From: Candidatus Moraniibacteriota bacterium
GTDB taxonomy: Bacteria; Patescibacteriota; Minisyncoccia; Moranbacterales; UBA1568
Direction of reading: 5' to 3'
Length of the DNA stretch: 46,097 bases
NCBI GenBank assembly: GCA_023261645.1
Contig: JAHFOO010000002.1
Coordinates: 63,189 to 109,285 of the forward strand
Made by a program: the position numbers and the translations under genes. Shown here piece after piece: positions 1 to 46,097 of this stretch (its first letter is position 1; each line of letters starts with the position of its first letter). Below the pieces are notes generated by a model that saw only the letters and a list, made by a program, of their open reading frames with translations, did not search any database and was not told where the DNA came from.

Positions 1-304
1 AAGTCCCAAAAGATACCACGCTATCTGAGTCCCGCGATAGAGTGGCTTTGTACTACCCGATGTCATTGCGTCCATAAGAGTCTGTGTTAATGAATGAGAG
101 AGTACCGTGATGTTTTTCTAGGTAACCGCATAGGGTTACGTTAATGATAAGGAAGTTGCTTTCGTCGTATATATAGTATACACCTAAAATGTGTAGAAAT
201 TTCAAAAAGTCAAGCTCTTACCTTAAGGAGCCATCCTCTATTTCTCGACCAGCCTTGTTTCGATAAAACTCCGATAATATGTCTGAATCGGATCGATGTA
301 AGAG

Positions 305-333
305 TTGATATTTCTATCATTTACCGATATACT
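305..333 (+). promoter_or_regulatory. sigma70-like promoter TTGATA-N17-TATACT for the ferredoxin-like gene (near-leaderless)
   Basis: TTGATA 305-310, 17-nt spacer, TATACT 328-333; start codon at 346. Confidence 0.6.
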
Positions 334-345
334 GTATGAACACTT

Positions 346-687
346 ATGGAAGAAACAACCCCATCATCAAAGGATACTCGAGCCACTATCAAGGTCTGCT
401 TGCATAGGAAATGTTGTCAAAACGGAGCTGAGGATATCTACAGGAATCTCAAGGAAGGTCTGACAAAAGAAGAGGCTCTTGTTTTGCCTGTCTATGAATG
501 TTTCGGGTTCTGTACTGATGGACCGAATATCGCTATCAATGACAATATCGTGAAGGGTATCCGTCCTTTCACGGTCGTTGAACTGGTACGAAGAGAGCTC
601 GACAATCCATCGTGCAAAGCTGATGGACTCGGATCAAAAAGCATCGATGAACTGGATAGTATTTTGGATGATATCGAGAAATTATAA
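346..687 (+). CDS. (2Fe-2S) ferredoxin / NuoE-like thioredoxin-fold protein
   Basis: Cys pattern VCLHRKCC...ECFGFC typical of thioredoxin-like [2Fe-2S] ferredoxins. Confidence 0.7.
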   Translation: MEETTPSSKDTRATIKVCLHRKCCQNGAEDIYRNLKEGLTKEEALVLPVYECFGFCTDGPNIAINDNIVKGIRPFTVVELVRRELDNPSCKADGLGSKSIDELDSILDDIEKL

Positions 688-838
688 GTTCAAAGATGTA
701 TCGTGAAAACCTTTCTGTATCACTTTCTGAAACATAATTGCATAAGTTTGCTTTTGAAGCATTTTGGGCAGGGTTGTAAAAAGAAGGTCTTTGTGATAGC
801 TTATCATATCAATCGGTAATAAGCCTTTTGGAAGACGT

Positions 839-1459
839 ATGAAACGAAGTAAGGCCTTTTTTGTCGCCACTATAAAAAATAACCGCAAGAGAATGCTTGC
901 GACTTTTGAACGAGCCCGCCTGCATCGTTACGCGAGTCTGCTCTCGAAGCGTTTCGGGCAGGCCAAAAAACATACACAACAGCTTTTAGAGAACAATCAT
1001 CAGATGCAAAAAAATATATCATCTCTGAGAGAGAATGATGTCTTGAAAAAATCCATAGATTCTTTGAAAGGCTTGCTTCCAAAGATGCGAAAAACCTATA
1101 TCGTCAGTATTACGTGGCTCGGTGCATTTTTTCCGAAGGATATCGATGTTTCTTCGTTCACCAGAAACATATCAGAAAATATCAAACGTTTCTCCTCTGA
1201 AACATACTCGAGATTCGTGATACGTGGCGAGTATACGAAACGAAGTCTGATAATCCTGTTCATATTGGCCTGCTCTCTTGGTATAGTGATCAAAGTTATC
1301 GCGGTACAAGGCGTCACTATCGGCTTCGAAGATTATACGCTGGCTCCGCACAAAACTCTCTACGATATCAATCTCCTGCAACAAAAAATTATCGATCAAG
1401 GGAATGCTCTCTCACAGAATCGTCTGCCAGAGGGTGGAATGTGTCAGGAAGCAGAATAA
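839..1459 (+). CDS. hypothetical basic protein with one predicted C-terminal transmembrane segment
   Basis: ORF; hydrophobic stretch SLIILFILACSLGIVIKVIAV; directly upstream of the DsbA-like ORF. Confidence 0.55.
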   Translation: MKRSKAFFVATIKNNRKRMLATFERARLHRYASLLSKRFGQAKKHTQQLLENNHQMQKNISSLRENDVLKKSIDSLKGLLPKMRKTYIVSITWLGAFFPKDIDVSSFTRNISENIKRFSSETYSRFVIRGEYTKRSLIILFILACSLGIVIKVIAVQGVTIGFEDYTLAPHKTLYDINLLQQKIIDQGNALSQNRLPEGGMCQEAE

Positions 1460-1485
1460 ATAATAATGACACGATTGTAATTGCA

Positions 1486-2538
1486 ATGTCTATGGATACT
1501 TTTTACCCGGAAAAGAACATATCAGAAAAGAAAGAAAGCGTAAAAGTGAAGAATATCTCTGCTCTTGCAATCATTCTTTTTGGATTGTTCATAGGGAGCC
1601 TCTTTGTCGACTTTGCCCAGCTGATGACGGGGAGCGGATTCTCCCGGAGCATCGTGAAGCAGTATAATCTCCTCCAAACAGGAGGGAAGGTATGGGTAGC
1701 GTATGATGAACCGAAGGTGAACGTCCAGGTGGTCACCGACAGTACTTGTACCGAGTGTGATCCGAGCGAAGCGCTGGTTTGGTTGCGACGTGTGATGCCG
1801 ACTATCGAAGCTTCTCCGATCGAAAGCACGTCTGATACTGGAAAATCGCTGATTGAACGGTTCAGTATAGTTTCTCTTCCTGCTCTTATATTTTCTGAGA
1901 ACGTGACCAATACCGATTTCTATACACAAGCATCGAGTTTGTTCACCATAGAAAGCGGGAAATATTTCTTCGATATGGGGAAAATAGGTCTCCCAGTCGG
2001 GAAATACTTGAAATTGCCTGAAGTAAGAGATGATGATATCACGAGCGGTCCGAAAGATGCGAAAGTGAAAATCATCGAGTTTTCAGATTTTCAATGCACC
2101 TATTGCAAGACCTTCCAATCCGATCTGAATACGGTTTTGAAAGAATACGCCGGTAAAGTGTTCTTCGTCTATAAACACCTGCCTCTCTCACTTCACTTGC
2201 AGGCGAACAATGCTGCTCTCGCAGTATCGTGCGCCGATGAGCAGGGGAAGTTCCAAGTCTATGCGGACAATCTTTTCGCGAGACAGGATGAATGGGGGAA
2301 GACAACCGGTACGCAGAAGTTCAAGGATTATTCCTGGCGGTTCGGTCTTGATGGCAGAGCGTTCGCGAAATGCCTCGATACGAAGAAGTATCAGGAGCAG
2401 GTGGATGCTGACAAAGCAGAAGCCGGAAAATTTTTCATCACCGGTACCCCCGGGACGTTCATAAACGGCACATTCCTCTCCGGTGCGGTAGGGAGAGATG
2501 TCTTGAAACAAGTGATCGACGCGGAGCTTGCGAAATGA
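1486..2538 (+). CDS. DsbA-family thioredoxin-like disulfide oxidoreductase, membrane anchored, with an extra N-terminal CxxC-containing domain
   Basis: EFSDFQCTYCKTFQ active site and GTPGTFING cis-Pro region; N-terminal TM; additional STCTEC motif; ORF opens at 1441 but Met at 1486 avoids overlap. Confidence 0.85.
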   Translation: MSMDTFYPEKNISEKKESVKVKNISALAIILFGLFIGSLFVDFAQLMTGSGFSRSIVKQYNLLQTGGKVWVAYDEPKVNVQVVTDSTCTECDPSEALVWLRRVMPTIEASPIESTSDTGKSLIERFSIVSLPALIFSENVTNTDFYTQASSLFTIESGKYFFDMGKIGLPVGKYLKLPEVRDDDITSGPKDAKVKIIEFSDFQCTYCKTFQSDLNTVLKEYAGKVFFVYKHLPLSLHLQANNAALAVSCADEQGKFQVYADNLFARQDEWGKTTGTQKFKDYSWRFGLDGRAFAKCLDTKKYQEQVDADKAEAGKFFITGTPGTFINGTFLSGAVGRDVLKQVIDAELAK

Positions 2539-2561
2539 AATCGATTTTGAGAACAAAAAAA

Positions 2562-2590
2562 CACCCCTGAGCCTGTTGAAGGATGCTTTT
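2562..2590. terminator. bidirectional terminator-like palindrome between convergent genes
   Basis: aaaaaaacacccctgagcctgttgaaggatgctttt: stem CACCCCT/AGGATG (with G-T pairs) flanked by A and T runs. Confidence 0.5.
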
Positions 2591-2595
2591 CTTTG

Positions 2596-2668
2596 AGCCA
2601 CCTTCCAGAATCGAACTGGAGACCTACGCGTTACGAGTGCGTCGCTCTACCAACTGAGCTAAGGTGGC
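2596..2668 (-). tRNA. tRNA-Thr(CGT), no encoded CCA
   Basis: GCCACCT/AGGTGGC acceptor, D-arm AGCTCAGTTGGTAGAGC, anticodon loop CTCGTAA, T-arm TCCAGTTCGATTCTGGA. Confidence 0.93.
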
Positions 2669-2798
2669 TTGATGGATTATTTTACCCATTCTCAAAACGT
2701 TTCTTATCATACAGGAGAATGAAAAATATTTCAACCTACTGTTTATAATTTCGACATTGTTTGATATAGTATGAATGTAATTAACTGGGAGAAAAGAA

Positions 2799-3437
2799 AT
2801 GAATAATAAAAAAATCTCTACATTTGTCGGAACAATCATTTTGATTCTTATAGTGATTATAGTTGGGATGGTTGTGTTTGTGTATGAGAAAAAACAGAAT
2901 TGGGGTGTAGTAACAGTACAGACACAGTCTTTAAATAATACAGGTGTTGTCAAGACCACTGGACAAAATAAAGAATCAAGTCCTACTCCACTTATTGTTT
3001 CAAAACCAGCGATTGAATGGGAAAATGTATGTAAAAATATTTCTGCTAGATATCAGGTCAAGTATCCAGATGAATGGGTAATGATTGTAGGGGATGATAT
3101 ACGAGGATTTCAGGTCGTGAATGACTGCAATAATGTTAAAAAGGAGCTGTTATACGGAGGGCGTATCAATCGAATTATGTTTGCTCCAAGTGTAGAAGCT
3201 ATAAGTGGCGGGAGGTTCAGCGGTATTTGGATTACTGCTTTTCCAAACACTACACAGCACAGTTTCGTAGATCCTACTACAGAGTTGACTGTTGATGGCG
3301 AAAAAATGACCTGGGTACATAGAAGCGGTGCTAGGTTGCTCCATCATGGCACTACAGAGTATGAGATAGTAGTTAACGATGATGTTTCTGAAGACTTAGT
3401 TACCGAATTCTTTTCAACGTTCAAATTTCTCCCATAA
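2799..3437 (+). CDS. hypothetical membrane-anchored protein
   Basis: ORF with N-terminal TM helix, GGGAG-type SD upstream, terminator downstream. Confidence 0.6.
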   Translation: MNNKKISTFVGTIILILIVIIVGMVVFVYEKKQNWGVVTVQTQSLNNTGVVKTTGQNKESSPTPLIVSKPAIEWENVCKNISARYQVKYPDEWVMIVGDDIRGFQVVNDCNNVKKELLYGGRINRIMFAPSVEAISGGRFSGIWITAFPNTTQHSFVDPTTELTVDGEKMTWVHRSGARLLHHGTTEYEIVVNDDVSEDLVTEFFSTFKFLP

Positions 3438-3442
3438 AAAAC

Positions 3443-3477
3443 CTCCCTACCAAATATACCCGGTAGGGAGTTTGCTT
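3443..3477 (+). terminator. Rho-independent terminator
   Basis: CTCCCTACC...GGTAGGGAG hairpin followed by T-rich stretch. Confidence 0.8.
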
Positions 3478-3499
3478 TTACAGACGTTGCTGAAGAGGG

Positions 3500-4738
3500 T
3501 CAGTGTTGCCAGAGAATGTTATTGGTGCCGTCACCGTAGGGGTCAACCCGAGTCCAGTTGCCACTTACTTTCTTGTACACCTCGAGGTGTACATGGTATG
3601 CTCCTGAGGCGCCAACATCACCAACGGCCGCAACCTCCTGTAGCCTGGTGACCACTTTGTACCCGTCGTTGTAAATTCCGGATAGCACGGTGGATTCCAG
3701 GTTGTTGTTGTGGAGGAACACGGTCATGTACTCATCGGTCAATCCGTTAATGAACATCGGTCCATGAAGGATATAGAAGGCATGGTAGCCAGTCCAATTC
3801 ACTGAGCTCGTACCTGGTGCTGAAGCCAGTGGACATTGCGTTGTGTTCCTCCATGGTTCTGAGGGAGTTTGCTGAGAAATGGTGCTGGTAGCCACACACA
3901 ATGTTCCTCCAGCTGGTGCAAGAATGGCCGTGCCCTGGGCCTGTGGATAGTCATACCCCGGATGTGCATCATAGTACAGGAAATTACCTGTGTAGTTAAT
4001 GATATTGCTTAGGAGCCAACTTCCTCCGCCGAACTTCAGATACCCAGGGACTGCACAGCTTGAGTAGTTGCTCGAGTTACACGCAAGGCCCGTAGAATAA
4101 CAATGACAGCCCGTTTCAGCATCACCAGATTCATTATTGAATATCGTGATAACCCCGTTTCGTCCGCCTGAATATGGAATTCCGCTTCCCAATGTTCCTT
4201 GATCCATTACTGAGCTTACAGGTGCCGAATAGGCTGTATAGCCACCAAGCGGGAAACTCAGGAACTGTGGTTCCGGTGGATTATTAGCCGGGTACAGATT
4301 ATTTCCCGGATAATACAGTATTCCACAGATATTTGTGCCTGTTGTCGGCCACCAATCTGGGGCACTCATATTAGAGCTCGACCAGGTATTTTGGCTTAGT
4401 GGACAAGACATAATGATACCGCATTCTGCGCAGTACGGTGGATTGGTCACAAACGTTATCAACCGCGTGTTGTGTGAAAGATATGTACCGCCACAAGACC
4501 CATCAGGCGAGTACATAGCGTCACTTTCAACGCCATAATACAGATTGGGATATTCAATCAAGGAATGGGTTGGGTTCTTGAAGTAACACACGTGCACACC
4601 ACTTGGGCCAGTGAATGCGAATGCTTGGTTGAAAGTGATTCCCGAGTATGTGAATGGCAGTGACACAGGATCAATAGCAAAAGCTGCTCTGGAGAACAGA
4701 CTCAAGATGCAGGTAAGAATCATGATGATTTTTTTCAT
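3500..4738 (-). CDS. secreted Cys-rich M23-family (LytM-like) peptidase
   Basis: Signal peptide; HPGYDYPQ (HxxxD) and HVHLEVY (HxH) metallopeptidase motifs; about 13 Cys. Confidence 0.75.
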   Translation of the reverse strand: MKKIIMILTCILSLFSRAAFAIDPVSLPFTYSGITFNQAFAFTGPSGVHVCYFKNPTHSLIEYPNLYYGVESDAMYSPDGSCGGTYLSHNTRLITFVTNPPYCAECGIIMSCPLSQNTWSSSNMSAPDWWPTTGTNICGILYYPGNNLYPANNPPEPQFLSFPLGGYTAYSAPVSSVMDQGTLGSGIPYSGGRNGVITIFNNESGDAETGCHCYSTGLACNSSNYSSCAVPGYLKFGGGSWLLSNIINYTGNFLYYDAHPGYDYPQAQGTAILAPAGGTLCVATSTISQQTPSEPWRNTTQCPLASAPGTSSVNWTGYHAFYILHGPMFINGLTDEYMTVFLHNNNLESTVLSGIYNDGYKVVTRLQEVAAVGDVGASGAYHVHLEVYKKVSGNWTRVDPYGDGTNNILWQH

Positions 4739-4986
4739 GTAAAAACTCCTTGTTTCGTTTCAGGGCTGGAATAATATAGCAGTTGGATGATTTCAGTGTT
4801 TCATAAGGACTTTCCTTTTTGATTGTTAATGAACCAGTTTAGCTTACAAAAAAAAACAGATATGTGTCAATGGTTGATTACTTATTAAATTTGACTGAGC
4901 AGAGGTATTTTATCGTAGTGGTTTTTTTAAAACCAAAATTCTTTGTACTTTTTCTGATTAGATTTATATGGTATACTGAAAAACGT

Positions 4987-6079
4987 ATGAATATGATGCA
5001 AGAAAAAATAGCGGTTCTTCGACAAAAACTCCTGCAGTTGCAGGACTATCTTTGACTTTGGAGAGAAAGCCATCCGCATAAAGGATCTCAGAGTACAGAG
5101 TGAACAGTCCGGTTTTTGGAATGATCCGAAAACGGCTGGTCAGCGTATGCAGGAATTGGAGGCTCTGCAGAATGAACAGCTTTCTTTCCAGAATTTGGAG
5201 AAAAGGGTGTCTGACCTCGAGGGTCTTGCCGATTTGGAAGATCTGGAACCCAAAGATGCCGAGGAGCTTGAGAGAGAATATGCGGAGATAGAGAATGTCT
5301 TCGGAGAATGGGAGCTCAAAACACTTCTCGGAGGCGAATATGACGCCAAAAATGCTCTCCTGACAGTCAGAAGTGGTGCAGGCGGTGTCGATGCCCAGGA
5401 TTGGGCTGAGATGCTCCTTCGTATGTATGTCGGCTATGCCGAGAAGCAAGGATGGAAGACACATCTGCTCGACGAGTCACGTGGTGCGGAAGCGGGCATA
5501 AAAAGTGCTACTATAGAGATAGCTGGATCGTATGCCTATGGATATCTGCACGGAGAGGCCGGCATTCATCGTCTGGTACGACTCTCGCCATTCAATGCGA
5601 ACAGTCTAAGACAGACATCGTTCGCTTCCGTAGAGGTGATGCCGATCATCGATGACAAGGAAATGATGCCTCTCAAGCCGGACGAACTTCGTATCGATAC
5701 CTATCGCTCATCAGGTGCCGGTGGGCAGAATGTCAACAAGACAGAAAGTGCTGTGCGTGTCACGCATATTCCGACGGGTCTCGTAGCAGCCTGTCAGAGT
5801 GAACGCTCCCAACTCCAAAACAAAGAAGAAGCGATGAAGATGCTCCGTTCCAAGATGGCGCAGAAACATATAGAGGAGCAGGCGGAAGCGAAGAGGAAAC
5901 TGCGCGGTGATTTCAAAAGCGCTGCTTGGGGAAATCAGATTCGTTCGTACGTCATCCATCCCTACACCCTTGTCAAAGATCATCGGACCGGTACGGAAAC
6001 GAGTGATACAGGAAAAGTCCTCGGTGGAGATTTGCAGGCTTTTATTGAAAGCGAACTCCGTTACCTTCAGGCACATTGA
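4987..6079 (+). CDS. prfB: peptide chain release factor 2 with +1 programmed frameshift at CTT TGA C (5050-5056)
   Basis: ORF1 MNMMQEKIAVLRQKLLQLQDYL then TGA at 5053; +1 shift continues as DFGEKAIRIKDLR...; GAGGQNVNKTESAVRVTHIPTG GGQ motif. Confidence 0.93.
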
Positions 6080-6106
6080 TAAAAATATCTTATAAAAAAT
6101 AAAAAT

Positions 6107-6808
6107 ATGCCAGACGTTCAGCCGATAATCAGATTTGAAAATGTTGTCAAGACTTTTCCTGGGAATATTACAGTACTTGATAACATCAACATAGTTTTCC
6201 AACCGGGAGAATTCGTTTCTCTTGTCGGAGCAAGCGGTGCGGGCAAATCGACCCTCCTCAAGCTCATCTATGCCGAAGAAGTACCGACACAGGGAGAGGT
6301 CTATTTCAGTGAGCGACCAGTAGGGAAAATCAACCGTAAACATCTGCCGTTCTTCCGTCGTAATATCGGAACCGTCTTTCAGGACTATAAACTCCTCCCA
6401 CAGAGAACAGCCTTCGAGAATGTCGCGTATGCTTTGGAAGTCGATGGAAGAAGTACAGCGGAAATCAATGAAGAGGTGCCGGAAATTCTCGAAATAGTCG
6501 GCCTCGGCGACAAGATGCACAAATTTCCGAAACAGCTTTCCGGAGGTGAACAGCAACGCGTCTCACTCGCACGCGCCCTCATTCATCGCCCGAAAGTGAT
6601 CATCGCTGATGAACCGACGGGGAACCTCGATCCTGTTTCGGCCGATGAAATCATTCAGCTTTTGCTTGAAATCAATTCATTCGGCACAACCGTCCTCCTT
6701 GCCACACACAACAAAGGTATCGTCGACAAGATCGGCAAACGCGTCGTCCTTCTCAGTAAAGGCCAAGTCATCCATGATCAAAACAAAGGCAAATACATTT
6801 TAAGTTAA
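6107..6808 (+). CDS. ftsE: cell division ATP-binding protein FtsE
   Basis: Walker A GASGAGKSTL, signature LSGGEQQRVSLARAL, followed by ftsX. Confidence 0.92.
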   Translation: MPDVQPIIRFENVVKTFPGNITVLDNINIVFQPGEFVSLVGASGAGKSTLLKLIYAEEVPTQGEVYFSERPVGKINRKHLPFFRRNIGTVFQDYKLLPQRTAFENVAYALEVDGRSTAEINEEVPEILEIVGLGDKMHKFPKQLSGGEQQRVSLARALIHRPKVIIADEPTGNLDPVSADEIIQLLLEINSFGTTVLLATHNKGIVDKIGKRVVLLSKGQVIHDQNKGKYILS

Positions 6809-6817
6809 AAAAATATT

Positions 6818-7732
6818 ATGCAAATGCTCAAACTGTGGCGCACCTTCAAAGAGGGGAAAGAGAACTTCATCCGTAATGGCTGGTTGACATTTGCGACAGT
6901 CAGCATACTTTCTCTCTCGCTTTTTATCGTCAGCCTCTCATTCTTGCTCGGAATGACATCACAGCTCATCCTGCAAAATATGCGTGAGAAGGTGAGTGTG
7001 AGCGTCTCTTTCAACCCCGATGTTACGGAAGAGAAAATTTTCGCCATACAGAAAGAGCTGATGACGTACAAGAAAGAAATCGCCTCAGTCGAATATGTTT
7101 CGCGCGATGCGGCATTGACGCAGTTTCTCGCAGAAAGTGGCAATGATCCTACTATCGCCCAAGCAATCAAAGAAATCGGTGAAAATCCACTTTTCGCATC
7201 ATTGGTTATCAGAGCTGTCAAACCGGACGATTATCCTCTTATTGTAAGCGAAATCCAAAAATCGACATTTCAGAATGATATCAGTCGTATTAATTATGAG
7301 AAAAACAAGAAAATCTTCGAGCGCCTCGATCGTATCAATAAAATGACGGGAAAAACAGGACTGGCTCTCGGCGCCATTTTCATCTTTGTTGCCATTCTCA
7401 TCACATTCAATACCATCCGCATCACGATATATTCTCATCGTCAGGAATTCGAAGTGATGCGTCTTGTGGGCGCTTCCAATATCTATGTCCGTATGCCATT
7501 TATCTTCGAGGGTGCGCTGTATGGCCTGGTAGCAGTCCTGGTGACGATTATTTTGCTTTACGGAATAGCTTACTACATTGCACCTTTCACGAACGGAGCG
7601 ATGGCACAGGGCAACTTTATGGATCTCTATCTCAACTATTTCTGGTACCTCTTCGGTGGATTGTCACTGCTTGGTGTCACACTCGGTGTCGTTTCCAGTG
7701 CCATCGCTATCCGTCGTTATTTGAAAGTCTGA
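6818..7732 (+). CDS. ftsX: cell division permease FtsX
   Basis: FtsX-type topology with large extracellular loop; RLVGASNIYVRMPFIFEGALYGL; adjacent to ftsE. Confidence 0.92.
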   Translation: MQMLKLWRTFKEGKENFIRNGWLTFATVSILSLSLFIVSLSFLLGMTSQLILQNMREKVSVSVSFNPDVTEEKIFAIQKELMTYKKEIASVEYVSRDAALTQFLAESGNDPTIAQAIKEIGENPLFASLVIRAVKPDDYPLIVSEIQKSTFQNDISRINYEKNKKIFERLDRINKMTGKTGLALGAIFIFVAILITFNTIRITIYSHRQEFEVMRLVGASNIYVRMPFIFEGALYGLVAVLVTIILLYGIAYYIAPFTNGAMAQGNFMDLYLNYFWYLFGGLSLLGVTLGVVSSAIAIRRYLKV

Positions 7733-7758
7733 TAGCTTTCGGGAATCTCCGCCCTCTC

Positions 7759-7787
7759 TTGACTCAATGACATTTTTGTTGTATTTT
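7759..7787 (+). promoter_or_regulatory. sigma70-like promoter TTGACT-N17-TATTTT
   Basis: TTGACT 7759-7764, TATTTT 7782-7787, upstream of an AAAGGAG SD and ATG 7842. Confidence 0.55.
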
Positions 7788-7841
7788 TAACTGTCTCGTT
7801 ATTTACCAATTTTTTCAACTTTTCTCTGAAAGGAGATTCCT

Positions 7842-8501
7842 ATGCTTACTCGAGTGATAAATATACTGAAACGGCATCAGGAGGATCCTGGGCTGTTTGA
7901 TAAGGTTGTCCGAGGGCTTTATGCCTACGGCAGTCCGCAGATGCAACAGATAGCTGATTCGCGATTGATAGCCGTCGAAGCACATCGTCTGGATATACGT
8001 CGGAGCGGTGAGGCATATATCCGTCATCCGGAATTGGTGACAGTTATCAATATGGAGTATCTCGGTTGTATCGATCCGATCGAGCTTTCCGGATGTCTCA
8101 TCCACGATGTTCCCGAAGATCATGAAGACCAATGGCCCATCTACCGAATCCGTGAAAAAGTTGGCAAGGAGATAGCAGAAGCTGCTGATTGGGTGAATCG
8201 TCGCCGATTCGACTACATAGAGAACAAGCAAGAGGCCTCTCGCTTCTTCTTTCACAACTTGCTGAATGTGGCACCGTTCCGTTCTGTTCGTATCAAACTT
8301 TGCGATCAATTTCACAATGGTTTGACACCCTGGAATTTGGACGATAAGGCCTGGGTTGCTCAAAAGATTCATGATCTCCATGAATACTATATCCCTATGG
8401 CCAAAAAGTATGGGATTCTGTATCGAGAGCTTATGGATGTAGCGGATGCTTTGGAGAATGGCATTTGTCTTCTTCCTCCAGTTTCGGAGGCTCGAGAATG
8501 A
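7842..8501 (+). CDS. HD-domain protein resembling the RelA/SpoT hydrolase domain
   Basis: LIHDVPEDHED HD-like motif; RIKLCDQFHN; GEAYIRHPELV; strong SD gaaaggag. Confidence 0.7.
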   Translation: MLTRVINILKRHQEDPGLFDKVVRGLYAYGSPQMQQIADSRLIAVEAHRLDIRRSGEAYIRHPELVTVINMEYLGCIDPIELSGCLIHDVPEDHEDQWPIYRIREKVGKEIAEAADWVNRRRFDYIENKQEASRFFFHNLLNVAPFRSVRIKLCDQFHNGLTPWNLDDKAWVAQKIHDLHEYYIPMAKKYGILYRELMDVADALENGICLLPPVSEARE

Positions 8502-8518
8502 CCGTAAATCGACGAACA

Positions 8519-8556
8519 CCGCGGATGATTACAACAATAATTGTCCGCGGTTTTCT
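8519..8556 (+). terminator. Rho-independent terminator
   Basis: CCGCGGA (8519-8525) / TCCGCGG (8544-8550) followed by TTTT. Confidence 0.8.
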
Positions 8557-8557
8557 C

Positions 8558-8586
8558 TTGAATAAAATTCCCGTTTAGCGTAGAAT
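8558..8586 (+). promoter_or_regulatory. putative tRNA-Gln promoter TTGAAT-N17-TAGAAT
   Basis: Exact 17-nt spacing; located between the upstream terminator and the tRNA. Confidence 0.55.
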
Positions 8587-8666
8587 AGGGAAGTGTTTTG
8601 AATAACGATAGACGGCTTAAGTTTTTTCTTTAAGCTAAAAAGCTAATGAAGCTACAAGCTGATTAT

Positions 8667-8740
8667 TGGGGTGTGGCCAAGCGGTAAGGCAATAGGTTCT
8701 GGTCCTATGATCCTAGGTTCGAATCCTAGCACCCCAGCCA
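8667..8740 (+). tRNA. tRNA-Gln(CTG) with encoded CCA
   Basis: TGGGGTG/CACCCCA acceptor, anticodon loop TTCTGGT, T-arm CTAGGTTCGAATCCTAG, terminal GCCA. Confidence 0.93.
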
Positions 8741-8810
8741 ATGAAGCTAAAAGGATATTTGATTTTTCCAAGTGTCCTTTTAGTTTAGTTGTTCGGGCTA
8801 GGATTCGAAC
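8717..8810 (+). repeat. 14-bp perfect inverted repeat between the tRNA-Gln T-arm (8717-8730) and a downstream copy (8797-8810), enclosing a second stem (8747-8755/8775-8783)
   Basis: GTTCGAATCCTAGC vs GCTAGGATTCGAAC; CTAAAAGGA vs TCCTTTTAG. Confidence 0.85.
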
Positions 8811-8978
8811 GGGAGTGGGTCGGGGAACGGGAGTTACCCGTTTGGGGTGACTGAGGTCTTTCGAAGACTAGAGGGCGGCCCGTCTCGACGAGGCAAGCCG
8901 AGGTGGAAAGCCCTATAGAGCGAAGCTTTCATATGGTATGATATGAAAGTGAGCAGTGAGTGTTCCTAGCACCCCAGC
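8724..8978 (+). repeat. 15-bp direct repeat TCCTAGCACCCCAGC (8724-8738 and 8964-8978), duplication of the tRNA-Gln 3' end
   Basis: Exact match, 240 bp apart. Confidence 0.85.
8843..8978 (+). ncRNA. candidate structured RNA or decayed tRNA-associated element closed by a tRNA-Gln acceptor-like stem
   Basis: TGGGGTG 8843-8849 / CACCCCA 8970-8976; internal stems GTCTT/AAGAC, AGGGC/GCCCT, GTCTC/GAGGC, CTTTCATAT/ATATGAAAG; no ORF. Confidence 0.4.
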
Positions 8979-8987
8979 AAAAATTTT

Positions 8988-9467
8988 ATGATTTCATACA
9001 AACACACCCAAATTGGATATCTGATGCTGGTTGTTACGCTGGCCGTGCTAGCGCTTTTCGCGTGGATGTATATTACGGCCCGGGCTGAGCCACCTTCGTA
9101 CTACTCCGGTACAAATTTTCTCGTCACTGCTATAATGGTATTCATTCTGTTTCTTCTTGCATCGTTTACCACGTTGACAGCGTCGATTGATGAAAACTAT
9201 CTTCGGATCAAATTTGGTTACGGAATTTTCGCCAGGAAGTTTGCACTGAATCAGATAGTTTCAGTTCAAGCAGTAAAGAATCGCTGGTATTATGGATGGG
9301 GGATACGATTGTGGCTGTGGCCTAAAATGTGGATATATAATGTTTCAGGTTTTGATACGGTGGAGATAACTATGAAAAATGGAAAAGTCTATCGCATAGG
9401 AACGGATGTCTCGAGCGAACTCGAGATCGCGATGAAGCAATCCATCTCAAAGCTTCAACTGATTTAA
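8988..9467 (+). CDS. small membrane protein, two predicted TM helices, PH-like C-terminal part
   Basis: ORF with hydrophobic N-terminus; DENYLRIKFGYGIFARKF...DTVEITMKNGKVYRIGTD resembles bacterial PH-like membrane proteins. Confidence 0.6.
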   Translation: MISYKHTQIGYLMLVVTLAVLALFAWMYITARAEPPSYYSGTNFLVTAIMVFILFLLASFTTLTASIDENYLRIKFGYGIFARKFALNQIVSVQAVKNRWYYGWGIRLWLWPKMWIYNVSGFDTVEITMKNGKVYRIGTDVSSELEIAMKQSISKLQLI

Positions 9468-9477
9468 AATAACAACT

Positions 9478-9963
9478 ATGAAAAAACTATTGAACATCTC
9501 ATCGAGATTGACGGTAATAGTCGGAATCGGATTGATCGTCGGAGGCATTTGGGGAATATACTTTACTTACCAAAGTATCGCTCGGGAAAATATCGTTACT
9601 CCTTTGGACGCATCGATCTCAGGGAGGCCGGTACGCGGACCATTTACTCTCATGGCGCAATCTGACATTATCAGGCACCACACGCTTACGGTAACCGGAA
9701 ACAAGACATTTGCCGAGATGCCACGACAGATTGCTAAACTTGATGAAAAAGGTCAGCCCGTTTTGGATGCCGAAGGCAAGTCCGTGATGGTAGACAATAC
9801 CGCAAGAGATATTTGGATTACTGCTACTACACTGACGACCGCCTTGAATTTGGGTATTTTGACCTATGCGCTTTCAGGATTGGTCATACTGTTTGGACTT
9901 ACCCTGATCTTAATTGGAATCATTTCAGGCGTATTGATTCGTCGAGTCAATTTTCCTTCATAA
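9478..9963 (+). CDS. hypothetical membrane protein with N- and C-terminal TM segments
   Basis: ORF, two hydrophobic segments. Confidence 0.6.
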   Translation: MKKLLNISSRLTVIVGIGLIVGGIWGIYFTYQSIARENIVTPLDASISGRPVRGPFTLMAQSDIIRHHTLTVTGNKTFAEMPRQIAKLDEKGQPVLDAEGKSVMVDNTARDIWITATTLTTALNLGILTYALSGLVILFGLTLILIGIISGVLIRRVNFPS

Positions 9964-10003
9964 AGACTCATTATAGGAACGAACAATAATCTTAGTTGTA
10001 TTT

Positions 10004-10801
10004 ATGAACGAACAACCAAACAATATCATCTCGATAGAGAAGGGGAGAGAGATAAAAATCAATGCCATCGAGAATCTCAAAATTGAAGTTGAGAAAAACC
10101 TCACTGAGCTGGGACTTCTCCTCACGGAAGCAAGCGAAAGATACGAAGTTGCCCAAAAATTCGGTAGTGAAGAAGAAATCAGCAGATTATTCGATATCAT
10201 TTTCCATACCGAAGAAAGCATCAAACAACAAGAGAAGATTTTGGGCGAAGTAAATGAAAAACTTCATACACTCATAGGACGATCTTCGGAAAGAGGATCG
10301 GTGGCTCAAGAGAGACATTTTACAGAGCTGACTACTGAACAAGGATCCATATACCTCTCTCTTCCTGATGGACGTACACAGAGATTCAAGAAGGCGACAG
10401 ATGAACTGCACGAGCCACAGGATGTACTCGTTTTCATCCCTCCATATAAGTTGATAGGTGCGACAGTCGTCGGACATTATCCGGAGATTTTCAAAGGAGT
10501 TACGAACGAAGATCAGTTTATGCAAGTACTTCTCAAACACGTACATTCTTCCGGGTATACTTCTCGGATCGTCAGTAACAAAGGGATTGAACTCAAAAAG
10601 AATCAAGATGTCAGCAATGCTGAACGAGTATTCCTCCATTTCATAAGCAGGAGCAATCCCAATGATAATTTTTTATTACCGGTTTCCAAAGAACCGAAAT
10701 TAGGCTATTCGACATACGATACCAGGGTATATCTGGACGAAAGAGGAAAGAATGTGAGGGATCGGCATCTGGGGAACAAAATTGTTAATATCAAATACTG
10801 A
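10004..10801 (+). CDS. hypothetical protein with N-terminal coiled coil
   Basis: ORF; heptad-like N-terminus; no family recognised. Confidence 0.55.
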   Translation: MNEQPNNIISIEKGREIKINAIENLKIEVEKNLTELGLLLTEASERYEVAQKFGSEEEISRLFDIIFHTEESIKQQEKILGEVNEKLHTLIGRSSERGSVAQERHFTELTTEQGSIYLSLPDGRTQRFKKATDELHEPQDVLVFIPPYKLIGATVVGHYPEIFKGVTNEDQFMQVLLKHVHSSGYTSRIVSNKGIELKKNQDVSNAERVFLHFISRSNPNDNFLLPVSKEPKLGYSTYDTRVYLDERGKNVRDRHLGNKIVNIKY

Positions 10802-10826
10802 GCCCGGGGTTCGATAAAATGATTTC

Positions 10827-10855
10827 TGGACAGGACAGAAGAGGTGTGATATAGT
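10827..10855 (+). promoter_or_regulatory. sigma70-like promoter TGGACA-N17-TATAGT
   Basis: Exact spacing; upstream of a strong SD and ATG 10911. Confidence 0.5.
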
Positions 10856-10910
10856 ATTCCAGCTAGCGCATTTCATACAACACCGTTTTTTCGAGAGAAA
10901 GGAATAGGGT

Positions 10911-11249
10911 ATGTCAAATAAAGGTCATCGATCCGGCGGAAAGTTCGGCGGTTCTCATACCTCCTATATCCCGCTTGCCGAAGTGCTTGTCGATATCGTA
11001 GCCGGATATCAGGATGTGGTAAAAATTTCCGCCGGGTTCATCAAAGCGGGGTTGCCATCAGTGAGTGGACAACGCAGAGTGAAGTTGGCGGATATTCAGG
11101 GAGGCGTACTGTTGTCGATCCGAGACAATACGTCTCATCAAGAAGTGTGGGTCTATACGAGCGATGTCTCCAAGACAAAACGAAGTATGTCTCAAATGAT
11201 TCGGGAGAAAAAGATACATCTTTCCTTCGGAGAACAAGCCGATGAATGA
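10911..11249 (+). CDS. hypothetical protein
   Basis: ORF with SD gagaaagga; no family recognised. Confidence 0.55.
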   Translation: MSNKGHRSGGKFGGSHTSYIPLAEVLVDIVAGYQDVVKISAGFIKAGLPSVSGQRRVKLADIQGGVLLSIRDNTSHQEVWVYTSDVSKTKRSMSQMIREKKIHLSFGEQADE

Positions 11250-11316
11250 GTATAACCAATTTCTGGAGTGGTGAGGCAAATGCTGATCCACTCCTTTTCA
11301 TTTTCTTCAGACCTTT

Positions 11317-12258
11317 TTATCGACGTTCTTTGCGTATGATGTAGAGTGGTCGTTTGATGACTTCTTCGTGAATATTGGCGATATACAGTGAGATAAGTCC
11401 GATAGACATAAGCATAATGCCGACGAGGAAGACGATAAAAATCGCCAAGTCCTCTGAATCGGAAAACGTCAACGGCCAGTACCATTTGAAGAAATATTTC
11501 CCGAGGAAGATATACAAACCAGAAATAAATGAGAGTGATGTGATGAGGATACCGATATAGCCTACTACTTTGAGCGGGAAGAGACTGAGTGACATAAAAC
11601 TGTGCAGAGCAAGTTTGGTAAGTTTCCAGACACTGTATGACGCTGTTCCGTGGAGGCGATCATTGGCCTCAAAATTGATGTATGCGCGTTTGAATCCGAG
11701 CCAATCGATCAATCCTCGTGTGAGACGTTTGGTCTCCGTAAAACGATTGAATTCATCGATGACAGCCCTATCCAAGAGTCGGAAATCGGTGGCATTGGGA
11801 ATGATTTCCGTATCGGATATTTTATTGAGAATCGAATAGAAGATTTTTCCACCAACTCTCTTTATCCATGCATCGCTCCTGCTTTCTTCTCGTATTCCGA
11901 TGACCACATCAGCGCCCTTTTCCCATTTGTCGAGGAAATCAGGAATGAGTTCAGCGGGGTGCTGTAAGTCGGCATCGAGCATCATACCCGCGTCTCCGGA
12001 GCAATGATTCAGGCCCGCTGTCGTTGCGATTTCCTTTCCGAAATTACGTGAAAAATTGATACACTGTACCTGAGTATCTTTCTGCATCAACTTTTCTACT
12101 TCTTCCCCGGTAGTATCTTTGCTTCCATCGTTGACGAAAAGGATTTCAAACGTATAACGCCCCCTCAGCGGTTGAAGAACCGTCTGTAATTTCTCATAGA
12201 GCGGAGCGATATTGGCTGATTCATTGTAAGCGGGGATAATGAGAGAGATGGATTTCAT
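11317..12258 (-). CDS. family 2 glycosyltransferase (DPM1/GtrB-like) with C-terminal TM helices
   Basis: SLIIPAYNESANIAPLYEKL, FVNDGSKDTT, MLDADLQHP; start at the MKSISL Met. Confidence 0.9.
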   Translation of the reverse strand: MKSISLIIPAYNESANIAPLYEKLQTVLQPLRGRYTFEILFVNDGSKDTTGEEVEKLMQKDTQVQCINFSRNFGKEIATTAGLNHCSGDAGMMLDADLQHPAELIPDFLDKWEKGADVVIGIREESRSDAWIKRVGGKIFYSILNKISDTEIIPNATDFRLLDRAVIDEFNRFTETKRLTRGLIDWLGFKRAYINFEANDRLHGTASYSVWKLTKLALHSFMSLSLFPLKVVGYIGILITSLSFISGLYIFLGKYFFKWYWPLTFSDSEDLAIFIVFLVGIMLMSIGLISLYIANIHEEVIKRPLYIIRKERR

Positions 12259-12360
12259 AGAGTATCGGATGCAGAGGATTATTGCTCTACGGAAAAGATG
12301 AGCTTTGTATACCACTATAATACCACGAATGCGTACATCTTTGAAGGAACCACCTAATGG

Positions 12361-13515
12361 TTATGCCAGATCATCATCGGGTTCTATCTTGTTTTTCTTG
12401 ACCGAAAGGCTGATACTTTCTTTATCGAGAACCTTGGCTTCTTCAACAGCGATACGAGTAGGCGTGGGGAGGATGGCGAGAATATTCCGGAGGGCGATAC
12501 CGTCGACTTTGAGTATTGCTTCCCACTTATCGAGCGGTTCGAGGAGTGTACGCAATTTTTCTGCATCGTATTTGTATGTCTTACGGAGTGATTTTCCGAT
12601 AATACCAGCATCATCGAACACCCGATCGACACCTTCTTGTTCCATATATTGCAAAATAAGTGACTGCAACTTCGCTATACGAAGTTTTTCCTCGCTCAAT
12701 TTTCCTTTGAGATCGAGATATTCACCGATAGCTGTCTTCACTTCTTCGGTTTCCAGCTTGCGGGTCTCTACAAACTTGTGTTTCCAGAGCGGACAGATAT
12801 TCTGATACCCGCACCAATCACAAAGAGGGGAGAGAATGGGATCGAATTTTTCTTCCTCGATAGATTTGATGACATCAAGGAATGTCTTTTCCAACTTCTC
12901 CAACTGTTCCTTCGTACGTTTGGAAGAAAGTTTTACGCCGTGTTTGACGTAATAGAGACTTACAGTGATTTTGTCGAGGTGATCGATCTCTTTGGGGTAG
13001 CGTGCCAGAAACGCTTTGAGATAGATAGAAAGCTGGATATCATTATCGACTTTGTCTTGCGAAGGCATCTTGCGTGTCGTTTTATAGTCGATGATTTCAT
13101 AACCCTCTTCTGTCTTGTCGATACGGTCGATGATGCCGGATACGGTATGGAGACCTGATTCTTCATTGCCTATCTCAATGGCGAAACGGCTCTCGAGATC
13201 GATGATAGCGTAGTCATTGGGTTTGGTATGTGTCAGGTAATTCTGAATGATGGTGACTCCCTGAGTGAAAGCAGATCGCTCTTCCATCTCATTTTCGTAC
13301 ACCTCACTGTTCCAACCCTTGGAGAAATAGTCGAGAGCCTGCTCAACGGTAGGGGAAAGTATGGCCGGAGTATGGATGTATTTCAGTACGGCATGAATGA
13401 GAGTGCCGAAAACAGCCTCTTTGGATTTCGGTTCTTTTATCTTGTCCACCTCTCGAAACTTATACTTGAGGGGACAGTTCTGGTAATTATTGAGGGTGGA
13501 GTATGATATGCGCAT
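12361..13515 (-). CDS. PD-(D/E)XK nuclease superfamily protein (RecB/Cas4-like)
   Basis: ISYSTLNNYQNCPLKYKF, GTLIHAVLKY, YEIIDYKTTR, C-terminal CDWCGYQNICPLW cluster; start at MRISYS Met. Confidence 0.85.
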   Translation of the reverse strand: MRISYSTLNNYQNCPLKYKFREVDKIKEPKSKEAVFGTLIHAVLKYIHTPAILSPTVEQALDYFSKGWNSEVYENEMEERSAFTQGVTIIQNYLTHTKPNDYAIIDLESRFAIEIGNEESGLHTVSGIIDRIDKTEEGYEIIDYKTTRKMPSQDKVDNDIQLSIYLKAFLARYPKEIDHLDKITVSLYYVKHGVKLSSKRTKEQLEKLEKTFLDVIKSIEEEKFDPILSPLCDWCGYQNICPLWKHKFVETRKLETEEVKTAIGEYLDLKGKLSEEKLRIAKLQSLILQYMEQEGVDRVFDDAGIIGKSLRKTYKYDAEKLRTLLEPLDKWEAILKVDGIALRNILAILPTPTRIAVEEAKVLDKESISLSVKKNKIEPDDDLA

Positions 13516-13605
13516 AAAAAAGATGGGAAAAGGTTCTCTTATTTTAACAGAAAAATCAGAGAGAAGATACTTCTTCACCGGTAACATATGTATTGCTTGC
13601 CAATA

Positions 13606-13634
13606 TTGACAAAATACATATTTTGTGATACAAT
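13606..13634 (+). promoter_or_regulatory. promoter TTGACA-N17-TACAAT containing the palindrome ACAAAATA-CA-TATTTTGT
   Basis: TTGACA 13606-13611; TACAAT 13629-13634; inverted repeat 13609-13626. Confidence 0.7.
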
Positions 13635-13678
13635 AAAAAACGTACCTAAACAATTTACTTTTTGGAAGGAGAGTCAGA

Positions 13679-14086
13679 ATGTTTGAGCGATTTTTCTTAT
13701 GGACGAGGAGAAAATCTCTTCTCATCATTAGTCTGGAAAAGAACCTGGAAAAGACGAGGCAAGAGGTTACTCAGCTCACAGACGAGCTCAAGCGGTCTCG
13801 CCGGGACAATGAGACTTTGAAAGAGATGCTGATTTACACCGAAGAGAACCATACCGTATTCGAACGATCCCGTTGGGACAATGAGACTTTGAAAGGAATA
13901 CTGATTCGCACCAATCAAAACCATACCGCATTTGAATCATCTCTCATCAAGGTGTTGATGGAATGTGTCAGAAAAGAATCAATGCGTGCGGAGCGTATCA
14001 TTGCCGAAAAAAAAGAATTGGAGAGACGACAGACTGACTTCGCTACTGAAATAGGTTTATTCCCAGAATCAAAAAATCAGTCTTAA
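13679..14086 (+). CDS. coiled-coil protein with internal 24-aa tandem repeat
   Basis: RSRRDNETLKEMLIYTEENHTVFE / RSRWDNETLKGILIRTNQNHTAFE; strong SD ggaaggag. Confidence 0.65.
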   Translation: MFERFFLWTRRKSLLIISLEKNLEKTRQEVTQLTDELKRSRRDNETLKEMLIYTEENHTVFERSRWDNETLKGILIRTNQNHTAFESSLIKVLMECVRKESMRAERIIAEKKELERRQTDFATEIGLFPESKNQS

Positions 14087-14120
14087 GACTACCGTGGTCA
14101 AACCAATTCATCGAAAAATT

Positions 14121-14160
14121 ACCGGGGTATTTGCAACAGCAAAGTGTCTCCGGTTTTTTA
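14121..14160 (+). terminator. Rho-independent terminator
   Basis: ACCGGGG/CTCCGGT hairpin followed by TTTTTT. Confidence 0.7.
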
Positions 14161-14611
14161 TTGCAATAAAATAAATGGTAGAGAGAGGTTATGGATATAA
14201 AGGAGAAGAAGGGTAGGAATAAATTATCAAAAAAGAGAGAAAAAATAAAGTATGAATGTCTCTATGATGCAACGTCGACTTATGTAACTTATGCGACGTT
14301 ATCATTATAACAAACAGGAGTTGATATGTGTTATTCGCCTTGTTTGAGTCTTTTCTCTGAGAATGCTTTGAAACCGCTTCTAAACGAATGCGTATAATCG
14401 CGTATGAGGCATTTGAAATAATTCCGTATACATCTATGCCTCTTCCTTGTCTTCATTTCTTCACCGATTGTTTTGCATATATTCCCGGGTCATTTTTCTG
14501 TGTGTTTTCATCTTGATTTCGTATGGGTAGATGTATACCCTGAGGTACTCATACCACTCCCCTCTATTTTTCATTTTTTCCGGGGGAGTCGGTCATCAAA
14601 AAAAGAGTAAA

Positions 14612-15385
14612 TTATTTCTCGAGAAACTTTCCGATTTTCTTCCAGAGAAACCGGTGCGTGATGTGCCTTAGTCCGAAGTGTCCGCCTTTCGGTTTGAGAT
14701 AGAATGTCGCACCGGTAGTCCGAGCAAACGGGTCGAGCGTCGCATATGAAACGATGGTATCATCTTTGGCATGAATGATCATAACTTTCTTGCCATCAAT
14801 CTTTTGCGTGCAGGTCAGTGGATTATAGAAATCCGGACGAAGAAGCTTCTTCCAGTCACGACTCCTTTCTACACGATAAGCTCCTCCATATCCTTCCTCG
14901 ATAAAACGAAAATGTGAGGAAGATGGCTCACTGCCATTTTCAAGTGTCGACCAATCGAGTACTGGCGAGAGAGCGATCACTTTTTTGACAAGAGGGTTTT
15001 TGGAATTGAGGATGACAGCCGGCCCGCCGAAAGATGACCCAAACAAATGAATGGAAGATACCTTGATCGGTGTGAATTTCTGAGAGAAAACATCATAGAG
15101 CTTCTTTTCTGTTTTCAGATCGCTGATGATATCTTCGATATCTTTCGCGGGAGAATGTTCGAGGAAATTTCCTTTGCTTTCCCAGCTCCCCCGATATCGG
15201 AAGAAAATCGCGACATAGCCGGAAGCGGAGAGAAAACGCAAAACATCATTCTTCGAAGGAGATGATGGCAAACCCCCTGCCAATATGGCTATCTTTCCTG
15301 TCTGTTTGGATGGCAGCATCACTTCTGCAATGATGTCTTCGGCAAAGTGTGTACGAAAAAAATTGAGGCGTTGAAACTTTTTCAT
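14612..15385 (-). CDS. alpha/beta hydrolase
   Basis: HLFGSSFGGPAV nucleophile elbow (GxSxG-like), IIHAKDDTIVSY, C-terminal GGHFG. Confidence 0.8.
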   Translation of the reverse strand: MKKFQRLNFFRTHFAEDIIAEVMLPSKQTGKIAILAGGLPSSPSKNDVLRFLSASGYVAIFFRYRGSWESKGNFLEHSPAKDIEDIISDLKTEKKLYDVFSQKFTPIKVSSIHLFGSSFGGPAVILNSKNPLVKKVIALSPVLDWSTLENGSEPSSSHFRFIEEGYGGAYRVERSRDWKKLLRPDFYNPLTCTQKIDGKKVMIIHAKDDTIVSYATLDPFARTTGATFYLKPKGGHFGLRHITHRFLWKKIGKFLEK

Positions 15386-15387
15386 AC

Positions 15388-16716
15388 TTACTGATAGATA
15401 ATCATTTGATCAATGGATGTCTTGCTATCATTACCCATAGCACCAACAAGTGCTCGGGAAGTATCCAAAAAGATATTCGCCCCAAAATACGGATCATGCA
15501 CCACATATCTTCCCTTTGAATCTTTGTGATGAACGACAACATAATGTCCACCGCCACCGTTTGATTTCTTTATGTAAACAATAACTGGATTTCCTTTTGC
15601 GATCTGAGTGTCTACGGTCGACCAGTTGATGTTCCCGTGCGATTTACCGTTTGCGTTGAGTGTTAATTTCGGATTAGACCAGCTATTCGGCCAATTTATG
15701 AGGTCGCCGGAGAAGATTGATTGATTTGCGAGCTTCCCTGGGTTCATAGAGCCACCGTGCTCTTTGAAAACCATGGCCACGGCGGTTACGGCACAGCCAT
15801 AGCTTTTCATAAGGGTTTTCGTGTTTCCGATTGTTTCATTTCCCCAGGCAGGATCTCTCTGTGAAAAATACCAACTGGTAGATGCAAAATATTTGGAATC
15901 AGGCTTTGGATAGGAATCAGCACTCAGTCCACTGGCCGTAAAGTATTGATCGATATCCAGCAACTCTTTCTTTTGTTCTTCGAGATGAGAAATGAGTGTC
16001 TGATATTTTTTTTCATCGGCCTGTGTTGTTGCAAGCAAACGCGCCTTATTGGTTTTTGTACTGTCCAAATAATCACTCTGCTCTGTAAGTTTCACGTGAA
16101 GACCATCGGCTTCTTTCTTCTTTTCTTCCAGGCTGACGCGTTCTACTATAAGGCTCTCCTTGAGTGCTTTCACAGAGCCAAGGAGCTCGCTCACCTTGTC
16201 GCCTATCTCAATCGTCCCGTTTTCTTGGTTGAGGAATGAGAGTGTTTCAGCGGAAGAGAAAATGAGTGCGGCTTTCCCATCGGAATAATCACCGTAATAA
16301 ATACGCATCAATTCTGACAGCATCTGTTTCTGATGATTGAAGAGAATCTCTTTCTCCGCGATGCGTGAAGTAAGAGAAGAAATATCTCCCTCGAGATTGG
16401 TGATTTTTTCTTTGTTGATGCTGATTTCAAGCTCTAATTTATCGGCCTGTGCCTGAAGTGATGTTATCTGGTCGGCAAGTGTTGATCCCTCGCGTTGTTT
16501 GAGACTGATGATCTGTTTATAAGCCTTTATTTTCGCATTGATAGCGTCAACTTGATCTTGTTTATCTGCCAGATTTTTCTCTTGTTCAGCAGTCATTTCA
16601 GTGACACTCGGACTTTCAGTCGCCTGGACAAAAAAAACAGAAAAAAATAATCCACTACAGGAGAGTATTGTTATAAAAATACCTTTTTGAAGTTTTTTGT
16701 TTTGCTGGTGTATCAT
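15388..16716 (-). CDS. secreted coiled-coil protein with C-terminal C39-like (Peptidase_C39_2) cysteine peptidase domain
   Basis: Signal peptide; long N-terminal coiled coil; YGCAVTAVAMVF (Cys), GGHYVVVHH (His), HDPYFG (Asp). Confidence 0.8.
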   Translation of the reverse strand: MIHQQNKKLQKGIFITILSCSGLFFSVFFVQATESPSVTEMTAEQEKNLADKQDQVDAINAKIKAYKQIISLKQREGSTLADQITSLQAQADKLELEISINKEKITNLEGDISSLTSRIAEKEILFNHQKQMLSELMRIYYGDYSDGKAALIFSSAETLSFLNQENGTIEIGDKVSELLGSVKALKESLIVERVSLEEKKKEADGLHVKLTEQSDYLDSTKTNKARLLATTQADEKKYQTLISHLEEQKKELLDIDQYFTASGLSADSYPKPDSKYFASTSWYFSQRDPAWGNETIGNTKTLMKSYGCAVTAVAMVFKEHGGSMNPGKLANQSIFSGDLINWPNSWSNPKLTLNANGKSHGNINWSTVDTQIAKGNPVIVYIKKSNGGGGHYVVVHHKDSKGRYVVHDPYFGANIFLDTSRALVGAMGNDSKTSIDQMIIYQ

Positions 16717-16749
16717 GTATCATCCATTATACCACAGCCGAAAATAGCT

Positions 16750-18285
16750 TCAAGAGAGCTTTTTTATGGCATCAGTGATACGTTTCAGGCTTTCTTCCTT
16801 CCCCAAAACCCAGGCCACATCGAAAGGCGACGGTGAATGTTGCACGCCAGTCAAAGCGACACGGAGTGGCCAGAGGAAATCACCCTTCCCGCCTTCCGGA
16901 CGGGCAGGCTTCTCCCCTGCTTTGTCCATCAGTATTTTTTCTACAATTTCTTTGCCTTTCCAATCCGTATCTGATAAAAGAGAGAGCGTCTCCTGCGCAC
17001 TTTCCAGAGCTTTCCTCGTCTCTTCGGCAGTATTTTGTTTCCAATTGAGCAGTGCTCCATCATAAGAAAGTACATTCGTGAAAAAGAATGGGTTGTTCTC
17101 TCCGATATCCGAAAGTTTCGCGAGGCGGTCTTGTTCGATTTTCAAAACTCTTTTTACAAATGCCATTTTTTCTTCTTCACTTAGTATGTTTTGATGGCCC
17201 ACCCATTCTTTGAAGAATTCTTTTTCCGAAAGGAATGGCAATCCGCGCTCATACAAATCATCGAGAGCAAGTTTCTTGATATATTCCGTATTCATCCAAT
17301 CCAATTTTTTCAAATCGAACACGGCTCCGGCTTTGTGGACGGAAGAAAGATCAAATTTTTCTACCAGTTCATCGATGGTGAAAATTTCCTGTGTGCTACC
17401 GCTCCCAGGATTCCATCCAAGAAGAGCGACGAAATTGATGAGCGTTTCTTTGAGGTAGCCTTTGCTCAAATAATCTTCCACGGCGACATCACCCTGGCGT
17501 TTCGAAAGCTTGCTTTTGTCAGGGTTGAGAAGAAGCGGGATATGTGCGAATTTCGGGAGCGGAAACCCCAATGCTTCGTGGAGCAGAATGTGTTTCGGAG
17601 TGCTGGATATCCATTCTTCACCGCGGATGACATGAGAAATCTGCATCAGATGATCATCTACCACTACGGCCAGATGATAGGTCGGGAAACCATCTGATTT
17701 CATCAGTACTTGGTCATCGACGTCTCTCGCGTGAATCGTCACTGTACCTCGTATCAGATCATCAAAGACAATATCTCCGCGATTTTCATCGACATTGAGA
17801 CGGATGACATACGGTTCATTCTCTGCCAATCGTTCCTCGATTTCTTCGTGAGACAATCTGAGGCAATACTTATCGTACTTCGGAGCCAGCTTATTCTTGT
17901 TCTGTTCCTCGCGGAGCGCAGCCAGACGTGAAATACTGCAGAAACAATAATATGCCTTCTCTGATTTTATCAGTTTCTGTGCATATTCTTTGTATGTCGG
18001 GAGTCGTTCTGATTGAGCATATGGTCCATACTCACCTTTTTGTGCCAAAGCCCCATTTTCGATGAAGACACCTTCGTCATGATGGACTCCCATAGTATCG
18101 AGGGTCCTGATGAGGTTTTCCACTGCTCCGGGTATGAGGCGATTCTGATCAGTGTCTTCGATACGTAAAATGAACGTACCATCATATTTTTTGGCAAAAA
18201 GATAATTATACAGAGCCGTACGTAAACCACCGACGTGTAATTGTCCTGTAGGTGATGGTGCGAAGCGAACACGGATTTCAGACAT
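16750..18285 (-). CDS. gltX: glutamate-tRNA ligase
   Basis: RFAPSPTGQLHVGGLRTALYN, RIEDTDQNR, SKLSKRQGD. Confidence 0.95.
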   Translation of the reverse strand: MSEIRVRFAPSPTGQLHVGGLRTALYNYLFAKKYDGTFILRIEDTDQNRLIPGAVENLIRTLDTMGVHHDEGVFIENGALAQKGEYGPYAQSERLPTYKEYAQKLIKSEKAYYCFCSISRLAALREEQNKNKLAPKYDKYCLRLSHEEIEERLAENEPYVIRLNVDENRGDIVFDDLIRGTVTIHARDVDDQVLMKSDGFPTYHLAVVVDDHLMQISHVIRGEEWISSTPKHILLHEALGFPLPKFAHIPLLLNPDKSKLSKRQGDVAVEDYLSKGYLKETLINFVALLGWNPGSGSTQEIFTIDELVEKFDLSSVHKAGAVFDLKKLDWMNTEYIKKLALDDLYERGLPFLSEKEFFKEWVGHQNILSEEEKMAFVKRVLKIEQDRLAKLSDIGENNPFFFTNVLSYDGALLNWKQNTAEETRKALESAQETLSLLSDTDWKGKEIVEKILMDKAGEKPARPEGGKGDFLWPLRVALTGVQHSPSPFDVAWVLGKEESLKRITDAIKKLS

Positions 18286-18310
18286 ACGATTGTACTTTAT
18301 GGTTAATACT

Positions 18311-19015
18311 CTATTTCTTTATTGTAGCGAAAAATATATGAAAAGGGAAAAGGATGGTGGCATTCCAGATTCTCTTCCATCGCCTGGGCTGGAGCAAAAG
18401 GCGCCACAACCATTCGAGACCGATCGCTCGTAACCAGCGCGGTGAGCGAGTCTGTTTGCCAGTGAGGTAGTCGAATGATCCACCAACACCCATAGCCAGT
18501 CTGATACTGCTTTGATTTCTAAAATTACTCAGAAACATCTCTTGTTCTGGGGCACCAAAGTTACAAAAAAGTATATCGTATTTTGTATCACGTATGTTGT
18601 ATGCCTGGTTCGGGTCGATGTTTTCCCCACTTATTTTGATATGAGGAAACCGTTTTAAGATTGCACCGCGTACTTCGTCAAATGTGCTCAGACCATTTTT
18701 TCTTACTGCTAAATAAATCTCTAATTTTTCTTTGTTTGCCGATTTCAATAGTTCTTCTAGTAAATCTGCGCCAGGAAAACGTGTGATGTATTTTCCTTGA
18801 AACAGTCCAGCGAGCACGATTCCAAAACCGTCTGCAACACGAAGATCACAATTCTGAAGAACAGAATGGAATTGACTATTCTTTTCCGCTTCAAGGAGAA
18901 ATTCAGGATTGATGGTGGCTATCTGATGAAACAGGGGCTCATTAAGATACGTTTCTATACGTTTCAAAACTTCTTCGCGCGTCAGGTTATCAATTGTTAC
19001 TCCTAGTACTTCCAT
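18311..19015 (-). CDS. WecG/TagA/CpsF-family glycosyltransferase
   Basis: TINPEFLLEA, ADGFGIVLAG, FCNFGAPEQEMF, GVGGSFDYLTG; start at MEVLGV Met. Confidence 0.9.
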   Translation of the reverse strand: MEVLGVTIDNLTREEVLKRIETYLNEPLFHQIATINPEFLLEAEKNSQFHSVLQNCDLRVADGFGIVLAGLFQGKYITRFPGADLLEELLKSANKEKLEIYLAVRKNGLSTFDEVRGAILKRFPHIKISGENIDPNQAYNIRDTKYDILFCNFGAPEQEMFLSNFRNQSSIRLAMGVGGSFDYLTGKQTRSPRWLRAIGLEWLWRLLLQPRRWKRIWNATILFPFHIFFATIKK

Positions 19016-19055
19016 ACGTTTTTTGTATTGAGATTCCAAGCGGGTCGGCAAACTT

Positions 19056-19604
19056 TCAGAGCAATGGAAATGTATCAATCGGTTCATAACGACGCTTGCC
19101 ATCGAGAGAGAGACTCTCAAAAACCGCGATATTTTCCACGGTTTCTATGAAAGAAACTTTTTCTTTCAATTTTGGTTTATTTTCAAGTTTCAGCCATTTC
19201 GACTTCTTGATCTTTGCCAACGTGATATGAGGACGATATATTTTTTTCTCTCGTATGAATGATGAGAAAGCTCTTTCAATTTTTTCCAGGACGAGACGAA
19301 GCTCATCACTCGCTTCACCGGTAAGCCAGATCATCTTTGGAGAGGCTTCGTTTTCCATAAGCTTCATTCCGGTAAACTGCAGTTCGAAAGATTCAATATC
19401 TTTGCAGACATCCCCTACTCTGGCGCATATCTCGCCGACTTCTTCTTCCTGAATGAAACCCAGAAAAAAAAGCGTCACATGGAAATTTTCTTCCATCGTA
19501 CGAAGGACTGCCTCCTTGGGCCATGCTTCCATTTCCTGTGTCAATCTCTTGCGGAGCTGAGAAGAAAGCGGGATACCAACAAATAATCGACGTGTTTTAT
19601 TCAT
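19056..19604 (-). CDS. thpR: RNA 2',3'-cyclic phosphodiesterase (2H/LigT family)
   Basis: HVTLFFLG and HITLAKIK twin HxTx motifs; start at MNKTRRLFVG Met. Confidence 0.9.
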   Translation of the reverse strand: MNKTRRLFVGIPLSSQLRKRLTQEMEAWPKEAVLRTMEENFHVTLFFLGFIQEEEVGEICARVGDVCKDIESFELQFTGMKLMENEASPKMIWLTGEASDELRLVLEKIERAFSSFIREKKIYRPHITLAKIKKSKWLKLENKPKLKEKVSFIETVENIAVFESLSLDGKRRYEPIDTFPLL

Positions 19605-19678
19605 AAGCGTACTATGAGCGTAGCTTAAAAGAGCCAAAAAATCAACCCCGCCGAAGAACACTGTGATAGAATAGGAAT

Positions 19679-21664
19679 ATGAAAACATTTGAACTCTATC
19701 GAATCGAGGTGGCACCACTTCTCATATTACCACTCGGGAAATCTCCGCTTTTCAGTTACCTTTCGAAAGAACCGATAGCTCTCGGATCACTCGTGACCAT
19801 TTCTTTTGGCAAACGCTCCTTGGAAGGGGTCGTTTATGGCGCTTCGCCACTTCCAGGCAAGGCACCAACTTGGATGAAATTCATTTCTTCAGTCATCGAC
19901 GGAGAATCCCTTACGGAGAATCAACTGGCCCTCGCCAGATATGTGAGTGAAGAATATTTCACTTCACTTGGTAAAACACTGAAGCATTTTCTCCCAAAAC
20001 GGATCATACGGAAGAAAAAAGAAAAAAGCATCAGTCAGAGTAAGAAAGCAGTACTCCGCCTCCACAAAAACGATAACGCTCTTCTCAAAGAATTCCTTTC
20101 ATCAAAAAAAGAAATCGTGAGATACCTCAATGTGTATGCTCTCCAAAATCAAGGTCAATTCTTCTCCCAATTGGTCAAAAAAGGAAATGCTCAGCATAAG
20201 CAGACCCTCATCCTTGTTCCTGAAATCGCTCTTTTGCCATCGCTGGAAGCTCTTTTTTCAGAGTATATTTCCGAAGAAGAGATCGTCGTACTGCATAGCA
20301 AACTCACTTCCGGCGCCTCTTTCGAAGCCTGGGAAAAGATTCGTTCCGGAAAAGCCTCTGTCATTCTTGCCACACGACAGGGCTTGTTCGCACCGTTTCG
20401 CACATTGGGTACCATTATCATTCTTGAAGAACAAGATGAGGGGTATAAACAATGGAGTATGAGTCCGCGTTATGATGGCAGACGTATCGCAAGAAAACTC
20501 GCACTCCTTTCCGAAGCAAAACTTCTTCTTGCCTCAGGAGTACTTGGTATCGACAGTTTTCATCATATCGAAGGAAAAGAATATATCCCGCTTCATCCGA
20601 TCCCTCCACTTCCTCCACTTATGAAGGACATTTCTATCGTCAATCTACGACTGGAACGTTTTCGAAAAAACTATTCTCCCCTCTCACAAGAACTCATAAC
20701 CGCTTTGCAAGAAACACGAAATCATGGAGAGCAAGCGCTTCTCTATATTCATCGTCAAGGTATGAGTGCTTTCTCTGTCTGTGAGAATTGCAAGAGCATC
20801 TTCCGTTGTCCGAAGTCCGGACATATTCTTTCGAGTATGAAAGATGGTACATTTCGTTGTCTCAGTTGTTCTTACAAGACAGACTCTTTCCCAAGCTGTC
20901 CTCACTGTGGACATCTCACGTTCCGTTCCGTCGGATTCGGTACCGAGCGAGTCGAACGTGAAGTGAAAAAGCTTTTCCCGGGAGCGCGTGTCTTTCGAGC
21001 GGACAAAACGACGATGCATACGGAGAAAGATATCAGAAAATTCCATACGGATGCCTCTCTCGGAAATATCGATATTCTCATCGGAACTCAGATGATACTG
21101 AAAGGGCACACCTTGCCCAAATTGGCTTTGATTGGTATGATTGACGCGGACAGTCTCCTCTCTTTTCCTGATTTCCGAGCTGATGAGAAGCTTTTCCAAA
21201 TTCTCACGAGGTTCGTGGAGCAGACGAAGAAACAAAAGGAAAGCGGTTCCAAAGCGAGAATAATCGTACAGACATTCCATCCGGAAAGCACCTTTTTCCA
21301 AAGAATCGAAACGCTCGATTCCAAGGCTTTCTCTCACAAGATACTGACCGAGCGCGAAGACCTCTATTATCCTCCGTTTTCCCGTCTCATCTCTATTACT
21401 TGCCACGGAAAAACTGAGAAAGAAACTATCACAGCGGCCAAAACACTTGGAGAGACTCTTCGAAAACTCCTCCCGAAAAAAAATTCCCGTTATCGACTGA
21501 GTATTCCGGAATCAGCGAAACAAGTCATCTCCAAAAAACTGTTCGAAAGCTCCCTTCTTTTGCGTATTCCAGCCGAAGAAGCGATTCCGGAAGATATCCG
21601 AACCTTTCTTGAAAAAACGGATATGTCTGATATTATCGATGTCGATCCTCTCTCATTTTTGTAA
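19679..21664 (+). CDS. priA: PriA-like replication restart protein with degenerate helicase motifs
   Basis: LVPEIAL, LFAPF, GTERVEREVKKLFPGARVFRADKTT, IDILIGTQMILKGH, LPDFRADE-type C-terminus, Zn-cysteines; Walker A and GRAGR motifs not found. Confidence 0.88.
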   Translation: MKTFELYRIEVAPLLILPLGKSPLFSYLSKEPIALGSLVTISFGKRSLEGVVYGASPLPGKAPTWMKFISSVIDGESLTENQLALARYVSEEYFTSLGKTLKHFLPKRIIRKKKEKSISQSKKAVLRLHKNDNALLKEFLSSKKEIVRYLNVYALQNQGQFFSQLVKKGNAQHKQTLILVPEIALLPSLEALFSEYISEEEIVVLHSKLTSGASFEAWEKIRSGKASVILATRQGLFAPFRTLGTIIILEEQDEGYKQWSMSPRYDGRRIARKLALLSEAKLLLASGVLGIDSFHHIEGKEYIPLHPIPPLPPLMKDISIVNLRLERFRKNYSPLSQELITALQETRNHGEQALLYIHRQGMSAFSVCENCKSIFRCPKSGHILSSMKDGTFRCLSCSYKTDSFPSCPHCGHLTFRSVGFGTERVEREVKKLFPGARVFRADKTTMHTEKDIRKFHTDASLGNIDILIGTQMILKGHTLPKLALIGMIDADSLLSFPDFRADEKLFQILTRFVEQTKKQKESGSKARIIVQTFHPESTFFQRIETLDSKAFSHKILTEREDLYYPPFSRLISITCHGKTEKETITAAKTLGETLRKLLPKKNSRYRLSIPESAKQVISKKLFESSLLLRIPAEEAIPEDIRTFLEKTDMSDIIDVDPLSFL

Positions 21665-21668
21665 AACT

Positions 21669-22139
21669 ATGCTGACACTCATCACCGGCGCGACAACTGA
21701 AATTTTATTGAAGCCGACTTCTCGCGTCAAGGATCCTTTGTCCAAAGAGATTCAATCTTTGTTGCCGGAGATGGTTGAAACGATGTACAAAGAGAAAGGA
21801 ATCGGTTTGGCTGCACCGCAGATCAACAAATCAATTCGCTTGGCCGTGGCCGAAGTAGACGACAAAATATACTATCTGATCAATCCGGAAATAACCTCAC
21901 TTTCACAAGAAAAAATCATTTTTGAGGAAGGTTGTCTCAGTCTGCCCGGCCAATTTTTCCCCATCATCCGATCGGAAGAAATTACGGTCAGATATCAGAA
22001 TGAGAAGGGATTGCCGAAAAAACTCCGTGCCACAGGGTTGCTGGCTATCGTTATCCAACATGAAGTGGACCATCTCGATGGAATTCTTATCATCAATCGC
22101 TACAAAAAACAGCAGAAAAAGACTTCGGTAATCCTTTGA
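21669..22139 (+). CDS. def: peptide deformylase
   Basis: GIGLAAPQ, EGCLSLP, QHEVDHLDG. Confidence 0.95.
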   Translation: MLTLITGATTEILLKPTSRVKDPLSKEIQSLLPEMVETMYKEKGIGLAAPQINKSIRLAVAEVDDKIYYLINPEITSLSQEKIIFEEGCLSLPGQFFPIIRSEEITVRYQNEKGLPKKLRATGLLAIVIQHEVDHLDGILIINRYKKQQKKTSVIL

Positions 22140-22148
22140 TAAAAAAAT

Positions 22149-23204
22149 ATGGTTGCTTTCTTCGATCTCACACGACGTACCGGAAAAGACACATCTTCAA
22201 AACAAGAACCAGCTCCGGAAAAAACCGAGGGGACGAATAAAACCTGGACCGGTGCTCCAAAAATCCGTACTGTTTTTATGGGGACACCGGAATTCGCCAC
22301 CGCCATACTCGGAGGACTGATCGAACAGAAATACAATATCGTAAGTGTGGTGACCAAAGTCGATAGACCGGTAGGACGGAAACAAGAAGCGGTAGAAAGC
22401 GCTGTCAAAAAGAAAGCTCTTGAATATCATCTCCCCATCCTTCAGCCGGAGAAATTCGATGAAGAAACCGTCGAAAGCATAAAAAAATTGCAACCGGATC
22501 TGATTATTGTGGCTGCGTATGGAAAAATTTTACCAGAGGAAGTTCTGAAAATTCCCGGCTTCGGATGTATCAATGTCCACGCCTCGATTCTTCCCAAGTG
22601 GCGCGGTGCCTCCCCGATTCAGAATGCACTCCTTGCCGGCGCGAACAAAACAGGCATCACTGTTATGCTTATGGATAAAGGTATGGATACCGGTGATATC
22701 CTGGCACAAAAGGAGATGGACATCGACCCGGACGATACCAAAGAATCACTCAGCATAAAATTGATTACACTCGGAAAAAATCTCCTTCTCGAAACGTTAC
22801 CGCTGTGGATAGACCGTACTCTCACTCCGAAACCGCAAGATCAAAGCCAATCGACGCTCTGTCAGCTTATCGAACGCGAAGACGGTCATATTATGTGGAC
22901 CGATAGTGCGGAAAGTATTTACAATCGTTATCGGGCATTGTATCCATGGCCAGGGATTTTTTCTTTTTGGAAAAAAGAAGATGGTCGTATGCGCCTGAAA
23001 TTACACCGTATTTCCTATCAGAAACAATCGCCACAAACCCCTCATCTCCTGGGTCAGGTATTCGAAGTAGGAGAAAAAGTCGGTGTTCAAACGGGTGAAG
23101 GAGTGATTTTTCTCGAAGAAGTCCAAATGGAAGGAAAAACACGGATCCCAATCGCTGATTTCCTGCTTGGAAACAAGGAAATCATCGATAGTTTTTTAGA
23201 ATGA
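22149..23204 (+). CDS. fmt: methionyl-tRNA formyltransferase with N-terminal extension
   Basis: VFMGTPEFATAIL, INVHASILPKWRGASPIQNAL, MDTGDILAQ; downstream of def. Confidence 0.94.
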   Translation: MVAFFDLTRRTGKDTSSKQEPAPEKTEGTNKTWTGAPKIRTVFMGTPEFATAILGGLIEQKYNIVSVVTKVDRPVGRKQEAVESAVKKKALEYHLPILQPEKFDEETVESIKKLQPDLIIVAAYGKILPEEVLKIPGFGCINVHASILPKWRGASPIQNALLAGANKTGITVMLMDKGMDTGDILAQKEMDIDPDDTKESLSIKLITLGKNLLLETLPLWIDRTLTPKPQDQSQSTLCQLIEREDGHIMWTDSAESIYNRYRALYPWPGIFSFWKKEDGRMRLKLHRISYQKQSPQTPHLLGQVFEVGEKVGVQTGEGVIFLEEVQMEGKTRIPIADFLLGNKEIIDSFLE

Positions 23205-23213
23205 TAAAAACAT

Positions 23214-24041
23214 ATGGAATTATCGCATAACAAACGTGATCAACGGGCACTCATCATCGGATTTGTACTTATTCTTTCTGTCAGCATCTATTTCATCGGA
23301 AAAAGTTTTTTTTGGACACATCCAAATTCTCCTGAATCATCGACCGCACCGACGCTCGATAAAGAACAATCATCTGTTCCTCTCATAACACCGGCCGTAC
23401 TGCTACAGAAGCTACAGAGTGACGACAAGATAATCATCATCGATGTCCGGACAGCAGTCGATTTCGAAAGCGGACACATCGTTCACTCCATTTCTCTTCC
23501 GATAGGATCGCTCCAGAATTTCTCTCCCGACAAAGACACGTCTATTGTTATCGTATTTTCTGAGGCAGACTTGCAGACGTTTGAAACAGCCAAAAATATT
23601 CTGGCACAGAAATCCTTCCCTTATTTTTTCCTTCAGGGTGGTTTCGATGGATGGCAAAATATGAACGCTCCGATATTCTCTCTCGGCGACCCTGCCTCTT
23701 TCGCTGATCAATCGAAAATAACGTACATCGGACTGGAATCGTTCAAAAAACTGCTCAGTGAAAAAGGGCTATCTCTTTTCATCTTGGATGTTCAGACTGA
23801 GGAAGATTATGACAAAGTACACATCGTAGGTGCTACGAATATCCCTCTTGATCAGCTCGAAAAACGCTCCGGTGAAATCCCTGCCGGCAAACAAATAATC
23901 GTGTACGGCGAGAATGATAGTATCTCTTTCCGTGGCGGAGTCCACCTCTCTGATCTTGGTATTTTCACCGCAGAAACATTGAGCGGAAACAAGTATCTTT
24001 CATCCGATTCCGGTCTTCCTTTCGAATCCGGGAAGAAATAA
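23214..24041 (+). CDS. membrane-anchored tandem rhodanese-like protein, catalytic Cys apparently absent in both domains
   Basis: IIIIDVRTAVDFESGHIVHSISLP and LFILDVQTEEDYDKVHIVGATNIPL; N-terminal TM. Confidence 0.82.
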   Translation: MELSHNKRDQRALIIGFVLILSVSIYFIGKSFFWTHPNSPESSTAPTLDKEQSSVPLITPAVLLQKLQSDDKIIIIDVRTAVDFESGHIVHSISLPIGSLQNFSPDKDTSIVIVFSEADLQTFETAKNILAQKSFPYFFLQGGFDGWQNMNAPIFSLGDPASFADQSKITYIGLESFKKLLSEKGLSLFILDVQTEEDYDKVHIVGATNIPLDQLEKRSGEIPAGKQIIVYGENDSISFRGGVHLSDLGIFTAETLSGNKYLSSDSGLPFESGKK

Positions 24042-24049
24042 ATAAAAAA

Positions 24050-24079
24050 AGTGTCGAAACAATTCGAACGCTTTTTTTT
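24050..24079. terminator. bidirectional terminator between convergent rhodanese and groES genes
   Basis: AAAAAAAGTGTCGAA...TTCGAACGCTTTTTTTT. Confidence 0.65.
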
Positions 24080-24099
24080 CTTCTTGTAACCGATTTGGT

Positions 24100-24375
24100 T
24101 TACCCTATCACTGCCAAGACATCTTTATAATTTGAAATGAGATATTCCTCACCGTCTATCTTGACTTCTTCGCCTCCATAACGTCTAAAAACGACCTTCT
24201 GACCGGCTTTTACCTTGATCTTGTCACTTTCCCCTATGGCTACGACTTTGCCCAACTGCGAGCGCTCCTGACTGGCTGTTTCAGGGAGGTAGATACCGGC
24301 AGCAGTCTTCTGTTCCGGCTTCTCCGGATGAATGAGTATATTTTCACCGAGCGGTCTGACATTCGTCTTTTTCAT
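24100..24375 (-). CDS. groES: co-chaperonin GroES
   Basis: NVRPLGENILIHPEKPEQKTAAGIYLPETA...KVVFRRYGGEEVKIDGEEYLI. Confidence 0.93.
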   Translation of the reverse strand: MKKTNVRPLGENILIHPEKPEQKTAAGIYLPETASQERSQLGKVVAIGESDKIKVKAGQKVVFRRYGGEEVKIDGEEYLISNYKDVLAVIG

Positions 24376-24410
24376 AAGTATTTCACATTCACTGATTAAA
24401 CGGTGTATCC

Positions 24411-24449
24411 ATTATAGAAACTAATGGTATGAGAGTCAATCAACTCTCA
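24411..24449 (-). promoter_or_regulatory. groES promoter TTGACT-N17-TATAAT overlapped by the palindrome TGAGAGT-N6-ACTCTCA
   Basis: minus strand TATAAT 24411-24416, TTGACT 24434-24439, palindrome 24430-24449. Confidence 0.7.
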
Positions 24450-24576
24450 ACTGTCATCTATACTGTTATGTATCCTCTCTGTGTTCAAAGGAATTTTTCA
24501 GCACCCACTCTACTTGTTTGAAGAAAGGCTTTTGGTTCGAAAAAAGAGCTTCTCCGCCGTCGATAATGAAAAATAG

Positions 24577-25914
24577 CTATTTCTCTTTCAAAATCTCCAG
24601 AGCCTTATCAAGTTGCGGATCACGTTTGTTGTTCACATCATCACTTGAGAGGCCGACTTCGACATCAGGGGCGATGCCGACGTTGTTGATCTGATGACCG
24701 GCCGGAGTGAGCCAGTGTGCGACGGTGATTTTCACTGCAGTATCTTTGTTCATAGGGATAAGTTCCTGTACGGAACCTTTTCCAAAGGATTTCTTGCCGA
24801 CTAGTGTGACATTGTCACGATTATCTTTGAGTGCACCGGCGAGAATCTCAGATGCACTGGCACTTCCTTCATTGATAAGCACTACCGTCCGCACACCGCT
24901 CAGCACATCCCCACCGCGGGACTTGAGTTCTTTGCGTTCTCCTTTGCTATCTTCTTCCATAACGACAATTTTTTCGACAGGAAGCATAAGACTTGCCATA
25001 TCGATAGATGTCTCCAGAAACCCGCCCGGATTGTTGCGCAAATCAATGATGAGTCCGGTTGGTTTCTTGTCGAGTGCCTGATTGACTGCCGTTTGAAATT
25101 CTTCTTTTGTATCATCACCGAAACGGTTCACTCGAATATAAGCTATACCATTTTCTTTCATTTCGAATCGGACGCTTTTCACGAGAATCGTATCGCGTTT
25201 CACGGTAATCGTCCGATATTCTTCTTCTCCATTGCGGAAAACAGTCAGTGTCACTTCTGTACCTTTCGCACCGCGAATCTTGCCGACTGCTTCTTCAAGC
25301 GTCATATTGGTTGTCGTCTCATCTCCGATTTTTACGATTTTATCTCCAGCCATCAATCCGGCTTTTTCCGCAGGCATCCCTTCAAGCGGGGCAATGATGG
25401 TAAGAATCTCATTCTTTATCCCCATTTCGGCACCGATACCTTCAAATGTTCCGGAAATATCCTCTTCGAACGCTTGATTCTCTTTGGGATCGAAAAAAGT
25501 CGTATATGGATCACCTGTCGCAGCGAGCATCCCCTTGATGGCACCATAAAAGAGCGTATGGGCGTCAAGTTTCGCACTATCGACATATTTATTCTGAAGA
25601 ACACCCCATACTTTCCAAAACAAAGAGAAATCGATGGTTTTGTCCTGACTATCCTTGTTGATGATGACGGCATCATTCGGAGAAAGAACATCATTTGATG
25701 CAGTATTCAGTGCCGAGAGACGATGATTCCCGTCTTCATATCCGAGATAAAACGCTCCTCCAATAAGGAAAAGTACGAAGAAGAAAACAAGCGCTTTCTT
25801 GAAGATCTTCTGTCCACGCTCATATTGCAGAGTTTTCTCGTTCTGATTTGTATCTCCCTCCGGAAGAGTCGTGTCAGTTGGTTCCAAGGGTGATACGGGT
25901 GAAAATTCTTCCAT
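24577..25914 (-). CDS. S41-family C-terminal processing peptidase
   Basis: PDZ domain, NEGSASASEILAGALKD, GKKSFGKGSVQ. Confidence 0.93.
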   Translation of the reverse strand: MEEFSPVSPLEPTDTTLPEGDTNQNEKTLQYERGQKIFKKALVFFFVLFLIGGAFYLGYEDGNHRLSALNTASNDVLSPNDAVIINKDSQDKTIDFSLFWKVWGVLQNKYVDSAKLDAHTLFYGAIKGMLAATGDPYTTFFDPKENQAFEEDISGTFEGIGAEMGIKNEILTIIAPLEGMPAEKAGLMAGDKIVKIGDETTTNMTLEEAVGKIRGAKGTEVTLTVFRNGEEEYRTITVKRDTILVKSVRFEMKENGIAYIRVNRFGDDTKEEFQTAVNQALDKKPTGLIIDLRNNPGGFLETSIDMASLMLPVEKIVVMEEDSKGERKELKSRGGDVLSGVRTVVLINEGSASASEILAGALKDNRDNVTLVGKKSFGKGSVQELIPMNKDTAVKITVAHWLTPAGHQINNVGIAPDVEVGLSSDDVNNKRDPQLDKALEILKEK

Positions 25915-25937
25915 ATTTTTTCTATTATATGCTTTAG

Positions 25938-26762
25938 TTATTCATAATGTGGTAACATTTTCCCTCGATATTTCCAAAAATATCGTAGAGCACTCTTGAT
26001 ATGATACCAGGTTAATTTGTTGAAGAGAAGCGATCTGAGGAATCCTCCTCGTGCACTGCCTTTGGCATGGTAGTGATAAACGAAAGCCTCCGGATAATAG
26101 ACCACTTGATAGTCATTTTCCCAGAAACGACGGCACCAATCGACGTCCTCCATATACATAAAAAACTGATCATCCATAGCTCCGACTTTTTGGACAGCTT
26201 CACGAGTGACGAGCATCGCCGAACCGATGACCCAATCCACACTTTTCGGAACAGCGTGATCGTATCCTTTCATCATAAACCAGTCCAGATGCTTCTTGGC
26301 GAAAGAAAATCGTGCGAGCCACGTCCGTCGATAGAGGATGGTCTGTGGACGATAAAAACGATAGCAACTCTGCTGAAGTGTCCCGTTGAAATTCAATTGT
26401 TTCGGAGCGAGCAGTCCGATGGTCGGATGTTCCTTGATATAATGAAGCATCTTCGGCAGAGCATCCTCAGTCAGAATGATGTCGCTATTGATGAGAAAAA
26501 TATACTTCCCACACGCTTCTTTGAGAGACGTATTTACCAACGTTTTGAAACCGACATTCTTTTCAAATGGAAAAAAACGTACCTGTGGAAATTCTTCCCG
26601 CATCAACATCTCAGTATCCTCTTCTGTCGCGCTATCAGTGACGAGAACTTCAAAACTGATGGAAGTGTCTTTCAAGTGCTCAAAGATAGACCCGAGACAG
26701 AGTTTGAGCAGCTCCGGACTCCTGTATCCGTTGATAGCGATAGTCAGCTCTACGGTATCCAT
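25938..26762 (-). CDS. family 2 glycosyltransferase
   Basis: INSDIILTEDAL, DWVIGSAMLVTREAVQKVGAMDDQFFMYMEDVDWCRR. Confidence 0.9.
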   Translation of the reverse strand: MDTVELTIAINGYRSPELLKLCLGSIFEHLKDTSISFEVLVTDSATEEDTEMLMREEFPQVRFFPFEKNVGFKTLVNTSLKEACGKYIFLINSDIILTEDALPKMLHYIKEHPTIGLLAPKQLNFNGTLQQSCYRFYRPQTILYRRTWLARFSFAKKHLDWFMMKGYDHAVPKSVDWVIGSAMLVTREAVQKVGAMDDQFFMYMEDVDWCRRFWENDYQVVYYPEAFVYHYHAKGSARGGFLRSLLFNKLTWYHIKSALRYFWKYRGKMLPHYE

Positions 26763-26783
26763 AACAGCTCACTTTTACGGCAT

Positions 26784-27998
26784 TTATTGATTGAGCGAGT
26801 TCTGGAAAAGTTCGTGGATACGATCATAGTTATCACCGCGTGGCAAGAGAATATAACCGGACTCAGGCTTCTGTGCCGGTGCATAGAGCAGACCTTCCTC
26901 AGAATCCTCCAAGACTTTCTGATTTATTTTCACTTCACCCATCTTTTGGTACACATCGAACAGTCGTTTCATCTCCCACGCCTCCATATTCGTACTCACA
27001 TTGTTTCCCAAACTATCCAGAATGGTATTTATTTTCGAAAAATCCGTCAGCGTACCGAGAGAGAGGGCTTTGGTACGGATGAGATTGATGACATCCTGTT
27101 GGCGACGCGCGCGTGCGAAATCACTCGTGGCATCGCGAGAACGGACATAACAGAGAGCTTTATCACCATCGAGAGCATTGTCTCCGGCAGGCAATTTGAA
27201 ATCTCCACCACATTCCATTTCACTGATTGCAACAGTGGTCTTTTTTTCGAAACAGAGGTCATAGTGCCTGTAATACACCGATCCATTTCTTCTTGTGCCT
27301 TTCTTCACTTCGACATTGCCGGAAGGAACGGTATAACGGACGAGATCACAGCGAGCTGTCAATCCACGGAATTGTACGCCTTCTTCAAACGGTTGATCGA
27401 GATGCACCGTCACACCGCCGACAGCATTGACCAGATCCTTGAACCCTTGGAAATTGAGCGTGATGGCGTATGGGATATCCAGACCGGTCACCTCTCCGAC
27501 GATCGTCCGCATATCTTCGATACCGCCTTTATGAAGTGCTCGTTCTTCTCCGAGAGCATAGACGGCATTGATCTTTCTTTGTTCATTACGACCGGGAACA
27601 GTCACATACGTATCACGAGGAATTGAGATAAGAGAGACTCTGCTCGTATCAGTATCGTCTGTTTTCGGGTGTATGGAGAGAACCATAATGGTGTCAGCCA
27701 AAAGTCCTCCGCCTTCCACGCCTTCTCCACGCATACCGAGCAGAAGGATATTGACACGTCCGGCATCTTCTCCGGAAAGTTTCTTTTCTACGCCTGGAAG
27801 AGAATTCAGAAGACTACCAAAAATATTTGCATTCCCTTGGGATATTTTATTCAAAGTGAAACCGGTCTTCCAGACGAAAACTCCTCCCGCAAGAAGCAAG
27901 AGAACCAAGAAGAACAAGACGATACGCCACACACGATGCTTGCGAGGAATGACCGTTCTTTCTGCAACTCCGGTGTTATTTTTTTTGAAAAACATCAT
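26784..27998 (-). CDS. LytR-CpsA-Psr (LCP) family protein
   Basis: NILLLGMRG...DTIMVLSI, SLISIPRDTYVTVPG, INAVYALGE; N-terminal TM. Confidence 0.92.
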   Translation of the reverse strand: MMFFKKNNTGVAERTVIPRKHRVWRIVLFFLVLLLLAGGVFVWKTGFTLNKISQGNANIFGSLLNSLPGVEKKLSGEDAGRVNILLLGMRGEGVEGGGLLADTIMVLSIHPKTDDTDTSRVSLISIPRDTYVTVPGRNEQRKINAVYALGEERALHKGGIEDMRTIVGEVTGLDIPYAITLNFQGFKDLVNAVGGVTVHLDQPFEEGVQFRGLTARCDLVRYTVPSGNVEVKKGTRRNGSVYYRHYDLCFEKKTTVAISEMECGGDFKLPAGDNALDGDKALCYVRSRDATSDFARARRQQDVINLIRTKALSLGTLTDFSKINTILDSLGNNVSTNMEAWEMKRLFDVYQKMGEVKINQKVLEDSEEGLLYAPAQKPESGYILLPRGDNYDRIHELFQNSLNQ

Positions 27999-28033
27999 AG
28001 ATACCAAAGATACTAATGAATTAAATTTTTTTC

Positions 28034-29194
28034 TTACCTTCTTTCTGACGCGGATAATTTTTTGTATGTATCAAAAAGAAAAAGAGCGCTCTTCTCCCAA
28101 GAAAAGAGTTTTATTCTCTCATTTCCGGCTGATCGCAGTTTTTCTCTCACTTCCTGATGAGTACAAAGAGTATACAACATTTCCTCGAAGTGAGCAATAC
28201 TCGTGGGGTCGAAATACACCGCTGCTTCACCGCCTATTTCCCGCAAGCTCGGGATATCAGATGAAGCTACGGGAACAGATTGACTCATCGCTTCCAAAAG
28301 CGGGATACCGAAACCTTCATACAGTGATGGAAATGCGAACACTTCCGCCAAACGTATCACTCCTGGCAGATCATCTTCATCGATGAATCCGGGGAAAAGA
28401 ACGCTTTCCCTCACTCCTCGCGAAACGATCATCTTCTCGATGTTTCTGTCCGTGTGATGAGCATTTTTATTACCGACAAGAACGAGGTTCATCTGGGGTA
28501 AACGTTTCTGCAAGAGAGCGAACGCATCGATGAGAAACGGGATATTCTTCCTCGGCTGAAGTGTTCCGACAGAAATGATGAAGTGTTCCGGCAACCCATA
28601 TTTATTTCTGAGAGCGTTTTCTTTCTCCGTATCCATTCTGTTCTTTTCCAGGAATTCTTCCCCGATTCCATTATGGATCACAACTATCTTTTCTTCCGGT
28701 ATTTTATAGTATTTGATGATCTCATCTTTGGTGAATTGTGATGGAGCGATGATCAGATCGGCCCTCCTCAGTGATCGCGGTATGAGAAGTGCCAGAAAGA
28801 ATCGATCAGACCAGCCGATCAATTCCGGGTAAGCACAGAACGACACATCGTGGATGTGCGTGATGATCTTCGTACGTCTCGGTGAGAAAAATGGCAGGAT
28901 ATACTGAGTATGGAAGATATCTACCTTGTTCTGAAAGAGATATCTCGGCAGAACAAAAAAATTCCATACAAAACGGTTTTGAGCGGAAAGGGAAATGATT
29001 TCAACGTTGTTTTGCCCGATACAGTCGAGACGAGCATAGAGCGATGCGATTTTCGTCGGCAGAGTCTCATCTGTCAGCAAGAGATAGCGATTGACAGTGT
29101 CAATTTTCAAAAGCTCCTTGGTCAAATGAAAGAAAACCGCCTCATCGCCGGTGCGTTTTTTCCCCAGAAGTCGGATATCTATTGCAAAAGTCAT
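28034..29194 (-). CDS. family 4 glycosyltransferase
   Basis: SVGTLQPRKNIPFLIDAF, LVGNK, FPSLYEGFGIPLLEAMSQSVPV. Confidence 0.92.
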   Translation of the reverse strand: MTFAIDIRLLGKKRTGDEAVFFHLTKELLKIDTVNRYLLLTDETLPTKIASLYARLDCIGQNNVEIISLSAQNRFVWNFFVLPRYLFQNKVDIFHTQYILPFFSPRRTKIITHIHDVSFCAYPELIGWSDRFFLALLIPRSLRRADLIIAPSQFTKDEIIKYYKIPEEKIVVIHNGIGEEFLEKNRMDTEKENALRNKYGLPEHFIISVGTLQPRKNIPFLIDAFALLQKRLPQMNLVLVGNKNAHHTDRNIEKMIVSRGVRESVLFPGFIDEDDLPGVIRLAEVFAFPSLYEGFGIPLLEAMSQSVPVASSDIPSLREIGGEAAVYFDPTSIAHFEEMLYTLCTHQEVREKLRSAGNERIKLFSWEKSALFLFDTYKKLSASERR

Positions 29195-29195
29195 T

Positions 29196-30782
29196 TCAGT
29201 TATGTTTATCCTGATGTGTTATCGAAAAGAGTGCCATACAGAAAAAGAAAAATCCGAGGAAAAGGCCGGCGTTGAAAAGATTGAAAAGAGTGAGCGTGAC
29301 AAAAAGCGATGCGAATATGGTGGCGATCGGTGAATACTCTTTTATACTCTCATAGAGCCATCGCATACCGAGGCCAAACCAGAAAAATACAAACGCCACA
29401 AGTCCGGCGATCCCGGCACCGAGCCATATTTCCAGGAAAATATTGCTCGCATTGAGTCCTGCCCCTCGTTCATCCGTACCCAAAAGAGGAGAAATATTTC
29501 CGAATCCGACACCGGAAATCGGATGCTTTTTTAGAATATTCATCACTTTGGCATAAATATCGCTTCGAATATGGACATTCGGATCGTCGCGATACACCGT
29601 AGAAACAAATCTTCCAGCCGCTACTTCCGTCGAAACCTCCTCAAGGAGAATGTGTCGACAGTGGGAGAGAGACAGTTGATCCAGACTCTCGATTTTTTCG
29701 GGTAGGACAGGTAAAGAGGAATCCTGATCACAAGCGACGGTTATCTTTTGTTCGCCGGTCGCGGTACTCTTACTACGATCCAGCAGATCGAACGGACTCA
29801 GTCCGGAAAAATACACCAGGAAGAGTGCGAGAAGAAATGGTGTGAGAATGAGGAGCTTCGTCTGAAGCATCTCCATCAGCACGACTCGGTTCTTTTCGAT
29901 CAGCGCTCGCCATACTTCCTTTTGCCATGCGAAGATGAGCAGTACCGTCACAATACCGAAAAATGCAGCCAACCATGCACTTCGACTGACCGTGATGATC
30001 AATGCTACAAATCCGAAGAAGAGGAACACAGAAAAAAGAGATCGGAAGATACGCGAGAGGTTTTTCTCTGAGGCGATGAGTCCGCTGAGGAGGACGATGA
30101 CGCTTACGAGATACCCACCGAGCCAATCTGCTTCGGCAAATGTCGAATTGGGACGACCAGCCATCACCTCGAAACTTTCCGAACCATTCAGAAAAAGCAT
30201 ATTTTGTATGATGGCATAGAGAGCGACGACAAAAAAAGATGAGAAGACAAATGGAAGCAACATCTGTGCATCTTCATCGGTACGGACGAAAACTCGAGTG
30301 ATGAAATACAGAAGAACAAAAGAGAGCAAGATGACAGAGAGTTTCAGTGATGATGATGGATGTTCGCCGCTCATTATCGCCGACAAGAAAGCGCTCCCAC
30401 CAAAAACAAGAACGCTTATATCCCATCTGCTTAGTACGAATTTTTCTACAGGAAAACGTTTGAACGCGTATCTGATGATGAGTGCCGACGTAAGAAGTAT
30501 GAGAATGAACTGATACGGGCGAAGCGTGAGAGGGAGATTCCCTGGTGCAATGTTGATTATTTCATATGGCAACATCCCGACGAGGAGAAGGAATGTCCAA
30601 CCTGGACGATACAGTGCGAAGAGCAAACCGACAAAGGAGAAAAAAACAAAATTCACACTCTCGAGTGGCAATACCGACGTATGGGAAAGAATGATAAGAA
30701 TGATGCCCGCAAACACATTCGCAAAGATGAGCAACCATTTGTTGCTACTCCATCCGAAAGGCAGAGAAACCTGAGTAGTCAT
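29196..30782 (-). CDS. O-antigen ligase/polymerase-like multi-TM protein
   Basis: Many TM helices; SRSAWLAAFFG and HPISGVGFGN motifs of Wzy_C/O-antigen ligase family. Confidence 0.85.
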   Translation of the reverse strand: MTTQVSLPFGWSSNKWLLIFANVFAGIILIILSHTSVLPLESVNFVFFSFVGLLFALYRPGWTFLLLVGMLPYEIINIAPGNLPLTLRPYQFILILLTSALIIRYAFKRFPVEKFVLSRWDISVLVFGGSAFLSAIMSGEHPSSSLKLSVILLSFVLLYFITRVFVRTDEDAQMLLPFVFSSFFVVALYAIIQNMLFLNGSESFEVMAGRPNSTFAEADWLGGYLVSVIVLLSGLIASEKNLSRIFRSLFSVFLFFGFVALIITVSRSAWLAAFFGIVTVLLIFAWQKEVWRALIEKNRVVLMEMLQTKLLILTPFLLALFLVYFSGLSPFDLLDRSKSTATGEQKITVACDQDSSLPVLPEKIESLDQLSLSHCRHILLEEVSTEVAAGRFVSTVYRDDPNVHIRSDIYAKVMNILKKHPISGVGFGNISPLLGTDERGAGLNASNIFLEIWLGAGIAGLVAFVFFWFGLGMRWLYESIKEYSPIATIFASLFVTLTLFNLFNAGLFLGFFFFCMALFSITHQDKHN

Positions 30783-30785
30783 ATG

Positions 30786-31967
30786 TTACTTCGTTATGAG
30801 GGCTGAAATTTTCTCTACGGTTTTCTCCCAGCTGAATAGCAATGTCTGTAAAGCACCCTGAGAGATGAGCGTTTTGCGTAGTACTTCATCGGAGATGAGA
30901 CACTTCATCTGATGTGACATCGTATCGACATCTTTCGGATCCGTATACAAAACAGCCTTGCCACCGACTTCGGGGAGCGATGATGTATCAGAAGAGAGCA
31001 CCGGCGTATGCATACACAACGCTTCGAGTACCGGAAGACCGAATCCTTCATACAGCGATGGGTAGACAAAGAAAAGCGATCCGGAATAGAGTGCCGGCAG
31101 ATCTTCATCCGGTACGAAATCCAAAAGTTTCACATCTTTCTCCAACTGCAGTGTCTGTATCAATCCTACCACATCGGTCGCCAATTTATTTTTCGTATCG
31201 AAAATTTTCCCGGAGATGACGAGGATCGGCATTTTTGTCTCAAGTGAAATCGAATGGCTTTTGATCATTTTCGCATACGCAAGGAGAAGCGTTCCGGTAT
31301 TTTTCCGGATTTCCAACCCTCCGCCATGATAGATGTAGCCTGGCATCAAATCATATTTTTTCAAAACCGCCGAAACCTTTTCTGGAGAAATCGTATTACG
31401 GAATTGCGGATTCACATCGAGGGGAACGACTGAAATTTTTTCTTGCGCGATATTGAGTTCATTCATCAGATCCTTTTTCGTGTTTTCCGATATGGTCACG
31501 ATACGGTCTGATAGGGCTATCCCCTGCTCTACTCTCTTCCAATAGATTCTCTGACGGGCATTCTTCTGATATTCAGGAAAAATATGCGGGATGATATCGT
31601 GCACCATCATTATGTGCCGTACTTTCTCCTGCTTCTTGTCATATCTCGATTGAAAGACGGTCGAACTCTGATAGAGGCTCAAAAATACATCGCACTCGTC
31701 TTTTTCCGCGAGAAAGGCCACGTGTCGTTCCCATAATATCTTTCGGAATATATCATCGCGTTTCCAGAACGGAAGAAAAGTACGGATATGAAAATTTTCT
31801 GGTAACGGAAAATCCAATTCCGGCTCCTCTTCGCAATACAAAAAAATCTCGTGTGTCTGCGTCAGATATCGAGGGTGAGAAATGAGTGTCCGCAAAACGT
31901 TCTCCGTCACCTGTCCAATTCCGGTTCCAGGCTTGCGCAAAAAAGAGACATTGATTCCGATTTTCAT
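30786..31967 (-). CDS. family 4 glycosyltransferase
   Basis: YIYHGGGLEIRKNTGTLLLAY, FVYPSLYEGFGLPVLEAL. Confidence 0.92.
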   Translation of the reverse strand: MKIGINVSFLRKPGTGIGQVTENVLRTLISHPRYLTQTHEIFLYCEEEPELDFPLPENFHIRTFLPFWKRDDIFRKILWERHVAFLAEKDECDVFLSLYQSSTVFQSRYDKKQEKVRHIMMVHDIIPHIFPEYQKNARQRIYWKRVEQGIALSDRIVTISENTKKDLMNELNIAQEKISVVPLDVNPQFRNTISPEKVSAVLKKYDLMPGYIYHGGGLEIRKNTGTLLLAYAKMIKSHSISLETKMPILVISGKIFDTKNKLATDVVGLIQTLQLEKDVKLLDFVPDEDLPALYSGSLFFVYPSLYEGFGLPVLEALCMHTPVLSSDTSSLPEVGGKAVLYTDPKDVDTMSHQMKCLISDEVLRKTLISQGALQTLLFSWEKTVEKISALITK

Positions 31968-31974
31968 ATATCCA

Positions 31975-32577
31975 TTATATCAGAGTTTTCGTTTCAATTT
32001 GTTTTTTGAATTCCTCGAATACCTTCCTCAGTTCGAGAGCGATCGGATGTGTGAGACGACTGCAGATGATTTCCGTCGTTTCAGTGTAGAACCACAACAT
32101 TTTTTCTCTATTCGTTCGGAATTGCTCCCAAACAGTCTCACCGTGTATCTGAAATTCATCCAGGAACGAGCGCATATTATGAATTTTGTCGGCTGCCGCC
32201 ACGAGGAGCGCTTCTTCGCTATCATCTCTCAAATATCTCAGATATCCCTCTTTTCGTGCACGCCAAGAACTCGCTCGTTTGTAAGGATGCTCTTTTTCTT
32301 CTTCCGTGTACGCCTCTGTCACTTCTTTCACGATGTGACAGACACGCTCACCGAATGCTGCACGCAGTTTCTCTTCCGTATACTGCGGTACGTCTTCGAG
32401 CGTATCGTGGAGGAGTCCGGCGATAATCACATCCTCATCATCGCTGTAATGAGCAAGAAGGAACGCCACGGCATATGGATGGACGATGTATGGGACATCA
32501 TTCATCTTGCGTTTCTGATGCTGATGAAGGATCGTCGCCAAAACGATTGCCTGTTCGATTCTTTTGGTGAGAAACAT
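31975..32577 (-). CDS. HD-domain phosphohydrolase (RelA/SpoT hydrolase-like, stand-alone)
   Basis: VPYIVHPYAVAFLL, AGLLHDTLEDVPQYTEEKL, VAAADKIHNM. Confidence 0.88.
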   Translation of the reverse strand: MFLTKRIEQAIVLATILHQHQKRKMNDVPYIVHPYAVAFLLAHYSDDEDVIIAGLLHDTLEDVPQYTEEKLRAAFGERVCHIVKEVTEAYTEEEKEHPYKRASSWRARKEGYLRYLRDDSEEALLVAAADKIHNMRSFLDEFQIHGETVWEQFRTNREKMLWFYTETTEIICSRLTHPIALELRKVFEEFKKQIETKTLI

Positions 32578-32681
32578 ACGGAAGGTAAAAGCGTAAAATT
32601 ATATACCCCAAGTATAGCCTTTTTCAGGAAAAAATCATACCGGACATTTCTCGACACCAGCCGGATAGAATGGCACACTTC

Positions 32682-32724
32682 ATAGCCAGACATTTTTTAA
32701 CAAAGGTGTCTGGCTATTTTTTTA
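32682..32724 (+). terminator. strong terminator-like hairpin
   Basis: ATAGCCAGACA (32682-32692) / TGTCTGGCTAT (32707-32717) then TTTTTTT. Confidence 0.8.
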
Positions 32725-32759
32725 TGTTATTATAGATTCATAATAAAAAATCTACTCGT

Positions 32760-33218
32760 ATGACTCAGAAAAAATATTCCAGAAACATTCAGACAGTTAT
32801 TGATATCCTTCGTAATGAGGTGTCAGGAGATACTCGTTCAGCTTTGAAAAAAATGACAAGTGACTACACTATGACTTGGGTTTATGAAACTCAAGATGGT
32901 TCTCTTTTTCCGAAAACAGCTATTTCCAAAGATGTCGATCTGAACGATACTTATGTCACCAAAGGGCGAAAATATGAGATTATACACATTGCAGAAGCAA
33001 AAAATATCGTCATTGTAGAACTCATTGAATCTTATCCTGATCCTGAAACGAAAAAAGTATATCGTACTCCTCTTGTTCTCGTTCTCGAAATGAAAAATGG
33101 AAAAATCAAAACAGGACGACACTATTGTGATCCGCGACTCTCCTATCGATATCTTACTTCCGTTCAGACAAAAAAAGCCTTTGAGGGGAAGGAAAAACCA
33201 CTTCTGGTAATTGAATAA
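32760..33218 (+). CDS. hypothetical protein, possibly NTF2/SnoaL-like fold
   Basis: ORF; IVIVELIESYPDPET...YRTPLVLVLEMKNGKIKTGRHYCDPR resembles NTF2-like strands. Confidence 0.55.
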   Translation: MTQKKYSRNIQTVIDILRNEVSGDTRSALKKMTSDYTMTWVYETQDGSLFPKTAISKDVDLNDTYVTKGRKYEIIHIAEAKNIVIVELIESYPDPETKKVYRTPLVLVLEMKNGKIKTGRHYCDPRLSYRYLTSVQTKKAFEGKEKPLLVIE

Positions 33219-33337
33219 CGAAGAACCGCAAGGCGGTGTTTTTAAACGTTCGTTCATTTGCCAATAAAGCATTTTTTCCGTACAATATGAAGGAAGTATT
33301 GGGCTGTCCGTTATTTTATTTTTTTGAAAAGGTTTTT

Positions 33338-34624
33338 ATGGCTCATTATGATTTGAAGACGGTAGCGGTTATCGGGCTCGGTTATGTAGGACTCCCCTTG
33401 GCTGTACGTGCCAGTGAAAAGAAGTACGTTGTTGTCGGATTCGATGTGGATGAGAACAAGGTGAAGGCACTCAAAGCCGGCAAACGCATCTGGAAAGACG
33501 CTTATCTCGCAGAAAACTTCTCGAAGTATCCATTCAAGGCTACGACCGAAGAAAAAGACATCGCTTCTGCAGATATTCATATCATCTGCGTCCCGACACC
33601 GGTCGACACCGCTCATCACCCTGATCTCGGTCCGGTCATCGGCGCCTGCGAGATTGTGGCTACCCAGACGAAGAAAGGGGCGCTGGTGATTCTCGAATCC
33701 ACTGTCAATCCATACGTCTCCGAAGAAATTGTGCGACCGATTTTCGAAAAACACGGATTTACTGTTGGCAAAGATATCTTCATCGCTCATTGTCCGGAAC
33801 GCATCAACCCGGGAGATCCGAAATGGAACGTCACCAACATCCCCCGCGTGGTAGGATCATTCGACAAGCAGGGACTCGAGATGTCACTCCAGTTCTATCG
33901 CAGTATCGTGGATGCTGATATCCGTCCGATGAAAACTATTCGTGAAGCAGAGGCGGTGAAGATCCTCGAAAACTCTTTCCGTAATATCAACATCGCTTTC
34001 GTCAATGAAATCGCTCGGTCTTTCGACAAGCTCGACATCGATGTCAAAGACGTGATTGATGGAGCAGCTACCAAACCATTCGCCTTTATGGCGCACTATC
34101 CTTCCTGTGGTATCGGTGGTCACTGCATCCCTGTCGATCCTCATTATCTCGTCGAACGCGCCAAGGCATCAGGCTTCGATCATGAATTTCTGAAATTGGC
34201 CATCAAGACCAATGACGAGATGCCGGAATACACCGTTGAGCGACTCCAAGACGCACTCAATGAAAACAGAATGCCGATGAAAGGCACGACTGTCGGCGTA
34301 CTCGGTCTTTCGTACAAAGCCAATGTAGAGGATATGCGAGAATCTCCATCATTCGAAATCATCAAACATCTGAAAAAACATTACTCCAAAGTGGAGACTT
34401 TCGATCCGTATGTGAAAGCAGAATCAAGTATGAAATCTCTTGAGGCCATTCTGAAGAAATCACAGGCGATTATTATCGCAACCAACCATCAAGAGTTCAT
34501 TGATACGATTACTCCCGCTCTCCTCAAAAAATATGGTATCAAGGCCATTGTTGACGGAAAAAACTGCCTTGACAGAACAGCTTTCAAAAAATCAGGCATC
34601 GTTTATAAAGGTATCGGACGATAA
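33338..34624 (+). CDS. nucleotide-sugar dehydrogenase (UDP-sugar 6-dehydrogenase, WecC/WbpA-like)
   Basis: VAVIGLGYVGLPLAV, YPSCGIGGHCIPVDPHYL, VGVLGLSYKANVEDMRESP. Confidence 0.93.
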   Translation: MAHYDLKTVAVIGLGYVGLPLAVRASEKKYVVVGFDVDENKVKALKAGKRIWKDAYLAENFSKYPFKATTEEKDIASADIHIICVPTPVDTAHHPDLGPVIGACEIVATQTKKGALVILESTVNPYVSEEIVRPIFEKHGFTVGKDIFIAHCPERINPGDPKWNVTNIPRVVGSFDKQGLEMSLQFYRSIVDADIRPMKTIREAEAVKILENSFRNINIAFVNEIARSFDKLDIDVKDVIDGAATKPFAFMAHYPSCGIGGHCIPVDPHYLVERAKASGFDHEFLKLAIKTNDEMPEYTVERLQDALNENRMPMKGTTVGVLGLSYKANVEDMRESPSFEIIKHLKKHYSKVETFDPYVKAESSMKSLEAILKKSQAIIIATNHQEFIDTITPALLKKYGIKAIVDGKNCLDRTAFKKSGIVYKGIGR

Positions 34625-34630
34625 CATACT

Positions 34631-34879
34631 ATGTTTTCAATTCTCAAACTTATCATTTGGTTGGCCGGCGTTTCAGTTATCGCATATTTCGCCCTCCCTT
34701 ATTTCGGGTATGAGGTGAATATGAATTATTTCGCCGAGCGCAAAGTCGCTTGTCAGGAAAAGCTCAGCCAGTGCCAAAAAGACCTCGTCCAAAGCGGTAT
34801 CCAAGGAGCAAAAGAAAAATGCAATTTCCAGTGTGTCGATCCGAAACTGCTCATCAATAAATCAGAGAAAACACAATAA
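34631..34879 (+). CDS. small single-TM protein with twin-Cys pairs
   Basis: N-terminal TM; CQEKLSQC...CNFQC; between sugar dehydrogenase and glycosyltransferase. Confidence 0.6.
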   Translation: MFSILKLIIWLAGVSVIAYFALPYFGYEVNMNYFAERKVACQEKLSQCQKDLVQSGIQGAKEKCNFQCVDPKLLINKSEKTQ

Positions 34880-34902
34880 ATTTTAAACTATACATCGAAC
34901 GT

Positions 34903-35853
34903 ATGAAACTCATCGTCAATATACCAGCCTACAACGAGGAAGCAAAAATCGCGGAAACCATCCATCGTATCCCGAAAACATTCGATGGTATCGACGAAGT
35001 GCTTATTCAAGTTGTCGATGACGGTTCTGTCGATGATACCGTAAAGAAAGCCAATGAAAGCGGAGCGCATATCGTGATTTCACACGATGGCAATCGTGGT
35101 CTTGGTATGATGTTCCGGACAGCTCGTGAAAGCGCACTCGAGAATGGTGCCGATATTCTCGTGAATATAGATGCTGATGGTCAATTTGACCCGAATGATA
35201 TTCAAAAGATGATCAATCCGATTCTCGATCACGAAGCTGATATGGTGATAGCCGATCGCTTTTCAGAGAGTAGTGCCACGGATATTCCTTTCTTGAAAGA
35301 TAAACTGAACAGACTCGGTGCCTGGATTGTCGGACGAGCTCTCGGGAGACCGATTGTCGATCTCACATGCGGATTTCGCGCTCATAATCGTGAAACGCTC
35401 CTCCGCTTGAATGACCCGGTAGGTTTCACCTATACGCAGGAAACCATCATCGATGCTATCGGAAAAAACCTGAAACTTCTCTGGATACCAGTCGAGGTGA
35501 CATATTTCGAGAATCGTAAATCACGCGTGGTGAAAACCGTATGGAAATATGTCAACAACAGCAGTCGCATCATCATCAAAGCCTTTCGTGATATCCGTCC
35601 GATGAAATTTTTTGCAACACCGGGCATCATTCTTATCCTTCTCGCTGTTATTCTCCTCACCATATTCTTTGGACTTTATTTTCCGGATATGAAAATCGCT
35701 CCGTATAGGAATTACCTGTTCGCCTCTGCTATTTTCTTCCTTATTGGCCTCCAATTGGTCATCTTCGGTCTCATCGCTGATATGGTGAAGGGATCTCGAA
35801 TATTGAATGAAGAAATCCTCTACCGTATGCGTGCTGAAAAATACAAAAAATAA
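34903..35853 (+). CDS. family 2 glycosyltransferase (DPM1-like) with C-terminal TM helices
   Basis: IVNIPAYNEEAKIAETI, VVDDGSVDDTV, VNIDADGQFDP. Confidence 0.92.
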   Translation: MKLIVNIPAYNEEAKIAETIHRIPKTFDGIDEVLIQVVDDGSVDDTVKKANESGAHIVISHDGNRGLGMMFRTARESALENGADILVNIDADGQFDPNDIQKMINPILDHEADMVIADRFSESSATDIPFLKDKLNRLGAWIVGRALGRPIVDLTCGFRAHNRETLLRLNDPVGFTYTQETIIDAIGKNLKLLWIPVEVTYFENRKSRVVKTVWKYVNNSSRIIIKAFRDIRPMKFFATPGIILILLAVILLTIFFGLYFPDMKIAPYRNYLFASAIFFLIGLQLVIFGLIADMVKGSRILNEEILYRMRAEKYKK

Positions 35854-35877
35854 TTTTCCATAGAAAGAAGAAATTAC

Positions 35878-36951
35878 ATGAAAATTCTCTTCATTTCACG
35901 TGCTTACCCTCCTGTGACGGGTGGTATCGAAAATCAAAACTACGCTCTTTCTGTCTGGCTCAAAAAGTTTGCAGATGTGACGACCATCGCAAACCGTCAC
36001 GGTAAGAAGGCTCTTTTTCTGTTCTTCCCGTATGTGACCATACGAGTGCTTTTCACCGCATCCCGCTACGATGTCATCTTGCTCGGCGATGGAGTGCTGG
36101 CCTCCGTAGGGTTTATCATCAAACGCTTCTATCCGAGGAAAACTATCGTATCGGTGATTCACGGACTCGATCTTACCTTTCCGAGCAATCTTTATCAGAA
36201 GCTGTGGGTGCGCCATTTCATCCCCTCGCTCGATGGTCTGATTGCCGTGAGCAGAGAAACCCGTGAAATAGCATTGAAGAAGAATATTACGGACACAAAA
36301 ATAACCGTTATACCAAACGGTGTCGATCCGAAGTCGCTACAGAACGATTATGCACGATCAGACCTTGAGAAACTTCTTGGCAGAAATCTTTCCGAGACAC
36401 ACGTTCTTCTCACTGCCGGACGACTGGCCAAACGGAAAGGTGTGGAATGGTTCATACGGAATGTTCTGCCGACACTTCCGGAATCGGTATTCTATGTCAT
36501 TTCAGGCACCGGACCGGAAGAGAAAAATATTCGATCCGCTATCAGAGAGACACATACGGAAAATCGAACAAAGATGCTTGGGCGTGTTTCTGATGCTGAT
36601 CGCAATCTTCTTCTCAACACCGTCGATCTATTCGTTCAGTCGAATATTCCTATCCCCGGAGATTTGGAAGGTTTCGGCATCGCAGTCATCGAAGCAACGG
36701 CTTGCGGACGACCTGTTGTCGCTTCCGATTTGGAAGGATTGAAAGATGCCGTTTGTCAGAATGAAAGCGGTATTCTCGTCGAAGCCGGCAATGCTCCCGC
36801 TTTCCAAGATGTTATAATAGATCTCATTACAAACACGGAGAAACGGCAAAGTCTCGGGAAACGAGCGCTTGCATATACCGAGGCACACTATCATTGGAAC
36901 ATCATCGCCCGTTTGTATGTAGAAGCATTGGAACAATTTATCAAAAAATGA
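35878..36951 (+). CDS. family 4 glycosyltransferase
   Basis: ISRAYPPVTGGIENQ, LLTAGRLAKRKGVEWFI, EGFGIAVIEATACGRPVV. Confidence 0.93.
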   Translation: MKILFISRAYPPVTGGIENQNYALSVWLKKFADVTTIANRHGKKALFLFFPYVTIRVLFTASRYDVILLGDGVLASVGFIIKRFYPRKTIVSVIHGLDLTFPSNLYQKLWVRHFIPSLDGLIAVSRETREIALKKNITDTKITVIPNGVDPKSLQNDYARSDLEKLLGRNLSETHVLLTAGRLAKRKGVEWFIRNVLPTLPESVFYVISGTGPEEKNIRSAIRETHTENRTKMLGRVSDADRNLLLNTVDLFVQSNIPIPGDLEGFGIAVIEATACGRPVVASDLEGLKDAVCQNESGILVEAGNAPAFQDVIIDLITNTEKRQSLGKRALAYTEAHYHWNIIARLYVEALEQFIKK

Positions 36952-36958
36952 TACTGCT

Positions 36959-38926
36959 ATGCATGCGATTTTAAGCACATTTCTTTTTTTTCTCGCCACC
37001 GGAATACTCTTCTTCTTGCCGGGATGGATCATACTTCGATTATTCTTTCGGGAGAATCACTTTCTTCTTCTCGAATCATTCATTTTTTCATTCGGTATCA
37101 GTATCGGTCTCATCGATTTCCTGATGATCGCTCTGGGAAAATGGAACCTCCATTTGGATATATTTTCCATCGGTCTGGGAATTTTCTTCTGTCTTGGCAT
37201 CCTCTCTCTCATCGCATGGTTCAACAATCGGAAGAAGGAAAATATGGCAGGCGAACCGATTGAAGAAAAAGAAACCTTCGCATTCAATAATCGACAAGGA
37301 TTTCTCTTTCTCCTTCTTCTCGGACTGACTCTGTTCATCAAAGTCATCTATCTCACGAATGCCATTCTCCCGACATCGACAGACCTCGGTCACCATATGT
37401 ATTGGGCCAAACTCATCGCTACCACAGGAACGCTCCCATTCTATGCAAAACAGGAAATCATCACCGGTGCGAACGGTGTATATCAACTGACCGATCCGCA
37501 ACCCATTGCTGATTTCATCATCGGAGAACATCTGCCTTTTGCAGCCATCAATATGTTCGTTTCGCTCGATTTTTTCTCTGCCTTCCCGGTTATTCTTCTT
37601 CTGCTCGTGAACATCCTCTCTCTGCTTGCTTTGTTTCTCTTTGCTTTACGTTTCACTGCCAGCATTACAAGCCCCTTCCTTTCGAAGAAAATATTTACTC
37701 CGCAAAACATCGCTCTGACGACACTCTTCTTCTTCGGACCACTCTACACACTCGCTTCACCGGAAGCGAAATTCGTCTCGGGCGGTGTCGTCGGAAACAC
37801 ATTTGGCAATTTCTTTATTCCACTCATCCTTCTTGTCTTGTTCCGTGCGCTAAAAGAAAAACGACCGGGTTTTCTTGCTCTTGCATTCTTTCTTATTTTC
37901 ACCCTCGCCTACACGCATCACTTGAGTATGCTGATGTTCCTCTTCACTCTGGTGGTCACCATCCTCATCTATTCTGTCGCTCATTATGACACTCTCGGAA
38001 CACTCTTCCGTTCTTGGTATAAACTTATTCTCTCTCCTGCACCTCTTCTTGTAGCGTTCTTTTGTATCACATTCTTTTTCACCGTAGCTCTGCCGACATA
38101 TATCGAAACGAACGCCATCAGCACGGCCATCGGCACTCCGACCAAAACGACACGTACGGGACTCTCTCTCATACAAATATCTTCATCTTCCGGCAGTGCC
38201 AGAGTAGCTGTTGGTGTCGTCGGATTCCTTCTTCTCTTGCTTCTCCGTAAATACAGACGTTACGCCGGAGCATTCCTCATCAGTTGGTTTGGTATCCTGT
38301 TCATTATGTCATCCCATCCGGAATGGCTTTTCATCGATATCCCTTCTAATCGCATCATCACCTATTTTTCTTTTCCTCTCGGTCTTTTGACTGCTTTTGC
38401 CACCATTGCTTTTTTCGCAACCCTGAAGAACAACTCATCCAAATTCCGCATTCCGAGCATCCTTATTCTTCTTATGAGCATCACTCTCTTCGTTTTTTCT
38501 GCCGGAGACGGATCACTCGATAACAACCAAACGATTCTGCCTGAAAGCAAAGCCATCGGTGCCATCCAAACATTTTCCGCTTCACGATACCTGGCTTCGA
38601 ACAGCGCAAAAGAAGATATTATTCTGAAGGATCACAACTACATCGTGGCTGACTCCTGGATAAAACTCTTTTTCCTTCGCGATTATTCCTTTCCTCTTTC
38701 ACGTGGTTTTTTCAAACGTTATGAAGATAATCCCAGCCGTGAGCAGTGCACACTCTCGATGATTTCCATCCCCAATACAGAAAGTGGCAAAAAATGTTAT
38801 GATGATCTGAATGTCCGATTTGTCATTATCAATCCGCATCTTGATACGACGCAATTCGAAAAATCCCAGCAATTCTCTCGCATTTATGTTTCGGATGATA
38901 TTCACATTTATGAACGGAAAAATTAA
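36959..38926 (+). CDS. large multi-TM protein, possible membrane glycosyltransferase (GT-C-like)
   Basis: Many TM helices; soluble C-terminal tail; embedded in glycan locus. Confidence 0.65.
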   Translation: MHAILSTFLFFLATGILFFLPGWIILRLFFRENHFLLLESFIFSFGISIGLIDFLMIALGKWNLHLDIFSIGLGIFFCLGILSLIAWFNNRKKENMAGEPIEEKETFAFNNRQGFLFLLLLGLTLFIKVIYLTNAILPTSTDLGHHMYWAKLIATTGTLPFYAKQEIITGANGVYQLTDPQPIADFIIGEHLPFAAINMFVSLDFFSAFPVILLLLVNILSLLALFLFALRFTASITSPFLSKKIFTPQNIALTTLFFFGPLYTLASPEAKFVSGGVVGNTFGNFFIPLILLVLFRALKEKRPGFLALAFFLIFTLAYTHHLSMLMFLFTLVVTILIYSVAHYDTLGTLFRSWYKLILSPAPLLVAFFCITFFFTVALPTYIETNAISTAIGTPTKTTRTGLSLIQISSSSGSARVAVGVVGFLLLLLLRKYRRYAGAFLISWFGILFIMSSHPEWLFIDIPSNRIITYFSFPLGLLTAFATIAFFATLKNNSSKFRIPSILILLMSITLFVFSAGDGSLDNNQTILPESKAIGAIQTFSASRYLASNSAKEDIILKDHNYIVADSWIKLFFLRDYSFPLSRGFFKRYEDNPSREQCTLSMISIPNTESGKKCYDDLNVRFVIINPHLDTTQFEKSQQFSRIYVSDDIHIYERKN

Positions 38927-38930
38927 CCCT

Positions 38931-39284
38931 ATGACACAAAGATCACTCCTCATTTCCTTTCTTCTTCTTTTCATAGTCAGTACGATCTTTCTTTTCTGGC
39001 GAAGCGATCGTGAGCTCGATCCTGATCAAGGAAAGAATTGGTGGACACTTTCATTTGCTCTGCCCAAGCAAGTAGAAAGCCTCAGTTTCAACCTGGAAAA
39101 TCATAGCAGGGAGACCACCTTCTCGTATGAAATCAGTGTCGGCAAAGAAATCATCTCGAAAGAAACATTTATCGCAAAACGCGGAGAAATAACGACCATA
39201 TCGCCTCCATCCATCAAAGAGCAGAGTGAACGTGTGAAAATCACCGTCTCCACAGAAACCGAAAAGAAGGAAATATATCGTTAG
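38931..39284 (+). CDS. small membrane-anchored beta-rich protein (DUF1616-like C-terminal region)
   Basis: N-terminal TM; VESLSFNLENHSRETTFSYEISVGKEIISKETFIAKRGE; start at MTQRSL Met. Confidence 0.5.
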   Translation: MTQRSLLISFLLLFIVSTIFLFWRSDRELDPDQGKNWWTLSFALPKQVESLSFNLENHSRETTFSYEISVGKEIISKETFIAKRGEITTISPPSIKEQSERVKITVSTETEKKEIYR

Positions 39285-39398
39285 AATAACTAATACCTAA
39301 TATCTAATTTCTCATAAAATATTTAATTCTTGAATTTTTAAAATTTAACACTACGTTTTTTGTTAGAAATTAGGAATTGGAAATTAGAAATTATTTTT
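39285..39398. repeat. AT-rich degenerate repeat tract of AAATTAGRAATT-type units in both orientations
   Basis: cctaatatctaatttct... and ...gttagaaattaggaattggaaattagaaatta. Confidence 0.6.
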
Positions 39399-40517
39399 AT
39401 GCTTCATAAAAGAATTCTCCTCGCTACTCGTCCACTCGTTCCGCCTTGGGATGAGGCTTCCAAAAACTTCGCTTACTTTCTCGGAAAAGAAGTGAAAAAC
39501 CATTTGCTCACTCTGCTCACGACGAAAACGCCTCTTGCTGACCTGCCGGAGAGCGTTCATACGGAACCTCTTTTCGAAAGTGGACATTTCGATTTCTCTG
39601 CCAAACGAAACCTCTTCTTGTATCTCCGTAGAATGCGTAAAGAATTCGATATCACGCATTATCTTTTCACACCGACCATACAGAACACTCGAATCATACG
39701 ATGGTTTGCCAAGCCGTCCGGAAAGACGATTCAAACGATTGCCACGCTTCGTGATGACATCTATTCGGACCGTCAATTGAAGAGACTCTTTTTTGCCGAT
39801 CGCCTCGTGGTATATACTGATCGCACCAAAGAGAAACTGATACAACTCGGATTTCACAATGTCATACGCATCTATCCTGGTATCGACCTCCGTCACTACG
39901 CTCCACAAGCGAAAAACGAAGCCATTCTCACCGAGCTCGGTCTCTCCCTCCGAGATTTCGTCGTCATCTACCCTGGTGAATATGCACGCCTCGGTGCTAC
40001 TGATATGATTGCGGACGCTTTCTTCGATTTTTTCCGTGAAAATCCGAAAACAAACCTCCGTTTCGTTTTTGCTTGCCGTATGAAGAACGAAGCCGATGCA
40101 GAAAAGAAACAAGAAATTCATCAGCGATTCGCCAATGCCCATCTCCTTGATTATATCGCCTTCTCCGATACCATATCTGATATGCCGGGTCTCTATAATG
40201 CAAGCGATGTGGTTATTTTTCCGGTAGAGAATCTCAAGGGAAAATTTGATGTCCCGCTGGTTATCATCGAAGCCTACGCCTGCAGTAAGCCGGTCATCCT
40301 CTCCGATCTTCCACAGTTCTCCGAGTTTGCAAACAAGAATATCTGTGTTACCATCCCCAAGGATTCAGGTAAAAAACTTATTGAATCTCTGGCTTATTTG
40401 AAGGAAAATGAGGCGGAACGCACACGTCTCGGAACAAATGCTCGTCAATTCGTCACAGATCATTTCGACCTCAAAAATACCGCCAAACAGTACGAAGAAA
40501 CCTATTCGGCATTATAA
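39399..40517 (+). CDS. family 4 glycosyltransferase
   Basis: VVIYPGEYARLGATDMIADAF, FDVPLVIIEAYACSKPVILSD; start at MLHKRILLAT Met. Confidence 0.9.
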   Translation: MLHKRILLATRPLVPPWDEASKNFAYFLGKEVKNHLLTLLTTKTPLADLPESVHTEPLFESGHFDFSAKRNLFLYLRRMRKEFDITHYLFTPTIQNTRIIRWFAKPSGKTIQTIATLRDDIYSDRQLKRLFFADRLVVYTDRTKEKLIQLGFHNVIRIYPGIDLRHYAPQAKNEAILTELGLSLRDFVVIYPGEYARLGATDMIADAFFDFFRENPKTNLRFVFACRMKNEADAEKKQEIHQRFANAHLLDYIAFSDTISDMPGLYNASDVVIFPVENLKGKFDVPLVIIEAYACSKPVILSDLPQFSEFANKNICVTIPKDSGKKLIESLAYLKENEAERTRLGTNARQFVTDHFDLKNTAKQYEETYSAL

Positions 40518-40582
40518 GAAAATAAAATATTTTTCGACTATCACCTTCAGAAAAAACATTTTTATTATTGAATCGTTACAAT

Positions 40583-42088
40583 ATGTTCGAAGAAAATATC
40601 ACAAAAATCTCATCGCATAAAAATGAATGGAAAACCGACAAAATGAAAGTGCCGGTTGTTTTTCATATCGGTGAAAAATTAATGCCCGGCATCGAGACGA
40701 TGAAACAACTCGAGAGTGTAGCGGGCAATAGTTGTATCTTCCATCATATTGCCGCAATGGCCGATGTCCATAGCAAACCAGGACGCAAAAATGCCACCGG
40801 GACGACGATCGCTTCCGAAAAATATATTCTCCCCCAATTGAATGACAGTGATCCGGCCTGCGGTATGCGTCTGGTCGCGCTCGACCTCGATGATACCACT
40901 ATCACGACAGAGCAAATAAACCGTATCTTTCAGGAAGCCACCAAAACTATTCCTACCAAAAAATATGTCGGTACCGTGCTTCCTTTCCGCGTCATCCTCG
41001 ATATCTGTCGCTTGGGCATCCAACCACTTATTGATCATCTCGGTATCAAAACAAAGAACGAGACGCAAAACAGTATCGACCGAGGGAATTTCTTCACAGA
41101 GGCACCTACTCGTCGTGGAATTATGAACATTATTCCGCCTCTTTTCCTTTTTTTTGCACAGTTTCGTGCCGGCATCATCGGAGCTGCGGGCAATCATTTT
41201 CTTGATCTGATGAAAGTGACAGACATCGTCGATCCTGCTGTCGCCGAAAAATTCCAGCTTCGCAAAGGGCAATATGTGCTTATGGTGCACTGCGGTTCCG
41301 GCATCCTCGGGCAATACACGATGTATATGTTCACTGCCAAAAAACGTGAGCATTTCTCCACTGCTATCCTGATGAACATCGGTCGCTTTTTCTGGTTTAC
41401 TCCTTATAAAAAAACGATTGCCTCTATTGCCGAAAAGATACGCGCTTCTGACTTCGGAAAGAAAGAGCCTCTTATCACCTTCGAAGGCGATGGCGAAGAT
41501 GGTACATTGTATATGTCTGCTCGTAATGCCTGCTCCAATTTCGCTCACGCCAACCGCGCTACGATCACTCATAATTTCATTCAGACAGCTGAAAAAATAA
41601 TCGGACGCCCTATCGAATCCGATCTCATCTATGATATGCCTCATATCTTGGTTTCCGAAGAAGAACACTACGGAAAGAGCACTTGGGTACACAGAAACGG
41701 CACTAGCCGCGCTTATGGCCCGAGTAGAATGTCCACGCATCCGATTTTCAAAGATACCGGTGAGCCGGCTTTCATTCCGACATCAATGAGCACTGAGGCA
41801 TATTTATGTGTCGGTCAGGATGATAATGATTCGAGTTTCTATTCCTGCAATCACGGTGCCGGCAAATCTGCTGAAACATCTGAAACGACCGTACCGGAAA
41901 CAAAAGAAGCTCTTCGAGAGAAATTGGCAACACGCGGAGTCACACTCTACAACGGTCGTTCATCAAAGGTCATTGAGCAGGATTCTTCACACTACAAACG
42001 TGCCGAAGACGTCATCGAAAGCGTGACAGCTAACAATATCGTCAAACCTGTCGCGAAACTCCAGCCGATAGCGGTGATTATGTACTAA
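40583..42088 (+). CDS. rtcB: RtcB-family RNA ligase
   Basis: MADVHSKPG, DPACGMR, AAGNHFLD, MVHCGSGILG, ARNACSNFAHANR, YDMPHILV, WVHRNGTSRAYGP, CNHGAGKS. Confidence 0.82.
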   Translation: MFEENITKISSHKNEWKTDKMKVPVVFHIGEKLMPGIETMKQLESVAGNSCIFHHIAAMADVHSKPGRKNATGTTIASEKYILPQLNDSDPACGMRLVALDLDDTTITTEQINRIFQEATKTIPTKKYVGTVLPFRVILDICRLGIQPLIDHLGIKTKNETQNSIDRGNFFTEAPTRRGIMNIIPPLFLFFAQFRAGIIGAAGNHFLDLMKVTDIVDPAVAEKFQLRKGQYVLMVHCGSGILGQYTMYMFTAKKREHFSTAILMNIGRFFWFTPYKKTIASIAEKIRASDFGKKEPLITFEGDGEDGTLYMSARNACSNFAHANRATITHNFIQTAEKIIGRPIESDLIYDMPHILVSEEEHYGKSTWVHRNGTSRAYGPSRMSTHPIFKDTGEPAFIPTSMSTEAYLCVGQDDNDSSFYSCNHGAGKSAETSETTVPETKEALREKLATRGVTLYNGRSSKVIEQDSSHYKRAEDVIESVTANNIVKPVAKLQPIAVIMY

Positions 42089-42161
42089 CCCTTCTTGCTA
42101 GTGCCTCACATACATTTGAAAAGTATTTTTCTTTGATCTACTCTCCAAAAGAAGTGACTGT

Positions 42162-43508
42162 TTATCGTCGAGATGCAAGACCAAGAATGAGAAAGAAAAA
42201 AAACAGTCCGAAGTGTGATGACCAGAGAAAGTGATCCAAAAAAAGACTCGGAACAAAGACAAGGAGCGCGATACCGAAGAGTGCATTTTTTGATTGAAAA
42301 AGGGTTTTTCGATCACTCTGAGAACACTGAGAGAAGTCAGAGAGTTTCATAATGATGCTCCCAAGAAATACCACAAACAAGAGGAGTCCTACAGCTCCCA
42401 ATTCTACAAAGAGAAGAACGAAAACATTATGCGCTGGCTGGATGTTCCAGACTGGTCGTTCGGGTTGTAAACGTATCACCTCCGCCGTGAAATTGCCGAT
42501 ACCTGTTCCGAAAAGCAGATTGCCTTCACTAATAATAGTACCGGCATCCTGAAGTGATTGTACTCGTTCTGTCACCGATCCTTCACGTTCGATAATCGCC
42601 GTATCGAATCGAGGGAAAATCTGCTCGTGAAGAAGAAAACCAAAAACAATACTGGCAAGCCCGAGTGCAAACAGTATCTTGAAGAATCTCACTCGCACGT
42701 CCCATTCTTTCCGGAGAAATACCAAAACGCCGAGTGCCAATATTCCTATCACCACTCCCAGCCACGCTGACCGTGAGAATGAGAGTATGAGTCCGAGGAG
42801 AATGATTATCGAACCGACGAGCAGAAAAACAATATCAAAAACCGTTTTCCAAGATTTCTCATACCTCACGTATAGCACATAATATGCGACCCCGAGAAGC
42901 AGTATAATCCCCAAAAAACCGCCAAGAATATTGGGATGGGAGAAAGTGCCATAAGCACGTAAAAACCTCCCAGAATCGATTTTAAGAACTGAAGAGCCTG
43001 CTTCATAAGCCGGATGACCGTTCATCCCAAGAATCGATAGATTGACCGATTTTTGATACAAAAATTGCGCTATTCCGATACTGCTTTGTATCACTCCGGC
43101 AGAGAGGAAAACAAACACTATTTTCTTGGTATTGTCTATTGGTATGGCACGTGCGAGGAAAGAGAGTCCAACTGCCAAAAGAAGGATGATTGAAAAAGAA
43201 AACGCAAGCCATCTGTCTCCAGCCCACAATATCGATAACCATCCCCACAAAAGAAATCCAATCAGAACAAAACTTGCTTTATCGTTTTTCGTTCCTGCTT
43301 CTTCGTTCCTGCTTCTTCTGTTTGTTATATTCCATATCCATACTATGAATAAGAATAGAAGAAGTATGTCGGTACCATAGAGAGCAATAGTCCCATACTG
43401 CCATTTCTCTCCACCGATGAATGGCTCTCGCAGTAAATACACCGTCTGAAACGGGAGCAAAAAAAGAAAAACAAAAAAAGAGTGTTTGAAAAGTTGATCG
43501 GTATTCAT
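42162..43508 (-). CDS. O-antigen ligase/polymerase-like multi-TM protein
   Basis: Many TM helices; SRSAWLGVVIG, GTFSHPNILGGFLG, LFGTGIGNF, PAHNVFVLLFVELG; start at MNTDQL Met. Confidence 0.88.
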   Translation of the reverse strand: MNTDQLFKHSFFVFLFLLPFQTVYLLREPFIGGEKWQYGTIALYGTDILLLFLFIVWIWNITNRRSRNEEAGTKNDKASFVLIGFLLWGWLSILWAGDRWLAFSFSIILLLAVGLSFLARAIPIDNTKKIVFVFLSAGVIQSSIGIAQFLYQKSVNLSILGMNGHPAYEAGSSVLKIDSGRFLRAYGTFSHPNILGGFLGIILLLGVAYYVLYVRYEKSWKTVFDIVFLLVGSIIILLGLILSFSRSAWLGVVIGILALGVLVFLRKEWDVRVRFFKILFALGLASIVFGFLLHEQIFPRFDTAIIEREGSVTERVQSLQDAGTIISEGNLLFGTGIGNFTAEVIRLQPERPVWNIQPAHNVFVLLFVELGAVGLLLFVVFLGSIIMKLSDFSQCSQSDRKTLFQSKNALFGIALLVFVPSLFLDHFLWSSHFGLFFFFLILGLASRR

Positions 43509-43547
43509 ACATTGCTTAGAATAGCACTTTTTGCTACTCTTCGGTAT

Positions 43548-44168
43548 ATGCAATTCATCACATTTTCCGGAGTGGACGGATCGGGCAAATCCACGCAATT
43601 GAAGCTTCTGAAAGAGAAATTGGAACGCGAGAACTGGAATGTCGCGTATTTTCACGTTGTCGAATTCTCGCTCGCCAACAAAATCTCTCGCTTTCTTTCA
43701 AGGAAGCAAGATTTTGTTCCCGGACAAGAGAACGCTGTAACGAAAGCTAGTTTTTTTGCCCTTCTCCTTCGTCAAAAGTTTCTTTTCATCGATATGATTC
43801 GTTTCCGATTGCTCATACAAAAATTGAAAAGAGAAAATTGCAATTATCTCCTCTCCGATCGATACTTCTATGACTCTCTCATAAATCTGGAATATCTCGC
43901 TCAGGAAAGAAAATTTCTCTTCTGGAATTTCCGGATACACCTCCTCGAAAAGATGATTCCTCGCCCAGACAGAGCATTTTATTTCAACATTTTCCCTGAA
44001 ACCATTATGTCTCGTGAGAATATTCCGGAACAAGGGATTGAATACCTCAGAGCCAAACAAAATCTCTTCAGCCAAAAGATTTCCCTCTGGAGTATGACGA
44101 GCGTCGATGGGAATAAAGACAGAGAAGTGATTTTTGAAGAAATTTTGAAAAAAATTAAAAAAACATAA
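43548..44168 (+). CDS. thymidylate kinase-like P-loop kinase
   Basis: MQFITFSGVDGSGKSTQLKLLKEKL; LLSDRYFYDSLINLEYL. Confidence 0.8.
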   Translation: MQFITFSGVDGSGKSTQLKLLKEKLERENWNVAYFHVVEFSLANKISRFLSRKQDFVPGQENAVTKASFFALLLRQKFLFIDMIRFRLLIQKLKRENCNYLLSDRYFYDSLINLEYLAQERKFLFWNFRIHLLEKMIPRPDRAFYFNIFPETIMSRENIPEQGIEYLRAKQNLFSQKISLWSMTSVDGNKDREVIFEEILKKIKKT

Positions 44169-44188
44169 CTTATTATTTCTCTAAGAAG

Positions 44189-45676
44189 ATGAAAAAATTC
44201 TCCACCGCACTCATCTGGCTCACGATGTCAGAAATTATCTTCAATATCGCAGGGTACATCATCCACTCTTCTGTCGGACATATCCTCGGGCCTGCTGACT
44301 ATGGTCGCTTCAGTCTCATCGTCACGATGACGACGATGATTATCATTCTCATCGGGAATGGTATCCCGACAGCGATGTCCAAATATCTGGCAGAGGTTTT
44401 TGAAAGTGCTCCGGAAAAAATTCTCGGTATCAAGCACAAAGCGATGAAATTGCAGGCTATTCTTATGCTCACAGTGACGGTTGTGTTTTTCTTCTTCTCA
44501 CCGGTCATCGCTTGGATACTCCACGACCCGAGTCTCACTCCCCTTTTCCGACTTTCATCCCTCATTATACCCGCTTTTGCGATAGCATCGTTTTATTTTT
44601 ATTACTACACAGGGCTACACTTCTTCCGTCTGCAATCATTTTTGAAAACCATTCGAGCACTGGCACGCATCCTTTTCATTGTCGGCTTTGCTTACTTTTT
44701 CGCACCAAGAGGTTTAGGGGTAGAAGGTGCCGTTTCTGGATATATCGCTGCCCCATTTTTTGTTTTCTTGATCGCCCTTATTTGTGACATCGTCATCACC
44801 CATCGCTATTTCCCCTCCACAAAACAAATCAAAAGCGAAGTGGTGTCTTTTTCAGGAAAGACGATCCTCGCATACGCCGGCCCACTGACACTCTTTCTTC
44901 TTTTTTACGAATTGATTCTTACGCTTGATCTTTACTTCGTGAAAAGTCTTTTACAGAGTGATTATATGACTGGCATCTATAATGCTGCCATCACGGTTGG
45001 TCGCATCCCCTATTATCTTTTTTATGCTCTCACCATCATCCTCCTTCCGGCCATTTCCAAAACGACTTCTGAACAAAATACCGTGGAAACAGAGAGTCTC
45101 GTCAACAAATCTCTCCGCCTTCTCGTACTGCTTCTCTTCCCGATGATCACTCTCCTCATCGCTTATGCTCCGCAAATACTGACTCTTTTTTATGGCACAC
45201 GATACATCGAAGCTTCCACACCAATGAGTATCTTTTCTGTCGGCGTCGGGTTTCTGACAGTTTTCTATGTGCTTTCTTTCGCTCTAAACGGTGCCGGACT
45301 CGTGAAAATTCCGATGAAACTCTCCTTCTTCGGTTTCCTCGGTATGATTGTCCTCAATTTCCTCCTTATCCCAGTCTATGGCCTCATCGGAGCGGCTCTT
45401 TCGACAACACTCATTTCCGCTTTCCTTATGGTCAGTATTCTCGTATATACCAATATACATTTTCATTCAAAAATCTCTCTTCGTACCATTCTCGCCTCAC
45501 TCTTGGGCGCGACCATTATTTTTATTGCCACTCGATATATGTTTTCCGGTATATACAGCTTCATACTCTCCGGAACGATACTCTTTTTCTTTTATTTCGG
45601 CCTTCTGAAAATATTCGGTGAATTGAAATCCTCAGACATTGAGCCTCTCTCGAAACTCTTCAGAGGCACTGTATAG
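44189..45676 (+). CDS. Wzx-like oligosaccharide flippase (MATE/MOP superfamily)
   Basis: 14-TM-like hydropathy; LGPADYGRFSLIVTMTTMIIILIGNGIPTAMSKYLAE. Confidence 0.9.
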   Translation: MKKFSTALIWLTMSEIIFNIAGYIIHSSVGHILGPADYGRFSLIVTMTTMIIILIGNGIPTAMSKYLAEVFESAPEKILGIKHKAMKLQAILMLTVTVVFFFFSPVIAWILHDPSLTPLFRLSSLIIPAFAIASFYFYYYTGLHFFRLQSFLKTIRALARILFIVGFAYFFAPRGLGVEGAVSGYIAAPFFVFLIALICDIVITHRYFPSTKQIKSEVVSFSGKTILAYAGPLTLFLLFYELILTLDLYFVKSLLQSDYMTGIYNAAITVGRIPYYLFYALTIILLPAISKTTSEQNTVETESLVNKSLRLLVLLLFPMITLLIAYAPQILTLFYGTRYIEASTPMSIFSVGVGFLTVFYVLSFALNGAGLVKIPMKLSFFGFLGMIVLNFLLIPVYGLIGAALSTTLISAFLMVSILVYTNIHFHSKISLRTILASLLGATIIFIATRYMFSGIYSFILSGTILFFFYFGLLKIFGELKSSDIEPLSKLFRGTV

Positions 45677-45688
45677 CTTGACACGATA

Positions 45689-45717
45689 TTGAAAATATTG
45701 TTTTTTTGGATTACACT
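45689..45717 (+). promoter_or_regulatory. putative promoter TTGAAA-N17-TACACT with imperfect palindrome CGATATT-GAA-AATATTG
   Basis: 17-nt spacing; palindrome 45684-45700. Confidence 0.45.
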
Positions 45718-45736
45718 TGGAAAAATGAAAGAGGTA

Positions 45737-45777
45737 CATCCATAACGGAACAACGTTATGGATGCTGGTTTTTTTAA
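45737..45777 (+). terminator. strong terminator/attenuator hairpin in the leader of the last gene (may also terminate the flippase transcript)
   Basis: CATCCATAACG (45737-45747) / CGTTATGGATG (45754-45764) followed by TTTTTTT. Confidence 0.85.
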
Positions 45778-45800
45778 CAATTGTATAAGGAGTCATTGCT

Positions 45801-46097
45801 ATGAGCGGTTTTTCTCCATTCGATATATTGGCGACACAAGCCAAGGTTTTCAACATCTTTTGGCAAATTTCGGTCGACGTGCTCGATGAACATTGCAATC
45901 ATCGAGAGGCAGAGCTCCAGAAACTGCTCCTTGAGACGATTGGTGGTAGGAAAGATACGAATGACTCCAAACGGATTCTTCCACGTATCGATCGTATTTC
46001 TGCTGCCACACGGACTTTTCTGGACCACAACAGGGTACTGACTTCCCTCAGTTCAAACCCGGTCATTCAAAAGCTTGAATTGAATATGCTTCGGGAG
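45801..46097 (+). CDS. hypothetical protein, truncated by window end
   Basis: ATG 45801 after SD taaggag; open to the window edge (MSGFSPFDILATQAKVFNIFWQISVD...). Confidence 0.6.
   Translation, partial: MSGFSPFDILATQAKVFNIFWQISVDVLDEHCNHREAELQKLLLETIGGRKDTNDSKRILPRIDRISAATRTFLDHNRVLTSLSSNPVIQKLELNMLRE

Follow-up and report, generated by a model that had tools for sequence, protein, structure and literature searches.

The segment directly behind the tRNA-Gln gene of the window (the whole stretch of 46,097 nucleotides that was analysed, from a Candidatus Moraniibacteriota bacterium) is likely to be a copy of a non-autonomous mobile element specific to Patescibacteria, which has a conserved folded body of about 80-130 nt, sits mostly behind tRNA genes, ends in copies of its target and would insert by the mechanism proposed below. 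The family is real, and it is absent both from Rfam and from the literature searched. Patescibacteria are, to our knowledge, a very large bacterial group in which few small mobile elements are known, and such an element would bring together structured RNAs, tRNA-targeted integration and palindromic in-frame repeats, topics that are usually kept separate.

In the window, which belongs to a draft genome of 840 kb in 12 contigs (G000), the folded element spans about positions 8797-8978 (Table 1). The T-loop and T-stem of tRNA-Gln (8717-8730) recur as their exact reverse complement at 8797-8810, forming a 14-nt inverted repeat, and the 3' end of the same tRNA (8725-8738) is copied directly and exactly, again over 14 nt, at 8965-8978; this 3' arm pairs most naturally with the inverted T-arm copy. 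The terminator-like hairpin sits between the tRNA and the element, so that T-arm, hairpin and inverted copy make up a single long inverted repeat, and most homologues have a comparable hairpin at the same place. In the coordinates of the genome, the covariance model matches the core at G000:C1:72002-72110. The secondary palindromic insert at 8877-8909 is missing in most copies, and related repeats occur at unrelated sites in relatives (L040-L043).

Table 1. Features of the window copy and of the tRNA gene behind which it lies
Feature	Position	Strand	Basis
tRNA-Gln (CTG), target gene, intact	8667..8740	+	ARAGORN and Rfam tRNA, 62.1 bits
Copied target segment, T-loop to tRNA 3' end	8717..8738	+	Sequence; same arrangement in homologues
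Terminator-like hairpin AGCTAAAAGGATATTTG / CAAGTGTCCTTTTAG, between tRNA-Gln and element	8741..8789	+	Sequence
5' arm GCTAGGATTCGAAC, inverted copy of tRNA-Gln T-loop/T-stem	8797..8810	+	Sequence; permutations
Conserved structured core, covariance model R1 (78 positions, 22 base pairs)	8816..8924	+	Covariance-model match, covariation
Secondary palindromic insert CCCGTCTCGACGAGGC...GCCGAGGTGGA, in tetraloop of conserved hairpin	8877..8909	+	
Variable 3' hairpin CTTTCATAT/ATATGAAAG	8926..8949	+	Sequence; in L013, other hairpins elsewhere
3' arm CCTAGCACCCCAGC, direct copy of tRNA-Gln 3' end	8965..8978	+	Sequence; homologue comparison

A preliminary description of this segment had listed several pairings and a 10-bp direct repeat, all of which we find in the sequence at the positions it gave. 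The helix AGGGC/GCCCT (8872-8876/8910-8914) is conserved among homologues. The hairpin GTCTT/AAGAC exists but varies from homologue to homologue; that of CTTTCATAT/ATATGAAAG recurs in one other copy (L013), with different hairpins in the rest; and GTCTC/GAGGC (8882-8894), although present, is part of the secondary palindromic insert. The pairing AACGGG/CCCGTT does lie in a conserved hairpin, but in a register peculiar to the window, the consensus pairing being 8821-8828/8833-8840. Comparison with homologues leaves both the direct repeat GAACGGGAGT and the pairing TGGGGTG/CACCCCA as coincidences, and with the latter falls the proposal that a mimic of the tRNA-Gln acceptor stem closes the RNA. 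The match of TGGGGTG (8843-8849) to the acceptor strand is accidental because TGGGGTGAC occurs in nearly all homologues, TGGGGTG(AC) being conserved core that also stands beside tRNA-Gly, Leu and Glu, and CACCCCA merely belongs to the direct copy of the tRNA-Gln 3' end; both 14-nt copies derived from the tRNA, the inverted T-arm and the direct 3' end, had been overlooked. The suggestion of a structured RNA or a structure-driven mobile element was right as to structure, as homologues were found and covariation supports the core fold, and we favour its second option. The window copy indeed contains no ORF, and an Rfam search with it gave nothing beyond chance, in line with the earlier statement that it resembled no recognisable RNA family.

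A nucleotide search of 57 relatives located the core in other genomes, behind the tRNA genes for Gln (TTG), Gly, Leu and Glu. The covariance model, applied to 131 genomes of the order, found 23 copies, 21 of them within the window's own family, and a pattern scan across 84,980 species returned 36 loci, for which the named records are all Patescibacteria and one is titled only 'bacterium'; carriers include Moran-, Berkel-, Colwell-, Wolfe- and Liptonbacteria and others. A model search in 13 of the pattern-scan genomes gave 41 matches, which brings the total to 64 copies, every genome involved being a draft or a MAG. Neither the window element nor the homologues tested reach a gathering score or a convincing E-value in Rfam, and the literature searched on small elements of Patescibacteria/CPR contained nothing relevant. 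A tmRNA or permuted tmRNA was rejected (12 bits against a cut-off of 47; the tmRNA of the genome lies elsewhere, at C2:630-1038, with 109 bits), and miRNA-like Rfam matches reflect nothing more than the long inverted repeat that the element forms with the tRNA.

The ends of the element are copies of its target, direct on the far side and short and inverted on the near side. With the AH-259 genomes excluded, 26 of 45 copies follow a tRNA gene on the same strand at a distance of at most 150 nt, for which we roughly estimate a chance expectation well under 1%; among the remaining copies, some stand behind intron-bearing tRNAs (L088, L190), a tmRNA-like 3' end (L185) or decayed tRNA-like ends. In tRNA-adjacent copies the near side is an inverted copy of the T-arm and the far side a direct copy of the tRNA 3' end, the latter found for the local tRNA in 24 of the 27 copies tested. 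Across these 27, each arm fits its own tRNA better than other tRNAs [5' arm against the T-arm, mean score 10.0 versus 6.1; 3' arm against the 3' end, mean score 12.9 versus 5.8], and for neither arm did any of 10,000 permutations fit as well.

We conclude that the feature is most probably a mobile element because of an empty and filled pair of sites, repeats that run past the tRNA end, mixed tandem arrangements and the same signature at a gene that is not a tRNA. At one locus pair a copy has been gained or lost: the tRNA-Gln (TTG) gene of the window's own genome carries no copy and the orthologous site in G003 is filled, positions 300-386 of the empty site aligning before the element and 352-747 after it, with an overlap of 35 nt that represents the duplicated target. 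This is the only clean pair that we found. Target duplications measure about 16-72 nt, and many of the repeats are short (16-22 nt) and old; in G010, G007 and G002 they extend past the tRNA end by 14, 19 and 50 nt, and a class D element behind tRNA-Leu (GAG) of the own genome is flanked by a perfect 43-nt repeat. Copies of mixed classes stand in tandem, in differing order, behind tRNAs; at tRNA-Gly, G010 has class A followed by class C and G000 has class C alone, with the common terminator on the opposite side. The 3' end of rpmG bears a copy in Liptonbacteria; the direct repeat there measures 50 nt (84%), and the beginning of that repeat recurs inverted, without mismatch over 16 nt. Since rpmG is not a tRNA gene and bears the identical signature, this signature is a mark of the insertion, independent of tRNA biology. 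In G003 an ORF of 436 residues separates the class A element from a tRNA-Glu 3'-end copy, and in G019 two small ORFs stand in the space from tRNA-Gln to the element, so that genes can become trapped or travel along; none of these is an integrase by Pfam or by inspection.

Some of these observations would also agree with an integron-like cassette, in which an attC-like single-stranded site is attached at the T-loop of tRNAs by a tyrosine recombinase inserting at G53/T54: the boundary lies at the T-loop and is GTT-like, folded sites stand with mixed tandem cassettes whose order changes at tRNA-Gly, and protein genes occur between tRNA and element at two loci. However, the core motifs RYYYAAC/GTTRRRY do not appear (the element has GTTC, and its arms read TTCGAAC and GTTCCTA/GTTCGAT), the repeats vary in length and extend beyond the tRNA end, and at rpmG there is no tRNA at all. 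Neither is there an IntI, as G000 has a single tyrosine recombinase, which is Xer-like [XerA 231 bits, over the cut-off; integron integrase 117.6 bits, cut-off 265], and in G002, which carries three copies, no tyrosine recombinase was detectable. We therefore regard a cassette of this kind as unlikely.

The core fold is conserved and is backed by covariation. The + strand of 8790-8985 has a folding energy of -73.7 kcal/mol (z -2.9; 2 of 200 dinucleotide shuffles as good), and the minus strand likewise folds better than its dinucleotide shuffles (z -4.3). In an alignment of 56 distinct sequences, which was fitted to the covariance model and hence is biased toward structure, 92.5% of the cells at the 22 pairs are paired, compared to 85.2% in shuffles. 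Both sides have changed in 12 of the 22 pairs [for columns 130/201: CG 27, UA 15, AU 8, GC 5], and the covariation score was reached by 0 of 500 shuffles, where shuffle counts are not probabilities because the sequences are related. The same trend is seen in an independent MAFFT alignment of 11 sequences.

Strong conservation and covariation of a fold are also what a functional ncRNA would show, such as a tRNA-binding or protein-binding regulator kept under selection and closed by a stem of the tRNA-derived arms. At paired positions outside one hairpin, G-U exceeds A-C by 20 to 7, which hints at the + strand and at this reading, though not decisively, in a count that is biased by the pattern scan used for collection. 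A selected regulator would sit badly with the model search, in which copies are missing from most of the order and from roughly half of family f1, with the decay of copies, and with the AH-259 copies inside unrelated genes. We find it improbable that such a function accounts for the element, although a role as ncRNA and mobility are compatible.

Still less probable, in our judgement, is that the copies are cargo-less remnants of ordinary tRNA-targeting integrative elements of phage or plasmid origin. Such elements, tycheposons included, usually leave duplicated tRNA 3' ends as their footprint; they likewise use tRNA 3' ends, restore the tRNA and leave a direct repeat on the far side, and the genes in between at two copies would fit as well. 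The present elements differ in being only 100-240 nt long and usually geneless, in having no integrase and in the additional inverted T-arm copy, which falls outside the usual footprint; moreover, what is conserved is the core and not a gene, and IMG/VR viral contigs and the phage and plasmid collections contained zero copies at the sensitivity used.

Two genomes, AH-259-L07 and AH-259-L05, together hold 19 matches, and 13 of these copies are traversed by an open reading frame, although two of the read-through ORFs (L194 and L209) are short and possibly not genes. The same reading frame is used in 12 of the 13, encoding about 50 residues (...GSGKRSFPVGVTGANEVSDARGRKPYGE...; the predicted peptide of the AH-259-type insert is GKRSFPVGVTGANEVSDARGRKPYGE). 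Pfam assigns seven host proteins, namely LGT, Mur ligase, ribulose-phosphate 3-epimerase, ribonucleotide reductase, class V aminotransferase, an RmlD-like protein and a glycosyltransferase. We consider it extremely unlikely that the copies are self-splicing introns or ribozymes within tRNA and protein genes, as the pairing of the 5' arm with flanking 'exon' sequence and the presence of copies in murC, lgt and other essential genes might suggest, since an excised intron needs no open frame and the host ORFs read through, while the Rfam intron models are unmatched and the tRNAs are complete without splicing. In particular, the group I model is unmatched in all copies tested. The same search did find a group I intron elsewhere, at L016 1813-2026 on the minus strand (Rfam, 55.7 bits), apparently within the tRNA-Met of the G014 tRNA cluster.

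The best explanation includes that in the AH-259 lineage the element spreads as an in-frame insertion, with about 50 extra residues tolerated in proteins. Copies there have a constant hairpin instead of target-specific arms, so that the fold-back step proposed below cannot be general in that lineage. Insertion in frame within protein-coding genes is also the behaviour of Rickettsia palindromic elements (RPE). Like the AH-259 copies, RPE are palindromic or folded, geneless and about 150 bp long, and they interrupt many unrelated protein genes without breaking the frame (PMC10969869). They belong to another phylum, whereas here insertion within ORFs in a constant frame is found only in AH-259-L05/L07, the main habitat is the 3' side of tRNAs and the arms are target-derived. 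We know of no RPE family with such a habitat and such arms. MITEs and REP sequences are similarly small, non-autonomous, palindromic and divided into many families; the present elements have neither terminal inverted repeats of their own nor a short target duplication of fixed length, their ends being target copies. We file the element with small palindromic mobile elements, outside the integron and intron families, and make no claim that it belongs to the RPE.

From the unusual ends, where the target is copied once directly and once inverted, a testable mechanism of insertion can be proposed, each step of which we infer from insertion products, the only stage seen. A staggered break of tens of bases would open the 3' end of the target gene, and the single-stranded 3' end would fold back, in many cases at the terminator hairpin. 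Extension of the folded-back end up to the double strand would produce an inverted arm whose end coincides exactly with the start of the direct copy, and the extended end would then be joined to the folded core. Gap filling would duplicate the 3' end of the gene, so that the tRNA would stay intact. The mobilising enzyme would act in trans. The obvious partners, a reverse transcriptase or a Y1 transposase, are present in some carriers and missing in others, each being absent from four of the five family genomes tested. More tentatively, we suggest that this could be a new kind of mobile element, whose insertion at gene 3' ends copies the target in both orientations by fold-back synthesis and rebuilds the gene entered; that synthesis might start from an intermediate, RNA or single-stranded DNA, to which the conserved fold gives its shape. 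Genome annotation would gain from its recognition because copies resemble unexplained ncRNAs or tRNA fragments.

Several further observations concern the same genomes. The window's own genome has a reverse-transcriptase-like ORF (G000:C10:45845-46492, 482 aa, PF00078, 48 bits). At least three further structured classes (B, C and D) lie behind tRNAs together with copies of tRNA 3' ends; class B (L010, L019, L037) and class C (L054 at tRNA-Gly, L047) are different structured elements in the same place, and class D (L054 at tRNA-Leu, L076 at tRNA-Ser, L102 5548-5425 on the minus strand) has a GGTC...GTGACC module in common with the class of the window. The 436-residue ORF, at L102 3997-5307 on the minus strand, has weak PsbP-like matches only, and the orthologous site of the own genome is without it. 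In L042, repeats like CCCGTCTCGACGAGGC...GCCGAGGTGGA break up the D-arm and anticodon region of a second, degenerate tRNA-Gln. The palindrome CCTGCCTGCCGGTAGGCAGG occurs at one identical position of the element in different genomes (L003 and L036, after GAACGGGAAGG / GACGAGAAAGG). Finally, at the tRNA-Val (CAC) of the own genome (L051), the 3' half of the tRNA is duplicated directly behind the gene, with no element between.
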